Shown here: positions 1-64,000 of the stretch, one piece after another
Layout of the letters: the number at the start of each line of letters is the position of its first letter
How positions within the stretch are numbered: position 1 is the stretch's first letter
Source: Zhongshania sp.
GTDB taxonomy: Bacteria; Pseudomonadota; Gammaproteobacteria; Pseudomonadales; Spongiibacteraceae
Length of the DNA stretch: 64,000 bases
Reading direction: 5' to 3'
NCBI RefSeq assembly: GCF_029212375.1
Contig: NZ_JARGNU010000005.1
Location: 68,395-132,394 of the forward strand
The notes under the pieces: model-generated
What the model was told of the DNA's origin: nothing
Database searches by the model: none
The model's input: only the letters and a program-made list of their open reading frames with translations
Made by a program: the position numbers and the translations under genes

Positions 1-63
<63 letters not shown>

Positions 64-92
64 CCTCTTCACTGCACACATCCCTCCCACCG

Positions 93-1700
93 CTATCCAT
101 TTTGATTTGCGAACAGGCGCAGCAACTCTCGTCGGCATTCGTCGGTTTCGCGCAGAACATTGAGGAGGCTGGAAAAGCCGATGCCAGCAACTGTTCCGGA
201 TTTGTACATATTGTTCTGCAGTGCGCGCATTTTCTTTTGTTGTTCTATGTCTAGTTCTTGAAGCTGACCAAGGCTTAATTCTGACTTTAACCAGCGTTGG
301 CCCATTTCTAGTAATTGCTGAGTTTGCTCTGTTAATGACTGCCGTAAGGTTTCTGCTGCGGGGGATGTTGCTTGCCACAGGAGCTCGAGGTCGTCGCGAA
401 TGTCTTTGACGGATTTTGTGGCGTAAACCGCATAGCGAACTTGGCCTAGGGCGGTGTTAATTCTTCCTACATCGGGAAGTGGTAGATCGTTGATTCGGGT
501 GCCGTAGGTGATGATGTCGGCCTCGAGGGCTTTTAAGGATTCGTAGTGGTCGAGGAAGTTTGCATAGCCCAGTTTTATCTGGGGTAGCGAGTCTTGGCCG
601 TCTAGGCTTATGCGCGTCGGATGTTCGTAGGCCTGCGCTATTAACTGCAGCGAGCAGGCGCATAGGTAGCGGGTTTCTTGTTCTAAGGCGACTACGGCGG
701 CACTGGGTATGCTAACGGGCACTTTATGGATAAACCGGGTAAGGACGTCGTTTTTACCCAGAAAGCGTTCTATCCAGTTGGCGAACAGGCCAAGAAAGGG
801 TAGCGCTAAAAATATACAAACAAAATTAAAGCTACTGTGGAAAATCACCAAGCTATATAGCGGGTCGTGAATATTGATGAGCTTGAGGAGGTAGGGTGCG
901 GCAGGGAGTAGTATAAAAAAGGCGAATAGCCCAGTGAATAGGTTATAGGTTAAATGAAAGGCCGCCACTTGCCGCTTGACCACCGCGCCGGTGGCAGAGG
1001 CTAAAATCATGGTGCTAGAGGTGCCAACGTCGGCGCCAATAATCATGGCCGCGGCAGCGTCGAAACCAATAATGCCGCTGTGCATTGCCGAGAGAACCAT
1101 CATAACGACTGCCGACGATGATTGAATTACCGCGGCTAGGGCCATACCAATGCCCAAAAACCAAATGGGTGAAAGGTGTTTGATGGTGTCGATATTGACC
1201 GCTTGAGCAACTTCTGCCACGCCGGTTTTCATGGCGTCGAGACCAAATAGTAATAAACCCAAACCGAGGGCGAGGTGTCCGACCGCGAGTAAGCGCGGGC
1301 GGTCGTCCATCCAAACTTTGAGTAGCGCACCAACCCCCATAAGCGGCAGGGCAATACTATTGAGTTCTAGACTGAAGCCAAGCCAAGTGACCACCCAGCC
1401 GGTTATGGTGGTGCCCAAATTGGCACCAAGAATTACGCCTAGGGCGTTGCGCATTGGCATAATGCCGGCGCCGACAAAGGCAAGCACGAGCAGGCCAACG
1501 AGCGAGCTGCTTTGCATTAAGGCGGTTAAGGCGGTACCAAGCAGTACCGCTAGCCATATCGACGCAGTGGCGGTACGCATTAGAGCTGCTGCGGTTTGAT
1601 TTAATAAAGACTTGAGTGACAACTCTAAAAAATACATGCCCAGCATAAACAAGCCTAGGCCAGCGACGAGGAGCGACCAATCCACCGACCACAGGTTCAT
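93..1700 (-). CDS. Na/Pi cotransporter family protein with C-terminal PhoU-like region
   Basis: This is a membrane protein of the Na/phosphate symporter family (NptA/YjbB type), expected to move phosphate with sodium across the inner membrane. The two inverted halves each carry the family QSSS signature (ALMQSSSLVG and AVIQSSSAVV) within many hydrophobic helices. The last ~190 residues are soluble and helical, as in the PhoU-like tails of this family. The ORF track starts at a GTG at 1796. I prefer the internal ATG at 1700 (MNLWSVDWSL), because the added 32 residues are polar and low-complexity, the GTG has no Shine-Dalgarno, and AAGGTG precedes the ATG. The gene stands alone, with the 7-mer array just downstream. 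The transported ion is inferred. Confidence 0.85.
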   Translation of the reverse strand: MNLWSVDWSLLVAGLGLFMLGMYFLELSLKSLLNQTAAALMRTATASIWLAVLLGTALTALMQSSSLVGLLVLAFVGAGIMPMRNALGVILGANLGTTITGWVVTWLGFSLELNSIALPLMGVGALLKVWMDDRPRLLAVGHLALGLGLLLFGLDAMKTGVAEVAQAVNIDTIKHLSPIWFLGIGMALAAVIQSSSAVVMMVLSAMHSGIIGFDAAAAMIIGADVGTSSTMILASATGAVVKRQVAAFHLTYNLFTGLFAFFILLPAAPYLLKLINIHDPLYSLVIFHSSFNFVCIFLALPFLGLFANWIERFLGKNDVLTRFIHKVPVSIPSAAVVALEQETRYLCACSLQLIAQAYEHPTRISLDGQDSLPQIKLGYANFLDHYESLKALEADIITYGTRINDLPLPDVGRINTALGQVRYAVYATKSVKDIRDDLELLWQATSPAAETLRQSLTEQTQQLLEMGQRWLKSELSLGQLQELDIEQQKKMRALQNNMYKSGTVAGIGFSSLLNVLRETDECRRELLRLFANQNG

Positions 1701-1837
1701 CGGTATAGCACCTTGCAGTTTACTTGGATCGGCTTGGTTTTCATGTTGGGCGGTCTCCGGCAATGGCGTCTGGTATTGCTGTGCGGGTGTCGGCACCGAG
1801 GGTGTTTTAGCTGGCTAAGGCAGCGGCTTCGACTTCT

Positions 1838-2599
1838 TCAGCGTAGTTCAAAATCGTCGGCATCTAAGTGCGCCGGAAACTTTTCTCTAAAGCTCTGCAA
1901 TTCTGGCAGGGACAATTCCGCTGTAAGTATAGCGGGTGTATGGGCGGTGGTTTGCGCCAGCGGCTGGCCTAGGTAGTCGAGGATGACGCTGTCGCCGCTG
2001 TAGTTTATGCCGTTGCCGTCTTCGCCGACACGGTTCACGCCAATAACGTAGCTTTGGTTTTCGATAGCGCGTGCAGTGAGTAAGGACGACCACGCGTGGC
2101 GGCGGGGTTCTGGCCAGTTGGCGACAAAGACCAGCACGTCGTAGTCGTTGCGGTTGCGGCAGAACACGGGAAAACGCAGGTCGTAGCAGACTTGCAGGCA
2201 CAGCCGGAAGCCCTGGTATTCAACTATTTTGCGCTCGTTGCCCGCGGCGTAGTGGGTGTGTTCGCCGGCCATGCGAAATAGGTGGTGTTTGTCGTAGTGG
2301 CTTTCGCCCTCTGGGCTTACCCAGTAGAGGCGGTTGTAGTAGTTGCCATTTTCTTCAACGGCAACGGAGCCTGTAATGGCGATATTGTGTTGCTGGCTCA
2401 TGTCGCGCAGCCAGCGCAGGCTTGGGCCGTCTGCTGGTTCGGCAATCTGTTCTGGCGCCATAGAGAAGCCGGTGGTGAACATTTCGGGTAAGACCAGCAC
2501 GTCAACCACGCCAATACTGTCAATTAGGTCGTTGAAGTAGGCGAGGTTGGCTTCGCGGTCTTGCCAGTACAGGGGGGCTTGCAGGGCGGCTATTTTCAT
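1838..2599 (-). CDS. yafV: Omega-amidase / carbon-nitrogen hydrolase (YafV-type)
   Basis: This is a nitrilase-superfamily amidase. The Glu-Lys-Cys triad is visible: Glu in LVLPEMFTTGF, Lys in HYDKHHLFRM and Cys in LQVCYDLRFP. The CYDLRFP context is characteristic of YafV/Nit2 omega-amidases, which hydrolyse 2-oxoglutaramate and 2-oxosuccinamate. The start is the internal ATG at 2599 (MKIAALQAPL), giving 253 residues, the usual family length; the track's 19 extra residues are not family-like. It lies 28 bp downstream of the ybdL-type aminotransferase on the same strand. That pairing fits glutamine-dependent transamination followed by removal of the oxo-amide, as proposed for methionine salvage. 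Confidence 0.9.
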   Translation of the reverse strand: MKIAALQAPLYWQDREANLAYFNDLIDSIGVVDVLVLPEMFTTGFSMAPEQIAEPADGPSLRWLRDMSQQHNIAITGSVAVEENGNYYNRLYWVSPEGESHYDKHHLFRMAGEHTHYAAGNERKIVEYQGFRLCLQVCYDLRFPVFCRNRNDYDVLVFVANWPEPRRHAWSSLLTARAIENQSYVIGVNRVGEDGNGINYSGDSVILDYLGQPLAQTTAHTPAILTAELSLPELQSFREKFPAHLDADDFELR

Positions 2600-2627
2600 C
2601 TGAGTGCTTCTTTCTATAGTCGTTTTA

Positions 2628-3764
2628 TTAAAGGGCACAGAGTTTGGTGGCGGCATCTAATAGGGTCTGTTCGCGCTTGGCAAAACAGAAGCGGATGATG
2701 CGGCTGTTTGGCGGCGTTTTATAAAATACTGACAGCGGAATAGCGGCAACGCCGTGCTCGCGGGTGAGCTCTTCGCAAAAGTCTACGTCGTTTTGGTCGC
2801 TAATGGCGCTGTAGTCGGCAAGGGCAAAATAGGTGCCGGCGCTGGGCAACATGCTAAAGCGCGAGGTTTGCATAGCGTTGATAAAGCAGTCGCGTTTGCT
2901 GCGGTAAAAATCCCCTAGGCTGTGAACCTCGTCGCTGTATTCATTGAGCATATCGGCCACGGCGTATTGGGCCGGTGTAAAACTGGTGAAGGTCACAAAC
3001 TGGTGAATTTTGCGAAACTCCACACTCAGGGCTGGCGGCGCAATGCAGTAGCCGAGTTTCCAGCCGGTGGCGTGAAAGGTTTTGCCAAAGGACGAAATGA
3101 CAAAGCTGCGATCGCGCAGCGCGGGGTAGCAGTGGGCGCTATTGCGGGCTTGGTTGAACACAATGTGTTCGTAAACCTCGTCGCTAATCACGAATAGATC
3201 GTGCTTAGCGGCTAAGTTGGCGAGGGCCTGCCAGTCGCTGTCGCTAAATACGGTGGCGGTGGGGTTGTGGGGGCTATTGACGATAATCAGCCGCGTTTTG
3301 GCTGACACTGCCGCCTCAATTTGCTGCCAGTCTGGCTGGTAGCTCGGCGGCATAAGGCTGATGTGTTTGGAGTTGCCTCCCGCCAAGGTCACGGCTGGCG
3401 CGTAACTGTCGTAGGCGGGGTCGAGCAGAATCACTTCATCGCCGGGATTAACCACGGCTTGAATGGCAACAAACAAGGCTTCGGTGGCGCCAGAGGCGAG
3501 GGTGATTTCGGTGTCGGGGTTTATGGCGCGGCCATAGCATTCTTGGGTGAGCGCAGCGATGGCGTGGCGCAACTCGGGAATGCCGTTCATGGGCGCGTAT
3601 TGGTTTTTGCCGCTGTGGGCGTGGTGGCTAAGCCGGTCTAGCAGGTATTCGTTGGGCGTAAAATCAGGAAAGCCTTGCGACAGGTTGATGGCGCCACACT
3701 CGCTAGCCATGGCCGACATCACTGAAAATATGGTGGTGCCAACCTCGGGAAGTTTGCTTTTCAA
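2628..3764 (-). CDS. ybdL: Methionine/glutamine-type aminotransferase (YbdL), probable TTG start
   Basis: This is a fold-type I PLP aminotransferase. The PLP lysine lies in SSFGKTFHATGWK, with NLSQGFPDF near the start and a NSPHNPT motif, all typical of YbdL/KAT-like enzymes that transaminate methionine, glutamine and aromatic amino acids. The track extends to 3923, but homology as I remember it begins at KLPEVGTTIF. A TTG at 3764 has a good AAGGA seven bases upstream, giving 378 residues, close to the family length; the extra 53 residues are basic and unfamiliar. The gene is the first of an apparent two-gene operon with yafV. The exact substrate is not decided by sequence alone. Confidence 0.88.
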   Translation of the reverse strand: MKSKLPEVGTTIFSVMSAMASECGAINLSQGFPDFTPNEYLLDRLSHHAHSGKNQYAPMNGIPELRHAIAALTQECYGRAINPDTEITLASGATEALFVAIQAVVNPGDEVILLDPAYDSYAPAVTLAGGNSKHISLMPPSYQPDWQQIEAAVSAKTRLIIVNSPHNPTATVFSDSDWQALANLAAKHDLFVISDEVYEHIVFNQARNSAHCYPALRDRSFVISSFGKTFHATGWKLGYCIAPPALSVEFRKIHQFVTFTSFTPAQYAVADMLNEYSDEVHSLGDFYRSKRDCFINAMQTSRFSMLPSAGTYFALADYSAISDQNDVDFCEELTREHGVAAIPLSVFYKTPPNSRIIRFCFAKREQTLLDAATKLCAL

Positions 3765-4041
3765 TTTGGAGTCCTTGACGCTGAGCGCGGTAGTCTGTTG
3801 CTTGAGTTTACTACAAATAGGCGAGCCGTCGCGCGTTGAGCGTGACATCGCTAGCGGCCGCGAGGCGATTTGGTATACGTGTGGTTTGCGTTGCGCCGCC
3901 GCTTTGGGTTTTGGCGATTTCAACGTATGATGGCGGCGCCTAGGTTATTGCCGATTTAGCTCAATGACTGGCGCGTCGCGAGGTTGCACTGACGCCGTGA
4001 AGTCGAGTTATTATTTGCGCTGTATATGTTTAGGGGTTGCT

Positions 4042-4179
4042 ATGAACCGCAAAAAGAAAATGAACAAGGTCTTAAACGCCAAGATCAAAAAAGCCAATGC
4101 CAAAAATCAGCCTAGCAATAAGCCGCGCTATATTTCTAAAGCGGAGAGAGCGGCAGCCGCTGAGCGCGAAGCCGAGTAA
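4042..4179 (+). CDS. DUF2986 small basic protein
   Basis: A 45-residue, lysine-rich protein beginning MNRKKKMNKV and containing NKPRYISKAERA, which I recognise as the DUF2986 family found in marine gammaproteobacteria. No function is known to me; the charge suggests nucleic-acid or ribosome contact, which is speculation. The ORF track starts 26 codons earlier, but the ATG at 4042 has AGGGG at good spacing and matches the family N terminus. It stands alone, convergent with the aldehyde dehydrogenase gene. Confidence 0.8.
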   Translation: MNRKKKMNKVLNAKIKKANAKNQPSNKPRYISKAERAAAAEREAE

Positions 4180-4232
4180 GTTGCTGTTGAGTTTAAATAG
4201 GCCATTCTAACTGGCTAGGGGGTTTGCGCAAG

Positions 4233-4265
4233 GATAGATGACAGCGTTTGCCGCCATCATCTATC
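4233..4265. terminator. Hairpin between convergent genes
   Basis: GATAGATGA and TCATCTATC form a perfect 9-bp stem with a 15-nt loop. The hairpin sits between the stop of the DUF2986 gene and the stop of the aldehyde dehydrogenase gene, so it could end transcription from both sides. It lacks a strong T-run. Confidence 0.5.
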
Positions 4266-4283
4266 AAATCGACGAGCTTGCTT

Positions 4284-5645
4284 TTACTTTACCCAAACCT
4301 GCTTGGTATTCACAAACTCCTTAATACCGTGGGGGCCGAGTTCGCGGCCGTAGCCCGACCCTTTTATGCCACCGCTGGGCAGTCGCGAGTCGGTTTTAAC
4401 AATGCCGTTTATCGCCACTTGGCCGGCCTCTAGACGCTCGGCAGTTTTGGCGGCTAGCTCAGCATTGCCACTCCAAATTGCAGCGCCGAGACCGTAGGGG
4501 GTTTCATTGGCGAGCTGTATGGCTTCTTCAATGTCTGCCGCGCGAATAACGGCCATTACCGGACCGAAGGTTTCTTCGCGAAAGGCGCACATGTTCTCGG
4601 TAACATCGGTGAGCAGGGTGGGCGGATAGAAAAAACCAGGGCTGTTAGGCATTTCACCGCCGAGCAGGCACTTGGCGCCAGCTTCAATACTCTCTGTTAC
4701 CTGGCGGTGTAGGTTCTGACGCAGATCGTCTCTGGCAATGGGGCCAATGTCGGTGTCGTCGTGCATGGGGTCGCCCATTTTAAGTTTGGCCATGCGGGTT
4801 TTGAGCATGGTGACAAACTCGTCGTAAATACTGTTTTCAACAATAATACGTTTGGCGGCAATGCAGGATTGTCCGGCGTTTATCATGCGCGACAGCACGG
4901 CAGTGTCGGCGGCGGCGTTTAAGTCGGCGTCGGCAAGCACAATGCAAGGGTCTGAGCCGCCCAATTCTAATACTGTGGGTTTAATCTCTGAGCCGGCAAT
5001 GGCGGCCACTTTGCGACCTGCGGTGCCGGAGCCGGTAAACGACACGGCGGCAATGCGGGGGTCGCGAATTGCAGTTTCAATGGCGTCATTATCGATGGGC
5101 AGGTTAACCATGATATTGGCGGGAGCGCCGGCGTCTTTAAACACTTTGGCGATGGCTTCGGCGCAGGCGGGCACATTGGGGTCGTGTTTCATTACGCAGG
5201 TATTGCCCGCCATGAGCGCTGGTGCCATATAGCGAAAGGCCAGCCACAGCGGCGCATTCCACGGCAATATACCCAATAAGGTGCCGAGCGGTGGATGGCA
5301 AATATAGCTTATGGAAGCATCGGAGGGCAGGGTTTGTGGCGCTAAATACTCAGCTGCGTGTTCGGCATAGTAGTCGGCGCAGCCCGCCGATTTTTCAACC
5401 TCGGCAAGGCCTTCTTTCATCGGCTTGCCCATCTCTGCGCACATCAATTTAGCGAGATGGTTTTTTTGCGCGCGCAATTCAGTGGCAACGGCGCGCAGTA
5501 CTTCTGCGCGCTCGGCAATGGCGGTGGCTTGCCAGCTGTCGGCGGCGCGAAAGGCATCGCCAATGCGCTCGTGAAGTTGCACGCTGTTGAGGCCCGGCGT
5601 TTCTGCAATGATTTTGCCGGTGCAGGGATTTGTCGCTATTAGCAT
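4284..5645 (-). CDS. doeC: NAD(P)-dependent aldehyde dehydrogenase, candidate DoeC (aspartate-semialdehyde oxidation)
   Basis: This is a member of the ALDH superfamily, closest in look to succinate-semialdehyde dehydrogenases. The catalytic Cys is in NAGQSCIAAKR and the general-base Glu in VLELGGSDPC, with the nucleotide-binding FTGSGTAGRKVA segment between the N-terminal and catalytic parts. The start at 5645 (MLIATNPCTG) has AAGGAG six bases upstream; the longer track start adds 28 very basic residues. It is the last gene of a tight minus-strand operon, 10 bp after the M24 gene. In the ectoine-degradation pathway this position is DoeC, oxidising aspartate semialdehyde to aspartate. By sequence alone it could equally be GabD-like. 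Confidence 0.78.
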   Translation of the reverse strand: MLIATNPCTGKIIAETPGLNSVQLHERIGDAFRAADSWQATAIAERAEVLRAVATELRAQKNHLAKLMCAEMGKPMKEGLAEVEKSAGCADYYAEHAAEYLAPQTLPSDASISYICHPPLGTLLGILPWNAPLWLAFRYMAPALMAGNTCVMKHDPNVPACAEAIAKVFKDAGAPANIMVNLPIDNDAIETAIRDPRIAAVSFTGSGTAGRKVAAIAGSEIKPTVLELGGSDPCIVLADADLNAAADTAVLSRMINAGQSCIAAKRIIVENSIYDEFVTMLKTRMAKLKMGDPMHDDTDIGPIARDDLRQNLHRQVTESIEAGAKCLLGGEMPNSPGFFYPPTLLTDVTENMCAFREETFGPVMAVIRAADIEEAIQLANETPYGLGAAIWSGNAELAAKTAERLEAGQVAINGIVKTDSRLPSGGIKGSGYGRELGPHGIKEFVNTKQVWVK

Positions 5646-5655
5646 AATCAGCTCC

Positions 5656-6918
5656 TTAGGGACGTTCGCCAGATTCGATATTTTGAACCTTTTGGGATTT
5701 TTGCGTTTTGGCTTTCCGCGCCTCGTCAAACTCGAGTAGGGCGGGTTCGGGGGCGTCTTTTTTTACGGTGAAGTCCTGGTTCATAGTGAAAAAAGATTCG
5801 CAGCCCTTGTCGGTAATATAGATCGAATCTGAAATACCGCAGGTTTTGTCGCCGTCGACACCCCACATCCACGGAATAATATGAAAGGTCATGCCCTCTT
5901 GCAGTACGGTGGATTCACCCTGTTTGAGGCTGACGATATAGCCCTCGTCCCAGCTGGGGGGAAAGGCAATGCCAATCGAATAACCCGAACGGGTAATAAG
6001 CCGCGCGCCACAGTTGTTTTCGGAAATGATATTGCGCACTAGATTGTCGGCATCTGACACGGTCATGCCCGGTTGCACTTGTTTGTGAACCATGTGCAGG
6101 GCGTGTTTCATGCGCTCTTGGGCGTGGTGCATTGACTCGCTTAACTCGCCGAGCACCACGGTGCGCATCATGGCGGTGTGGTAGCGGCGATAGCAGCCAC
6201 CGACTTCTAAAAATACGTGCTCGCCGGGCAATACCGTGCGCCCCTCCCAGGTGGCGTGGCCAATCATGGTTCGCGGCCCCGAGGTAACATAGGGCATTAC
6301 CGCTGGGGGTTCGCCGCCGGCGCGGAACATCGCGGCGCTAATGGCGGCGCCAATTTCGTTTTCGGTCACCCCTGGCATGCAGGCGTCGATACCCGCTTGC
6401 ATACCGGCTTCAGTAGCCGCAGCCGCCTTGCGCATTAGCTGAATTTCTACCGGTGATTTGCAGATTCGGCCCTGCTCAACAATGCCAAAGCAGTCGAGTA
6501 ATTTGGCTTCGGTCAGTGTGGTGTGGATGCGGTCTTGCTGGTAGGCCGGGAAAAAATAACTATTGCGCTCGTAGCCGATACGCTTGTTGGCCAAGCCAAA
6601 CTCGCGCAGGGCGTCGACCAACATTTGAATGGCATCGCCGGTGTCGGGGTAGGGTCGCGTGCGCTCTACCCAAGTGCGGGCGATGATATTGGACTCTTCC
6701 ATTGCCCGAGTAATCATAAAAGGCTCATCGTCTAGGGGCACCACCAGTGCCTGAAAAAAGGAGTAGCCGGTGGTTTGATAGTCGGTGAGGTACATTATGT
6801 TTTCTGGGTCAGAGATCACCACCGCATCAAGGTGGCGCAGGGCAATACGCTCGCGTAAATCGGCCAGTCGCCGCTGGTACTCCTCTATGGGGAAGGTCAT
6901 GTCGTCGCGCTGTTTCAT
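5656..6918 (-). CDS. doeA: M24-family hydrolase, candidate ectoine hydrolase DoeA
   Basis: A 420-residue protein with an N-terminal creatinase-like domain (VVISDPENIMYLTDYQT) and a C-terminal pita-bread M24 domain. The region SGYSIGIAFPPSWDEGY and the TFHIIPWMWG segment resemble DoeA/EutD ectoine hydrolases, which open the ectoine ring to N-acetyl-diaminobutyrate. The start ATG overlaps the stop of the upstream transaminase gene (ATGA), with GGAGG at seven bases. Several usual M24 metal ligands are not obvious to me, as in other creatinase/DoeA-type members that work without metal. An Xaa-Pro peptidase is the alternative; the neighbours argue for ectoine. The C-terminal tail (KAKTQKSQKVQ) is an unconserved-looking basic stretch. 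Confidence 0.75.
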   Translation of the reverse strand: MKQRDDMTFPIEEYQRRLADLRERIALRHLDAVVISDPENIMYLTDYQTTGYSFFQALVVPLDDEPFMITRAMEESNIIARTWVERTRPYPDTGDAIQMLVDALREFGLANKRIGYERNSYFFPAYQQDRIHTTLTEAKLLDCFGIVEQGRICKSPVEIQLMRKAAAATEAGMQAGIDACMPGVTENEIGAAISAAMFRAGGEPPAVMPYVTSGPRTMIGHATWEGRTVLPGEHVFLEVGGCYRRYHTAMMRTVVLGELSESMHHAQERMKHALHMVHKQVQPGMTVSDADNLVRNIISENNCGARLITRSGYSIGIAFPPSWDEGYIVSLKQGESTVLQEGMTFHIIPWMWGVDGDKTCGISDSIYITDKGCESFFTMNQDFTVKKDAPEPALLEFDEARKAKTQKSQKVQNIESGERP

Positions 6919-8153
6919 GCGGTGGCCTCCATTACTGAGCTGGTAACTTGAATCAGGGTGTCGAGGCCGATGCGCAGATCGTCGTTGGGAATAGTCAACG
7001 GTGGAATCAGTTTTACGACGCGCCCGCCGGTGCCGCAGCTGGCAATGAGCAAGCCTGCTTTAAAACAGGCGTCGACAATGGCTTTGGCGTTTTCGCCACT
7101 GCCCACATCCAAGCCGTAGATCATGCCCTTGCCGCGTATTTCAATTGGCGTAAAACGCTTCGCTAAACCTTGCAGGGCATTGGCGATAATCTCGCCCTTG
7201 GCCTGAACCTCCAACATTAATTCTGGGCTTTCGAAGTAAGCCAGTGCCTCGGCGCCAGCGACAAAGCTCAGCGACTGGCCGCGAAAGGTGCCGGTGTGCT
7301 CGCCGGGTGACCAGTGCTTATCTATTTCGGGTTTAACTAGGTTCAGTGCCATGGGTGTGCCCATGCCGCCCACACCCTTGGCAAGACAGATTACGTCGGG
7401 TTCGATTCCCATATCGTCAAAGCTAAAGTAGGAGCCGGTGCGCCCGCAGCCCACTTGAATGTCGTCGACAATAAGTAGCGAGCCGACATCTTTGGCGAGC
7501 TTGGCTAGGCCTTGTAACCACTCTTTACTAGCAACATTTACCCCGCCCTCTGCTTGTATGGTTTCCACCATAAAGGCCGCTGGTGGCGCAATGCCGCTGG
7601 ACGTGTCGGCGTAGTAGTCGCGCAATTGCTGCAGTACTGCCATATTGCCAAAGGCGTGGTGACTAACGTGATTTAAAGGCACACCTGCGGCGCCGCGAAA
7701 ATAACTATTGGCGGTGCAGGCCAGTGAACCGAGGGTCATGCCGTGAAAGCCGTGAGTAAAGGCAACAATCTCTTGCCGACCCGTGGCGCGACGGGCAATT
7801 TTTAAGGCAGCCTCAACGGCGTTAGTGCCAGTGGGGCCCATAAATTGCATTTTGTGATCCATCTTGCGGGGTTCAAGAATGGTCTTAACAAAGCGCTCCA
7901 TAAAGCTGCGTTTAGCCGTGGTGTGCATGTCTAGGCTGTGGGTGACGCCATCTGATTCCAGATAGGCAATCATGGCCTTTTTCATGTGGGGGTTGTTGTG
8001 ACCAAAGTTTAAAACCCCAGCGCCAGCGAAGAAGTCGATATATTGTTTACCGTCTTCGTCGGTTTGGCGGGCGTTGCTGGCCTTGTCGAAAACCACGGGA
8101 TAAACCCTGCAATAGGCGCGGATATCCGATTCACGTTGCTCAAAAATACTCAT
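6915..8153 (-). CDS. doeD: EctB-like class III transaminase, candidate DoeD (diaminobutyrate transaminase)
   Basis: This is a class III PLP aminotransferase strongly resembling EctB/diaminobutyrate-2-oxoglutarate transaminases: QYIDFFAGAGVLNFGHNNPH, MGPTGTNAVEAALK and a PLP lysine in CLAKGVGGMG, with DDIQVGCGRTG upstream. The start at 8153 has AAGGAG. No ectA or ectC lies nearby, while an M24 gene, an M20 deacylase and an aldehyde dehydrogenase flank it. I therefore assign the degradative role: diaminobutyrate to aspartate semialdehyde. The stop overlaps the start of the M24 gene by four bases, suggesting translational coupling. Biosynthetic EctB is the alternative. Confidence 0.82.
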   Translation of the reverse strand: MSIFEQRESDIRAYCRVYPVVFDKASNARQTDEDGKQYIDFFAGAGVLNFGHNNPHMKKAMIAYLESDGVTHSLDMHTTAKRSFMERFVKTILEPRKMDHKMQFMGPTGTNAVEAALKIARRATGRQEIVAFTHGFHGMTLGSLACTANSYFRGAAGVPLNHVSHHAFGNMAVLQQLRDYYADTSSGIAPPAAFMVETIQAEGGVNVASKEWLQGLAKLAKDVGSLLIVDDIQVGCGRTGSYFSFDDMGIEPDVICLAKGVGGMGTPMALNLVKPEIDKHWSPGEHTGTFRGQSLSFVAGAEALAYFESPELMLEVQAKGEIIANALQGLAKRFTPIEIRGKGMIYGLDVGSGENAKAIVDACFKAGLLIASCGTGGRVVKLIPPLTIPNDDLRIGLDTLIQVTSSVMEATA

Positions 8154-8205
8154 GCGTACTCCTTCTTTTGAATATTTCCACCCGTGTTGCGGTGGCGTTC
8201 TATCT

Positions 8206-9408
8206 TTAGATGGTTGGTGCAGGTTTTTCGGGCGTTGTCACGCCACACAGGCGTGAGAAAAGAGTTGTAACCAATGGAATGAGCTTGTCATTAAAATCGT
8301 AATGCGGGCTGTGACAGGGCGAGTCGTGATCTTCGCCGTCGTCGGCGCCGATCAATGCAAAGGCGCCTGGTATTTCCCGCAAGTAATAACTAAAGTCTTC
8401 AGAGGCCATTATTGGCGTGGCGACATGGGTTTCGATGGCGGTAAAGCCATATTGTTCCGCCCACAGACTACGAACATGCTGAGCTTGCACCGTGTGATTG
8501 ATGGTTGCGTTGTAGCGCGGAGTAATTTCTACGCTGCATTCAACGCCATAGCTGTGTGCGGTGTGTTGGCTTATTTCAGTAATAAGCTGACATATGTGAT
8601 CGCGGGTTTGCTGGTCTGGCACGCGGATGCTGCCACTGAGTTTGGCAGTTTGCGGAATAATGGTGGGGCCGCTGTCGGCCATAATTGAGGTGACGCTCAG
8701 CACGGCGGCTTGCTGGGGTGCCAAACGGCGGCTCGTGATTTGTTGCAGTGCTAAGGTGATCGCGCTGGCGGCGAGCACGGGGTCGCGACACAGCTCAGGC
8801 TGGCTGGCGTGGCCACCTTTACCCATTACGGTAATGGTAAATGTGCCGTTGCCGCACATCACAATGCCGTCGGGGCAGAGTAATTTTCCAAAGCCTATCG
8901 CTGGCCAGTTATGCCAACCGTAAATTTCGTCAATGCCGTCGAGGGCACCTTCGTTAATCATTTCGCGGGCGCCGTGGCCGCCTTCTTCTGCCGGTTGAAA
9001 TAATAAGCTGACTGGCCCCGCTAATTGTTGCTCGTGGTGTTTAAGCCACTGCGCGGTAGCCAATAGAGTCGCGGTGTGACCGTCGTGACCGCAGGCGTGC
9101 ATGCAGGTGGGGTGTTGGGATGTCCACGGCTTAGATGTTTGCTCGGTAATTGGCAGTGCATCGATATCGCCGCGCAAAGCAATATGCTTGGGCGCTAGGT
9201 TTAAATTTTTAAAATTGCTGTTTGGTGGCACGAGTCTAGCGATGGTGCCGGTGCCAGCGCAGGCCTGCCAAGAAATGCCGAGTTGGTTTAGGGTATTGCG
9301 TACGGTTTCAGCGGTGCGAACCTCGTGCCAGCTAAGCTCGGGGTGGGCGTGTAAGTCGCGGCGCAGCTGCTGCGCGGTGGCGATTGTATCAGTCCAGTAA
9401 TTTGCCAT
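8206..9408 (-). CDS. M20 amidohydrolase, candidate N-acetyl-diaminobutyrate deacetylase (DoeB2-type)
   Basis: A 400-residue M20D amidohydrolase (hippurate hydrolase/IAA-amino acid hydrolase type). Metal-binding motifs are visible: HACGHDGHTA, PAEEGGHGA and the His of YGWHNWP, plus the late HSPHYDFN. The family removes acyl groups from amino acids. As the first gene of an operon with DoeD-, DoeA- and DoeC-like genes, its likely job is deacetylation of N-acetyl-L-2,4-diaminobutyrate. The classical DoeB belongs to the AstE/AspA family, so this would be the M20 alternative. The start ATG at 9408 has only a weak Shine-Dalgarno. It is 52 bp upstream of doeD and divergent from the glucosylglycerol pair. 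Confidence 0.75.
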   Translation of the reverse strand: MANYWTDTIATAQQLRRDLHAHPELSWHEVRTAETVRNTLNQLGISWQACAGTGTIARLVPPNSNFKNLNLAPKHIALRGDIDALPITEQTSKPWTSQHPTCMHACGHDGHTATLLATAQWLKHHEQQLAGPVSLLFQPAEEGGHGAREMINEGALDGIDEIYGWHNWPAIGFGKLLCPDGIVMCGNGTFTITVMGKGGHASQPELCRDPVLAASAITLALQQITSRRLAPQQAAVLSVTSIMADSGPTIIPQTAKLSGSIRVPDQQTRDHICQLITEISQHTAHSYGVECSVEITPRYNATINHTVQAQHVRSLWAEQYGFTAIETHVATPIMASEDFSYYLREIPGAFALIGADDGEDHDSPCHSPHYDFNDKLIPLVTTLFSRLCGVTTPEKPAPTI

Positions 9409-9847
9409 TATGCTTTTACTGTCGCACAGCTGTTACAGGCTGGCAAATACTGTTTTTGCAAATTTATATTTTTGTTGCTTTACGGCGCGCAGAGGGATTC
9501 TATGTTGGTGCGCACGGCATTTAATGGTGCAAAAAATTATGTCGTTTCTTTCTTTTATCTTATTTTTCAATATGCTGGAAATTAGCTGAAAGGCCCTGCT
9601 AAAGAGCGTCTGCACTCTTTTCGGTGGCCTAGGTGATTTCGGTAAGGCACGGATCATGCATCGACTTAGTTGAAAGGAAAAACACGGCGGCCACAGTCGC
9701 AGCAAAATACGTGCATTTTTGGTGTTCCCCTTTTTTGTGTTGACGCAGCGTTGCGGCTGTCGTCGTGTTGGCTTGGTTATGTTTTTTGTAACAGCACCCG
9801 GGGTCTGGTGGGAGCTGGACCCTGCGTCACGACGCAGGAATTTGAAC
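9409..9847. other. 439-bp gene-free divergent regulatory region
   Basis: This region separates the ectoine-type operon (left, minus strand) from the glucosylglycerol operon (right, plus strand). The minus-strand ORF at 9433-9849 has no recognisable domain and an unfamiliar composition, so I treat the region as non-coding. It contains AAAGAG...CTCTTT (9601-9620), an interrupted palindrome that could be an operator. I could not pick out a convincing -35/-10 pair. Promoters for both operons must lie here. Confidence 0.6.
9601..9620. promoter_or_regulatory. Interrupted palindrome, possible operator
   Basis: The sequence AAAGAGCGTCTGCACTCTTT has 6-bp inverted arms around an 8-base centre. It lies about 190 bp from one operon start and 230 bp from the other. 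Binding of a regulator is speculation. Confidence 0.25.
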
Positions 9848-12121
9848 ATGCTTTTAGCAACAGATTTAGACGGTACTTTTCTTGCCGGCGACAGTGAGAG
9901 TCGCCTAAAACTCTATCAGCTAATTACGGCACATCCGGAAATTAAGCTGGCCTTTGTCACCGGTCGCGGTTTGGAATCGGTGCTGCCCTTATTGGCTGAT
10001 CCAACCATTCCCCAGCCGGATTATATTATTTGCGATGTGGGCTGCACGGTAGTAGACGGTCGCACTCAACAGGCTATTCAACCTTTACAGTCCGATATAG
10101 ATCAATATTGGCCTGGTGAACATGTGGTTGAACAAGCGGTTGCACATATTCCCAATCTGCAGCGCCAAGATGTTCCGCAGGAACGGCGGGTGTCATTTTT
10201 TTGTGCGGCGGGCGCAGTGAGCGCTGAACTTGAGGTGGCAGTTGCGGGCTTGGATTGCGACCTGTTGTACTCGGCAGATTTGTATTTAGATATTTTGCCC
10301 AAGGGCGTAAACAAGGGTTCGACTTTGCGAGCATTGGTTGGGCATCTTGGCCTCAGCGACGAGATGGTGTTGGTGGCGGGGGATACCCTTAACGACCTGT
10401 CGATGTATGAGCATGATTTTATCGGCGTGTGCGTGGGTGAGTCTGAACTTGCGCTATTGGAAAACACCGAGAATCGGGCCAGAGTTTTGCATGCCTCGGC
10501 GCCTGGTTGCGGCGGAATTTTGCAGGCCATAGAGCATTTTGGCTTTCTTGGTTTGGCGGGGATGGAGGCTGAGCAGCGCGAGGTATTGGTGCCGGGAAAG
10601 TCTGAATTGGTGATGGTCTATCACCGTCTTCCCTATGAAGAGTTGATTGAAAACGGCGAGCTGATTCGGCGCCGGCCAACCTCACCCAATGGCATATTGC
10701 CGACCTTGCTAAGCTTTTTTGGCGACGGTCGCGCGGGGTCGTGGATCGCGTGGTCGATACACGATCCGCGTCACGGCACATTTCAAATTCACACCGAAGT
10801 CGATACCGATTTGTATCCGCGCCTGCTCGCGGCGCGGGTGCCCTTAAGTAAAAAAGATGTTGATATTTTTTATAAGAAATTTTCTAAGGAAGCCTTTTGG
10901 CCAACCTTGCACACCTTCTGGGAGCGCGCGGTTTTTCGCGACGATCACTGGCAGGTGTTTTTAAAAGTAAATAAGCAATTTGCCGAGCGCGCCGCCGCAG
11001 AAGCAGCAGAAAACGCGGTGGTGTGGATTCACGATTACAATTTGTGGATGGTGCCGGCGTTTCTGCGTGAGATACGCCCCGACCTTGTTATTGCCTTTTT
11101 TCATCACACTTATTTCCCGTCGGCAGATGTGTTTAATGTACTGCCTTGGCGCCGCGAAATTATTGGCAGCTTATTGCAGTGCGACTATATCGGTTTTCAT
11201 ATTCCTCGCCAGGCCGAAAATTTTGTTGATGTTGCCCGCGGCGTAATGCCGCTCGAAGTCACCCAGAAAATGAATTGCGCACCGCGCTTTTTAACCTATG
11301 GCTGCGCCATGGGGCTAGATGAAATGACCACCGAAATACAAGTTAATGAGCGCCGTATTGGTCTTGGCGCCCATCCGGTGGGTTTGGATTTGGATAGGGT
11401 GCGGGCGGCATTGGCGAAAAAGTCGGTGCAACAGCGCATGAATGAATTGCGCGAGGAGTTGAGCGGCACTCGTATGGTTTTGTCGGTGGGGCGCTTGGAT
11501 TACACCAAGGGCGTTATAGAACAGCTCACTGCCTATGAAACTTTGCTCGAGCAGCACCCCGACTTACACGGCAAGGTGACCTTGATCATGGTCTGTGTGC
11601 CAGCCGACAAAGAGATGACTATCTATCGCAAGCTGCAAGTGCAAATTGAGCAGGCGGTGGGGCGTATAAACGGGCGCTTTGCTCAAGTAGGCTGGAGCCC
11701 CTTGCAATTTTTCTTCCGCAGTCTGCCCTTTGAAGAGTTGGTGGCCTACTACAGCATGGCTGATGTGATGTGGATTACCCCGCTGCGCGACGGTTTAAAT
11801 TTGGTGGCCAAGGAATACATTGCCACCCAAGGCATGACCGAGGGCTCTGGGGTGTTGGTGTTGTCGGAGTTTGCCGGTGCTGCGGCGGAGCTGCGCGGGC
11901 CCATACTGGCCAATCCCCACGATCCCAAAGAGCTGGTGCAAACCTGTTATTTGGCGCTGACCTTAAAACGCGATGAGGCTCGCAGTCGCATGCGCGAAGC
12001 CTTTGATGTGGTGTGCTACAACGACATCAAATTATGGGGGGCGGAGTTTATGGCCGCGGTGGAAGCCTGTCGCAGCGATGACGCCGAGGCGCAGTGTAGT
12101 GACGAGAGCTGCGTAGTTTAA
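9848..12121 (+). CDS. ggpPS: Bifunctional glucosylglycerol-phosphate phosphatase/synthase (HAD-GT20 fusion)
   Basis: A 757-residue fusion protein. Residues ~1-245 form a HAD/sucrose-phosphatase-like domain: DLDGTFL near residue 6 and GDTLNDLSMY later. Residues ~265-740 form a GT20 glycosyltransferase of the OtsA/GgpS family: WIHDYNLWMVP, HHTYFPSADVF, GRLDYTKGVIEQL and the donor-site loop PLRDGLNLVAKEY. Such fusions make glucosylglycerol from ADP-glucose and glycerol 3-phosphate and remove the phosphate in one protein. The start is ATG 9848 (MLLATDLDGT) after CAGGA; the longer track start adds 43 unfamiliar residues. A trehalose-6-phosphate synthase/phosphatase is the alternative, but N-terminal phosphatase order and the adjacent GH13_18 gene favour glucosylglycerol. 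Confidence 0.82.
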   Translation: MLLATDLDGTFLAGDSESRLKLYQLITAHPEIKLAFVTGRGLESVLPLLADPTIPQPDYIICDVGCTVVDGRTQQAIQPLQSDIDQYWPGEHVVEQAVAHIPNLQRQDVPQERRVSFFCAAGAVSAELEVAVAGLDCDLLYSADLYLDILPKGVNKGSTLRALVGHLGLSDEMVLVAGDTLNDLSMYEHDFIGVCVGESELALLENTENRARVLHASAPGCGGILQAIEHFGFLGLAGMEAEQREVLVPGKSELVMVYHRLPYEELIENGELIRRRPTSPNGILPTLLSFFGDGRAGSWIAWSIHDPRHGTFQIHTEVDTDLYPRLLAARVPLSKKDVDIFYKKFSKEAFWPTLHTFWERAVFRDDHWQVFLKVNKQFAERAAAEAAENAVVWIHDYNLWMVPAFLREIRPDLVIAFFHHTYFPSADVFNVLPWRREIIGSLLQCDYIGFHIPRQAENFVDVARGVMPLEVTQKMNCAPRFLTYGCAMGLDEMTTEIQVNERRIGLGAHPVGLDLDRVRAALAKKSVQQRMNELREELSGTRMVLSVGRLDYTKGVIEQLTAYETLLEQHPDLHGKVTLIMVCVPADKEMTIYRKLQVQIEQAVGRINGRFAQVGWSPLQFFFRSLPFEELVAYYSMADVMWITPLRDGLNLVAKEYIATQGMTEGSGVLVLSEFAGAAAELRGPILANPHDPKELVQTCYLALTLKRDEARSRMREAFDVVCYNDIKLWGAEFMAAVEACRSDDAEAQCSDESCVV

Positions 12122-12167
12122 GATCGCGCAGTAATAGCAAAGCAAAGTAGCACGCAAAGGAGTAATG

Positions 12168-13610
12168 ATGGCCTTACGCAATGCGGTACAAATGATCTGT
12201 TACCCCAATCGCATGGGCGACAATCTAAAAGACTTACACGCGGTTATTGAAAAGCACTTGTCGGAGGCCATTGGCGGCGTGCATATATTGCCGTTTTTTC
12301 CCTCGAATGCCGACGCGGGCTTTTCGCCGCTAACCCACAAAGAAGTCGATCCCGATTACGGTGACTGGGACGATATTGAGCGTATTTCTTCTAAATACGA
12401 TTTGTGTTGCGACGTTACGGTAAACCATATTTCCGATGAGTCTGAAGAGTTTAAAGACTTTGTTGCCAAGGGCTACGATTCCCAATACGCCGATATGTTT
12501 GTGCATGTGGAAAAGTTTGGTGATATTTCGCCAGACGACCTCGCTAAAATTCATATTCGCAAAGAGAAGGAGCCGTTTCGACGTGTTGAGTTTGCCAGCG
12601 GCGGCACCGGTCGCGTGTGGTGTACGTTTACCGAGCATCAAATCGACCTGAATTACGAGTCTGAATTGACCTTTCAGCTGATGGAAAACTACATCGGCTT
12701 TTTGGCGCAGCGCGGGGTAAAACTATTTCGCTTAGACGCCTTTGGCTATACCACTAAGCGCATCGGCACCAGTTGCTTTTTGGTGGAGCCAGATGTGTAC
12801 CGTAATCTGGATTGGATCAATGGCGTGGCTCAGCTCCACGGCGCCGAAGTGCTGCCCGAGGTTCACGACCACAGCAGCTATCAGTACGCGATTAGCCGTC
12901 GCAATATGCACCCCTATGGTTTTGCCCTGCCGCCACTCTTACTGTTCTCTTTATTAGATGCCAATAGCGTCTACCTTAAAAACTGGCTGCGGATGTGCCC
13001 GCGCAATATGGTGACGGTATTAGATACCCATGATGGCATATGTATTCCCGATGTGGAGGGCGTGCTGCCCGAGGATAAAATTCGGGCCTTAATCGACAAT
13101 ATCTCCGCCCGTAGCGCCGATCCAATTTTGCGGCGTTCGGCGGCGAATATTCACAGCGTTGGTGCTATCTACCAGCTAACCTGCACGTTCTACGACGCCC
13201 TAATGCGTAACGACGACGCCTACTTGGCGGCGCGGGCGATTCAGTTTTTCTCGCCGGGTATTCCCCAAGTGTATTACGTGGGCCTGCTTGCCGGTTGCAA
13301 TGATATTGAGCTGATGGAGGAGACTGGCGAGCTGCGCGACATCAATCGCCATTTTTACAGCTTGCCCGAAATTGACGAGGCAATAGCACAGCCGGTGGTG
13401 CAGCGATTACTGGCCTTGATGCGTTTTAGGAGCAATTACCCCGCCTTCGATGGCCATTTTGAGCTGAATTACTCCAATGATTCCAGCGTGGATATGGCTT
13501 GGCGCCACGGCGAGTATTACTGCCGCTTATTTGTAGACCTTAACTTTAATACTGCGTCTATAACCTATCTCGACGAGGACTCGCTGGCTGAGTGCCGCTT
13601 GCAGTGCTAG
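12168..13610 (+). CDS. GH13_18 phosphorylase: glucosylglycerol phosphorylase or sucrose phosphorylase
   Basis: A sucrose-phosphorylase-like enzyme of about 480 residues. The nucleophile Asp is in FRLDAFGY, the acid/base Glu in LPEVHDHS and the third acid in VLDTHDGI; HILPFFPS near the N terminus is also typical. Members split or form glucosides using phosphate. Placement 46 bp after the glucosylglycerol synthase makes glucosylglycerol phosphorylase (known from Marinobacter) my first choice, allowing recovery of glucose 1-phosphate and glycerol. Sucrose or sucrose-6-phosphate phosphorylase cannot be excluded. Two ATGs occur in tandem; the second (12168) has better spacing to AAAGGAG than 12165. 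Confidence 0.82.
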   Translation: MALRNAVQMICYPNRMGDNLKDLHAVIEKHLSEAIGGVHILPFFPSNADAGFSPLTHKEVDPDYGDWDDIERISSKYDLCCDVTVNHISDESEEFKDFVAKGYDSQYADMFVHVEKFGDISPDDLAKIHIRKEKEPFRRVEFASGGTGRVWCTFTEHQIDLNYESELTFQLMENYIGFLAQRGVKLFRLDAFGYTTKRIGTSCFLVEPDVYRNLDWINGVAQLHGAEVLPEVHDHSSYQYAISRRNMHPYGFALPPLLLFSLLDANSVYLKNWLRMCPRNMVTVLDTHDGICIPDVEGVLPEDKIRALIDNISARSADPILRRSAANIHSVGAIYQLTCTFYDALMRNDDAYLAARAIQFFSPGIPQVYYVGLLAGCNDIELMEETGELRDINRHFYSLPEIDEAIAQPVVQRLLALMRFRSNYPAFDGHFELNYSNDSSVDMAWRHGEYYCRLFVDLNFNTASITYLDEDSLAECRLQC

Positions 13611-13747
13611 TGACTCTTAACTAAGTAAAATGGACGGGACTGCGCGGCCTAGGCATGAAAATCCTTATTGTTAGCGTTGTGGCGTGTCACACACTAAATA
13701 CGGCGCATTTTTGCGGCTGCGCGCTGTAAATTGGTAGTAATAGGGGG

Positions 13748-13775
13748 TAGACACGGCCTGAAATCTGTATATACT
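13748..13775 (+). promoter_or_regulatory. Sigma-70-type promoter for the cold-shock gene
   Basis: TAGACA and TATACT, each one mismatch from consensus, are separated by 16 bp. Transcription would begin near 13782, leaving a leader of about 150 nt before the csp start. A leader this long is typical of cspA-type genes. Confidence 0.6.
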
Positions 13776-13883
13776 CAATCGCAGCTAGAAAGTTCGACCT
13801 ATATTTATGTACACCATTTCGAAGTCCTGTCTGTAGTTTTCGTCCTGTACTTCATAAGTAATAGAATCACTTCCAGCCTAATC

Positions 13884-13899
13884 GATCTGATTTCAGATC
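13884..13899 (+). promoter_or_regulatory. Leader stem-loop upstream of the cold-shock gene
   Basis: GATCTGA-TT-TCAGATC is a perfect 7-bp inverted repeat about 35 nt upstream of the start codon and 20 nt before the ribosome-binding site. In the RNA it could fold and influence translation with temperature; this is inference from cspA-family leaders. Confidence 0.4.
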
Positions 13900-13933
13900 A
13901 AAAATTACCTTTGAATATTTCAGGAATAAAATT

Positions 13934-14140
13934 ATGTCTACTACTACTGGCACAGTAAAATGGTTCAACGAATCTAAAGGCTTTGGCTTCATCGAGCAAG
14001 AATCTGGCCCAGACGTTTTCGCTCACTTCAGCGCTATCTCTGGTTCAGGCTTCAAAACTTTGGTTGAAGGCCAGCGCGTTCAGTTCACTGTTACTCAGGG
14101 CCAGAAAGGTCCTCAGGCAGAGAACATCGTAGCACTGTAA
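13934..14140 (+). CDS. Cold-shock protein (CspA family)
   Basis: A 68-residue single cold-shock domain protein. RNP1 (KGFGFIEQE) and RNP2 (VFAHFSAI) are intact, with TGTVKWFN at the N terminus. These proteins bind single-stranded RNA and DNA and melt RNA structure. The start follows CAGGA at nine bases. The long leader upstream and a strong terminator downstream make it a single-gene unit, followed by the RNA helicase gene dbpA. Which paralogue this is cannot be told from the window. Confidence 0.95.
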
Positions 14141-14204
14141 TTTGCTATGTGGCCGCGCCCTCGGGCAGCGGCCAGCTTCAAACCCTTGTGGATTGAATGC
14201 TAAA

Positions 14205-14236
14205 GGGGCAGGACCTACGGGTCTTGCCCTTTTTTC
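14205..14236 (+). terminator. Rho-independent terminator after csp
   Basis: GGGGCAGGACC-TAC-GGGTCTTGCCC forms a strong stem with one G-T pair, followed directly by TTTTTT. It would separate csp from dbpA. Confidence 0.85.
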
Positions 14237-14316
14237 ATTTCAGCAACACTATTTAACATCCGGTTTCACCGCGCCACCGCCGCGCATTTTTCTGGCGGTA
14301 TTACAGGATACACATT

Positions 14317-15705
14317 GTGAGTCAGCTAGAATTTTCTACCCTTCCGCTAAACCCCTCGCTATTGCAAAACCTGAGCTCGCTCGGTTATACCGAGATGACC
14401 CCCATTCAGGCCAAGGCTTTGCCGCACACACTCCATGGCAAAGACGTTATTGCACAGGGCAAAACCGGTTCGGGAAAAACCGCTGTCTTCGGTCTTACCC
14501 AGTTACAAAAATTAGATGTCAAAAAGTTTTATGTGCAGTCTTTGGTGTTGTGCCCGACTCGTGAATTGGCCGATCAGGTTGCTAAAGAGCTGCGTAAGTT
14601 AGCGCGTACTATTCATAATATTAAAGTGTTAACGCTGTGTGGTGGCATGCCCTTTGGTCCGCAGGTCGGCTCCCTAGAGCACGGCGCGCATATTGTGGTT
14701 GGCACTCCAGGTCGTATTGAAGAGCATGTGCGCAAGGGCACCCTTAAATTAGATAATGTGAACACACTGGTTTTGGATGAAGCAGACCGCATGTTGGAAA
14801 TGGGTTTTCAAGACGCCCTCGATACCATCATTGGTTATATTCCTAAAGAGCGGCAGACCCTGCTGTTTAGCGCGACCTACCCTGACGAAATTCAGGACGT
14901 GGCCACCCGTATTATGCAGCGGCCGCTACTGGTTAAAGTGGAATCTACTCACGACAACGAAAGCATCGCCCAGCACTTTTTTAAAGTAGCCGACAATACT
15001 CAGCGTATTGTCGCAGTAAAATTGCTGCTGCTGCGCTACCGCCCAGATTCCACCGTTATATTTTGTAATACTCGCCACGAGACCCAGCAGGTGTGCGACG
15101 ATCTTCGCGAGGCGGGATTTAGCGTGCAAGCCTTGCACGGCGACTTAGATCAGAAAATGCGGGATCAAACCTTGGTGCGCTTTGCCAATAAAAGCGTCTC
15201 GATTCTAGTGGCTACCGATGTTGCGGCGCGGGGCTTAGACATAGACGCTCTCGACGCGGTGATTAACTACCACATTGCCCGCGACGCCGAAGTGCATATT
15301 CACCGCATTGGCCGTACCGGCCGCGCTGGCGGCAAAGGTATTGCCTGTAGCCTGTATACCGAGCGTGAAAGTGCCAAAATTGCCCGTATAGAAGAAATGC
15401 GCGGCAATAAAATTGTGCCTGAGGCGCTGCCCCAGGTGAATTACTTGGATAAGCCCACTTTCAAGCCGCCAATGGCTTGTCTGCAGATCGATGGTGGCAA
15501 AAAGCAAAAGATTCGCCCCGGCGATATCGTTGGTGCGTTAACGGGTGCCGACGGCATTGCTGGCACCGACGTGGGTAAAATCCACGTATTCGACAATACC
15601 GCTTATGTGGCTGTGCGCAACGATGTGGCCACTGACGCGCTGCGTAAATTAAGCGAAGGCCAGCTCAAGGGGCGTAACTTTAGAGTGCGCCGTATTCGCG
15701 GTTAA
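14317..15705 (+). CDS. dbpA: ATP-dependent RNA helicase DbpA
   Basis: A 462-residue DEAD-box helicase acting in assembly of the large ribosomal subunit. Motifs in order: AKTGSGKTA-like GKTGSGKTAVFG, PTRELADQ, GTPGRIEEH, DEADRML, SATYP, ATDVAARGLD and HRIGRTGRAG. The C-terminal ~75 residues (LQIDGGKKQKIRPGDIVGALTG) form the DbpA RNA-binding domain that recognises hairpin 92 of 23S rRNA, separating it from other DEAD helicases. It starts with GTG at 14317 after AGGA. It follows the cold-shock gene, which is functionally sensible for low-temperature RNA folding, though a terminator intervenes. Confidence 0.96.
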   Translation: MSQLEFSTLPLNPSLLQNLSSLGYTEMTPIQAKALPHTLHGKDVIAQGKTGSGKTAVFGLTQLQKLDVKKFYVQSLVLCPTRELADQVAKELRKLARTIHNIKVLTLCGGMPFGPQVGSLEHGAHIVVGTPGRIEEHVRKGTLKLDNVNTLVLDEADRMLEMGFQDALDTIIGYIPKERQTLLFSATYPDEIQDVATRIMQRPLLVKVESTHDNESIAQHFFKVADNTQRIVAVKLLLLRYRPDSTVIFCNTRHETQQVCDDLREAGFSVQALHGDLDQKMRDQTLVRFANKSVSILVATDVAARGLDIDALDAVINYHIARDAEVHIHRIGRTGRAGGKGIACSLYTERESAKIARIEEMRGNKIVPEALPQVNYLDKPTFKPPMACLQIDGGKKQKIRPGDIVGALTGADGIAGTDVGKIHVFDNTAYVAVRNDVATDALRKLSEGQLKGRNFRVRRIRG

Positions 15706-15795
15706 TGCTTTGTTGGGTGGCAGGCGGCGCATAAGCTGCCTGATTTCCCCTTCGATTTAAAGCCGTGATCTAGCCCTCAGATTCCCTCCCTGTTG

Positions 15796-16914
15796 ATGAA
15801 TAAAGTCTTATTTAAGCTGCACCGACTACTCGCCCTGTTGATCTGCGCGCCGCTATTACTCATTAGCTTGAGCGGCAGTGTGCTGGTATATAAGCATGAG
15901 ATTGATGCGCTGCTAATGCCTGAGCGCGTGCGTGTAGCTGCAGTGGGCGAGGCGCGCCAGTCCTTTGATGTATTGCTGCACGCATTTAACCAAGCTTACC
16001 CCGCGTATGAAGTCACCGGCTGGCAGTTATTTGCAGACCCAGGTCGAGCCGATCTTGTTTATGTGATGGCTCACGGCGGTAGCGAGTGGTCGTCGCTGTT
16101 TGTTGATCAATACCGCGCTAAAATTTTATCAGATCCCAGCCCTCCTAAATATTATGTCACTGACCTTGTGCGCGAGTTCCATTACACCTTTTTGGCGGGT
16201 GATATTGGTCTATTGCTGTATGCGGTCGTCGCAGTGCTGCTCTGCATCCAAGCCCTTATCGGCATGATCCTGCACCGTAAATTTTGGAAAGTGCTATTTA
16301 CCTTCCGCTATCGCGCGCGGCCAATTATTTATTTTGGTGACCTCCATAAACTGCTCGGTGTTGTGGCCACGCCGGTATTGTTGGTACTGGGATTTACCGG
16401 CGCGTACTGGAATATAAACCAGCTCAGCTATAGTTTCGCTAAGCCAGTTATGCGGCCAGCACCCTATAGTGTTGGCGAGCGCTTATATAATCCAATGCTG
16501 TCGATAGATGCCCTGCTAAGGGAAAGTCAGGGGCGCCTTGTGGGCTTCGCGCCGAGCTTTGTCTCGCTGCCGAGCAAGCCTGGTTATGCTATTAATATTT
16601 TGGGCGGGGTGAGCGGGCAAAATCCGCTCTATAGTGAATTCGCCAATTCTCTTCGCTACGATGCTCAAACCGGAGAATTTTCCGGCTTGCGCGACATTCG
16701 TGAGTCTAGCGTCACTGCTCAAATAAAAAACAGTTTTCGACGCCTGCACTTTGGCAATTTTGCTGGCAACTGGAGCCGATTAATCTGGGCAGTGTTGGGT
16801 TTTAGTCCGGTGATGTTGATTGCCAGCGGCTTAGCTATGTGGCGTATGCGTCGTTTGCAGCGGATGCGGCATGTCAATAAAAAAGCGTTAAGGTCTATAA
16901 ATGCAAATCTATAG
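15796..16914 (+). CDS. PepSY-associated transmembrane domain protein
   Basis: A 372-residue inner-membrane protein of the PepSY_TM family. Four hydrophobic spans are visible: an N-terminal span after HRLLALL, two in the middle around residues 140-165 and 190-215, and one near the C terminus (LIWAVLGFSPVMLIASG). Two periplasmic segments lie between them. Members are often linked to iron or siderophore uptake as possible ferric reductases, but no TonB receptor is next to it here. The track starts at a TTG; the ATG three bases later (15796) is the likelier start. The exact function is unknown. Confidence 0.8.
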   Translation: MNKVLFKLHRLLALLICAPLLLISLSGSVLVYKHEIDALLMPERVRVAAVGEARQSFDVLLHAFNQAYPAYEVTGWQLFADPGRADLVYVMAHGGSEWSSLFVDQYRAKILSDPSPPKYYVTDLVREFHYTFLAGDIGLLLYAVVAVLLCIQALIGMILHRKFWKVLFTFRYRARPIIYFGDLHKLLGVVATPVLLVLGFTGAYWNINQLSYSFAKPVMRPAPYSVGERLYNPMLSIDALLRESQGRLVGFAPSFVSLPSKPGYAINILGGVSGQNPLYSEFANSLRYDAQTGEFSGLRDIRESSVTAQIKNSFRRLHFGNFAGNWSRLIWAVLGFSPVMLIASGLAMWRMRRLQRMRHVNKKALRSINANL

Positions 16915-17186
16915 TCAAAAGTGTGCAAGGTGGGATTTGTTGCGCCAATTGTGGGCAGTGTGCGCAGTGACCCGCTAGTCGGGCTGCGTGCATTTTAGGT
17001 GCAGTAATGAGTGCCGATTACGATAAAATCAGTCAGTAAAAAATTATTTCACAAACATAACCCCCTTATGTCATAGGCCTTATGGCCTGATCTTAGCCTT
17101 TCATCGCTAGAGTTCTGCAAAGTGGGCGTACTAATTGCTTAAGGAGATCTCAATGTTATTTAGACGATATCTTCTAAGGTGGTTAG

Positions 17187-19325
17187 ATGAAGCTAGATTA
17201 TGGGAAGTACCGGGGAATAATTGTTTCTATTGCATTATTTCTGTTGCTCGACGCATCGGTAATGTCATTAAATTTTTATATTTCATATGAAATTTCGGAA
17301 GATGCCGTGGGTGTCAATATTGCTGGTCGGCAACGGATGCTGTCGCAGCGGATGATGAAATCACTTTTGGATATGCGTTCTGTATTAGTTGCTAGTGAGT
17401 CTGAGGGAGCTGATATTACGTCCGTGCTCAATTCAGCGCTAAAGGAACTCGATGCCACGGTGAATATGTTTCACGCCACGCTTATCGCGTTTGATGAAGG
17501 TGGTTTGGCGCCGGGTGCAGAGGGTGGTGAGGTGCTTTTGAAACCAGCTGGGTCTGGGGCCAGTGTTGCCGCTTTACATGAGGCGAAACAAATTTGGGCG
17601 CCATTTTATAAGCAACTTAATGCTTTGCAGAAGACGAACTTGACTGCCGAGTCCCAGATATTTTTAGCTCAGTTAAATACTGCTGTGGCCTATGGTCGCG
17701 AATATAATTTAACGTTACTAAAACTCATGAATCAACTCACTGGTGAATTGGAAAATGTCGCTAGTTCAAAGGCTAGCCGTCTGCGCTGGATTCAAACGGC
17801 GGGGATCAGTCTGGCAATAATTAACTTTTTTATTATTATGTTCCATTTTTTGCGTCAGCTTCGGGACAGTGATCGTCATATTGAAGTGGCGCGTGGGGAA
17901 ACCCAAGAGATCCTCGATACTGTTAACGAAGGCTTGTTTTTGATTGATAAAGAGCAGCGGATTGGTGAGCAGTGTTCAAAGGCATTGGCGGATATGTTTG
18001 GGCGGCGCGATATTGCCGGAAAAAGTTTTAATGACTTACTCAGTGGTATCGTGTCGGAGAAAGATCGCGCCACCGCGACGAGCTATATAGGCTTATTATT
18101 CGATCTGCGTAAAAAGCAAAAGCTCATTGGCGATCTAAATCCTTTGCGTCAGGTTGAGATTTATATACCACAGGCAGACGGTAGTTACGTTAATAAGTAT
18201 TTGAGTTTTTCGTTTTCTCGCGTTATGAGCGAGGGCAATATCATCCATATACTGGTCACGGTTGTGGATGTATCCAAACAGGTATTACTTGCTGGCGAGT
18301 TGGATGTGGCTCGGGCGCAGGGGCAGGAGCAGTTGGCTCTTTTGTCTACAGTTCTGCAAGCTGACAGCGATATGTTGAACATGTTCTTAAAAAACAGTGT
18401 CAGTAGTTTTGCCAAAATTAATGAGATTCTAAAGCATCAAGCAAAGTCGGTACCCCAATATATAGATAAGGCCAATCAAATATTTGCTCTGGTGCATAAC
18501 TATAAGGGTGAGGCCTCGGCCTTAAATCTTGGTCGATTTAGCAGTCAGGCTCATGAGTTTGAGGAGCAAATTATTGCCTTGAAAAATCGTAGTGAATTGA
18601 CTGGGAATGATTTTCTGGGTTTGGCAGTGATCTTGAATAAGCTCATTGCTGAAACCGAGAGTATTCAGGATTTATTAAGCAAGGTGGCTAGCTTTAGATC
18701 GAATACCAAAACGTCTGTGGCTACCTTGGCCGCAAACAATGGTGATTATTTATCGTTTAGTCATCTGCAGATGCTGGCGACAAAAATATCCGAGCGTCAG
18801 GGTAAAGAGGTCGAAGTGGTGTGCACAGGCTTTAATGACGTTGCCCTTGGCGACGAGGCGCAATCCACGCTGAATGGCCTAGCAGTACAATTGGTGCGCA
18901 ATGCTGTCAGTCATGGCATAGAGACTTGCTCGAGCCGTATTCTTGCAGGTAAACGTCCTCAGGGAGAAATTAATCTTCGTATCGCAAAGCGTAATAATGG
19001 TGATTTGCAGTTAGTGTGTGAAGACGACGGCAGTGGTCTCAATCGCGAGGCCATTTTACGAGCGGCTTTAGAGCGTGGTCTTATCAGTGGCGAGGAAGAC
19101 CTAGAGGGTGATGATCGCCGTCTTGCGGAATTGATTTTTCACCCAGACTTTTCTACTCGGGATGCTGCCGACGAAGATGCTGGGCGTGGCATGGGGCTAT
19201 TTGCATTGCGTCAGACCGTGCGGGAGATGGGGGGGAAAATTGCTATTAACTCACGCAATGGTCGCGGCGCTCGCTTTGTTGTTTCAATACCAGTAACGGC
19301 ACTGCAAATGAACGTGGCAGTATAA
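17187..19325 (+). CDS. PilJ-type sensor / PAS / Hpt / CheA-like histidine kinase
   Basis: A 712-residue membrane kinase. TM1 is at ~10-30, a PilJ/NarX-like sensor region follows (GVNIAGRQRMLSQRMM, ~43-58), TM2 at ~205-222, a PAS-like domain at ~240-365, an Hpt-like domain with candidate phosphorylated His437 in HNYKGEASALNL, and a CheA-type ATPase at ~555-705 (N-box VRNAVSHGIE, G1 EDDGSGLN, G2 GRGMGL). It ends directly after the ATPase, so the CheA regulatory (CheW-like) domain is absent. Receptor and kinase are thus one chain. The start at 17187 follows AAGGTGG and abuts an in-frame stop. It is the first gene of an operon with CheY- and CheX-like genes. The input ligand is unknown. Confidence 0.82.
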   Translation: MKLDYGKYRGIIVSIALFLLLDASVMSLNFYISYEISEDAVGVNIAGRQRMLSQRMMKSLLDMRSVLVASESEGADITSVLNSALKELDATVNMFHATLIAFDEGGLAPGAEGGEVLLKPAGSGASVAALHEAKQIWAPFYKQLNALQKTNLTAESQIFLAQLNTAVAYGREYNLTLLKLMNQLTGELENVASSKASRLRWIQTAGISLAIINFFIIMFHFLRQLRDSDRHIEVARGETQEILDTVNEGLFLIDKEQRIGEQCSKALADMFGRRDIAGKSFNDLLSGIVSEKDRATATSYIGLLFDLRKKQKLIGDLNPLRQVEIYIPQADGSYVNKYLSFSFSRVMSEGNIIHILVTVVDVSKQVLLAGELDVARAQGQEQLALLSTVLQADSDMLNMFLKNSVSSFAKINEILKHQAKSVPQYIDKANQIFALVHNYKGEASALNLGRFSSQAHEFEEQIIALKNRSELTGNDFLGLAVILNKLIAETESIQDLLSKVASFRSNTKTSVATLAANNGDYLSFSHLQMLATKISERQGKEVEVVCTGFNDVALGDEAQSTLNGLAVQLVRNAVSHGIETCSSRILAGKRPQGEINLRIAKRNNGDLQLVCEDDGSGLNREAILRAALERGLISGEEDLEGDDRRLAELIFHPDFSTRDAADEDAGRGMGLFALRQTVREMGGKIAINSRNGRGARFVVSIPVTALQMNVAV

Positions 19326-19337
19326 AGAGGCGTGGTT

Positions 19338-19709
19338 ATGTTGAAATTAATGGTAGTAGACGATTCTAATATCATTCGCTCAAAAATTTGTCGCGCTCAT
19401 AATGCGGATAAATTCGAGATTGTTGCAACCGCGACTGACGGTGCTGAAGCCATTGCATTTTTTGAAATGCACCATCCTCAGGTGGTCACCATGGACTTAA
19501 CCATGCCCAATATTGATGGTATTGAGTGTATAGCGCGTTTAGCGGCGATAAATCCTGAGGTGCTTATATTGGTGGTTTCTGCTTTGTCGGATCAAGCGAC
19601 AGGTATTGAAGCCCTCGAAAAAGGTGCCAGTGGCTTTTTATTAAAACCTTTTAGCGAAAATGACTTGCGTGCGGCCCTAGACGAACTAACGGAACATCTT
19701 AATGACTGA
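19338..19709 (+). CDS. Single-domain response regulator (CheY-like)
   Basis: A 123-residue receiver domain with no output domain. The acidic pair is D8-D9, the phosphoacceptor D53 in VVTMDLTMPN, the Ser81 switch in VVSALSD and Lys103 in LLKPF. The ATG at 19338 has AGAGG seven bases upstream and is preferred over the track's GTG at 19332. It lies 12 bp after the CheA-like kinase, its probable donor, and overlaps the CheX-like gene by eight bases. The target may be a flagellar or pilus motor or another protein; none is nearby. Confidence 0.9.
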   Translation: MLKLMVVDDSNIIRSKICRAHNADKFEIVATATDGAEAIAFFEMHHPQVVTMDLTMPNIDGIECIARLAAINPEVLILVVSALSDQATGIEALEKGASGFLLKPFSENDLRAALDELTEHLND

Positions 19710-20151
19710 AGATAAACTGCAAATATTTATAGACGGCGTTGTGCGTTATTTTGAACATACTGCAGACAATGATATGCGTGTAGGTACGCCTTATTTAGCT
19801 TCTAATGCAGATCCGATTTCTATGGATTACACCGGCATTATTGGTATTTCCGGTAACAATAAGGGGTGTGTGTATTTTACTGCGCCCAAAATCATGCTGA
19901 AACATTTAATGATGAGCTTAGGTGAGCCAGACACCTCAGAAGCTAATATGATCGACCTCGTAGGTGAAGTGGCTAATACAATTTCAGGGAATGCGCGTCG
20001 TGAGCTGGGCAAAGATTTTATGATCTCTGTGCCGGTTGTTGTGTCTGGTGCCCCGAGTAAAATTCACTTACCCAGTGAGATGCGTTCTTACGTGGTGCCG
20101 GCGGTGTGGCGCTCTTACAGCGCAGCTGTGGTGATTTGTTTGCAGGCATAA
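19702..20151 (+). CDS. CheX-like phosphatase
   Basis: A 149-residue protein of the CheX/CheC fold. The DLVGEVANTISGNARR helix carries the ExxN catalytic motif (E89, N92) used to dephosphorylate CheY-P. The end of the upstream receiver gene overlaps its start by eight bases, pointing to coupled translation and a direct partnership. CheX was first described in spirochetes and Thermotoga; in gammaproteobacteria such proteins also occur outside classical chemotaxis operons. Its partner here is presumably the 19338-19709 receiver. Confidence 0.82.
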   Translation: MTEDKLQIFIDGVVRYFEHTADNDMRVGTPYLASNADPISMDYTGIIGISGNNKGCVYFTAPKIMLKHLMMSLGEPDTSEANMIDLVGEVANTISGNARRELGKDFMISVPVVVSGAPSKIHLPSEMRSYVVPAVWRSYSAAVVICLQA

Positions 20152-20283
20152 TATAGTGAAATCCGCGTTTGTAGAGGTATTGGTGAGCAAGCGCGAGTGG
20201 GTTTGAACATTGTAGTGAGTGTTATCAATCGTTGGAACCTAGTGTGCCGCTTCAAATAAACTGAAGAATATGGATGATTTTGC

Positions 20284-20289
20284 TATAAT
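20284..20289 (+). promoter_or_regulatory. Extended -10 (TGCTATAAT) before the IS630-type fragment
   Basis: A perfect TATAAT with TGC directly upstream lies 27 bases before the transposase ATG. It probably drove the IS630-type transposase. There is no clear -35, as is common with extended -10 promoters. Confidence 0.45.
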
Positions 20290-20316
20290 CCGTAAAATTT
20301 ATTTTGCAGAATAGTC

Positions 20317-20814
20317 ATGAGAATAGCAGCCCCCATAATCCTGTCAGAAGAAGAACGCAAAAAATTCACTAAATTGCTTCACAGCGGAAAACCCCCTGTA
20401 CGCCTTATGGAGCGCATAAAAAATTATTTTATTAGCTCATGAAGGGAAAGAGAATCAAGCTATAGCGGAAGAATTGGAGATAGGCAAGAACAAAGTTGGA
20501 CGTTGGCGCAACCGCTATGCTGAAGGTGGATTCAAAGCATTAGAAAAGAACCTCCCGCGCGGTAAAAACCATGCAGGGAAAAGCAGTCTTGGCCAACTAC
20601 GTTTACGCAATAACGTTATTCGGATGACCACACAGGAAAAACCTGCCGATGGGACACACTGGTCGACCCGCTCATTAGCCAAAGCTTTAAATACCACAGA
20701 TACATTTGTTCATCGTGTTTGGAAATCAGCCGGGCTGAAGCCGCATTTGACAAAGTCATTTAAAGTCAGCAATGACCTTTTGTTTGAAGAAAAGCTGCAT
20801 GATATTGTTGGCTT
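20317..20814 (+). pseudogene. IS630-family transposase, N-terminal fragment, frameshifted
   Basis: The reading starts MRIAAPIILSEEERKKF and then needs a +1 shift at a run of six A (20418-20423) to continue as LLAHEGKENQAIAEEL...GKNKVGRWRNRYAEGG. This is the helix-turn-helix N terminus of IS630-type transposases. It continues through THWSTRSLAKALNTT to HDIVG, where the IS4-type element begins. The DDE catalytic half is absent, and none appears on the far side of the insertion. The extra A could be a mutation or a programmed shift, but the loss of the catalytic half makes the gene dead anyway. Confidence 0.85.
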
Positions 20815-20833
20815 CACTGCTGTCCCATAACTT
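20815..20833. repeat. Left terminal inverted repeat of the IS4-type element
   Basis: CACTGCTGTCCCATAACTT is the exact reverse complement of 22069-22087. The outermost few bases might belong to the target rather than the element. Confidence 0.9.
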
Positions 20834-20843
20834 AGAAATAAAA

Positions 20844-20917
20844 AAGGCTTGGTTCTCAACAAGTTGATACAATGAAGTTGCGAACAAAAACTGTAATAAC
20901 AGGGGTAACCAAGCCTT
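20844..20917 (+). promoter_or_regulatory. Internal inverted repeat covering the transposase start
   Basis: AAGGCTTGGTT (20844-20854) and AACCAAGCCTT (20907-20917) form a perfect 11-bp stem. The right arm runs into the TTG start codon and follows AGGGG. RNA entering from outside the element could fold and hide the start, a known protective device in other insertion sequences. Confidence 0.5.
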
Positions 20918-22067
20918 GTCACATCATAACACGGTCTTTTCACAATTGTTAAAATTGGTATCGAGACATGAATTTGAAGGTCTAGCAAAAGAGCACCACG
21001 AGGGCCAAAAACTGCGCAAAATGTCACGGTGGTCTCAATTTGTTTCCTTAAGCTTGGCTCAGCTTTCCGGTCGCGCCAGCCTGCGTGATATTGTCAGCAA
21101 TCTGTCTGCTCAAGCGGCCAAGCTTTACCATCTCGGCAGCAATAATGTTACGCGCAGCTCCTTATCACGCGTGAACGAATGTCAGCCTTACACACTTTAT
21201 GAAGCCTTGTTTCATAAACTGTTATCCCGATGTCACGCTACCGCACCAAAACACGGGTTTCGTTTCAAGAACAAACTGTATTCTCTGGATTCCACTACGA
21301 TTGACCTGTGCCTTTCTGTTTTCCCGTGGGCAAAATTTCGTCGTACCAAAGGGGCCGTCAAAGTCCATGTCGGTCTTGACCATCAGGGTTTTCTGCCCAG
21401 CTTTGTCCGTATCACCGACGGTAAACAGCATGATGTCACCGTCGCCCGCGCACTCGCCTTACCCGCCGACAGCATTGTCGTAATGGATCGCGCTTACATA
21501 GACTATGCATGGTTTAACAGCCTGAATGACAAAGGAATTTTCTTTGTCACTCGACAAAAACGCAATGCCACTTACCGTATTACTGAGCGGAGGGACGTCA
21601 TTAAGGCCAAAGGGCTGACCTGCGATCAAACTATCTACATTACTGGTAGCAAAGCGCAAACTTGTTCAATTCCTTTGCGACGAATCGGCTTTAAAGACGC
21701 GACGACGGGTAAGCACTACGTATTTCTGACTAATAATTTTCACCTTGCCGCTAAAACTATCGCTGACCTTTACAAATCCCGCTGGCAGGTCGAATTATTT
21801 TTTAAGTGCATTAAGCAAAACCTCAAGATTAAGTCATTTGTCGGTACGTCTAAAAATGCCGTCATGACGCAAATCTGGATTGCCATGTGCGCCTACTTGC
21901 TACTTTTATGGATAAAGTTCAGCTGTCAAATTGATCGCAGTCTTCAGCAGATGATTCGGTTACTCCAGCTTAATTTATTCGAGCGGAGGGATTTGATGAC
22001 GCTGTTGAGAGGTGACCCGCCGGAGTTAGTAGATAAACTAAATCACCCTCAACTTGAACTACTATGA
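20916..22067 (+). CDS. IS4-family transposase
   Basis: A 383-residue DDE transposase. The catalytic acids are visible: first Asp in LYSLDSTTIDL, second Asp in VVMDRAYIDY, and the Y-R-E-K signature in YKSRWQVELFFKCIKQNLK. The N-terminal FSQLLKLVSRHEFE segment is the DUF4372-type region of this IS4 subgroup. The frame is intact, so the copy may still be active. The start appears to be TTG at 20916 with AGGGG upstream, inside the stem of the leader inverted repeat. Confidence 0.93.
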   Translation: MSHHNTVFSQLLKLVSRHEFEGLAKEHHEGQKLRKMSRWSQFVSLSLAQLSGRASLRDIVSNLSAQAAKLYHLGSNNVTRSSLSRVNECQPYTLYEALFHKLLSRCHATAPKHGFRFKNKLYSLDSTTIDLCLSVFPWAKFRRTKGAVKVHVGLDHQGFLPSFVRITDGKQHDVTVARALALPADSIVVMDRAYIDYAWFNSLNDKGIFFVTRQKRNATYRITERRDVIKAKGLTCDQTIYITGSKAQTCSIPLRRIGFKDATTGKHYVFLTNNFHLAAKTIADLYKSRWQVELFFKCIKQNLKIKSFVGTSKNAVMTQIWIAMCAYLLLLWIKFSCQIDRSLQQMIRLLQLNLFERRDLMTLLRGDPPELVDKLNHPQLELL

Positions 22068-22906
22068 AAAGTTATGGGACAGCAGTGTGCTTGGGTAGTA
22101 AGCAACATCCCCGACGCCACGGGTTTGCCGTGGCCAGTAATGCCGAGCAATTCACAGATAGAACCGCAGAGTTCAGTTTGTTGCGGTGCAGAATCTGAGC
22201 GGTGAGAGAAGTGCTCGCCAATCACAAAAAGTGGTATGTCGCGTTCCTCAGGGAGAATGCCGCCGTGGCTCTTATCACCGTTCATACCGTGGTCAGAGGT
22301 GATCAACACTTGATAGCCCTCATCAATCCACGTGGGCAGGTATTTAGATAACTCACCGTCGGAATTGCGTACAGAATTGCGGTAATGGGCGCTATCTACA
22401 CCCTCGTGATGCCCCGCATTGTCAATATTCATTGGGTGTATCAACATAAAGTCGGGGTTGTGGCGGCGCCGTAATGATTCTGCATCGAGGTACACATAGC
22501 CGTCGGGATAGTGGTCGCCGTGATAGAAGCAGCCATGCTGAATCAGTTGTTCAAGATCCTCGGTGTGGCGATCGCGTACCGCGTCATAGGGGCTGCGGTT
22601 GTATAGCTCACTAAACCAATGAAATGCGGCGGCCGCGGTGGTGAGCCCTGCCTCGCGGGCCAAACTAAAAACGCTTTGTTGATTGGAATTGCGGTTTACG
22701 TCGTTATGGACAATGCCGCTTAAAACTGGGGTAACGCCGGTGAGGACGGTTTCATAGAGTGGGCGAGACTTGGACGGTAGCTCGCACTGAAGCTTATACA
22801 GGGTGGTTATTCCCTGGGCGTTTAGGCCCTGAAGAAAGCCCATGCACTGCTCTGCAGTGTTATAGGCTAGGCCATCAAGCACGATGAGTATTACTTTATT
22901 AGACAT
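22049..22906 (-). CDS. Alkaline phosphatase/phosphodiesterase-superfamily protein, 3' end replaced by an IS
   Basis: A 285-residue member of the type I phosphodiesterase/nucleotide pyrophosphatase superfamily, which includes phosphatases and phosphonoacetate hydrolases. The metal ligands are in LIVLDGLA, MNIDNAGHHEG and ITSDHGMN, with a candidate nucleophile Thr in RPLYETVLTG. No signal peptide is seen, so it is probably cytoplasmic. The last ~13 codons (HCCPITFHSSSS) are read from the inverted repeat and end of the IS4-type element. The native C terminus has therefore been cut, perhaps by only a few residues, since ICELLGITGHGKPV looks close to a family end. It may still be functional. The ATG has AGGAG closely upstream. 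Confidence 0.75.
   Translation of the reverse strand: MSNKVILIVLDGLAYNTAEQCMGFLQGLNAQGITTLYKLQCELPSKSRPLYETVLTGVTPVLSGIVHNDVNRNSNQQSVFSLAREAGLTTAAAAFHWFSELYNRSPYDAVRDRHTEDLEQLIQHGCFYHGDHYPDGYVYLDAESLRRRHNPDFMLIHPMNIDNAGHHEGVDSAHYRNSVRNSDGELSKYLPTWIDEGYQVLITSDHGMNGDKSHGGILPEERDIPLFVIGEHFSHRSDSAPQQTELCGSICELLGITGHGKPVASGMLLTTQAHCCPITFHSSSS
22069..22087. repeat. Right terminal inverted repeat of the IS4-type element
   Basis: AAGTTATGGGACAGCAGTG is the exact reverse complement of the left repeat. The minus-strand phosphatase-like gene reads through it. Confidence 0.9.
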
Positions 22907-23299
22907 ATTCTCCTATCAAGATCATGGCCGATTAACATCGGTCGCTAACTCAAATTCATTGCGCCGAGAGTAGGTTGTTAATATGAAGAATATATGACAG
23001 TTGGGAATTTATTATGGTGGCATTGTGCAGTGGCCAGCACATTAGTGGTGATTTGGTTGTAAAATCAGAAGCGGCTTTTTGTGGCAACGCACTGCCTTTT
23101 TCGAGATCTGCTTTGTTGTGCTTATAATTGAAATCAAAGGTCGCTTGAATGACTATACGTAAGTCTTGGTAAGTTAAACAGACTTATTTACAAGCGCTTA
23201 TTTTGGTCTAGTATGCGGCTAACAAACGCCGCTTAGGCGTAGTGCTGGGTGTAAAGGATATATTTTTCCCGTTGGCGGAATGATGTTTAGGTGTCATGG
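22907..23299. other. 393-bp divergent intergenic region
   Basis: Between the phosphatase-like gene and the S9 peptidase gene I see no coding potential. The right half contains a promoter candidate for the peptidase (23187-23214). Nothing else stands out. Confidence 0.5.
23187..23214 (+). promoter_or_regulatory. Promoter candidate for the S9 peptidase gene
   Basis: TTTACA and TAGTAT are separated by 16 bp and lie about 85 bp before the start codon. The -10 has two mismatches. Confidence 0.4.
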
Positions 23300-25318
23300 A
23301 TGATTAAAAATAAAATGGGCGTAACCTCCTTATTACTTACCGTGGCACTTTTTGCCGGAGCTAGCGCTTTTGCCGAAGTTGCACCGGCCACCGCGCCAAG
23401 TGAGCCTTATCACGCTCCGGCACTTACGCTGTATGGGCATTTGCCCAGCATCGACATGGTTGCGCTTTCTGAATCGGGTCGGCAGCAGGCAATGCTCGCT
23501 ACCGTCGATGACCGGCGGATACTGCTAGTTGGGGATGTTGGCAAAAAAATTGAGATCAAACTCGGCTTAGGCGACATCAAAGCTCGGGATTTGTATTGGG
23601 CTGGTGAGCGCTACGTGGTGGTGATTACCAGCTCTACTCAAAACCTAGGGATGAACTACGGGTATAAATATGAGCTACAGAATATAGCTGTTTTAGATAC
23701 CCAATCTAAGGATTTTTTTTGGCCTTTGGCTAAATCCGACCGTGTTCTAAATGCCGCATTTGGTGTTCACATGCCGGTTAAAGCTGACGACGGCTGGCAG
23801 CAATGCGTTAATACTTTGCCGTTAAATAGGAGCAGCCGGTCTGGATCAGTGTGGATATCAGGATTTGACATTGAGCTTAGCTGCATAAATTTAGACTCGC
23901 GTAAACTGAAGTTACTGGCTGCGGGGCGCGAAGACGGCAGCGGCTGGTTGCTCGGCGCAGGGCCAACCGTTATTGCTCGCGAAACCTACGACAGCATCCG
24001 CACCGATTGGGAACTTTACGCGGGTAAGCGTGGCGACCGTTTATATAAAGCTAAAGACCGCTTTGGTCGAAATACCATTGTTGGCCAAGGTCGAACGCCA
24101 GGCACCGTACTCTTTATAATTCATAATAAGCGCGGCGTTGCGCAATTGATGGAGATGCCGCTAGACGGAAAAGCCGCGCCGGTCGAATTATACCCAGCCT
24201 TAAATATTAACGAGTATGTTTATAGTCGCACCACAGGCCTATTGACCGGCATTGTTATTGGCGGCGATACGCCCACATTAGAAATGATAGACGATGGCCT
24301 AGAGGCCCGAGTGAGGGGCACCCGCAAGGCCTTTCCTAACTTGAATGTGCATTTTGAGTCGGTGACCGATGATTTTAGTCGTATGGTGGTACGTACCGAC
24401 GGCGCCACCGATAGTGGCACATGGTGGTTTGTGGATATACCCTCGGGATCGGCGGTTGAAATTGGTTGGCGCTACCCAGGTATTAAACCAAGTCAAATTG
24501 GTCCGGTGACGACTTGGCATTACACCGCTGCCGACGGCTTGGACATACCCGCTATTTTAACGTTGCCGCCGCATCGCGAGGCCAAGCAGTTACCTTTAGT
24601 CGTGCTGCCGCATGGTGGCCCAGAGTCGCGGGATTACCCCGAGTTTCACTGGATGGCTCAGGCGTTTGCCAGCCGTGGCTATGCGGTGTTGCAGCCCAAT
24701 TTTAGAGGCTCTCGCGGTTATGGTGTTGGCTTTCGCAATGCCGGTTTTGGCGAGTGGGGGCGCAAAATGCAAACCGACCTGTCTGATGGTATAGCGACCT
24801 TAGCGGCGCAAGGAATTATTGACCCTAGTCGCGCCTGTATTGTTGGCGGAAGTTACGGCGGTTATGCCGCGCTGGCGGGGGTTACGGTTCAGCAAGGTAT
24901 CTATCGCTGTGCGGTGGCAATTGCACCAGTTAGTGACTTAAACCTAATGTTGCGGAATACCGAATTTGACAAGAAGCGCGGTGAATTGCGCTACTGGAAA
25001 GAGTTTATGGGCGCTGATGGCGTAGGGGACAATAGCTTAGATGCCATATCACCCTACACCTTGGCCAAGCGCGCAGATGCACCAATTTTACTGATTCACG
25101 GTAGCGATGACACCACGGTGGAGATTGTGCACAGCGAACGGATGGCGAGCAAATTGCGCTCGGCGAAAAAGCCTTATGAATTTATTAAGATTGAAGGCGC
25201 AGATCATTTCTTGTCGCAGGAAACCACACGGCAGCGGGTGTTGGCCGAATCTGTACGCTTTGTGTTAAGGAATAATCCCCCGAATATAGACGCGATACGC
25301 GACTGGCAGCCGGAATAA
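23300..25318 (+). CDS. Secreted S9-family serine peptidase (prolyl oligopeptidase-like)
   Basis: A protein of about 672 residues with a signal peptide (VTSLLLTVALFAGASAFA), so it acts in the periplasm or outside. An N-terminal propeller-like region (to ~residue 410) precedes an alpha/beta hydrolase domain. Catalytic residues are Ser in GGSYGGYAAL, Asp in IHGSDDTTV and His in GADHFLSQ. VLPHGGPESRD supplies the oxyanion region. This is the S9C (acylaminoacyl peptidase-like) arrangement. The track starts at GTG 23291; the in-frame ATG at 23300 gives a better signal peptide and spacing. It appears to be a single-gene unit. Peptide specificity is not readable. Confidence 0.88.
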   Translation: MIKNKMGVTSLLLTVALFAGASAFAEVAPATAPSEPYHAPALTLYGHLPSIDMVALSESGRQQAMLATVDDRRILLVGDVGKKIEIKLGLGDIKARDLYWAGERYVVVITSSTQNLGMNYGYKYELQNIAVLDTQSKDFFWPLAKSDRVLNAAFGVHMPVKADDGWQQCVNTLPLNRSSRSGSVWISGFDIELSCINLDSRKLKLLAAGREDGSGWLLGAGPTVIARETYDSIRTDWELYAGKRGDRLYKAKDRFGRNTIVGQGRTPGTVLFIIHNKRGVAQLMEMPLDGKAAPVELYPALNINEYVYSRTTGLLTGIVIGGDTPTLEMIDDGLEARVRGTRKAFPNLNVHFESVTDDFSRMVVRTDGATDSGTWWFVDIPSGSAVEIGWRYPGIKPSQIGPVTTWHYTAADGLDIPAILTLPPHREAKQLPLVVLPHGGPESRDYPEFHWMAQAFASRGYAVLQPNFRGSRGYGVGFRNAGFGEWGRKMQTDLSDGIATLAAQGIIDPSRACIVGGSYGGYAALAGVTVQQGIYRCAVAIAPVSDLNLMLRNTEFDKKRGELRYWKEFMGADGVGDNSLDAISPYTLAKRADAPILLIHGSDDTTVEIVHSERMASKLRSAKKPYEFIKIEGADHFLSQETTRQRVLAESVRFVLRNNPPNIDAIRDWQPE

Positions 25319-25457
25319 TGTTTATAGAGTTGAGCTGCTTGCAGCGGTATTCCTTGCGTCTAAGATCATCCTTAATGTGTAAATAAATAGGCCACTGATA
25401 GGCGGTCTTTTACTACCACCTGCTAAATCTGTATAAGCAAAAGGATGGAGGTTTCAA

Positions 25458-25949
25458 ATGGATCTTGAGAAAAATTGGCCGGAAATTTTGAGCGTTCTTG
25501 GCAGCGCTAAAAAGGCCAACCGTTTCTTCTCCGTCGCAACGGTCGATTCCGCGGGCAACCCGCACATCACCCCCATTGGTCATGTTTTTTTTCGCAATGA
25601 TATGACGGCTTACTACTTTGATGCCTACTCAAAAGCTATGCCAAAAAACTTTGAGCACAATAAGCGGGTATGTCTAATGGGGGTTAACAGCAGCACGGGC
25701 TTTTGGTTTAAGTCGCTTTTTAACGGCAAGTTTAATTCAGCGCCAGCGGTTCGACTATTTGGTGAGGTTGGTGAAATTCGGGATGCTAGCGCAGACGAAA
25801 TTGAAACACTTCAGGCTACCATACGAATTACAAAAAAGCTGAAAGGTCATAAATTGCTCTGGGGTAACTTAAACCGCGTGCGAGATATTAAATTCGATTC
25901 CTTTGCGCCAGCAACTTACCCTGCTATGTGTGATGGGCTTTGGCAATAA
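25458..25949 (+). CDS. Pyridoxamine 5'-phosphate oxidase-family protein
   Basis: A 163-residue FMN-binding split-barrel protein. The motif ATVDSAGNPHITPIGHVFF is the typical entry to the fold, followed by YYFDAYSKAMPKNFEHNKRV. Proteins of this class bind FMN or F420-like cofactors or heme and are often annotated as general stress or PNPOx-like. It is not PdxH itself, which is longer and has different conserved residues. It starts with ATG after AAGGATGGAGG. The neighbours are unrelated small enzymes. Confidence 0.78.
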   Translation: MDLEKNWPEILSVLGSAKKANRFFSVATVDSAGNPHITPIGHVFFRNDMTAYYFDAYSKAMPKNFEHNKRVCLMGVNSSTGFWFKSLFNGKFNSAPAVRLFGEVGEIRDASADEIETLQATIRITKKLKGHKLLWGNLNRVRDIKFDSFAPATYPAMCDGLWQ

Positions 25950-26130
25950 AGTAATACTGAGCGGAATATAGATAATGCTATCTAGACAGCGGCGCTACGT
26001 ATTACTGGTAAAAAGCGTAATTGGTTCATGCAAGGAAAAATACTAATGGGTTTGAGATAACCGGTGGCTACAAAATGAAATGTGCCATTGTATAGTTAGT
26101 GGTAGATGTTCTGTGCAGGCGGAGTTTTAT

Positions 26131-26577
26131 ATGTGTATCAGACCATTTAAAGATAGCGATTACTCTACGATAACGCGGATATACGCAAATACTAAGTTAG
26201 ATGAGTTGCGATACGAGGATAAAGTATTTGAGCTGCTTCCCCTTGAGGAAGACGCGGTGCGGCTGAAGCAATTAAGCGAATCTGATATCTATCTTTACGA
26301 TAACGGCGAAGTTCTTGGCTACGGCGCGGTATTTGGCCAAGAAATAAGGGCATTATTTGTGCTTTCGAAATATCGTGGACTCGGTGTAGGGCAGGCAATT
26401 TTAGCGTTCTTGATGGCAAAGGCTGGAGGCGAAATGAGTCTTTACCTTGCTAGTAGCAATCTGCCCGCTAAAAGGCTTTATGAAAAATACGGATTTATCA
26501 CGGTAGAGACCTTTGAAACGAGGTATAACGGCTTAGCCGTTTTTGCCGATAAAATGGTCCGGCCTGCTGTGGGGTGA
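26131..26577 (+). CDS. GNAT-family N-acetyltransferase
   Basis: A 148-residue acetyltransferase. The acetyl-CoA-binding segment is KYRGLGVGQAILAFLM, with the usual AKRLYEKYGF near the C terminus. The start chosen is ATG 26131 (MCIRPFKDSD), six bases after GGAG; the track version adds 17 cysteine-rich residues without family character. The substrate is unknown. It precedes a VOC protein gene by 22 bp and may be co-transcribed with it. Confidence 0.85.
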   Translation: MCIRPFKDSDYSTITRIYANTKLDELRYEDKVFELLPLEEDAVRLKQLSESDIYLYDNGEVLGYGAVFGQEIRALFVLSKYRGLGVGQAILAFLMAKAGGEMSLYLASSNLPAKRLYEKYGFITVETFETRYNGLAVFADKMVRPAVG

Positions 26578-26599
26578 TTGTTTTAATTTGGACTGAACA

Positions 26600-26965
26600 A
26601 TGGATTTTCAAACTATACCTATTACCCGTATCTTTGATGAAGACAAAGCCAAGGCGTTCTATCTTGAATATCTCGGCATGACGCTCGATTGGGCGCATCG
26701 ATTTGAACCGATGCTGCCTATTTACATGCAGGTATCTAAAGGGAATTTCACGCTGCATTTAAGCGAGCATTCCGGCGACTGCACGCCGGGCAGTAAAATT
26801 TTTGTGGACGTCAGTGATATTCAAGCGCTGTTCGGTGAGTTGGCGGCTAAAGATTACCCCTATTGCAATCCTGTACTCGAAACAGCCGTGTGGGGTGGTC
26901 GTTGTTTTACGGTGACAGATCCATTTTCAAATCGAATTCTGTTTAGTGAGTCAAGTAAGTCGTAG
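26600..26965 (+). CDS. Glyoxalase/bleomycin-resistance (VOC) superfamily protein
   Basis: A 121-residue single VOC-fold protein: an initial ITRIFDEDKAKAFYLEYLG strand-helix unit, a middle FTLHLSEHSGD and a final WGGRCFTVTDPFSNRILF. Proteins like this are dioxygenases, thiol transferases or antibiotic-binding proteins. His and Glu residues that could bind metal are present, but the activity cannot be assigned. The start follows GGACTGAACA with weak Shine-Dalgarno. It is likely in one transcript with the GNAT gene. Confidence 0.82.
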   Translation: MDFQTIPITRIFDEDKAKAFYLEYLGMTLDWAHRFEPMLPIYMQVSKGNFTLHLSEHSGDCTPGSKIFVDVSDIQALFGELAAKDYPYCNPVLETAVWGGRCFTVTDPFSNRILFSESSKS

Positions 26966-27047
26966 TTACGGTCTTTGCGAGCCAGTTTAGCTAAATTACC
27001 CTGCCATAACGTACAATACCGCTTTATTTACGAACAGGGCGTATTAC

Positions 27048-28073
27048 ATGGCGATTCAGTGGTATCCGGGGCATATGCACAAGGCCCAGAAGGACATCAG
27101 GGAGCTATTGCCCCAAGTTGATTTGTTGATCGAAGTGTTGGATGCCCGCATCCCGTACTCCAGTGAAAACCCCGCTATTGAAAAGATTCGTGGCGATAAA
27201 CCCTGTATCAAAATTCTGAGCAAATCGGATCTTGCCGACCCTGCGGTAACGGCGGCGTGGCAGGCGCATTTAGAGCAGCAGCGCGGGGTGAAGACGTTTC
27301 CAACCACGACCAATGAACCGGCTAAAATTAAGCAGCTATTGGAGCTGTGTCGGCGTATGTTTCCCGCTAAGGATGCTGGGGTTAAAACCATCAACGCAAT
27401 GATCGTTGGCATTCCCAATGTGGGTAAGTCCACCATCATTAATACCTTGGCCGATCGAATTATTGCCAAGACCGGCAATGAACCAGCGGTAACCAAAAGC
27501 CAGCAGCGCATTAATTTGGGCAGCGGCATTGTGCTGTTTGATACGCCGGGTATTTTGTGGCCCAAAATTGATAATCCCAATAGTAGTTACCGGCTTGCGG
27601 TGACGGGTGCGATTAAAAGCACCGCCATGGAATACGACGATGTGGGCTTTTACGCGGCCGATTATTTGATTAAGGCCTACCCTGAATTATTAAAAGAGCG
27701 CTTTCAGCTAGAGAGTATCCCCGATACTGAACTTGCCTTTTTAGAAGTGGCGGCGCTCCGACGGGGCGCGCTAAGTGCGGGCGGGCGCATTAATTTACAC
27801 AAAATCTGTGAGCTGCTGATTAATGAGCTGCGCGCGGGCACTGTTGGCCGGATTAGTTTAGAAACACCAGAAATGGTGGTGCAGGAAAAAATCGCTATTG
27901 CTGAAGCGCAAGCTAAAAAGGAGGCCGATGCGGCTGAGCGTAAGCGGCGGTTTAAACAAGGCTCGCGCAACCCCAGTGACAGCGAACTGGCGGCACAGGA
28001 GGCGAATAATGCTAAGCGAGCACCGCGTGGATCGCGGCCGCCAAAGGCGACGAAACCACGTAAATTAAAGTAA
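27048..28073 (+). CDS. ylqF: Ribosome biogenesis GTPase YlqF/RbgA
   Basis: A 341-residue circularly permuted GTPase that helps late assembly of the 50S subunit. The permuted motif order is visible: G4 ILSKSDLAD first, then G1 VGIPNVGKST and G3 FDTPGILWP. WYPGHMHKAQK at the N terminus is diagnostic for YlqF. G4 has Ser instead of the usual Asn (SKSD), also seen in some members. The C-terminal tail is basic (KRAPRGSRPPKATKPRK), suited to binding rRNA. An unknown membrane-protein gene begins nine bases after it. Confidence 0.93.
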   Translation: MAIQWYPGHMHKAQKDIRELLPQVDLLIEVLDARIPYSSENPAIEKIRGDKPCIKILSKSDLADPAVTAAWQAHLEQQRGVKTFPTTTNEPAKIKQLLELCRRMFPAKDAGVKTINAMIVGIPNVGKSTIINTLADRIIAKTGNEPAVTKSQQRINLGSGIVLFDTPGILWPKIDNPNSSYRLAVTGAIKSTAMEYDDVGFYAADYLIKAYPELLKERFQLESIPDTELAFLEVAALRRGALSAGGRINLHKICELLINELRAGTVGRISLETPEMVVQEKIAIAEAQAKKEADAAERKRRFKQGSRNPSDSELAAQEANNAKRAPRGSRPPKATKPRKLK

Positions 28074-28082
28074 ATATCACTC

Positions 28083-29072
28083 ATGTCTTCAGGTGAAAAT
28101 GCTGGGCAATTAAACGCAAGCTCCGGCGTTGATGACGGCCAGTTAAGTGCCGAAATTGAACAAGCCATATCACAGGCTGCGGCACGCTATTTTGATGAGT
28201 GCCGCCAGCGGGTACCGAGCTTTGTTCGCCGCCATTTTACTTACCCTGGCGCAATAGCCTTAAACCGAGTTGCCTTGGGCTGGGATATGTTGCGCGCGCC
28301 GCTAAATTTATTTTGGGCACCGCTGTATAGCCTTATTTCACTGCTGCATTTCGCCTGCGTTAAACAGCCGCGCTTAGCTGGGCTCGCGAGCTTGTTGGCG
28401 CGTATTCCCAGCGGCTTTAGTACGCAAGTTCAGGCGCAAATTAGCGCACTGGTAATGGACGAACTCCTTAATGCTCGCAGCGAGGACAATGCCTTCGAAG
28501 TGCATCTGCTGACGTCCTTGCAAACGGTCTATCGCCGGCATAATCATGACGCGACTACTGATCAGCATTTTGCGCAGATCATTGAGCCGTTGCTCAACGA
28601 CGCCTTAAAGCAATATCAGCTCACTCGCACTGCCTCAGCGGACATCGCCAATAGTCTCTCCTGCACGGTGCTTGGTGCGTTTGCCTTTCAGAAGTTCACC
28701 CCGGGTGGTATTGGCGTGGCTGCGCTGTTGGCCTCTTTGTTGGCGACGGAGTTGGCCAGCCGCAATTTTGTGTTTGGTGAAACCTTGGGGCGCTGGTATT
28801 ACGGTGTGTTTCCGCCAGAACCGAATTTGAGCTTAACCTTAGGGATGTTGGCGGGGATTATGGCCTTGTTGGCGGCCTTTGCGGCATTTTCGGGGGTGAT
28901 AACCGACCCTGTGCAGGCGCTTTTGGGCGTGCATCGCCGCCGTTTAATGAAAATGTTAGATCATTTGGAGCACGATTTTAACGAAAAGCGTACTAGCAGC
29001 TTTCGGCCTAAAGATCAGTTTGTAGCGCGGATTATGGATGGTTTTGACATGATTAAGTCTAGCCTGTTCTGA
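28083..29072 (+). CDS. Uncharacterised membrane protein (possibly DUF6635-like)
   Basis: A 329-residue protein I do not assign to a function. The N-terminal half carries RRHFTYPGAIALNRVALGWDMLRAPLN, a stretch that looks conserved. Hydrophobic segments occur at ~80-95, ~200-220 and ~250-280 (LTLGMLAGIMALLAAFAAFSG). The C-terminal end is charged. The start lies nine bases after ylqF with no good Shine-Dalgarno, so translation may be coupled. I recall similar proteins in marine gammaproteobacteria under a DUF label, but I am not certain of the number. Confidence 0.6.
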   Translation: MSSGENAGQLNASSGVDDGQLSAEIEQAISQAAARYFDECRQRVPSFVRRHFTYPGAIALNRVALGWDMLRAPLNLFWAPLYSLISLLHFACVKQPRLAGLASLLARIPSGFSTQVQAQISALVMDELLNARSEDNAFEVHLLTSLQTVYRRHNHDATTDQHFAQIIEPLLNDALKQYQLTRTASADIANSLSCTVLGAFAFQKFTPGGIGVAALLASLLATELASRNFVFGETLGRWYYGVFPPEPNLSLTLGMLAGIMALLAAFAAFSGVITDPVQALLGVHRRRLMKMLDHLEHDFNEKRTSSFRPKDQFVARIMDGFDMIKSSLF

Positions 29073-29181
29073 ATTTTACACGGTGGAATGCGGGCTGAGG
29101 TGCTTCGCTTAATCACTGCGGGCGTAAGTATGGCATAATGGCGGCGGGTTTATGGCTGGGCCCTAGGTGATGGCGATTGGC

Positions 29182-29187
29182 TATAAT
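29182..29187 (+). promoter_or_regulatory. -10 element (TATAAT) for yehS
   Basis: A perfect TATAAT lies 47 bases before the yehS start. A weaker copy of the same surroundings (GGCATAATGGC) occurs about 50 bases earlier. I see no good -35 for either. Confidence 0.4.
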
Positions 29188-29234
29188 GGCAAACGGCGCC
29201 CACCAAATAGCGTTTAATCAATTGGGAAGTAAGC

Positions 29235-29732
29235 ATGGATAATAATGATGTTCTGCGCCGGGTGCGCTACATCTTCGATTTTAATGACGCAAAAATGATT
29301 TCGGTTTTTGGTTTGGCGGATCATTTGGTGAGTCGAGAAGAAGTGAGTGATTGGTTGAAGCGCGAAGGCGATCCGACTTATCAACCCCTCGGTGATTTGC
29401 ATCTCGCGGCTTTTCTTAACGGTTTGATTAGCGATAAACGCGGCAAGCGCGAAGGCCCAAAGCCTGAGAATGAAAAGCGCTTAAGCAATAATATGATTTT
29501 TATGAAGTTGAAAATTGCCCTAAACCTCAAGGCCGAGGATGTTATGGCAATTTTAGCTTTGGCAGATGTGATTATTAGCAAGCACGAGCTGAGTGCGTTT
29601 TTCCGCAAAACCGACCACAAGCATTATCGCGAGTGCAAGGACCAGATTTTACGCAATTTTCTGAAAGGCTTGCAGCGTAAATACCGAAGCGATGCTGAGG
29701 TAGAAGTAGAGTTTGGCAGCGAAGTAGAATAA
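29235..29732 (+). CDS. yehS: DUF1456 family protein YehS
   Basis: A 165-residue protein built of two repeats of a ~70-residue unit, beginning NNDVLRRVRYIFDFND and again NMIFMKLKIALNLKAED. It matches E. coli YehS as I remember it in length and in motifs such as FLNGLISDKRGK and DHKHYRECKDQILRNFL. The biochemical function is unknown. It is a single gene ending in a hairpin shared with the convergent rnf operon. Confidence 0.88.
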   Translation: MDNNDVLRRVRYIFDFNDAKMISVFGLADHLVSREEVSDWLKREGDPTYQPLGDLHLAAFLNGLISDKRGKREGPKPENEKRLSNNMIFMKLKIALNLKAEDVMAILALADVIISKHELSAFFRKTDHKHYRECKDQILRNFLKGLQRKYRSDAEVEVEFGSEVE

Positions 29733-29746
29733 GCATTTAGAACAAA

Positions 29747-29774
29747 ACAGGGTGATACTTTTGCGTCACCCTGT
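29747..29774. terminator. Bidirectional hairpin between yehS and rnfE
   Basis: ACAGGGTGA and TCACCCTGT make a perfect 9-bp stem with a 10-nt loop, located between two convergent stop codons. The T-run on either side is weak. Confidence 0.65.
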
Positions 29775-29806
29775 CCTCATCGCATTTTTAAAACCACAGT
29801 GTTGCC

Positions 29807-30520
29807 TTAGCTAATATTCCCCGTAACCCGAACTCGGCGGCTGGTGGGCGCAGATTCTATGGTTTTTGCGGCTTCGCGTTTCTTAATACCATCGTCGATG
29901 ATGTTCTTCAGCGCGATAATCATTCCCGTAAAAATAAACGCGCCCGGCGGTAAAATTGCCACCAACACCGCGGTGTAATCCTCTACCAGTACAATCTTCC
30001 ATGCCTTGGCACCTTCGCCAAACAGTAAGTCCATATTCGCGAAAATCGCGCCGGTACCAATAATTTCTCGCACTGCGCCGAGCAGCATCAATATAACGGC
30101 AAACCCCGCACCCATAATAAAACCGTCGTACATGGCGGGCAGTACTTTATTCTTGCAGGCAAAGGCGTCGGCGCGGCCAAGAATTACACAGTTGGTGGTG
30201 ATCAGCGGTAGAAAAATACCAAGGATTTGAAATAGCTCATAGGCAAATGCCTGCATTAATAGCTCGATGCAGGTTACTGCCGCAGCAATAATCATTACAA
30301 ATGCCGGTAGCCGGATGGCATCCGAGGCAAAGCTGCGAATCATCGACACGCAGGTATTTGAAACGGTGAGCACGAGCATTGTTGCCAGCCCCATACCCAG
30401 CGCATTAATCACTGAGCCGGTTACCGCTAACAGCGGACATAAGCCGAGCAGCTGAACAATGGCGGGGTTGTTCTTCCACAGCCCGTTTAGGGAGATCTCG
30501 CGGTAGCTGATGTCACTCAT
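29807..30520 (-). CDS. rnfE: Rnf/Rsx electron transport complex subunit E
   Basis: A 237-residue integral membrane subunit homologous to RnfA. The motif [21 protein letters not shown] and the buried [16 protein letters not shown] (with a Cys that helps bind the membrane [2Fe-2S] cluster shared with RnfA) are typical. Its start overlaps the end of rnfG by eight bases. It is the last gene of the rnf operon; a nth gene, which often follows in enterics, is not present here. Confidence 0.95.
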
Positions 30521-31160
30521 TGCTGTTCTCCTTGTCAGGCTCTATGCCGGTAATCATGGCGCGATTAGCGTCAAAATAAAGTAGGGCGCGGTGTACTGCA
30601 CCGGTTACCGCACGCGGGGTGATGGTTGCGCCAGTAAACTGGTCAAACACGCCCTTGTCTTTCTTTACTGCCCATTTACCTGGTTCTGGGTTTGTGAGGC
30701 TTTTACCGACAAAGCCGTCTACCCAGTGGCTCTTTTTGTAGTCTACCTGATCGCCCAGGCCCGGCGTCTCGCGATGTGATAAAACTCGTACTCCAGCAAT
30801 GCTGCCGTCGAGGTTAATGCCGACGATCATATCGACATCGCCGGTATAACCGTCGCGGGCCGTGGCGGGCAAAATAGCGCCCACAAAATGGCCCTTTTGG
30901 GTGGCGCGGTAGAATTTTTTGGTTTCACGCAGGCCCAGTAACTCGGTGTCGGCGATGGTGTCGGCGGCGTCGAGCATGGAGTTGTCGTGACGGGATTTGG
31001 GAATAATTTCCAGCAGCGCGCGCTCTTCGGCGTGGCGGATGTTTTCCTGAATTAAACCTCGGGTAGAAAGATAAGTGCCGGCAATCACGCCGGTGGTGAC
31101 CACCGCAAAGAGGCCCAATAATAGACTGTTTTTACTGATCGATTGGCCGAGAATATTCAT
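30513..31160 (-). CDS. rnfG: Rnf/Rsx electron transport complex subunit G
   Basis: A 215-residue flavoprotein with one N-terminal membrane span and a periplasmic FMN-binding domain. FMN is attached covalently to the second Thr of the [10 protein letters not shown] motif. It relays electrons between RnfD and the other subunits. It overlaps both neighbours by a few bases, as expected for a tightly coupled operon. Confidence 0.95.
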
Positions 31161-32197
31161 TTATCGGCTCCCTTCGTTTTATGCCCATAAGTGCGCGGCT
31201 GGGTGAAATGATCAATAAAGGGCGCGGCAAAGTTCATTAACAATACCGAGAAGGCCAAGGCATCGGGATAATTGCCCCACACCCGAATAATATAAATGAG
31301 CAGGCCAATTAAGGCGCCGTAAATTAGGCGGCCGCGATTGGACACCGCCGAGGTCACGGGGTCGGTAACAATAAAGAAAGCGCCGAGCATGGTGGCGCCG
31401 CTGAACAAGTGAAAGAAAGGCGAGCCGCCAGAGGCCGAGCTGCCGCCGTCGTAGAAGAACAGCGACATTAGGGTGAGCACCGCGAGCATGCTCAGCGGCG
31501 CGTGCCAGGTAAAAATACGACGGTATATTAGGTAGGCGCCGCCCAGTAAAAATCCGGCATTTGCCCACTCCCAGCCTTTACCCGCAACTTGACCAAACTG
31601 GGGCGATTGTGACCAGAGATCGCTAACGAGCAGTGAGTTGTTTTGCTTTAGCACATCTAAAGGCGTGGCCATGGTGATGGCGTCAATGGCCTCGCGACCA
31701 AAGCCAAAGCAGTAGCGCAGGGCTTCGATGGGGCCGAGTAAGTCGCCGGCAAAGCTACCCTTGGGCGCCAGCCACTGGGTCATTTGCACGGGGAAGGAAA
31801 TCAGCAGCATGACGTAGGCGGCCATGGCGGGGTTGAATGGGTTGTAGCCCATGCCGCCATAGAGTTGTTTGCAAATTAAAATCGCAAAACCGGTGCCGAT
31901 CATAATCAGCCAAAATGGCGCGGCCGGCGGCAGCGCTATGCCGAGCAGAAAGGCGGTGACTAGGGCGCTGTAATCATTGAGGTAAAAGCCAATAGGCCGC
32001 TTGCGCCAGCGCAGCGCTAAGGCTTCAAACGCCAATGCGGTAATACTGGCCCATAGCACGTTAACAATGGTGCCAAAACCAAAGAACCAGGTCAGCGCCA
32101 GCATGCCGGGCAGGGTCGCCAGCAACACAAGGCGCATGACACTGGCGGTGCTCATGGGCCCGTGGGCGTGGGGTGAACTGACTTTTAAAAATCCCAT
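31157..32197 (-). CDS. rnfD: Rnf/Rsx electron transport complex subunit D
   Basis: A 346-residue polytopic membrane protein related to NqrB. The covalent FMN site is the Thr in DAITMATPLD, and NPFNPAMAAYVMLL is a family motif. It is thought to be part of the ion-translocating core. Its end overlaps the rnfG start by four bases (ATGA). The gap to rnfC is 28 bp. Confidence 0.95.
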   Translation of the reverse strand: MGFLKVSSPHAHGPMSTASVMRLVLLATLPGMLALTWFFGFGTIVNVLWASITALAFEALALRWRKRPIGFYLNDYSALVTAFLLGIALPPAAPFWLIMIGTGFAILICKQLYGGMGYNPFNPAMAAYVMLLISFPVQMTQWLAPKGSFAGDLLGPIEALRYCFGFGREAIDAITMATPLDVLKQNNSLLVSDLWSQSPQFGQVAGKGWEWANAGFLLGGAYLIYRRIFTWHAPLSMLAVLTLMSLFFYDGGSSASGGSPFFHLFSGATMLGAFFIVTDPVTSAVSNRGRLIYGALIGLLIYIIRVWGNYPDALAFSVLLMNFAAPFIDHFTQPRTYGHKTKGADK

Positions 32198-32225
32198 AGT
32201 CTGCTGTGTGCTCTATAAAAGGGTA

Positions 32226-34634
32226 TTAGCCCAGCTGCTGTTTAGCGCTGGCCAGTTTGTCTTGTAGCTTCGCTATTGAGTCGGCGAGAATCTCGGCCTT
32301 GTCGTCGCCGCTTTCTTGGGCGGCGCTTAATTTCTCTTGAGTGCGCGCAATACGATTTTCTAAAGACGCAATGGTTTGTTTGAGCTTATCTTCGTCGCTC
32401 ATATCTGCTTGGGCGGCGCGCGCAGCTTTGGCGCGTTCAATAGCTGCTTGTACTGGATCATCGCTGCTGCTTGGTGCTGGTGTAGTTTCAGCACTGGCTG
32501 GTGTCTCCGCCGCAAGTCTCGCCAAGTGCGCGGCTAAGTCTTGTTTCGCCGTTTCCAATTTGCTTTGCGTTTTTTCAACTCCAGTGGCAAAGGCGGCGAC
32601 ATTGGCGTCGTTTTGCTCTTGGGCAGTACTCAGTTTTTGCTGGGCGGCGGCAAGGCGTTTTTCGGTGGTGGCGACGAGGTTCTGTAGGCGTTGGGTTTTG
32701 TCCTCGTCGCTCTCGTCGGCGCTAACACCTGCACGTTTAGCCATGGCGCGGGCGATGGCCGCTTGTGCTGGATCGGCTGCGTCATGCGCGGGCGCACTTG
32801 CGAGGCTGGCTTGATGGTTGGCAATTTCTATTTGCAGGGCCGCGACTTTATCTTCGGTTTTGATTACCGCGGTGGCAAAGGCCTCGACGTTTTCACTGGC
32901 CTGCTCTTTAGCAAGGGCCAATTTTTCACGGGCGCTGACGAGTCGGCGTTCAGCGCTGGCAAGCAGTAATTGCAGGCGTTCGGTTTTGGCAGCGGGGTCT
33001 TCTGCTGCGACCTTGCCGTCGCCCTTGTCTTGAACCCTGTCTTGAGCCTTGGCTTGAGCGCGCGCTATGGCATCTTGAGCGGGGTCGGCGGCGTCAGCCT
33101 TTTTGGCCTTGCTGCGTTCAATTGCCGCTTGAATAAGATCTGTCTTGCTGCTGTCGGGATTGCTCGCGGCGGCAGCGGCTTTGTCTTTGGCGGCTTTGAG
33201 GCGAGCGGCGCGTTTGGCTTCTTTCTCTGCCTCTTCTTGCTCTAGTCTGGCGGTGCGCGCTTCAAAGCGTTCCTTGGAACGCTCTGCTTTAATTTTGTCT
33301 TGCTGGGCCTGACGGATCTCTGCTTTAGAGGCGCGGTAATATTGCACCAGGGGAATATTACTTGGGCAGACATACGAGCAGGCGCCGCACTCGATACAGT
33401 CGAAAAGTTGGTGGTCTTCGAGTTTTTCGTGTTCTTGGGCGCGGGAGAACCAGTACATTTGCTGGGGCAGCAGCGACACGGGGCAGGCTTCGGCGCACAT
33501 GCCGCAACGGATACAGGCCTGAGCTGGCGGCGGTGGCGGTAGCTCGGCAGCGCTGGGCGCCAAAACGCAGTTGCTGGTTTTGACGATGGGCACGGCAGTG
33601 TCTTGCAGGGTATAGCCCATCATCGGGCCGCCCATAACCAAGCGAATGCAGTCGTCTTTTTTAAAGCCGCTTTGGTCCAGCAGAAATTGCACTGGCGTGC
33701 CGAGTAATACTTCGTAATTGCGGGGCTGACTGCAGGCTTCACCGGTAATGGTGGTAATGCGCGAGATCAGCGGCTCGCCAAAGCAAATGGCGCGGTAGAT
33801 TGCGGTGGCGGTGCCGATGTTTTGGCAGACAATGCCGATATCGGCGGGCAGGCCGCCAGCGGGCACTTCTTTACCCGTTAAAATTTGAATTAATTGTTTT
33901 TCGCCGCCAGAGGGGTATTTGGTGGGGAAGGGCACAATTTCGATGCCGGTTCCTTGCGCAGCTTTTTGCAGTGCGGCAATGCCCTCGGGTTTATTGTCTT
34001 CAACACCGATCAGGGTTTCTTTGCTGGGCTTAATTAAATGACGAAGAATTTCGGCGCCGGCAATAATTTCGGCGGCGCGCTCGCGCATAAGAATATCGTC
34101 GGCAGTGATATAGGGTTCGCACTCGGTGCCGTTGAGAATTAAGGTCTCAATGGGTTTGTCGTCGCGGGTGCTGAGTTTTACTGCGGAGGGAAAACCCGCG
34201 CCGCCCATGCCCGCAATACCGGCTTGGCGAACGCGGTCAATTAAATCCATTTTGCTTAAGCTGCGAAAGTCGTCAACGCCGCTATGGCTAATCCACTCAT
34301 CTTGGCCGTCGGTGTCGATCACAATGCAGGCACCGCTCATGCCTGAGGGGTGGGGGATTAAGCGCGATTCAATGGCCACTACCGTGCCAGATGTTGGCGC
34401 GTGCACGGGGGCGCTAACAAAGCCCTTGGCTTCGGCAATCATTTGGCCTTTTAAAACGCGGTCGCCGACGCTAATGATTGGACTAGCTGGCGCGCCAATG
34501 TGCTGGGCCAGCGGCAGTATTAATTGCGGCGGTATACCGGCAGCTTGGATAGGCGACTGCAGGGACTGCTGTTTGTTTTCTGCTGGGTGAATACCGCCGT
34601 GAATATCCCACACCTTTCTTATCAGCTGGCTCAT
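32226..34634 (-). CDS. rnfC: Rnf/Rsx electron transport complex subunit C with repeated coiled-coil tail
   Basis: An 802-residue peripheral subunit accepting electrons from NADH or ferredoxin. The N-terminal part holds the NADH/FMN-like region ([24 protein letters not shown]); two [4Fe-4S] motifs follow at ~374-384 ([12 protein letters not shown]) and ~413-423 ([12 protein letters not shown]). From ~440 the protein is a charged, alanine-rich coiled coil. Residues 517-802 contain two ~105-residue repeats and a shorter third, each beginning DPxQxAIxRA. E. coli RsxC also has an Ala-rich repeat tail, so the feature is family-like. The start overlaps the end of rnfB by four bases. Confidence 0.95.
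32229..33086 (-). repeat. Coding repeat in the rnfC tail (three units)
   Basis: Three tandem units of about 104, 105 and 77 codons begin [20 protein letters not shown] and [10 protein letters not shown]. Each continues with a heptad-like segment ([23 protein letters not shown]). The copies are diverged at DNA level. Copy number could vary between strains. Confidence 0.75.
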
Positions 34635-35224
34635 GCACTGGCCCCGCTGCGGTCGCTGGCAATAAGGTCTTCGGGCGGCTTGGGTTTGTCCCAGTGCCAG
34701 GTTTGCAAGCTGGTTTCGATGGGGCGCATTTCTATACAGTCTACTGGGCAGGGTTCAACGCAAAGATCGCAGCCGGTGCACTCACTGGCGATAACGGTGT
34801 GCATATGTTTGGCCGAGCCCAAAATGGCATCGACGGGGCAGGCTTGAATACATTTGGTACAGCCGATGCATTCCTCTTCGCGAATATAGGCGACCGACGG
34901 CACGGACTCTTCAGCTGCGTCTAGGGGTTTAGCTTCTACGCCCAGCAAATCCGCAAGCGCCGCGATGGTGGCTTCGCCGCCAGGCGGGCATTTGTTGATG
35001 TCGTCGCCGTCGGCAATGGCTTGGGCGTAGGGGCGGCAGCCGGGGTAGCCGCATTGGCCGCACTGGGTTTGCGGCAGCAGTGCTTCAACTTGGTCGGCAA
35101 TCGGGTCGCCCTCGGTTTTAAATTTTACCGCAGCAAAACCGAGTAGGGCGCCGAACACCACGCCGAGGCTGACCAGTGCCAGCAGGGACGCGATAAACGG
35201 GTTTTGGGCAATTAATTCAATCAT
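34631..35224 (-). CDS. rnfB: Rnf/Rsx electron transport complex subunit B
   Basis: A 197-residue iron-sulfur subunit with one N-terminal membrane anchor. It carries the RnfB [4Fe-4S] motif [16 protein letters not shown]...NKCPPGG and two ferredoxin motifs, [12 protein letters not shown] and [12 protein letters not shown]. It passes electrons from RnfC into the membrane core. Two bases separate it from rnfA and it overlaps rnfC by four. Confidence 0.95.
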
Positions 35225-35226
35225 CG

Positions 35227-35805
35227 TTATACCAAACCGGCGAAGCCCATAAAGGCCAGTGACATGAGTCCGGCGGTAATCATACCAACGGCAGGGCCTT
35301 TAAAGGGTTGGGGCACATCGGCGGCGGTAATGCGTTCGCGCATGGCGGCAAACAATACCAAAACCATGGAAAAGCCCGCGGCGGCGCCAAAGCCATACAG
35401 GGCTGATTCAACAAAGCTGTGGTCCTTATTGATGTTGAGTAGGGCAACACCGAGCACTGCGCAGTTGGTGGTGATCAGGGGCAGAAATACGCCAAGCACC
35501 TTGTAGAGCATGGGGCTAGATTTACGGACCACCATTTCGGTGAACTGCACTACTACGGCAATCACTAAAATAAAGGTGATGGTGCGCAGGTATTCTAAAC
35601 CGAGGGGAATCAGCAGCCACTCATAGGTAAGCCAGCTGCAAATCGAGGCGAGGGTCAGTACAAAGGTAGTTGCACTGGACATGCCAATGGCGGTTTCCAA
35701 TTTATTGGAAACCCCCATAAATGGACACAGGCCCAAAAACTGCACCAGTACAAAGTTGTTAACCAGAATGGCGCCGATTAACAGTATTGAATAGTCTGCT
35801 AACAC
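35227..35805 (-). CDS. rnfA: Rnf/Rsx electron transport complex subunit A
   Basis: A 192-residue membrane subunit, first gene of rnf[26 protein letters not shown] and [11 protein letters not shown] are diagnostic, and the conserved Cys residues in these segments help hold the intramembrane [2Fe-2S] cluster with RnfE. The order A-B-C-D-G-E is the standard one. metG lies upstream on the same strand, with a 181-bp gap that should contain the rnf promoter. Confidence 0.96.
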
Positions 35806-35986
35806 AATTGTAGCCTCATTTTGTTTCCCCGCTAGCTTGATGCGGCATTCCGCAAAAAGTGCGCCGTGACCAGCATACGCCGCTGGCTGCCCCTTGTGGC
35901 GGGCCGGATCTTAGTTTATTTCAATCAAGCCTTCAAATTGCCAGTATGGCTGTTAGGCATTCTGGCGAGCGTGTCTTTGACTTGAG

Positions 35987-38029
35987 TTACTGGATCTTCA
36001 TGCCTGCTTTGGCGCCACTGTCGGGGCTGAGCAACCAAATCTCTTGATCGCCTGGGCCTGCGGCCAGCACCATGCCTTCGGATAGGCCAAAGCGCATTTT
36101 ACGGGCTTCGAGATTGGCCACCATTACTGTGAGTTTACCCACCAATTGCTCGGCAGTGTAAGCGGTTTTAATCCCAGCAAAGACTTGGCGCTCACCATAT
36201 TCGCCAAGGCTTAAGGTGAGGCGAAGTAATTTGTCGGCGCCCTCGACCGCTTCGGCAGCAATGATTTCTGCTACGCGCAAATCGATCTTAGCAAAATCGG
36301 GGTAGGCTATTGTGTCTGCGATACCCGTGTCTTTGTCTTTTGCTGCCTTTTTTGCTTTGGCTTTTACTGGTGCTGCTGGCGCCGCGGCGGTGCTACTGTC
36401 GCCGCTGGCGGCGACCATGGCTGCGACTTTGTCGGCGTCAACGCGATTCATCATTGCCTTAAACGGCTCAATGGCGTGGTCTTGCAGTGGGCTGAACTCG
36501 CCCTGCCATGTCAGCTTGCAGTTTAAAAAGGCCTCGGCTTGTACGGCGAGCTCGGGTAGTACCGGTGTTAAATAGGTCATCAACACGCGGAAAATATCGA
36601 TGCACTGGGAGGCAACGTCGGCGGCTTGGCCGGCGGTGTCTTCGCTTTTTGCCAGTTTCCATGGTTCGCAGGAGTCAAAGTATTCGTTGGTGGCATCGGC
36701 CAATGCCATGATCTCGCGCACGGCTTTGCTGTATTCACGCTGCTCGTAAAGTTCGGCAATCGCATCGCTGGCGCCAGTGACGCGCTTCCACAGCTCGATG
36801 TTGTGCTGTTTGCTAGCCAGTTTGCCAGCATTGCCCTTGTGTACGAATTTGGCGCTGCGGCTGGCGATATTAACTAGTTTGCCAACGAGGTCGGAATTGA
36901 CTCGGTTAATGAAGTCTTCGAGGTTTAGGTCGATGTCGTCTACCGCGCCGGATAATTTAGCCGCAAAGTAATAGCGCAGGTATTCGGCGGGTAAGTGTTC
37001 CAGATAGGTTTCGGCTTTAATAAAGGTGCCGCGAGACTTCGACATTTTCTTGCCATTAACGGTTAAAAAACCGTGGGCATAAATCGCGGTGGGCTGGCGG
37101 AAACCTGCCGAATCGAGCATCGCAGGCCAGAACAAACCGTGGAAGTTAATGATGTCTTTGCCGATGAAGTGATAGAGCTCTGCCTTAGAATCCACCCCCC
37201 AAAATTCATTAAAGTCGCGGCCATTGGCTTCGCACCAGTTGGCGCAGCTGGCCATGTAGCCAATGGGGGCGTCTAGCCAAACATAGAAGAACTTGCCTGG
37301 CGCGCCGGGAATTTCAAAGCCGAAGTAGGGCGCATCGCGAGAGATGTCCCAGCTGTGCAAACCGGCATCTAACCACTCGCGCAGTTTGTTGGCGATTTGC
37401 GGTTGCAGGGCGTCGCTGCTGGTCCATTGGCGGAGTAGGTTTTCAAAGTCGCCGAGTTTAAAGAAAAAGTGGGTGGAGCTTTTCTCGATGGGCGTGGCGC
37501 CGGAAATTGCCGAGCGGGGATTAATCAGCTCTGCTGGGGTGTAGGTGGCGCCGCAAGCTTCGCAGTTGTCGCCGTATTGGTCGTCGGCCTTGCACTTGGG
37601 GCAGGTGCCCTTGATGTAGCGGTCGGCTAGGAATAGTTGCTTCTCGGGGTCAAAAAGCTGGGTAACGTCCTTGCGCTCAATATGGCCATTGGCGTCGAGG
37701 CGGCGATAAATTTCTTCAGAGTAGTGTTTGCACTCTGGGGAATGGGTGGAGTGGTAGTTGTCGAAGCGGATTAAAAATCCGGCCAAATCCCGCTCGTGCT
37801 CGGCCTTTACCCTGGCAATTTGCTCCTCTGGCGTAATGCCGAGTTTTTCGGCAGTGAGCATAATGGCGGTGCCGTGGGCATCGTCGGCGCATAAATAGAT
37901 GCAGTCATTGCCGCGCTGCTTTTGAAAACGCACCCAAATATCGGTTTGGATGGATTCCAGCAAATGGCCGAGATGGAGTGGGCCGTTGGCATAGGGCAGA
38001 GCGCTGGTAACGAGGATCTGGCGCGACAT
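35987..38029 (-). CDS. metG: Methionyl-tRNA synthetase
   Basis: A 680-residue class I aminoacyl-tRNA synthetase charging tRNA-Met. The HIGH-type motif is PLHLGHL near residue 18 and the KMSKS motif is [11 protein letters not shown] zinc knuckle with CPKC and CEAC lies in the insertion at ~145-160. The anticodon-binding helical domain follows, then a linker rich in Ala and Lys, and a C-terminal EMAP/Trbp tRNA-binding dimerisation domain ([15 protein letters not shown]). It is divergent from mrp across 180 bp, a conserved arrangement in gammaproteobacteria. Confidence 0.97.
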
Positions 38030-38100
38030 GAGTGTCCTTGTTGTAACATGGCGGCGACAGTTGGTGTGACTGGCGGCGCAGGTGGATTCCGAGGCGCCGT

Positions 38101-38106
38101 ATTATA
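38101..38106 (-). promoter_or_regulatory. -10 element for metG
   Basis: A perfect TATAAT on the minus strand lies about 70 bases upstream of the metG start. No good -35 is seen at 16-18 bp spacing. Confidence 0.4.
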
Positions 38107-38140
38107 GCGTTTTTGGCCTCCTCGTGCATCTGCTGTGGCG

Positions 38141-38169
38141 TTGTTCGATGCCGGTCTGCCGCGTATACT
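38141..38169 (+). promoter_or_regulatory. Promoter for mrp
   Basis: TTGTTC and TATACT are separated by 17 bp, 41 bases before the mrp start codon. The fit to sigma-70 consensus is good at -10 and fair at -35. Confidence 0.5.
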
Positions 38170-38209
38170 CGCCCGCTGATTAAAAGGTTTATCTGAGTAG
38201 GGACTGGAA

Positions 38210-39307
38210 ATGGCGACAGAATTGGAATCTCGCGTTCGCGAAGCATTGTTAGCAGTGGTTTTGCCGGGTTTGTCGGCGCCGCTTGCCGCGTTTGCTGATA
38301 TTCATTCTCTGGCGGTGAAGGGCGATCGCGTCGACGCGGTTGTGGAGCTGGGTTTTGCGGCGCGCAGCGCCCAGCAATCCTATGAGCAGGCGCTGAGTAA
38401 TACCTTAAAAGCGCTCAATGGCGTTGCCGATGCTGCGGTGCGCGTTACTTGGAAAATCGCACCCTACGCGGCTCAGCAAAATATTAAAAGTATGGAGAAC
38501 GTTCGCAATATTATTGCGGTAGCGTCGGGCAAAGGCGGCGTGGGCAAGTCTACCACAGCGGTTAATTTGGCCTTGGCGCTGGTGGCCGAGGGCGCACGCG
38601 TTGGCCTGTTGGACGCCGATATTTACGGCCCCAGCGTGCAGATGATGCTGGGCGTTGCCGATGGTGTGCGGCCCAAACCCTACGGCACCCATTATTTGTT
38701 GCCGATAGAAGCCCACGGCGTGCAGTCGATGTCCATGGGTTATTTGGTTACCGAAGACACGCCCATGGTATGGCGCGGGCCAATGGCGACCGGCGCACTT
38801 CAGCAGCTATTAAATCAAACCTATTGGCAGGATTTGGATTATCTGATTATTGATATGCCGCCGGGAACTGGCGATATTCAGCTGACCTTGTCGCAAAAAG
38901 TGCCGGTGTCGGGTGCAATTGTGGTTACCACGCCGCAGGATATCGCCTTGCTCGATGCTAAAAAAGGCATCGAGATGTTCCGCAAGGTGTCAGTGCCAGT
39001 ATTAGGTATTGTTGAAAATATGGCGGTGCATATCTGTAGTGAGTGCGGGCATCACGAGCACGTGTTTGGCGAGGGTGGCGGTGCGCGGATGGCGAGTAAC
39101 TATCAAGTGCCAATGCTGGGTTCGCTGCCGTTGTCTATGCAAATTCGCAGTCAGGCCGATTGCGGCAAGCCGGTCATGGTGGCAGATCCTTCTGGCGATG
39201 CCGCTGCTTTGTACCGCGGTGTGGCTATTGGTATGACCGCCGAGCTGGCCAAGCGCCAGCGGGTGCAGAGCAATGCCTTTCCCAATATTTCCATTAGTGA
39301 TGATTAA
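38210..39307 (+). CDS. mrp: Iron-sulfur cluster carrier protein Mrp/ApbC
   Basis: A 365-residue MinD/Mrp-family P-loop ATPase that carries and delivers Fe-S clusters. An N-terminal MIP18/DUF59 domain (~1-85) is followed by the deviant Walker A GKGGVGKSTTAVNLAL and by the CSEC motif (CxxC) that bridges the cluster between subunits. DMPPGTGDIQLTL is a family signature. RBS and spacing are ordinary. Such a carrier is consistent with the many Fe-S proteins near here (Rnf, DmsB), but mrp beside metG is a general gene order. Confidence 0.96.
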   Translation: MATELESRVREALLAVVLPGLSAPLAAFADIHSLAVKGDRVDAVVELGFAARSAQQSYEQALSNTLKALNGVADAAVRVTWKIAPYAAQQNIKSMENVRNIIAVASGKGGVGKSTTAVNLALALVAEGARVGLLDADIYGPSVQMMLGVADGVRPKPYGTHYLLPIEAHGVQSMSMGYLVTEDTPMVWRGPMATGALQQLLNQTYWQDLDYLIIDMPPGTGDIQLTLSQKVPVSGAIVVTTPQDIALLDAKKGIEMFRKVSVPVLGIVENMAVHICSECGHHEHVFGEGGGARMASNYQVPMLGSLPLSMQIRSQADCGKPVMVADPSGDAAALYRGVAIGMTAELAKRQRVQSNAFPNISISDD

Positions 39308-39367
39308 TTCATTTTTATAAAGTAGCGGCTTAAACGATAGCGGCGGTTTAGAAGGTAAGGGGACACA

Positions 39368-39934
39368 ATGAGTATCAAGTCGGATAAATGGATTCGCCGC
39401 ATGGCTGAAAACGAGGGCATGATTGAACCCTTTGAGCCGAGCCAGGTGCGGGCACAGGGCGGGGCTAAGATTATTTCTTACGGCACCTCAAGCTATGGCT
39501 ACGATGTGCGTTGCGCCAATGAGTTTAAGGTTTTTACTAATATTTATTCGGCAACCGTTGATCCCAAGGCCTTTGATGAAAAGAGCTTTGTCGATATTAA
39601 AGGCGACTACTGCATTATTCCCCCCAACTCTTTCGCGCTGGCGCGCACCGTGGAATATTTTCGGATTCCCCGCAGTGTGCTAACCATGTGTTTGGGTAAG
39701 TCGACCTACGCGCGCTGCGGTATTATTGTGAATGTCACCCCGCTGGAGCCTGAGTGGGAAGGTCATGTGACCTTGGAATTTTCTAATACCACAACGCTAC
39801 CCGCCAAAATTTACGCCAATGAAGGCGTGGCGCAGATGCTGTTTTTTGAATCAGATGAAGTCTGTGAGGTGAGTTATAAGGATCGCGGCGGGAAGTATCA
39901 GGGCCAAACGGGCGTGACCTTACCTAAGACGTGA
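39368..39934 (+). CDS. dcd: dCTP deaminase
   Basis: A 188-residue enzyme converting dCTP to dUTP, the main source of dUMP for thymidylate in this group. The signature [25 protein letters not shown] contains the active-site Arg, and VTLEFSN the catalytic Glu; the C-terminal arm [13 protein letters not shown] closes over the nucleotide. It begins with ATG after AAGGGG. It follows mrp by 60 bp and may share its transcript. Confidence 0.97.
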
Positions 39935-39980
39935 GGGCGGGCGCGCAACGCTTGATGGGAGACGGTATACGCTAAAGCAG

Positions 39981-39999
39981 GCCCTTGCTGCGCAAGGGC
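39981..39999. terminator. Hairpin after dcd
   Basis: GCCCTTGC-TGC-GCAAGGGC is a perfect 8-bp stem with a three-base loop between convergent dcd and the DUF3108 gene. No T-run follows. Confidence 0.45.
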
Positions 40000-40015
40000 G
40001 ATACGGGCTAAGCCG

Positions 40016-40768
40016 CTAGCCCTTAACTTTTTTACCGTTAAGGGTGGCGTTGAGTAATTCCAGTGAGTAGGTGTCGTCTTCATCGGTTTGTTCAAGCCGA
40101 ACGATCAAATAATTCCAGTCTTTTGCCAACCACACGATGGTTTCACTGTCGCTGCCTTCACGGCTACGGCGCAGCTTGACGGTATTGAGCTTGCCGACGG
40201 GGCTGTCGATGATTTCTTCGCCGATTTTTTCAATTTGGTAGGTTTTGTGTTTGCCACGGTTGACCACGGTTTGCACCATGGTGGTGTCGAAACGACCACA
40301 AATCAGGGCTTGGCGCATTTGCAATTGGGCGCTGAGCTGATCAAAGGTGCCTGCTGTTAAGGGTGCTGACCACGGCTTGCGGTATTTTTTATCGCTAGCC
40401 AAGGCGTTTTGCCAATCGAATTTAATTTTTTGATCTTGTCTGCTGCTAAAGTTATTGCTGTATTCGTAGCGCAGCGGACGCAGGCCCATGGCGCCGTCTT
40501 CAATCACGCTCTCTTCACTCACTTTAATGAACATGAGTTTAGCGTGTTGGGATAGCTGCCAGTTGTCGCCTTGCTTGCTCAAGCTGCGAGTAGCGGTGGT
40601 GGTTAGGCTATTGCTGCTAATGCGATATTCTGCGGTGTAGGGCAGGATTTGCGGCTTCGCTTGCGCTGTTTCGCCTGCGCTAGCCACATTTATTAAGCAG
40701 CTTAGGGTGAAGATTGCTGCGCTAATCCTGCTGAAAAAGAATGCCATTTTCGGGTAAGATTTGCTCAT
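40016..40768 (-). CDS. DUF3108 domain-containing periplasmic protein
   Basis: A protein of about 250 residues with a signal peptide (FSRISAAIFTLSCLINVASA). The YTAEYRISSN start of the mature part, a middle FDQLSAQLQMRQAL and a late TVWLAKDWNYLIVRLEQ are typical for DUF3108, a beta-rich secreted domain of unknown role in gammaproteobacteria. The chosen start at 40768 overlaps purN by 47 bases and has AAGGCGG upstream; an ATG at 40747 is possible. It is the last gene of a purM-purN-DUF3108 unit, an order also known in Pseudomonas relatives. Confidence 0.82.
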   Translation of the reverse strand: MSKSYPKMAFFFSRISAAIFTLSCLINVASAGETAQAKPQILPYTAEYRISSNSLTTTATRSLSKQGDNWQLSQHAKLMFIKVSEESVIEDGAMGLRPLRYEYSNNFSSRQDQKIKFDWQNALASDKKYRKPWSAPLTAGTFDQLSAQLQMRQALICGRFDTTMVQTVVNRGKHKTYQIEKIGEEIIDSPVGKLNTVKLRRSREGSDSETIVWLAKDWNYLIVRLEQTDEDDTYSLELLNATLNGKKVKG

Positions 40769-41372
40769 CGAATACCGCCTTTGAGTTCTGCAAAACCAAT
40801 CGTCCCTCGGCAAACCAACTTGCGGCAAGGGGATATATTGTATGCTCTTTGGACAGTACCCGAGCGGCAAGTGCTGCAGCATCGTCGCCGGCAAATACCG
40901 GTATTTTTGCCTGAATTATAGCCGGGCCACCATCTAACTCTTCGGTAACAAAGTGCACGGTGGCGCCGGCTTCACTGTCGCCGGCGTCTAGTGCGCGCTG
41001 GTGAGTGTGTAGGCCTGGATATTTGGGCAGTAGTGAGGGGTGGATATTAATTAGCCGTCCAATGTAGTGACGAACAAAGCCAGGGGTGAGTATGCGCATA
41101 AAGCCTGCGAGCACTACCAAGTCGGCGTGATAGCTGTCGATGCAGGCTTGCAGCTCGGCATCGAAGGCTTCGCGACTGGCGAATTGGGTGTGGTCGATGC
41201 AGGCGGTAGCGATACCCGCTTGCTTGGCGCGCTCAAGACCAAAGGCTTGCGCCTTATTACTGATGACCGCACAGATTTCCACGTTGGGCAGTCGGCCGTC
41301 ACTACTGGCATCGATAAATGCCTGTAGATTAGAGCCGCTACCCGATAGCAGTATGACAAGTTTGCAGGGCAT
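40722..41372 (-). CDS. purN: Phosphoribosylglycinamide formyltransferase (PurN)
   Basis: A 216-residue enzyme of purine synthesis that transfers a formyl group from 10-formyl-THF to GAR. The phosphate loop LLSGSGSNLQAF and the catalytic region HPSLLPKYPGLHTHQRALDAGDSEAG, with its His and Asp, are intact. It follows purM by three bases in the usual purMN operon. The 3' end overlaps the start of the DUF3108 gene. Confidence 0.97.
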   Translation of the reverse strand: MPCKLVILLSGSGSNLQAFIDASSDGRLPNVEICAVISNKAQAFGLERAKQAGIATACIDHTQFASREAFDAELQACIDSYHADLVVLAGFMRILTPGFVRHYIGRLINIHPSLLPKYPGLHTHQRALDAGDSEAGATVHFVTEELDGGPAIIQAKIPVFAGDDAAALAARVLSKEHTIYPLAASWFAEGRLVLQNSKAVFDEQILPENGILFQQD

Positions 41373-41375
41373 GAA

Positions 41376-42425
41376 TTACATGCCTGCAATATTGACTTGC
41401 GGCTCGTCTTCCCCTGCTGCTTCGATGCTGCCGATCACCTGTGCCACTTCACCCTGCTGGGTGAGCATGTCGATAACAGCTTCGGCGTCATCGGCGGCAA
41501 CCGCCATCACCATACCGATACCGCAGTTGAAGGTGCGGTACATTTCCCGCGCTTCAACATTGCCTTGCTCTTGCAGCCAGTCGAAAATCGCTGGGCGCTG
41601 CCAAGTGCTGCTGTCGATAACCGCTTTAGTGTTGCGGGGCAGAACGCGGGGGATGTTGTCTAACAGGCCGCCGCCAGTAATGTGGGCGAGGGCATTGACC
41701 CGATACTGCTTGATAACCCGCAGTACGGGCTTGATGTAGATCCGCGTGGGCGCTAGCAGGGTTTCCCCTAAAGTGCTGTCGCCAAAGGCTTGGTCTAAGG
41801 TGGCGCCGCTGTGCTCAATAATTTTGCGTACCAACGAGTAACCGTTGGAGTGGGGGCCGGAGGAGTTAATGCCGACAAGTTTGTCGCCGATCTTAACGGA
41901 ACTGCCATCGATAATATTGGCTTTTTCTACTACGCCAACACAGAAGCCTGCTAAATCGTAGTCGTCGCCTTCGTACATGCCTGGCATTTCAGCGGTTTCG
42001 CCGCCAACCAATGCACAGCCTGCTTGCTCGCAGCCCGCGCCAATGCCGCCAACAACACTGGCGGCTATGTCTACATTTAGCGCGCCAGTGGCGTAGTAGT
42101 CGAGGAAGAATAAAGGCTCGGCACCCGTTACCAGTAGGTCATTGACGCACATGGCGACCAAATCGATACCGATGGTGTCGTGAATACCCACTTCCATGGC
42201 GAGTTTGAGTTTGGTGCCGACGCCGTCGGTGCCGGAAACCAATACCGGTTCTTTATAGTCGGTTGGAATTTGGCACAGGGCGCCGAAGCCGCCAAGGCCA
42301 CTCATGACCTCGGGGCGACGGGTGCGTTTGGCAACATCTTTAATGCGTTCTACTAGCGCATCACCGGCATCGATATCAACGCCGGCATCTTTATAGCTTA
42401 AGCTGGGCTTACTGGTGTCAGTCAT
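41376..42425 (-). CDS. purM: Phosphoribosylformylglycinamidine cyclo-ligase (PurM)
   Basis: A 349-residue AIR synthetase. It begins with the ATP-binding segment [19 protein letters not shown] and has [33 protein letters not shown] and [12 protein letters not shown], all family hallmarks. It is the first gene of purMN and divergent from the DUF2066 gene across ~150 bp, which should contain its promoter. Confidence 0.97.
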
Positions 42426-42485
42426 AGTCGTTGGCTGTCCTCTAAGAGGGCGCCATTCTAGCTTGATTGCGAGTTTAATTCAGCA

Positions 42486-42505
42486 GCAAAAACGCGACTT
42501 TTTGC
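42486..42505. promoter_or_regulatory. Palindrome in the purM/DUF2066 divergent region
   Basis: GCAAAAA-CGCGAC-TTTTTGC has 7-bp inverted arms. It resembles a purine-repressor-like site only loosely, but its position between divergent genes fits an operator. Confidence 0.3.
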
Positions 42506-42576
42506 CACTACTCACGACGATGTCACGGTTGCTTGCTACAATGGCGCCTCGCGACAGGGAAAAGGGCATAAATAAA

Positions 42577-43665
42577 GTGAAGCAAATAATTCGGGTGTCG
42601 GTCATTTTCTGCATATGGGTGATGGCCGGAAGCGGTCAAGTAATGGCCGGTACGGTTGTTAACTTATACGACGAGCAGCTGGCGGTGGAGTCTCAGTCGC
42701 GCGAAGTCTTGAAAGCAGCCGCAGCCGAGGCGCTAGAACGGGTTTTTGTGCGGGTCTCTGGGCGTCGAGATGTCGGTAGTAGCCCGTCTTTGGCTGCTGC
42801 ACTGGCACAGCCGGAGCCTTTTATTACCCAATACCGCTACCAGCGGAGTAAAAGTGATGCGGGCGGCGATGTGCTGCAGCTCAGCCTTAGCTTCTCGCCG
42901 CGACAGGTCAATTCCGAGCTGCAATCGGCGGGTTTGCCGGTATGGTCTGCCAATCGTCCGGCAGTATTGGTGTGGTTGCTTGCTGACACCGTGGATGGTC
43001 GCCAATTTGTGGGTACCGACACTCAGGCGGAATTGCTCAGAGATTTGAAGGAAGTCGCCCAGCGTCGAGGCATAGTATTGCAATTGCCTCTGTTTGATTT
43101 GGCGGATTCGACCAATTTGAGCGCCGATGAACTTTGGCAAATGTCGGTGGACGATGTGCGTGCGGCATCGCAGCGGTATTCTGCGCCATTTGTGCTGATG
43201 GGCCGCGCTTCGCAGTTTTCGACTGGGCAGTGGGTGGCCAGTTGGGCGGTTTTGCAGGGTGATGAGATGATTCAGCTCGACAGCGAAGGCATGGATGGCC
43301 GAGATTTGCTGGCCGCGCCGGTGGACGCGTTAGCCGATCTGCAAGCATCAAAGTATTCGGTAGTGGCTGGCGGAGCGAGTAGTAGCGCAAATAGTTTAAT
43401 TTATATTAGCGGTGTAAAAGACTTCGCAGCCTACGCTGACATGGTCACCTATTTAGAGGGCTTGGCTGTTGTTCAGCATGCCAATACCGTGTGGCTGTCC
43501 AGCAATGAGTTGATTCTTGAGCTGGTGCTTAATGACGATATGGAAAAGGTAAAGCGCTTCCTTAGCTTAGATGGCCGTTTGCTGGAAGAGTCGCCGGGGA
43601 TGATGCAATCAAAATCTCCGCAAGCGGTGGCAGCGTATTATCGTTGGTCAGGTAGGCACTTGTGA
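42577..43665 (+). CDS. DUF2066 domain-containing exported protein
   Basis: A protein of about 362 residues with a signal peptide (VSVIFCIWVMAGSGQVMA) followed by the DUF2066 region (NLYDEQLAVESQSREV, ALERVFVRVSGRRD). The function is unknown; the conserved place beside perM and hda suggests a role at the envelope. The track extends to an ATG inside purM's promoter. I choose GTG 42577 because it directly precedes the signal peptide and AAAGGG lies upstream. The end overlaps the start of the AI-2E transporter gene by four bases. Confidence 0.8.
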   Translation: MKQIIRVSVIFCIWVMAGSGQVMAGTVVNLYDEQLAVESQSREVLKAAAAEALERVFVRVSGRRDVGSSPSLAAALAQPEPFITQYRYQRSKSDAGGDVLQLSLSFSPRQVNSELQSAGLPVWSANRPAVLVWLLADTVDGRQFVGTDTQAELLRDLKEVAQRRGIVLQLPLFDLADSTNLSADELWQMSVDDVRAASQRYSAPFVLMGRASQFSTGQWVASWAVLQGDEMIQLDSEGMDGRDLLAAPVDALADLQASKYSVVAGGASSSANSLIYISGVKDFAAYADMVTYLEGLAVVQHANTVWLSSNELILELVLNDDMEKVKRFLSLDGRLLEESPGMMQSKSPQAVAAYYRWSGRHL

Positions 43666-44753
43666 GTAGTTTGCCTAAACCGGTTTGGGTCTTTGCCGGC
43701 CTTGGTGTTCTCGCTTTGGTCCTTCATTTATTGGGGCCAATTCTGATGCCATTTTTGCTGGCGGCGGTGCTTGCGTACATGGGTGACCCGCTTGCCGATC
43801 GGCTCGAAGCTAAGGGCATGGGCCGAACTTGGGCGGTGGTGACGGTGTTTGCTACCCTGAGTGTTGGCGGATTGGTGGTGTTGGCAATTACGGTGCCGCT
43901 GTTGATAGAGCAGCTGCAGTTGTTAATGGAGCGGCTGTACGATGGCCTGCGTTGGTTGCAGGCCACAGCCTTGCCCGCGCTGCGCCAATATTTGGATTTG
44001 CCTGGGCAATCTCAGCCAATGGACGCTGCGCGTGACGCGATAAGCAAGCATTGGGACAGTGCAGGGGGAATTCTCTTTTACCTCTGGGGTAAGGTTAGCG
44101 GCTCAAGTCTTGCCCTCCTTGCGTGGTTGGCGAACATCACTTTAGTGCCGGTGGTTAGCTTTTATTTGTTGCGCGACTGGGATGTGCTAATGGCGGCAAT
44201 TCGCAATTTACTGCCAAGGTCAATAGAGGCGCGCACGGTGCTTATTGCCAGCGAGTGTGATGAAATTCTTGGCGCTTTTGCTCGCGGCCAACTATTGGTG
44301 ATGTTGGCTTTGGCAGCCCTGTATACCGTGGGGCTGTGGATTGTGGGTTTAGATTTAGCCTTGGTGCTGGGTTTGGCTGCTGGTTTGGCGAGTATCGTTC
44401 CGTATCTTGGGGTTATTGTTGGTATTGGCGCCGCCGGTACGGCCGCATTTTTTCAGTTTGATAGCCTTTGGCCTCTTGCGGGGGTGGCGGCGGTATTTGG
44501 AGTGGGCCAGCTATTGGAATCGATGTTGTTAACGCCGATGTTGGTCGGCGAAAAAATAGGCCTGCATCCGGTGGTGGTGATATTTGCAATATTGGCTGGC
44601 GGCCAGTTATTTGGTTTTGTTGGAATTTTGCTGGCACTGCCTGTTGCCGCGGTTATTAAAGTGATGATTAATCATTTACACGCCTCTTATAAACAAAGTG
44701 GTTTCTATGGCGCGGTCACGGTGCTGACTGACGAGCAGGAGCTTGGGGATTAA
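43662..44753 (+). CDS. perM: AI-2E family transporter (PerM-like)
   Basis: A 363-residue inner-membrane protein of the AI-2E/PerM exporter superfamily with about eight hydrophobic helices. LPKPVWVFAGLGVLALVLHLL is the first helix, and a large soluble loop lies at ~70-140. The C-terminal half has GLAAGLASIVPYLGVIVGIG and LLTPMLVGEKIGLHP, both family signatures. The GTG start overlaps the preceding stop (GTGA), and its own stop overlaps the hda start (TAATG), so three genes are coupled. The substrate is unknown; some members export ions or signals. Confidence 0.88.
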   Translation: MSSLPKPVWVFAGLGVLALVLHLLGPILMPFLLAAVLAYMGDPLADRLEAKGMGRTWAVVTVFATLSVGGLVVLAITVPLLIEQLQLLMERLYDGLRWLQATALPALRQYLDLPGQSQPMDAARDAISKHWDSAGGILFYLWGKVSGSSLALLAWLANITLVPVVSFYLLRDWDVLMAAIRNLLPRSIEARTVLIASECDEILGAFARGQLLVMLALAALYTVGLWIVGLDLALVLGLAAGLASIVPYLGVIVGIGAAGTAAFFQFDSLWPLAGVAAVFGVGQLLESMLLTPMLVGEKIGLHPVVVIFAILAGGQLFGFVGILLALPVAAVIKVMINHLHASYKQSGFYGAVTVLTDEQELGD

Positions 44754-45448
44754 TGGCAAGTCAGCAACTGCCATTGGCGTTTAAGCTAGACAATGAAGCA
44801 ACTTTTGATAATTTCTACGTGGCTGAAGAGCATCGCCTAGTGGTGAATCAACTGCGCTTGCAGGCCGCTGCCCAAGGTGAAAAGTGGGTTTATTTGGGGG
44901 GGGGCGTTGGGCGCAGTCATTTGCTGCAGGCGTGCTGTCATTTGGCCGAAGGCGCAGGTTTGTATGCCCGCTATATTCCATTGGCCGAGGTGGTGGATTA
45001 TGAACCCGAGGCTTTGTTGGAAGGCTCTGAGTACCTTGATTTATTGTGTTTAGATGACTTAGACGCCGTGGTGGGGCGCGCCAATTGGGAGCGGGCGTTG
45101 TTTAATTGCTATAACCAGATGTTAACAACGGAATCGCGGATGCTGGTTGCATCGGCCAAGCCGCTAAGTCAGCAGGAGGTGGAATTACCTGATTTGCGTT
45201 CGCGCCTGCAGAGCTTTAGTGCTTATTTTTTGCACAGCTCCGACGAGGCGGCCAAGCTGGCTGCATTTCAGTTTCGGGCGGGGCTGCGAGGAATTACAAT
45301 TTCTGACGCGGTGGCTGAATATATTTACATGCGTTGCCAGCGCGACCTTGCGAGTTTATTTGGAATATTGAATACTCTGGACCTGCTCAGTTTGGCTGAG
45401 CAACGCAAGCTCACTATTCCCTTTATAAAAAAGGCGATGGGGTGGTAA
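44753..45448 (+). CDS. hda: DnaA regulatory inactivator Hda
   Basis: A 231-residue AAA+ protein that promotes hydrolysis of ATP bound to DnaA, preventing re-initiation. QQLPLAFKL at the N terminus matches the clamp-binding motif (QLxLxF) used to contact the beta clamp. The Walker A region is GGGVGRSHLL, with Arg in place of Lys as is normal for Hda. Walker B is LLCLDDLDAV. It lacks the DNA-binding domain IV of DnaA, fitting Hda and not DnaA. It is coupled to perM. Confidence 0.95.
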   Translation: MASQQLPLAFKLDNEATFDNFYVAEEHRLVVNQLRLQAAAQGEKWVYLGGGVGRSHLLQACCHLAEGAGLYARYIPLAEVVDYEPEALLEGSEYLDLLCLDDLDAVVGRANWERALFNCYNQMLTTESRMLVASAKPLSQQEVELPDLRSRLQSFSAYFLHSSDEAAKLAAFQFRAGLRGITISDAVAEYIYMRCQRDLASLFGILNTLDLLSLAEQRKLTIPFIKKAMGW

Positions 45449-45454
45449 GTATTT

Positions 45455-45482
45455 TTGTCGTAAAACTGGTAATACGTATATT
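45455..45482 (+). promoter_or_regulatory. Promoter candidate upstream of ompA-like gene
   Basis: TTGTCG and TATATT are separated by 16 bp. This would give a leader of over 200 nt before the porin gene, so a second promoter closer to the gene is possible. Confidence 0.3.
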
Positions 45483-45697
45483 TGCGACTATTTTTAGCAT
45501 AAGCATAGGGACGTGCTTGTTAACAGGTGTTCGGAGAACTTCATTCAACTAGAATGGCTGGGTGCTTAAAATGAGGGCTTGCGTGGTAAAATTACACAAA
45601 ATCAGGCGTGCAAGCGTCAATGCCCATGTTATTCTGGACTCATGGCGTGCTTTCACGGCATAGCAAAGGAAGTTTCTAAAAAATGAAGGGGAGAGTT

Positions 45698-46804
45698 ATG
45701 CGTAAATTTCTATTGAGTGCGGCAGTGGCTAGTTGCATGTTGCCTACTCTGGTCTCTGCTGCGGAGGAAGGTACTTGGTATTTGAACCCAGCCATCGGCC
45801 AGTACTTTTTTGACGGTTCTCGTGACTTGACCAGCACAGAAGTGGCGCTGTTTGGCGCTGAATATGTACTCAGCAAAGACTGGGGCGTTGAATTGCGTGG
45901 TTTGTACGCCGTTGCGGCAAGCGATCGCGATATTAAAGCGTTGGATCAAAAAATCCTTGGCAGCAGTGTTGATATGCTGCGCTATTTCAGCACTGACAGT
46001 AAGTTAACTCCTTATCTCGCTGGTGGTGTGGGTGTTATTGAATCAGATTTTGAAAATGGTCGCTACGACAGCCAGACTCAACTGAATGCTGGTGGCGGTG
46101 TTCGTTACGCCATCGATCAGCAGTGGTCTGTGCGTGGTGATGCGCGCATGGTTTATGGTACCGACCATGAAACTCAAGATAGTAATGTATCAATTGGTTT
46201 GAGTTATAACTTTGGTGGCTCACCCACGCCAGCACCTACTCCTATGCCTGTATCGAATGATTCCGATGCTGATGGCGTAGAAGATGGCGTTGACCAGTGC
46301 CCAGGTACGCCTGCTGGTGTTGCTGTGGATGCAAAAGGTTGTGCTTTGGATAAAGACGGTGACGGCGTGCCAAACTACCGTGACAAGTGTCCAAACACCC
46401 CAGCTGGTCGTCAGGTTGATAAATTCGGTTGCAAGTTCGTTCTTAAGCACACCGAAAGCCTCAAGCTGGAAATTAATTTCGCTAACGACTCAGATGCGAT
46501 TCCAGTAGCCTATGCTTCAGAGCTGAAAAAGGTTGCTGACTTCATGACTAAGTTCAGCGGTATTAAAGCGGTTGTAGAAGGTCACGCCGATAGCGTTGGC
46601 GCTGCAGCGTATAACAAGCAATTGTCTCAGCGTCGTGCAGACGCAGTGCGCAACGCCTTGATTCGCGATTACAATATTGCGGAGAATCGTCTGAGTGCAG
46701 TGGGTTACGGTGAAGAGCGCCCAATTGCCGATAATAAAGCAGCGGATGGCCGTCGTGCTAACCGCCGTGTTATTGCGGTAATGGCGGCAGAGGTTGCTGA
46801 ATAA
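45698..46804 (+). CDS. OmpA/OprF-family outer-membrane porin
   Basis: A protein of about 368 residues with a signal peptide (KFLLSAAVASCMLPTLVSA). An eight-stranded beta-barrel region (GTWYLNPAIGQYFFDG to GLSYNFGG) is followed by a Pro-rich linker. Two thrombospondin type 3 calcium-binding repeats come next (DSDADGVEDGVDQCP, DKDGDGVPNYRDKCP), then the C-terminal peptidoglycan-binding OmpA domain (VEGHADSVGAAAYNKQLSQRRADAV). It anchors the outer membrane to the wall. The ATG at 45698 after AGGGGAG is preferred over the track's 45683. It is a single-gene unit with its own terminator. Confidence 0.93.
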   Translation: MRKFLLSAAVASCMLPTLVSAAEEGTWYLNPAIGQYFFDGSRDLTSTEVALFGAEYVLSKDWGVELRGLYAVAASDRDIKALDQKILGSSVDMLRYFSTDSKLTPYLAGGVGVIESDFENGRYDSQTQLNAGGGVRYAIDQQWSVRGDARMVYGTDHETQDSNVSIGLSYNFGGSPTPAPTPMPVSNDSDADGVEDGVDQCPGTPAGVAVDAKGCALDKDGDGVPNYRDKCPNTPAGRQVDKFGCKFVLKHTESLKLEINFANDSDAIPVAYASELKKVADFMTKFSGIKAVVEGHADSVGAAAYNKQLSQRRADAVRNALIRDYNIAENRLSAVGYGEERPIADNKAADGRRANRRVIAVMAAEVAE

Positions 46805-46821
46805 ACTTCAGCAAGCTAAAT

Positions 46822-46851
46822 AAAAAAAGGGGCCTTCGGGTCCCTTTTTTT
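46822..46851 (+). terminator. Rho-independent terminator after the porin gene
   Basis: AAAAAAAGGGGCC-TTCG-GGTCCCTTTTTTT is a strong stem with a stable TTCG loop, followed by T residues. Confidence 0.9.
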
Positions 46852-46972
46852 ATGTCTGAAAAAACTGCTTTAGTGGTGGCGCGAAGGTGTTTAGAAAGAC
46901 CTTAAGGCGGAGTTATCGTCTTGAAAAGAGGTTTGTTTTCGTGATTTTGACTGCAAGTGTATAGCTGGCATG

Positions 46973-46985
46973 GATCTTGTAGATC
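46973..46985. promoter_or_regulatory. Small palindrome upstream of the molybdoenzyme operon
   Basis: GATCT-TGT-AGATC is an exact inverted repeat. Its role is unknown; 13-bp palindromes can be found by chance. Confidence 0.2.
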
Positions 46986-47018
46986 ACCTGTATAGATAGC
47001 CATAAATCGAGCTGAATT

Positions 47019-47031
47019 CACCATTATGGTG
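47019..47031. promoter_or_regulatory. Palindrome CACCAT-T-ATGGTG before the molybdoenzyme gene
   Basis: A perfect 6+1+6 palindrome lies about 70 bases before the start codon. GGTGCGC directly after the left copy recurs near 47070. An operator for the operon is plausible but unproven. Confidence 0.3.
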
Positions 47032-47099
47032 CGCTTATTGGTGGCTTGTAATTATATGGATGCTCCTTAGTGGTGCGCCATAGTATTGGGGAGATATAG

Positions 47100-49283
47100 A
47101 TGATCTTTGGCCGAAAACACCGTAAGCCAATAACCATAGTTGATAAAAAGGTTGTCGACTGGAAGTACGCAGTATGTGGCTACTGCTCCACTGGCTGCTC
47201 TATCGAGGTGGGCTTGAACGCCGAGGGTAAACCCGTGGCTAGCCGTGGCAAGGGCAATGCGCCGGTCAATCAAGGCAAGCTTTGCATTAAAGGTATCTTT
47301 GAACACGAGCTAAGCGTTACTCCGGGTCGCGGTACTGAGCCGTTGATGCGCAATAAGATATATGATCAGTTTCAGCCCGCGAGTTGGGATACTGCACTGG
47401 ATAAAACCGCTGCAGAGTTTAAGCGTATTCAAGCGAAATATGGGCGTGATAGTGTCGCGGTTGTCTCGACTGGGCAGCTGCTTACAGAAGAATTTTATAC
47501 TTTAGGTAAGTTGGTGCGTGGGGTCATTGGCACCAATAATTATGATGGTAATACCACTCTGTGCATGGCCTCTGCGGTATCGGGTTATAAACGCTCTTTT
47601 GGCGCAGATGGTCCGCCAGGTTGTTACGACGATTTTGAAAGCACCCACTGTTTGATGGCTTTTGGCTCTAATCTGCCAGAGCAGCACCCCATTATTTATT
47701 GGCGCTTAAAAGAAGCGCTGGAAAAACGTAAATTCCCACTGATCGTGGTAGATCCACGCGTCACCATGTTTGCTCAGTTTGCGGACATTCATCTGCCGAT
47801 TACCCCTGGCACAGACCTAGTGTTATTGAATGCCCTAGCGCACGTGATCTTAGCGGAAGGGCTTCAAGATCAGGCTTATATCGAAGCCCACTGCAATGGC
47901 TTTGAGGAGCTGAAAGCGACGGTAGCCAAATACGATCCGGTCAGTGCCTCACGGATTTGCGGCATAGACGCCGACATGATTAAAAATGTGGCCAGAATTT
48001 ATGCCAAAGCGCCATCGGCGATGAGTATCTGGACCATGGGCATTAACCAGAGCACCCACGGCACCGACGGTGTTTGTGGTATTAATAATCTCAATTTAAT
48101 CACCGGCAATATTGGTATTCCTGGCGGCACCAGTCTGTCGATCACTGGTCAGTGTAATGCAATGGGCACGCGGGAGTGGTCGTCTTGCTCGGGCTTACCG
48201 GGTTATCGCGCCCTTGAAAAACAAGAACACCGTGATGAGGTCGCTAAATTTTGGGGTGTGGACGAAAGTTTCTTCCCAGCTAAGCGCGGCCTGCAGCAAA
48301 CCGATATTTTCCCCGCTATTGAGTCCGGCGAGATTAAGGCTTTGTGGATAGTGGCCACTAATCCACTAACGTCGATGCCGAACCAACCGCGAATTAAGAA
48401 GGCGCTGGAAAAACTCGAGTTTATGGTGGTGCAAGACGGCTACAAAGACTGTGAGACGGTAAATTTTGCCCATGTGTATTTGCCAGGCGCGCTTTGGGGT
48501 GAAAAAGAAGGGGTGCAGACCAATACCGAACGTCGGGTTAATTTGGTGCGCAAATTTGTTGAGCCGCCGGGACAGTCCAAGCCAGATCACTGGATATTTA
48601 GTGAGCTGGCAAAGCGTTTTGAGCAGGGGCGGACGATGGTATTTCCCGAGACCACCTCTGAAATTTTTGACGAGATGAAACAGCTGTCTAAGGGTGACGG
48701 CCGTAATCTCGATATATCCGGCATGAGCCACGACTTAATTGAGGCTCAGCGTGGTATTCAATGGCCAATGCGCGAAGGTGCAGAAACCGGCGATCCGCGC
48801 TTATATAGCGACGGTATATTCCCCAGCCCGAATGGCAAGGCGAATTTGTTGGCGATGGATTATATCGAAGACAACGAAGTGCCCAGCGATAGCTACCCCT
48901 TCTGGCTGAATAGCGGCCGAGTGGTTGAGCATTTTCATACGCGTACTAAGACCGGCAAAATTGGTAATTTGAATAAGTTTAGCCCCACACCTTATATGGA
49001 GATGAATCCAGATTCTGCCCGTGAGCAGGGGGTTAAGCACCAGAGTTATGTGCGGCTAGTATCTAAGCGTGGCGATGCAGTGGTGATGGTTCAGCTCACG
49101 CAGCGAGTGCCTCACAATATGGTGTTTATTCCCATGCATTACCACGATTGTGTTAACCGCTTGTCACTGGGTTTACTCGATCCCTATTCACGGCAACCTG
49201 CCTTTAAGCAGTGTGCGGTGCGCATAGAGCAGATTGATCAAAAAGAAGCTGGGCGACTAAACGTTGAGCGTCGCGCCTACTGA
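47100..49283 (+). CDS. NasA/NarB-like molybdopterin oxidoreductase, catalytic subunit
   Basis: A 727-residue Mo-bis-MGD enzyme of the DMSO reductase superfamily. The N-terminal [4Fe-4S] motif is CGYCSTGC...GKLCIKG. The probable Mo ligand is Cys in NTTLCMASAVSGYKRSFG, in the same setting as assimilatory nitrate reductases. MGINQSTHGTDGV, GNIGIPGGTSLSITGQCNAMG and the C-terminal NKFSPTPYMEMNPDSA are also NasA-like. There is no twin-arginine signal, so it should face the cytoplasm. The next gene encodes a fused Fe-S/DmsC partner, unusual for NasA-type enzymes, which normally use ferredoxin or NADH. The substrate is unproven: nitrate is my first guess. No maturation chaperone or nitrite reductase lies nearby. 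Confidence 0.75.
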   Translation: MIFGRKHRKPITIVDKKVVDWKYAVCGYCSTGCSIEVGLNAEGKPVASRGKGNAPVNQGKLCIKGIFEHELSVTPGRGTEPLMRNKIYDQFQPASWDTALDKTAAEFKRIQAKYGRDSVAVVSTGQLLTEEFYTLGKLVRGVIGTNNYDGNTTLCMASAVSGYKRSFGADGPPGCYDDFESTHCLMAFGSNLPEQHPIIYWRLKEALEKRKFPLIVVDPRVTMFAQFADIHLPITPGTDLVLLNALAHVILAEGLQDQAYIEAHCNGFEELKATVAKYDPVSASRICGIDADMIKNVARIYAKAPSAMSIWTMGINQSTHGTDGVCGINNLNLITGNIGIPGGTSLSITGQCNAMGTREWSSCSGLPGYRALEKQEHRDEVAKFWGVDESFFPAKRGLQQTDIFPAIESGEIKALWIVATNPLTSMPNQPRIKKALEKLEFMVVQDGYKDCETVNFAHVYLPGALWGEKEGVQTNTERRVNLVRKFVEPPGQSKPDHWIFSELAKRFEQGRTMVFPETTSEIFDEMKQLSKGDGRNLDISGMSHDLIEAQRGIQWPMREGAETGDPRLYSDGIFPSPNGKANLLAMDYIEDNEVPSDSYPFWLNSGRVVEHFHTRTKTGKIGNLNKFSPTPYMEMNPDSAREQGVKHQSYVRLVSKRGDAVVMVQLTQRVPHNMVFIPMHYHDCVNRLSLGLLDPYSRQPAFKQCAVRIEQIDQKEAGRLNVERRAY

Positions 49284-49385
49284 ATGGTGCGGGCGCTGCC
49301 CGCGCAGAACATCTTGTAGTTTGTCATATGGTTTTTAGAGTGTTTGTGGCTTTAGCGCCAATACGCTCGGCAAAGGGTCTTATAT

Positions 49386-51236
49386 ATGTGGAAAGTTAGA
49401 GACGATGAACCCAGTTACGCCTTTCTCAAGGAGCCAACGGCTCCTGAGGTAAATTATTACGAGGCGCCCATCGATCTTATTGCGCGTACTGGTGGGGCCT
49501 TGCCCGCTGGCCGCGAAATGTTTATTAATGAAGAGCCTGGCGTGGGTAATAACCCCAATCGTAATAAACAGCATGCATTTCATTTTACTGCCGATAATTG
49601 CATAGGCTGCCACGCCTGCGAAGCGGCCTGTAGTGAGAAAAACGACAATCCTGCGCATATCAGTTTCCGCTCTGTAGGCTATGTTGAAGGCGGCACCTAC
49701 CCCGACTTCAAACGCATGAATATTTCCATGGCCTGCAATCACTGCGACGATCCGGTGTGTTTAAAAGGTTGTCCAACCCGCGCTTACACCAAGCATGTGG
49801 AATACGGCGCGGTGCTGCAAGATCCAGAAACCTGCTTTGGCTGCGGTTACTGCACTTGGGTCTGCCCTTATAACGCGCCGCAACTCGACCCAATCAAAGG
49901 TCAGGTGTCTAAGTGCAATATGTGTGTAGATCGCCTCGAGGTTAATTTAAAACCCGCCTGTGTGTCGGCGTGCTTGGGTAATGCACTTAATTTTGGTGTG
50001 GTCGATGATCTGCCGGAAAACCGCGAACAGGGTAAAACGAGTATTCCTGGCTTTCCCGATCCCGAGATCACCCACCCTAATATTCGCTTCCAGCAAATTC
50101 AAAATATGCCTGACGAAGTGACTCGCACCGATGGTATGTCGGTGAAATACCATAAGGGCGACGATGGCCAGTATCGGCCAGTGGTAGATCAGAAGAAAGG
50201 CGTTGAGAAGAAGTGGAGTCTCGGCAAACTTAGCTCTCGCGAAAATCCGCTGGTGATATTTACCTTGGTTAGCCAAACCTCGCTAGGCGCCTTTTTGTTG
50301 AGTTTCCTTGGCGCGCAGCTGGGTATCGACAGCATTATCGCCCTGCGTGACTCAGTGATGTACATCCCCTTTATGGCGGCAACAGTGGGTCTAGCTGGGC
50401 TGGGTATGCTGATGTCGGCGACTCACCTTGGTAAACCTTGGCGCTTTTATCGGGGCTTTAATAATTTACGTCATTCTCCTGTGTGTCGTGAAGGCTTGGG
50501 TATGCTGCTGTATATGGTATTTGCTGGAATACATTTATTAGCGATGCTACCTGAAAATACCGTGTTTATTTCTCTGTTTGGTACTTGGGGAACGTTCAGC
50601 GGTGTGGCAATCACTAGCGGTTATTTGGCGCTAATCGCCGGCGCGGTGGGGCTTTACTATATGTATCGCTGCTACCGTATCCCCGCGCGGCCGTTTTGGA
50701 ATCACTGGCAGACCGGTAGCGCATTCTTAGGCACATCGCTTAGCTTGGGCAGTGTCGTGCTGGGCGCCGTTGGTGTGCCAACCTTGATGTTGATTGGCGC
50801 CGACGGCCTCGCAATGCTGAAATTGTGCCTTGCCGTCATGGTGATTGGTATTGCTTTAGAAGCCTTTGGATTGTGGCGTCATGGGGTGGCGATGGATAAG
50901 GGAAATAATGAAGGTAGTGTGTCGCACTATATTCAATGCACCTTGTTTGGCAAAAGCTATGCCCTGCGTAACCTACTATTACTGGGTAATCTGATTCTGG
51001 CGGCGGTGCTGCTCAGTGGCTCCGAGCTTGGGGTGCTGAACTTAATTGGTGGCGCGGTATTGTGCGGTTCTATATTAGCAACGGCGATAATTGGACGCTG
51101 CCTCTTCTATGTATTGGTAATACCCACAACCATGCCCGGCGCGTTCTTTTGGAAGAACAAAGATTTTGAAGAGCATGCACGAGACATCGGCTTGGCCAAT
51201 ATGCCCCAAGTTGGTGTGGTAGCGCACGCTCACTGA
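49386..51236 (+). CDS. Fused DmsB-DmsC electron-transfer/membrane-anchor subunit
   Basis: A 616-residue fusion protein. The first ~240 residues are a DmsB-type ferredoxin with four cysteine clusters: CIGCHACEAACSEKN, CNHCDDPVCLKGCP, CFGCGYCTWVCP and CNMCVDRL...CVSACL. After a linker of about 40 residues, eight hydrophobic helices resemble DmsC (ATHLGKPWRFYRGF is typical), an anchor that oxidises menaquinol or ubiquinol without heme. It lies 102 bp after the catalytic gene. Together they could form a two-gene, three-domain quinol-linked reductase or dehydrogenase. In most systems DmsB and DmsC are separate genes, so this fusion is noteworthy. Confidence 0.85.
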   Translation: MWKVRDDEPSYAFLKEPTAPEVNYYEAPIDLIARTGGALPAGREMFINEEPGVGNNPNRNKQHAFHFTADNCIGCHACEAACSEKNDNPAHISFRSVGYVEGGTYPDFKRMNISMACNHCDDPVCLKGCPTRAYTKHVEYGAVLQDPETCFGCGYCTWVCPYNAPQLDPIKGQVSKCNMCVDRLEVNLKPACVSACLGNALNFGVVDDLPENREQGKTSIPGFPDPEITHPNIRFQQIQNMPDEVTRTDGMSVKYHKGDDGQYRPVVDQKKGVEKKWSLGKLSSRENPLVIFTLVSQTSLGAFLLSFLGAQLGIDSIIALRDSVMYIPFMAATVGLAGLGMLMSATHLGKPWRFYRGFNNLRHSPVCREGLGMLLYMVFAGIHLLAMLPENTVFISLFGTWGTFSGVAITSGYLALIAGAVGLYYMYRCYRIPARPFWNHWQTGSAFLGTSLSLGSVVLGAVGVPTLMLIGADGLAMLKLCLAVMVIGIALEAFGLWRHGVAMDKGNNEGSVSHYIQCTLFGKSYALRNLLLLGNLILAAVLLSGSELGVLNLIGGAVLCGSILATAIIGRCLFYVLVIPTTMPGAFFWKNKDFEEHARDIGLANMPQVGVVAHAH

Positions 51237-51264
51237 GGAGTGTTAGCTTAAGCTTAGCAAGCAT

Positions 51265-51296
51265 AAGGGCAGCGTAGCTGCCCTTACTCGTTTTTT
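51265..51296 (+). terminator. Rho-independent terminator after the DmsBC-type gene
   Basis: AAGGGCAGC-GTA-GCTGCCCTT is a perfect 9-bp stem followed, after five bases, by TTTTTT. It lies between convergent genes. Confidence 0.85.
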
Positions 51297-51308
51297 GTCC
51301 TCAGGTTG

Positions 51309-51989
51309 TTAGTGAGGCCCTATCGACAGGGCCAAAATCATGCTTAATTCCGCCATAGAGCGGCCGCTTTCCTGCTGCATTTCATTAAAGGCATGTTGTG
51401 CGATTTTAAGATCGCGCTGCGCAGTAAGCTGGCTTTTATCTATTAGCCCGACGCTAATCAGCGCGGTGCACACATCTTGGCTTAAAATAAAGGTGTCTTT
51501 GCCGCTGAAGCGCAAAAAATACTGGCCACTATTGCCGCCTAGGCGACTGCCATGTTTTTTAAGGTAGGCCCACAAACCGACAAGGTCCTCGCTGGGCCAG
51601 CTTGCTAAAAACTGGCCAAAGCTGCCGTGTTCTCGTTGAATGTCGAGAATAAACAGGGCGTTGTCTTGCACAGATTTAACTTTGGTTAAATTGCGTACAA
51701 TGCGCCGGTCGCTGGCCATAGTTTCAATTTGTTCGGGAGAGCGCGAAGCAACCCAAATCGGCAGAAAGCCATTGAACACCTCCTCAAAGCCAGGCCATTT
51801 ATTGGAAATAACCCGCCATACAAAACCCGCGCGAAACACACAGGCGGCCATCTCGGCTAAGTAGCGATGATCGGGAACAGCGTTTAATTCTTCAGTATTC
51901 AGGCTGCTGGGCAGCAGATCTTCAATCGCCGCGATACTACCGTGTTGAACAATTGCTCGTTCTAAAAATGTTTTATAAAGAGACTTCAT
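51309..51989 (-). CDS. DNA-3-methyladenine glycosylase I family protein (Tag-like)
   Basis: A 226-residue helix-hairpin-helix protein of the Tag family, which removes alkylated adenine from DNA. The region AACVFRAGFVWRVISNKWPGFEEVF corresponds to Tag's lesion-pocket helices, and HGSRLGGNSGQYFLRFSGKDTF to the HhH region. The zinc ligands of classical E. coli Tag are not clear, so it may be a divergent branch with changed specificity. It is a single gene with its own upstream region of 240 bp. Confidence 0.72.
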   Translation of the reverse strand: MKSLYKTFLERAIVQHGSIAAIEDLLPSSLNTEELNAVPDHRYLAEMAACVFRAGFVWRVISNKWPGFEEVFNGFLPIWVASRSPEQIETMASDRRIVRNLTKVKSVQDNALFILDIQREHGSFGQFLASWPSEDLVGLWAYLKKHGSRLGGNSGQYFLRFSGKDTFILSQDVCTALISVGLIDKSQLTAQRDLKIAQHAFNEMQQESGRSMAELSMILALSIGPH

Positions 51990-52233
51990 ATAAGACCTTG
52001 CTACGCGCTACCGCCAGCGCGCGGAGGTAATGCGCTCGCAGCCGTTTGGGATAGATCCATAATAAACATCGTAGCGGCGTAGCGGCAATAACATTTCTCC
52101 GCGTTACGTTAACTTCTTGAGCGTGCTGCTTTCATAAAATCGCCTTATTTCTGACATAAAACTGTCAGTGTTTTGTCGCAATTCCCCCGTAGTCTTTAGC
52201 GATTATTATTTTCGCAGTAATTCTGGAGGAAGC

Positions 52234-54504
52234 ATGCAATTTAAGAAAACAGCATTATCTTGGGGGATTGCACTGGCAACGCCTCTGTTTTTGGCCGCCT
52301 GCGGTGGCGATGACAACAAAACTCACGCGGTGCAAAGCAGTGAAGCGAAAAGCTTTAACCGCATTGCGGTATATCCGGTATGCATGCAAGCGGATCCCAC
52401 ATGTAACAGCGATGACGCTACGGCCGCCGAAATTGTTGCTGCCAGCACCGACGGTATGACCCTTATTTACACCGACAGCCCCAAAGAGCAACTGGGTTTT
52501 GTCGATATCACCAATCCAGCAACGCCGACGGGCCTAGGTGTATTGCCGCTGGCCGGTGAACCAACCTCGGTGGCCGTTAAGGGCAATTACGCGCTTGTGG
52601 GCGTTAATACCAGCAGTGATTTTGTGAGTGTTTCCGGTTTACTGGTTGTTGTAGATATTGCCACCCGCAGCATAGTGCATTCTATTGATGTGGGTGGTCA
52701 GCCAGACTCGGTGGCGGTTAGCCCCGACGGTAGCTACGCAGCGGTAGTCATTGAAAATGAGCGTGACGAAGACCTTAATGATGGCGCCTTACCGCAAATG
52801 CCAGCAGGTAATTTGGTTATTGTGAAATTAACCGGCGAGCCAGCAGACTGGACCAGCAATACCGTTGACCTCGCTGGCTTGGCCGATTTGTACCCTACCG
52901 ATCCTGAACCAGAATTTGTTGATATCAACGCCGATAATATTGCCGTTGTCTCAATGCAGGAAAACAACCACATTGTTTTAGTCGATCTTTCAGACGGTAG
53001 CATCGTTAATGAATTCAGCGCCGGCAGTGTCGACCTGACTGGAATTGATGCCAATGAAGATGATGTTATTACCCAGAATGAATCGCTCGACGATGTGTTG
53101 CGTGAACCCGATGGTGTGAGCTGGCTGTCTACTGAATACTTTGTCACCGCCAACGAAGGCGACCTCGACGGTGGTAGCCGCAGCTTTAGTGTGTTTAACA
53201 CCGCCGGTGAAGTCGTTTATGAGGCAGGTAATACTTTAGATCAGCTCACCGCCCGCATTGGTCACTACCCAGAGTCTCGCTCCGAGAACAAAGGTAATGA
53301 ACCAGAAAATGCTGAATACGGCGTATTTGGCGAAGATCAGTTGCTGTTTGTAAACTCCGAGCGCGCCAGTGTTGTGTTTGTGTACGACGTGGCTGACTAC
53401 ACCAAGCCGGTATTTAAACAAGTGCTTCCCGCTGGCGTGGGTCCAGAGGGCGCCTTGGCTATCCCTTCGCGCAATCTGTTGATTGCAGCTAGCGAGGAAG
53501 ATAGCCGTGGCGATGTAATCCGCTCGGGCTTAAATATATACCAATATAGCACTGCGGCGGCTAGCTACCCGACCATCGTGTCTAACGATCGCGAGGATGG
53601 CTCACCAATATCGTGGAGCGCCTTGTCGGGCTTGTCTGCCGATCCATCTGACAGCAAGTTGGTTTACGCGGTAGACGATAGTTACTACAAGAAGAACCGC
53701 ATTTTTACCTTAGATGTTAGCGCGCAGCCAGCGGTAATCACTGCGGAAACCCGTATTGTCGACACTAACGGTGTGCTCGCTACCTTGCCGTTGGGAACCT
53801 TGCCTGCGGGTACGGTGAACGAAGATAAGACCGTTAATATTGACCCCGAAGGTGTTGCCAAACTGGCAGACGGTAGTTTTTGGATTGCCTCTGAGGGCAA
53901 GGGCAGCCTAATTGATGGCCCTGTTAGCAGTATGAATGTACTGATTGAAACCGACGCAAATGGGGTGATCCAGCAGGCGGTAACTTTGCCCGCAGCGGTT
54001 AATTTACTGCAGCGCAATAATGGCTTTGAAGGGGTTGCCGAGCATGAAGGTAAGCTTTACGTCGCCTTCCAGCGCGCTTGGCAGACAGAGGATAAGGTGC
54101 GGATTGGTATTTACGACATTAATGCGCAAAGCTGGAGCTTCTTGTTTTATACGCTAGATGCCCCAGAATCTCAGAACGGTGGTTGGGTAGGCTTGTCGGA
54201 AATAACTGCCTTAGGCAATGGCGAGTTCGTGGTTATTGAGCGGGACAACCAAGGTGGGCCAGACGCAGTAATTAAACGTTTGTACAAGTTTGATACGACC
54301 GGTCTTGCCAATGGTGCCACGGTAAGCAAAACCCTCGTGCGCGATGTACTTGCCGATATGAAGGCAACGGGTGGTCTGGTTACCGAGAAAATTGAAGGTT
54401 TGGCGCTGCTGGAAAATGGCGATTTGCTAATGGTGAATGATAATGATGGCGTTGATGACAGCAATGGTGAAACGCAGTTATTAAACCTAGGTAAGTTATT
54501 TTAA
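52234..54504 (+). CDS. Large lipoprotein with beta-propeller and esterase-like phytase domains
   Basis: A 756-residue outer-envelope lipoprotein: signal peptide with lipobox LAAC followed by GGDDN. The N-terminal half has propeller-like repeats (LGFVDITNPATPTGLGVLPL, SVAVSPDGSYAAVVIENE), as in choice-of-anchor or alkaline-phosphatase-like surface proteins. The C-terminal ~290 residues match the 'esterase-like activity of phytase' family (NIDPEGVAKLADGSFWIASEGKG, NNGFEGVAEHEGKLYVAFQ). It probably acts on phosphate esters outside the cell. The start at 52234 has GGAGG at proper distance; the track's ATG adds a non-signal extension. It is a single-gene unit with a terminator. Confidence 0.8.
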   Translation: MQFKKTALSWGIALATPLFLAACGGDDNKTHAVQSSEAKSFNRIAVYPVCMQADPTCNSDDATAAEIVAASTDGMTLIYTDSPKEQLGFVDITNPATPTGLGVLPLAGEPTSVAVKGNYALVGVNTSSDFVSVSGLLVVVDIATRSIVHSIDVGGQPDSVAVSPDGSYAAVVIENERDEDLNDGALPQMPAGNLVIVKLTGEPADWTSNTVDLAGLADLYPTDPEPEFVDINADNIAVVSMQENNHIVLVDLSDGSIVNEFSAGSVDLTGIDANEDDVITQNESLDDVLREPDGVSWLSTEYFVTANEGDLDGGSRSFSVFNTAGEVVYEAGNTLDQLTARIGHYPESRSENKGNEPENAEYGVFGEDQLLFVNSERASVVFVYDVADYTKPVFKQVLPAGVGPEGALAIPSRNLLIAASEEDSRGDVIRSGLNIYQYSTAAASYPTIVSNDREDGSPISWSALSGLSADPSDSKLVYAVDDSYYKKNRIFTLDVSAQPAVITAETRIVDTNGVLATLPLGTLPAGTVNEDKTVNIDPEGVAKLADGSFWIASEGKGSLIDGPVSSMNVLIETDANGVIQQAVTLPAAVNLLQRNNGFEGVAEHEGKLYVAFQRAWQTEDKVRIGIYDINAQSWSFLFYTLDAPESQNGGWVGLSEITALGNGEFVVIERDNQGGPDAVIKRLYKFDTTGLANGATVSKTLVRDVLADMKATGGLVTEKIEGLALLENGDLLMVNDNDGVDDSNGETQLLNLGKLF

Positions 54505-54525
54505 AACTAAGTTCAATGCCGCTTA

Positions 54526-54552
54526 AAACCCGCCTTAGTGCGGGTTTTTTTT
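54526..54552 (+). terminator. Rho-independent terminator after the phytase-like gene
   Basis: AAACCCGC-CTTAGT-GCGGGTTT is a tight stem continuing into a run of eight T. Confidence 0.9.
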
Positions 54553-54721
54553 GTTTGTTTGATTGATACTTGTGAAGGCTAAAGCGGGGTCGCCATCCGG
54601 CGCTAATATTTTTTCTTGCAGACCGTTGTGATTTTTGTGTGTTGATATTCTTCGCTAGGCTGGCGAATACTTTAGTATATTAGCTGGAAATGGAATTGTC
54701 TGGTATTGGGATGGATCTCAT

Positions 54722-55093
54722 ATGCAGCTCAGAAAGCTTCGGTTGCGTCAATTAATCGCCATTACGATGGCCTTTAGCTTAAGCGCTTGCACAAATACGC
54801 GAATTTATCGGCCGGCGGTAAACAAACCTCTACCACTGCAGCTGAGTAATTCTTATCTGGTGTATTTTGTCAGCGGTAAACACGAAACTTCGGTTATTAC
54901 TGCAATAACTGAACTTGGCTTTAGTGATAAAGCTGGGCACTCTCATCTTTTTTCTGAAGTAGACGAAGTCAAAGAGAAGGCGTTTAGTTTTCTAAAAACG
55001 ACGGGGTTCGCTGCTGGGGTTTTAGTTGTGCTTGCCGCGATCGGTGCATATTTAGTAGGAAAAACGATTGAAGACGCTTTTGAGAAGGAGTGA
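54722..55093 (+). CDS. Hypothetical small lipoprotein
   Basis: A 123-residue protein with a lipoprotein signal (LIAITMAFSLSAC). The mature part has no family I recognise; its last third has one clear membrane span (FAAGVLVVLAAIGAYLVG), so it may be anchored at both ends. The start is ATG after GGATGG. No clear partner is nearby. Confidence 0.6.
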   Translation: MQLRKLRLRQLIAITMAFSLSACTNTRIYRPAVNKPLPLQLSNSYLVYFVSGKHETSVITAITELGFSDKAGHSHLFSEVDEVKEKAFSFLKTTGFAAGVLVVLAAIGAYLVGKTIEDAFEKE

Positions 55094-55152
55094 GATTGCT
55101 GTGTGGAGTACCATAACGGTGGACTTAATTAACCACGTTATCTGCACCGGCC

Positions 55153-55560
55153 CTAGGAAAAATATTGCTCCACAATATCCTGCAATTTGTCTGCGTTAAG
55201 CGGCTTACTGCAATACGCAGATACAGCGGGGTGCGACTCTGCGCGCTCATGATCACTGGGGTTGACGGATGTTGATAAAATAATAATCACAGGTTGGCGT
55301 AAATCCTGGGGAACAATACCTTCATATCGATCAAGGAATTCCCAGCCATTAATGGCCGGCATATTGAGGTCTAAAAAAATGAGTTCGGGTAGCCGCTGCT
55401 TTAGTTTTATGGCGCTGCCAATGGTATTCAAGGCCTCGGCAGCGAGGGTGTAGCTGGTGACCGTTTTGCAGATACGCGCTTTTTCAATAATCATTTGGTG
55501 GTAGTAATTGTCAGCACTGCTGTCGTCAACCAAGATAATTTTTTCGAGCTTCGCGGTCAT
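55153..55560 (-). CDS. Single-domain response regulator (Rcp1-like)
   Basis: A 135-residue receiver domain: acidic pair D12-D13, phosphoacceptor D64 in IFLDLNMP, and a conserved Lys in AYCSKPLN. The longer spacing between strands resembles Rcp1-type receivers that pair with HisKA kinases having a DLQEPLR box. The ATG at 55560 overlaps the stop of the kinase gene (ATGA), so the two are coupled; the track's longer start lies inside the kinase gene. No output domain: it must act through protein contact. Confidence 0.9.
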   Translation of the reverse strand: MTAKLEKIILVDDSSADNYYHQMIIEKARICKTVTSYTLAAEALNTIGSAIKLKQRLPELIFLDLNMPAINGWEFLDRYEGIVPQDLRQPVIIILSTSVNPSDHERAESHPAVSAYCSKPLNADKLQDIVEQYFS

Positions 55561-57380
55561 ATCGATATCACCTTGGGTATAGTAAAGCAAAAGCGGCAGC
55601 CTTGGTTTAAAGCAGAATCTACCCAAATTTTGCCGCCGTGCAAATTAATAACTTTTTTACAATTAGCCAGACCAATACCGCTGCCGGGGTAGGTGTCTTG
55701 GCTGTGCAGGCGTTTAAATATCATAAAAATTTGGTCTATATACTCAGCCTCAATACCAATGCCATTATCACTGACAGTAAAACACCAGTCGCTTTTTTTA
55801 TCTACACAGCTAATGTCAATTTGCAGAGGGGTGTCTGGTTTTCTGAATTTTAAGGCATTGCTAATCAGATTTTGGAAGAGAATGCGCAATTCGGTTTCAT
55901 AGGCCGTTATCACCGGTAAACGACCTATCTTAATGTGGGTAGTGTCAGAATTAATGCCTGCATCTAAATCGGCAATGACCTTGCTAACAAGCGCTTCGCA
56001 GTTAACCGTAACCAGTTCTGGGGCTCTGCCTATCCGGCTGTAAGACATTAGCCCAAACACGAGCTTGCGCATCCGCTCGGCGGCTTCGCCAATAAAGTTT
56101 ACCGACATTAAAACCCGTTCATTGGGTTCGCTACCCGACAGCTCTTCGCGCAGTAGATCGCTAAAATTGCTTAAAGTACGCAAGGGCTCCTGAAGGTCGT
56201 GAGATGCAGCAAAGGCAAATTGGGCTAATTCTTCGTTGGACGCTTCTAAGCGCAGGACCGATTTTTGTAATTGCTGCGCCTTGAGTTGATAGCCCTCAGA
56301 CATGCGCTGTGCAAATCCCAGCGCGCGGCGATTGGCCCGCGAGAGTAATAGAAATAGGCTAAGCAACAGGAGGTCGACAAAAATACCGCCAATGAGTATT
56401 AAGGTGGGTTGAGTATTTTGAGTTTCTGCGCGAAATGCCTTGGTTGACCACACCTCGACCAGCCATTCCCGCCCATAAACCTCAATAGTGTAACTTTTTT
56501 TGAACAGTGGATTGGGGTCAAAGTAGGCTTCATCGCGATTGTTTTCATCGTATAGCGACTCGCCTTGGTCGCTAATGCGAATACCGACCTGGCGACGACT
56601 TTTCTCCAAGGTGCCACGCATCAGCTTATGAACAACGAAGGGGGCGTAAACCATGCCCTCAAATTGCGCGCGCCTGCTTTCTAGGCTACTAACCGCGTTA
56701 ACAGGCGGAGGTTTGCGATAGAACGGTGCGTAAAACAAAAAACCTGGGGTTTTCTCGGCATCTTGTACCAAGACAATCGGACCGGTGATTTGCGCTTGGC
56801 CGGTATCGCGAGCCTTAAGCGCGGCGGTTAAACGATTAGTCTCGTGGGCAACATCAAGCCCGACCGCGGCCAGATTGTCTTTTTCTGGTTCTATATAGGT
56901 AATGGGGAGTAAGTAGCCATTGTTGTGCTGAGGGTGAATTTCATAATTAGCTCGGCTTTTGCGCTGCTCCACATAATAGCGATCTAAATCGCCCTTGCTT
57001 ACCTTGTGAATTACGCCAATGCCGTTGATACCCTTGTATTTAATTGGCAAGTGCAGCGCGCTGGCAAATTCTTGCCATTGATGTCGGCTCATATTCCCAT
57101 CGTGGGATTGGATGGTAGCAACTCCAGCCCACAGCGCATCTTCGTATTTCTGCAGACGCTCCGAAAGTAACGTAATACTTTGATCTGCTTCGCGGCTAAA
57201 GCGAGTCTCGATTTTGTCTTGCACTTGGTGGCGGGAATATTGCCATACACCAAGGGTTAGCAGGAGTGACAAGCTCACCACTAGCCAGTGGACCCAATGC
57301 AAACCGCCGGCCTTTTCCAAGGCTTGCTGTTCGGTGAGGATGGCACCTTGATCCTTTTCTGGTATTTGCTGTTCAGTCAT
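55557..57380 (-). CDS. CHASE-domain sensor histidine kinase
   Basis: A kinase of about 607 residues. After a short cytoplasmic N terminus comes TM1 (WVHWLVVSLSLLLTLGVW), a periplasmic CHASE domain (KYKGINGIGVIHKV, LLPITYIEPEKDN) and TM2 (PTLILIGGIFVDLLLLSLF). Then come HisKA with His ~394 in FAASHDLQEPLRTL and an HATPase with N-box LISNALKFRKP, GIGIEAEYIDQIF and SGIGLANCKKV. The CHASE domain suggests sensing of a small external molecule such as a cytokinin-like or lipid signal. The track starts at a TTG; I use ATG 57380, though neither has a strong Shine-Dalgarno. Its partner is the overlapping receiver gene. Confidence 0.86.
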   Translation of the reverse strand: MTEQQIPEKDQGAILTEQQALEKAGGLHWVHWLVVSLSLLLTLGVWQYSRHQVQDKIETRFSREADQSITLLSERLQKYEDALWAGVATIQSHDGNMSRHQWQEFASALHLPIKYKGINGIGVIHKVSKGDLDRYYVEQRKSRANYEIHPQHNNGYLLPITYIEPEKDNLAAVGLDVAHETNRLTAALKARDTGQAQITGPIVLVQDAEKTPGFLFYAPFYRKPPPVNAVSSLESRRAQFEGMVYAPFVVHKLMRGTLEKSRRQVGIRISDQGESLYDENNRDEAYFDPNPLFKKSYTIEVYGREWLVEVWSTKAFRAETQNTQPTLILIGGIFVDLLLLSLFLLLSRANRRALGFAQRMSEGYQLKAQQLQKSVLRLEASNEELAQFAFAASHDLQEPLRTLSNFSDLLREELSGSEPNERVLMSVNFIGEAAERMRKLVFGLMSYSRIGRAPELVTVNCEALVSKVIADLDAGINSDTTHIKIGRLPVITAYETELRILFQNLISNALKFRKPDTPLQIDISCVDKKSDWCFTVSDNGIGIEAEYIDQIFMIFKRLHSQDTYPGSGIGLANCKKVINLHGGKIWVDSALNQGCRFCFTIPKVISI

Positions 57381-57804
57381 AGTGTGGACAAATAACCTGT
57401 AGGAAATACTTGCCACCAATATCATAGCCAATGAGGGTGATGGCTTGTTTATTTATAGCATTTGGCCGCAGCTTAGCGGATGTTATTCAAATAGTTAATT
57501 CCTAGGGTCCGCGGCCCTGCGCCCAGCTTAGTCCACAGTATAGGTAGCTATGTCTGGCACTACTACTGTGTCGACTTAGTTATTGACGGCAACTACGTAC
57601 AAGTACTGCAATAGCTAACGTCGTAACGAGGTTCGGGGAAAAATCGCGAGGCTATAAGGTTTTGAGTAGCCATGGTCATTATTGATGATGTGCAGCGCTT
57701 GGTGCGCCGGATGTTTACGCTGAGTATTAGTGCGAGCGGGCAAGGGTGGTTATAATGCCCACACGTTACAAGTTTTATTCAATTATTCGGAGCAGGGACC
57801 CTTT
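57381..57804. other. 424-bp divergent intergenic region
   Basis: Between the CHASE kinase and fabV I find no gene. The right end has the fabV promoter element (57751-57756). Some of the left edge may be coding if the kinase starts further upstream (up to 57431). Confidence 0.5.
57751..57756 (+). promoter_or_regulatory. -10 element for fabV
   Basis: A perfect TATAAT lies about 48 bases before the fabV start. A -35 is not clear. Confidence 0.4.
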
Positions 57805-58995
57805 ATGATCATCAAGCCTCGTGTACGTGGTTTTATGTGTGTAACAACTCACCCCAAGGGTTGTGAGGCCAATGTTAGTCAGCAAATCGATTATGTTAAA
57901 GCGCAGGGGCCAATTGCAGATGGTCCTAAGCGGGTGCTGGTAATTGGTGCCTCTACGGGATACGGCCTTGCTTCACGGATTACAGCCGCCTTTGGCGCTG
58001 GCGCCGCCACCTTGGGTATCTTCTTTGAGAAAGAAGGGATTGAAAGAAAGCCTGGCACCGCTGGTTGGTATAACTCGGCAGGCTTTCATAAATTTGCCGA
58101 GGCCGAAGGCCTGTATGCAAAGAGCATTAATGGCGACGCGTTTTCCGATGCCATTAAAGAAAAGACCATTGCGCAGATTAAAGCCGATCTTGGTCAGGTC
58201 GATTTAGTGGTGTATAGCTTGGCCTCGCCGCGTCGCCAGCACCCTAAAACAGGTGTGGTGTATAACTCTACCTTAAAACCGATTGGTAAAGATGTTACCC
58301 AGCGCGGCGTGAATACCGATAAAGAAACCATCGAAAACTTTACCTTGGCTGCGGCCAGCGACGAAGAGATAAGCAACACTGTTGCGGTAATGGGTGGTGA
58401 AGATTGGCAAATGTGGATTGATGCACTGGACGACGCCGGTGTACTGGCCGATGGTGCCAAGACTACCGCTTACACCTATTTAGGTGACCGTCTAACCTGG
58501 GATATCTACTGGCACGGCACGATTGGCGCAGCCAAGAAAGACCTGGATAAGCGCGTGATTAATATTCGCGAACGCCTCGCCGCCAAAGGTGGCGACGCAC
58601 GGGTGTCGGTGCTTAAAGCGGTTGTTACCCAAGCTAGCTCGGCAATTCCGGTTATGCCTCTGTATTTGGCGCTGTTGTTTAAAGTCATGAAAGGCGATGG
58701 CAGCCACGAGGGCTGTATTGAGCAAGTTTACGGCCTGTTCAAAAATAGCCTGTATGGCAGCGAGCCAATTTGTGATGACGAGGGGCGTTTGCGGGCCGAT
58801 GGCTTGGAAATGCGGCCTGAGGTGCAAGATGCGGTTGCCAAAATGTGGGAAGCCGTCACCACCGAAAATCTTCACGAGACCACTGATTTTAGCGGCTACA
58901 AACGCGAGTTCCTGCGCTTGTTTGGCTTTGAAATTGATGGCGTAGATTACGACGCTGATGTTAATCCAGAAGTGGCGATTAAAAACATGGTCTAA
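57805..58995 (+). CDS. fabV: Trans-2-enoyl-ACP/CoA reductase FabV
   Basis: A 396-residue NADH-dependent enoyl reductase that completes the fatty-acid elongation cycle. It is longer than FabI and belongs to the FabV class. [17 protein letters not shown] is the family N terminus, [16 protein letters not shown] the nucleotide-binding loop, and [10 protein letters not shown] the Y-x8-K active-site motif. The FabV class is naturally insensitive to triclosan. ATG 57805 has AGGGA upstream; the track start is 25 codons too early. It has its own terminator. Whether the genome also has FabI is unknown from this window. Confidence 0.96.
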
Positions 58996-59013
58996 TTTTG
59001 GCCCTGTTTGTTT

Positions 59014-59041
59014 AAAAAGGAAGCTGCGGCTTCCTTTTTTT
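59014..59041 (+). terminator. Rho-independent terminator after fabV
   Basis: AAAAAGGAAGC-TGCG-GCTTCCTTTTT forms an 11-bp stem with four-base loop and ends in T residues. Confidence 0.9.
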
Positions 59042-59110
59042 ATGCCCGTAGCATTTGCGGCAAGGCCCGCGCTGAGCTAGAGTGTGGCGGCTTTTTGCGT
59101 CGGAATTTCC

Positions 59111-60472
59111 ATGTCTTTAATGTCTCGTCAATTATCCCGTCAGGAATTGAGTGCCCAGTTAAAATTGGCGCTGCCAATTTTTGGTGGCCAACTCGCCCAG
59201 TCGGCCAATGGCTTTGTCGACACGGTGATGTCTGGCCGCGTGTCCGCTTTGGATTTGGCGGCAGTGGGGGTGGGCGCCAGTATTTGGGTGCCAGTATTCC
59301 TCTTTATGACCGGCATGTTGATGAGCGCCACCTCGGTGTTGGCTCGCCACGTTGGTGGCAAGCAATTGCAGCGTATCAACCCGCTGATGCATCAGGTGAC
59401 CACTATCGCGATTGGGGTGGGGCTTATCGCCATGGTATTGCTGTGCAATACCGAACCGCTACTCGAGTTTATGGATGTTGATCCCGCCATGCGTCCGCTG
59501 GTGCTGGAGTACCTGTTCGGTTTGAGCTGGGGAATGCCGGCGGTAGCACTGGTGTTGGCGTTGCGCAGCTATACCGAGGCTTTGAGCCACACCCGCCCAG
59601 TGTTAATCATTAGTGTTGTCGGGCTGCTTGCCAATATCCCTATCAATTACGTTTTGATCTACGGCAAGCTGGGCGTACCCGCGATGGGCGGCGTTGGTTG
59701 TGGTTGGGCTACAGCAATTGTGATGTGGCTGATGGCTATAATGATGCTGGTCTATGTATATCGGCACCGAGTTTATCAAGAGGTTCGTTTAAGCTTTAAG
59801 CCCTGGCACTGGGAGCCACGCACCATCGCTTATTTACTTAAGCTGGGCCTGCCAGTTGGCATGACCATCTTTTTTGAAGTGAGTGTGTTTTGCATTATCG
59901 CGCTGTTTATCAGCCAGGCGGGGGCAGAAATTGTTGCGGGGCATCAGCTGGCGCTCAATTTTACCTCGCTGGTGTTTATGCTGCCCCTAAGTTTTGCATT
60001 GGCGGCGACCACGCGGGTCGGCCTTGCCCGCGGTGGCAATGACCCCGAGGGGCTGCGCCGCGCAGTGAAAATCGCGTTTAAAATTACCCTCTGTATTGGT
60101 GGCACGGCTGCGGCCTTGCTGGTGCTGACCAGAGCTTGGATACCGTTAATTTATACCGATAACGCCGCGGTGATTAGCTTGGCGAGCTACCTTTTACTCT
60201 TTGCCGCCCTATATCAAATCTCTGATGCTATTCAGGTAACGGCAAACGGCTGTTTACGGGGCTTTGAAGACACCACTATCCCAATGGTATTGACCTTGTT
60301 TGCCTACTGGGGTGTTGGTCTGCCACTCGGCTATATGCTCGCCATGACCGATTTAGCCGTGCCCGCAATGGGGCCCAGTGGCTTTTGGTTGGGTCTGTTT
60401 GCGGGGCTTAGCTCTGCCGCGGTATTGCTGGGCCTGCGCTTGCGTTGGCGATTACGCCAGCCCTTGCACTAG
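59111..60472 (+). CDS. MATE-family multidrug/Na+ efflux transporter (NorM-like)
   Basis: A 453-residue inner-membrane transporter with about twelve helices in two homologous halves. ALPIFGGQLAQSANGFVDTVMSGRVS is the start of the first half; LGLPVGMTIFFEVSVFCIIALFISQAGAEIVAGHQ begins the second. This class exports cationic compounds with sodium or proton exchange. The ATG at 59111 is chosen over the track's GTG at 59084. The 3' end overlaps the convergent sterol-desaturase-like gene by 65 bases. Confidence 0.92.
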   Translation: MSLMSRQLSRQELSAQLKLALPIFGGQLAQSANGFVDTVMSGRVSALDLAAVGVGASIWVPVFLFMTGMLMSATSVLARHVGGKQLQRINPLMHQVTTIAIGVGLIAMVLLCNTEPLLEFMDVDPAMRPLVLEYLFGLSWGMPAVALVLALRSYTEALSHTRPVLIISVVGLLANIPINYVLIYGKLGVPAMGGVGCGWATAIVMWLMAIMMLVYVYRHRVYQEVRLSFKPWHWEPRTIAYLLKLGLPVGMTIFFEVSVFCIIALFISQAGAEIVAGHQLALNFTSLVFMLPLSFALAATTRVGLARGGNDPEGLRRAVKIAFKITLCIGGTAAALLVLTRAWIPLIYTDNAAVISLASYLLLFAALYQISDAIQVTANGCLRGFEDTTIPMVLTLFAYWGVGLPLGYMLAMTDLAVPAMGPSGFWLGLFAGLSSAAVLLGLRLRWRLRQPLH

Positions 60473-61775
60473 GCTTGGTGCTTGCAGGTGAAAAATACTG
60501 CGAAGGCGCAAAGAGCGGACTGGGTATTTCTTGCGCAGTTACTGACTTATTACTGCGAATAGCAAAATCGTGGCTGATACGTGGTCTATAGGCCGAACTA
60601 CCGCTCAGTACGCGCCATTTTACCGCCCAACTGGGGTTGGCCAGCAACTCATTGCCCACCTGCATCACGCCCGCTAGGGTCAGGCGCAGTGGGTTCATGT
60701 GTAAAGTCGGCTGGCCGCTGAGGCCAACGCGGGGCGTAGTGGCGCTGAGCGGGCAGTAAGTGCCAAACATAATGTCCCAAATAAACAGCGGGCCACCGCC
60801 AATATTGACCAAGTTCACTGCGCCGCTGCGGCCGCAGTGTTCGGGTTCCGATGAATGGTGCATATAGTGATACACGCCACCGCCCGAGATAAAACTCGCC
60901 ACGCGAATGATTCGGCTGCGGGATGCCCAGCGGTATAAGGCCGTCTGATGACCAAAAATCTCTGGAATCAAAATGAGGCAATTATAAATAATCACCTCGG
61001 TATACAGCGGCTCAGTGCTGAATAGTTTGGTACAGGCGCCCAGTACTAAATTGTAGGGCAGTACCAAAAACACAAACAGTGGTAGAGCGCTGAATACCGC
61101 GAGGGTGGTGGGCTGAATCAGCGCTGGGGTCATGTGGTGGGGGCGGTGGAATAATAGCCAGAGAAGGCGATAACTGTGGCCGAGACGGTGAAACCAGTAG
61201 TGGAAAAACCCGCTTAGTACCGCAATAATAACGACCGCTAAGGGCGCTGGTGTATCGAAAATCGTTGGTATATTCTGCATAACGAGCTGGTGGGCAAAGC
61301 TTACATTGAGGCTTATCCAATGCCAGCCGAGGCTAAAGTCTAGGCCTGCTAAACTGCCCAGTATGCCAAGGCCAAACAGTATTAGCGGAATGGCCGCCGT
61401 GGCGAGGACATTGGTGAATAAAAAAACTGCAAGCCACTGAATTGGGTAGGGCTTGCCTTGTTCTCGCTGAAATAGAAAATAGCCAGCCAGTATCACGACA
61501 AGTCTGAATAGGGTAGTAAAGGCCAGTAAGCTGAGGGCGCTATACCACAACATTGGCTGCGCGCGGTGCAGTTGGTGCAAACTGTCCAGTAGTGGTTGAA
61601 AGCTGACTACGTCGCCAAGGCCTGGGCCGAGGTAGGCGCCAAGGTGCAGAAGCTGTAAAAAACCGATACTGTAGGTGAGCGCAAATGCAATTACCAACGC
61701 ATTGGCAAGCCTGCGATAGCGTTCGCCAAAATCGGGAATCTCGGCTTTGAATAGTAGATAGAATAAGCGTTTCAC
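60408..61775 (-). CDS. Sterol desaturase/fatty acid hydroxylase-superfamily membrane protein
   Basis: A protein of about 455 residues with several N-terminal helices, followed by the eight-histidine di-iron motif of this superfamily: FHYWFHRLGHS, LFHRPHHMTP and YHYMHHSSEPEH. It introduces hydroxyl groups or double bonds into lipids. The start is GTG 61775 (KRLFYLLFKAEIPDFG) with AGGGG five bases upstream; the track's longer ATG has no such site. The last ~45 residues are Ser/Ala/Pro-rich, and their final ~20 codons are antisense to the MATE gene end. The exact lipid substrate is unknown. Confidence 0.86.
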   Translation of the reverse strand: MKRLFYLLFKAEIPDFGERYRRLANALVIAFALTYSIGFLQLLHLGAYLGPGLGDVVSFQPLLDSLHQLHRAQPMLWYSALSLLAFTTLFRLVVILAGYFLFQREQGKPYPIQWLAVFLFTNVLATAAIPLILFGLGILGSLAGLDFSLGWHWISLNVSFAHQLVMQNIPTIFDTPAPLAVVIIAVLSGFFHYWFHRLGHSYRLLWLLFHRPHHMTPALIQPTTLAVFSALPLFVFLVLPYNLVLGACTKLFSTEPLYTEVIIYNCLILIPEIFGHQTALYRWASRSRIIRVASFISGGGVYHYMHHSSEPEHCGRSGAVNLVNIGGGPLFIWDIMFGTYCPLSATTPRVGLSGQPTLHMNPLRLTLAGVMQVGNELLANPSWAVKWRVLSGSSAYRPRISHDFAIRSNKSVTAQEIPSPLFAPSQYFSPASTKPSARAGVIANASAGPAIPRQS

Positions 61776-62023
61776 GCGTTCCCCTGCTGGCTTAAGCGCC
61801 AGTGGCAAAATTATGTCGTCCTGAACGGCGTTGCTCCATTTACACAATATACCATAAATGAGTCTTAGTGATGGCTTTTTCGATCACGGGCAGGTGTCCC
61901 TGCATACACCGATAGCAACGCGTTGCGTTGTCGACTTGCCATTGGCTATTTAGGCTCTTACTCTTCTCATATTAATGATTTACAGATATGTACAGTGACT
62001 AACTTGAATGCGAGACGGGCTTT

Positions 62024-62860
62024 ATGATGCAAGCAGGTGTTTTGGAGACAATTCTTCCCGGTATTCACCGGCTGGTGGCGCCTAACCCCAGTGCATTAAC
62101 GGGGCCGGGCACCAACACCTATTTGCTGGGTAGTAAGGCCATTACTATTTTAGATCCAGGCCCAGATATTCCAGCGCATATCGACGCTATTGTGGCGGCC
62201 GTGGCAACCCTGGGAGCCGAGGTGGAGCGCATTGTGACCACCCACACCCACTCCGACCACTCGCCGGGCGCTGCCACTTTACAAGACTATTTTCCAGGTG
62301 TGCCGGTGATTGGTGCGCGTATTGTTGATGACGGATATCAGGATCAGAGTTTTGCGCCCACACAGGGCCTTGCTCACGACGATTGCTTTGCTATTGAGGG
62401 CAGCTCGCTGCGCGCAATTTACACCCCTGGCCATGTTGCGAATCATTTTTGCTTCTTACACGAAGCCACCGGCGCCGTGTTTACCGGCGATCATATTATG
62501 CAGGGCTCCACGGTGGTGATAATTCCACCTGCTGGTGATATGGCCGACTATGTTGACTCGCTGCACTTACTACTCGATTACCCCATGCAATATTTGGCGC
62601 CGGGCCACGGCAGTTTAATCGCTAGCCCCCACGCCGAGGTGGAGGCCTTGGTTGCCCACCGACGAGGGCGAGAAGCGAAAATTGTCGCCGCGTTTAAGGA
62701 GGTCGTAAAAGGCGACCTCGACGCCTTGGTGGCGGTGGCGTATCGTGATGTTGATGTGAGCATTCACCCCATTGCAAAATTGTCTTTATGGGCGCATCTG
62801 CTTAAATTAGAGAAGGAGTCTAGCGCTCGCCAACACGAGGGCCAGTGGGAGCTGGTGTAG
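62024..62860 (+). CDS. Metallo-beta-lactamase-fold hydrolase (LACTB2-like)
   Basis: A 278-residue MBL-fold protein with the metal motif THTHSDHSPG, His in TPGHVANH, Asp in FTGDHIMQG and a final His in APGHGSLI. The C-terminal helical extension (~residues 205-278) is the LACTB2-type winged region. Eukaryotic LACTB2 is a ribonuclease, and bacterial relatives are usually called MBL-fold hydrolases. Two ATGs occur in tandem at the start. It lies 56 bp upstream of ald and may share its transcript. The substrate is unknown. Confidence 0.85.
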   Translation: MMQAGVLETILPGIHRLVAPNPSALTGPGTNTYLLGSKAITILDPGPDIPAHIDAIVAAVATLGAEVERIVTTHTHSDHSPGAATLQDYFPGVPVIGARIVDDGYQDQSFAPTQGLAHDDCFAIEGSSLRAIYTPGHVANHFCFLHEATGAVFTGDHIMQGSTVVIIPPAGDMADYVDSLHLLLDYPMQYLAPGHGSLIASPHAEVEALVAHRRGREAKIVAAFKEVVKGDLDALVAVAYRDVDVSIHPIAKLSLWAHLLKLEKESSARQHEGQWELV

Positions 62861-62916
62861 ATTGCAAGTAGAGAGGACGTTTTTCTAGATTTAAGCAACG
62901 ATGGAAAGGGGTTTGT

Positions 62917-64000
62917 ATGCGTATCGGTGTACCCAAAGAAATCAAAGCTCAGGAATATCGTGTTGGTTTAACCCCACAAGCGGTCTTAATGCTCACGCAG
63001 CAGGGGCACCAAGTCTTATTGGAATCGGGCGCAGGTTTAGACTCGGGTTACCACGATGGGGAATTCCGCGCCAGCGGCGCTCAGATCCTTGCCAGCGTTG
63101 GTGAGCTATACCAGCAAGCCGAGCTGATCGTAAAAGTAAAAGAACCCCAAACCGAAGAAGTGGCGCGGCTGCGCGCAGGGCAAATGTTGTTTTGTTACTT
63201 GCATCTTGCCCCTAATCGCGCGCTTACCGATGCGCTTATTGCCAGTGGCGCCAATTGTATTGCCTACGAAACCATTACTGACGAGCATGGGCGCCTCCCG
63301 CTGCTCAAACCTATGAGCGAAATTGCTGGCCGCTTAGCCACCCAAGCCGGTGCTCACTGCCTAGAAAAAGCCCAAGGCGGTTCGGGAGTTTTGCTTGGTT
63401 CGGTTGCCGGTTTAGATCCAGGCCATGTCTTGATTTTTGGCGGTGGCGTGGTTGGTAGCAATGCCGCCGATGTGGCGCTGGGCATGGGTGCTAAAGTCAC
63501 ATTAATAGAACCCTTTGCGCCACGTCGCGCCAGTCTGGCTGCGCAGTTTACTAGCGATCGCTTTACCGCAATTGGCAGTGAGGGACTCGATTTGCCGAGC
63601 TTGCTGGCCGACGCCGATATGGTTGTTGGCGCCGCATTAGTACCAGGTGCCGCGGCCCCTAAGCTGTTAAGCGTTGAGGACCTCAAGTACTTGGCAGTGG
63701 GTTCTGTATTGGTTGACGTTGCCGTCGATCAAGGCGGTTGCTTTGCCACCACGCGGCCCACCACCCACTTGGCGCCAAGCTTTGTCGAGGCGGGGATTGT
63801 GCATTATTGCGTGGCCAACATTCCCAGCGCGGTGGCGCGCACCGCTACCCAAGCGCTCAGTCAGGCGAGCTTGCCCTATGTGCAAAAATTAGCAGCCAGT
63901 GGTTTGCAGGCGTGTTTAAACGCTAATCCTGGTTTGGCTGCAGGCTTAAGTGTGGCGCGGGGAATGTTGACCTGCCCAGCGGTTGCGGGCGCTCAGCAGC
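62917..64000 (+). CDS. ald: Alanine dehydrogenase, 3' end outside the window
   Basis: The first 361 codons of a protein of normally about 370. It is missing from the ORF track because no stop is reached. It begins MRIGVPKEIKAQEYRVGL. Catalytic Lys is in IVKVKEPQ and His in FCYLHLAPN; the NAD-binding motif is LIFGGGVVGSNAADVALGMGA. The enzyme interconverts L-alanine and pyruvate with NAD and ammonia. AAAGGGG precedes the ATG at six bases. Confidence 0.95.
   Translation, partial: MRIGVPKEIKAQEYRVGLTPQAVLMLTQQGHQVLLESGAGLDSGYHDGEFRASGAQILASVGELYQQAELIVKVKEPQTEEVARLRAGQMLFCYLHLAPNRALTDALIASGANCIAYETITDEHGRLPLLKPMSEIAGRLATQAGAHCLEKAQGGSGVLLGSVAGLDPGHVLIFGGGVVGSNAADVALGMGAKVTLIEPFAPRRASLAAQFTSDRFTAIGSEGLDLPSLLADADMVVGAALVPGAAAPKLLSVEDLKYLAVGSVLVDVAVDQGGCFATTRPTTHLAPSFVEAGIVHYCVANIPSAVARTATQALSQASLPYVQKLAASGLQACLNANPGLAAGLSVARGMLTCPAVAGAQQ

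Follow-up and report, generated by a model that had tools for sequence, protein, structure and literature searches.

A gammaproteobacterial receptor kinase with CheA-type parts, accompanied by CheY and CheX

Introduction

It is generally assumed that a chemotaxis kinase depends on CheW and on receptor arrays. A locus of Zhongshania sp. raises the question of whether a kinase built from chemotaxis parts can do without them: three adjacent genes code for a membrane receptor which carries a CheA-type ATPase, a CheY-like receiver and a CheX-like protein. The locus lies in a stretch of 64,000 nt, which we will call the window. Our answer, which we hold to be quite likely, is that these genes would form a self-contained module with a single His-Asp step, from receptor kinase to CheY, reset by CheX and responding to a periplasmic anion, most probably nitrate. 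A first-pass annotation of the same DNA had spoken of a phosphorelay; this label is overstated, only one His-to-Asp step being encoded.

The three-gene locus

The features of the locus are given in Table 1. All three genes are tightly packed, and the open reading frames of CheY and CheX overlap by 8 nt. The receiver was originally called at 19332–19709; the ATG at 19338 is a likelier start, giving a protein of 123 amino acids which matches its relatives. Numbered from this ATG, the CheY active site (DD/D/S-T/K) is present as D8, D9, D53, S81 and K103, in a protein with a strong Pfam match to Response_reg (E 6.5e-27). Pfam detects no output domain on it. The third protein matches Pfam PF13690 (E 1.1e-22) and solved CheX structures in the PDB (best E 2.9e-11). 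Its Glu89 and Asn92 are invariant in the eight proteins compared; a divergent CheX (L075a) was left unmatched by the motif scan. The first-pass reading of a CheY-like receiver followed at short spacing, and with an overlap, by a CheX-like protein with an ExxN motif is thus confirmed. CheX dephosphorylates CheY-P, and from its homology and conserved catalytic residues the protein found here would be expected to shorten the signal.

Directly downstream of the triplet, at 20474–22067, a short HTH_32 transposase-like fragment precedes a DDE transposase (DDE_Tnp_1 and DUF4372) that looks intact. The window also contains a second signalling pair at 55153–57431 on the minus strand: a CHASE-HisKA-HATPase kinase and a receiver protein.

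Table 1. Position of the three genes and of the kinase domains in the window
Feature	Position	Strand	Basis
Receptor kinase, 712 aa: PilJ sensor, PAS, Hpt, CheA-type P4 ATPase	17187–19325	+	Pfam, PDB, model
PilJ four-helix sensor with two TM, residues 9–229	17211–17873	+	Pfam PilJ, AlphaFold helices
N-box VNIAGRQRMLSQ, residues 43–54	17313–17348	+	Exact match to published pattern (PMC6381276)
PAS-like domain, residues 249–361	17931–18269	+	AlphaFold secondary-structure order; weak PAS_8
Hpt domain, residues 394–505, His437 in HNYKGEA (codon 18495–18497)	18366–18701	+	Pfam, models, alignment
CheA P4-type ATPase, residues 524–705	18756–19301	+	PDB, alignment, model
CheY-type single-domain receiver, phosphoacceptor Asp53	19338–19709	+	Pfam, relatives' starts
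CheX-type CheY-P phosphatase (predicted), 149 aa, ExxN = Glu89/Asn92	19702–20151	+	Pfam, PDB

The kinase and its relation to CheA

An AlphaFold model of the kinase, built with an alignment of 20 relatives, has a mean pLDDT of 81.6 and a pTM of 0.49; at this pTM the relative placement of the domains cannot be read from it. The order of the domains is clear: the four-helix sensor with two transmembrane segments is followed by a PAS-like fold, a single helix and the four-helix Hpt, then by a linker and P4, with nothing beyond. The PAS domain has only a weak Pfam match (PAS_8, E 0.006, under cut-off). We did not find a HAMP domain in this kinase, and Pfam gives no HisKA match which would indicate a DHp phosphoacceptor domain: the Hpt stands in its place.

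The Hpt domain is recognised by Pfam at residues 395–475 (E 1.5e-5, over cut-off), and the model folds the whole domain as a four-helix bundle. When this region was modelled separately (pLDDT 88.5), the top structure matches were HPt proteins of plants; CheA P1 domains appear in the top 25, with 1tqg at a TM-score (target) of 0.79 and 2.5 Å. The best Foldseek E-value is 5.6e-3, helix bundles being so common that such values are modest. His437, Lys440 and Gly441, which form the motif His-x-x-Lys-Gly, are invariant across the 20 kinases aligned. A different fold around His437 would have spoken against the first-pass reading; Pfam and the model both give an Hpt bundle.

The ATPase is matched by Pfam HATPase_c at residues 567–704 (E 1.8e-14) and, over residues ~524–705, by CheA P4 structures in the PDB (E ~1e-24). 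Its model superposes on CheA P4 at about 2.2 Å, with a TM-score (target) of 0.84. The N, G1 and G2 boxes are intact: N572, H576, D613, G615, G617 and G666/G668/G670 are invariant in the 20 kinases. Pfam, PDB matches and the model therefore bear out the presence of a PilJ-like sensor, PAS, Hpt and CheA-type ATPase in one chain.

Two domains of CheA are missing. After the P4 match there are 7 residues, and neither Pfam nor the model shows a P5/CheW domain; the kinase does end without the CheA regulatory domain, as first proposed, and a CheW-like domain hidden past residue 705 is absent. Between Hpt and P4 there is no Pfam match to the P3 dimerisation hairpin: a low-confidence or disordered linker (504–522) is found instead. 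In a 2023 survey all CheA (100%) had a CheW domain, and the dimerisation domain always occurred together with kinase and CheW domains (PMC10542144). Since both the dimerisation and the CheW domain are missing, our kinase is not a CheA by the published definition, which asks for an ATPase and a CheW domain.

One might think of an ordinary CheA that lost its P5, a truncated gene in decay, as the solved structures which come closest to its P4 domain in sequence are those of CheA P4. We consider this extremely improbable: an identical end point, intact catalytic residues and the triplet itself recur in relatives of many families. In a P4 tree, read by topology alone, the P5-less kinases of the triplets group apart from the CheA and ChpA of related genomes and do not nest among them. 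The domain composition suggests instead that the kinase works like CheA chemistry set into an ordinary membrane sensor kinase.

Conservation of the triplet

The first-pass annotation had proposed to check whether the three genes stay together. They do: kinase, CheY and CheX are found side by side in the same order at every complete related locus that we read, in about nine gammaproteobacterial families. L001 and L013 end at a contig edge and are outside this count. The search with the kinase found the triplet in named genomes such as Spongiibacter thalassae and in assemblies labelled Cellvibrionales or Spongiibacteraceae. An independent search with CheX in 369 gammaproteobacterial genomes gave strong members (E 5e-44 or better) in 12, the genome of the window included. 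Stand-alone CheX genes with weak matches (L052–L060) had no triplets where they were read. In a sample of 399 genomes across phyla, strong matches to the kinase core were present in two only, both of them from Gammaproteobacteria; the triplet may occur rarely outside this class.

Some genomes have paralogous triplets, three in G199 and two in G142. One locus (L075:5846–14431) has two tandem triplets, an extra copy of CheX and two proteins of ~300 aa with no Pfam matches. Another locus, L078, keeps PAS-Hpt-P4, CheY and CheX behind a different N-terminal sensor, putatively of Cache type and not PilJ, so the sensor appears to be exchangeable. Distances computed for the three proteins vary together, and none of 2000 permutations reached the observed correlation; species descent confounds this mirror-tree signal, which fits a joint descent of the three genes. 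We rejected the idea that the triplet replaces flagellar CheA throughout the genus: it is present in 3 of 18 genomes of the genus, one of which (G015) also has CheA.

We found no prior description of this architecture in the openly accessible literature, subscription journals being outside the scope of our search.

The sensor and its ligand

Pfam PilJ matches the kinase at residues 35–147 (E 4.6e-10), and the model places the sensor helices at 9–69, 77–104, 124–149 and 157–229. The only plausible relative in the PDB is the nitrate receptor McpN (6gcv), which is matched weakly. The sensor contains an exact copy of the N-box described for nitrate, [IVL]-[ND]-x-A-G-x-Q-R-M-L-[ST]-Q (PMC6381276), which the first-pass annotation had overlooked; Arg50 of the kinase aligns with Arg61 of McpN. 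The exact N-box is present in half of the 20 aligned kinases: the one in the window and nine others. Nitrate is probably the ligand of this subset, judging from the motif; it is not a ligand for the whole family, since the other half of the aligned relatives have no N-box.

The gene content of the hosts was also compared and gives leads on the ligand. NirB is over cut-off in eight hosts with an N-box, and a ninth has a fragment; among the hosts without it the number is four of seven (P 0.06, 16 genomes, in a comparison chosen after the data had been seen). In G294, a relative with N-box, the triplet abuts genes for a PP2C/kinase, NarK, NirBD and nitrate-reductase-like proteins. In G001 nirB lies about 17 kb from the triplet. 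In the genome of the window, some 18 kb separate the triplet from upstream genes for a PP2C/kinase and a formate/nitrite transporter.

At 47100–51236 the window codes for a molybdopterin oxidoreductase that resembles formate dehydrogenase and nitrate reductase; after it comes a protein in which DmsB-like and DmsC-like parts are fused. We dropped the molybdoenzyme (47100–49283) as evidence for nitrate: it is below the curated cut-offs of the formate dehydrogenase and nitrate reductase models.

The PilJ domain might sense something else, such as another anion, a peptide or contact with a surface. In P. aeruginosa the chemoreceptor PilJ does not bind nitrate, and its PilJ domains have no N-box (PMC6381276); the motif is missing from half of the aligned relatives, as stated above. 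We find this rather unlikely for the kinase in the window: all twelve residues of the N-box, with the key arginine, are conserved in it and in the nine other kinases. Nitrate remains our preferred ligand for them.

Proposed mechanism

A periplasmic anion, most probably nitrate, would be sensed at the N-box of a PilJ dimer. The signal would then pass through TM2 and PAS to the Hpt and the CheA-type P4 ATPase, all in the same chain. Because sensor, Hpt and P4 share one chain, no CheW, chemoreceptor or array should be needed; the first-pass view that the receptor itself is the kinase, in a self-contained module, follows from the fused architecture and is supported. P4 would phosphorylate His437, probably in trans, and because the P3 hairpin of CheA is absent the dimer would probably be held by the helices of sensor and PAS. 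The phosphate would pass once, from His437 to Asp53 of the partner CheY, from which the partner CheX would strip it, making the signal fast and reversible. We infer this pairing and the dephosphorylation from the protein families; the direction of regulation, like the ligand, is likewise a prediction from sequence.

Possible outputs

Candidates for the output are type IV pili, lineage-specific partners and, in hosts which have one, the flagellar switch. The two readings which follow each extend the one-step His-Asp explanation and do not exclude it.

The first is motility: an array-free chemotaxis in which CheY-P would act on FliM or on pilus motors and steer the cell in nitrate gradients. A piecewise search of the genome of the window found no flagellar CheA or CheW. 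Its CheW domains are in PilI and ChpA only and its sole MCP is PilJ, all in the Pil-Chp cluster, so there is no flagellar-type receptor array on which the module could depend; this scarcity of other chemotaxis parts had escaped the first-pass annotation. Yet two FliM proteins are encoded in this genome; the N-terminus of one carries LSQAEIDALL, which we take to be the CheY-docking peptide of the E. coli type. G001 and G142 have a similar makeup. PilT is present in all triplet hosts of the class sample, but it is over cut-off in 309 of 369 genomes and this association is too widespread to be informative. Five triplet hosts (G316, G265, G199, G406 and G311) have no FliM, which led us to reject the flagellum as a general output. 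FliM is also found in G012, where both flagellar CheA and the triplet are missing, and no linkage to motility genes was seen at the triplet loci. Motility is thus an unlikely output in our opinion. A complete array-free pathway, from nitrate receptor kinase through CheY-P to flagellar switch or pilus motors in hosts with no flagellar CheA, CheW or chemoreceptor other than PilJ, we judge quite unlikely. Near the FliM cluster of the same genome (L124:3156–5593) there are an Hpt protein, a receiver and a ParA-type ATPase; this Hpt protein might be an alternative source of phosphate for the motor.

In the second reading CheY-P would act on lineage-specific partners which control nitrogen metabolism or a surface lifestyle, a reading that we regard as a tentative possibility, somewhat short of an even chance. 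Nitrate assimilation genes are found beside the triplet at L076/L128, an ammonium transporter near it at L072 and, in the window's own genome, the transporter and PP2C/kinase genes mentioned above. At L068 (8113–9357) a fusion of a receiver with a Ser/Thr protein kinase lies immediately downstream of the triplet and is a possible output in that lineage. On the other hand these neighbours differ by lineage, the loci read have no conserved fourth operon gene and the receiver itself lacks an output domain.

Comparison with known systems

The module combines features of several systems. NarX and NarQ are also membrane sensor kinases; their periplasmic domain has four helices as well, and they carry a nitrate-box motif related to the N-box. 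They differ from our kinase, which has an Hpt in place of DHp, a P4 of CheA type and no HAMP that we could find; their partner is a DNA-binding regulator (PMC8199190), here it is a single-domain CheY. McpN has the same exact N-box as our sensor (PMC6381276), with a weak PDB match (6gcv), but it is a chemoreceptor that acts through CheW and CheA, whereas our sensor is fused to the kinase. There are other, more distant P5-less kinases with Hpt and HATPase in one chain and no CheW (L113, L115, L117–L120). In contrast to the triplets, no CheX neighbour was found for them, and some have 4HB_MCP and/or HAMP sensors.

In its components the module parallels CheA/CheY/CheX of the Thermotoga/Borrelia type: the two share a P1-like Hpt, a P4 ATPase, a CheY receiver and a CheX with ExxN. 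The module in the window differs by the absence of P3, P5/CheW and a separate chemoreceptor, and by a kinase chain which includes the sensor and PAS. The conservation of such a receptor kinase together with CheY and CheX suggests that the Hpt-P4 engine can serve an ordinary membrane sensor kinase. It offers a natural test of how P4 may be controlled without P5 and coupling, with nitrate as the candidate ligand.
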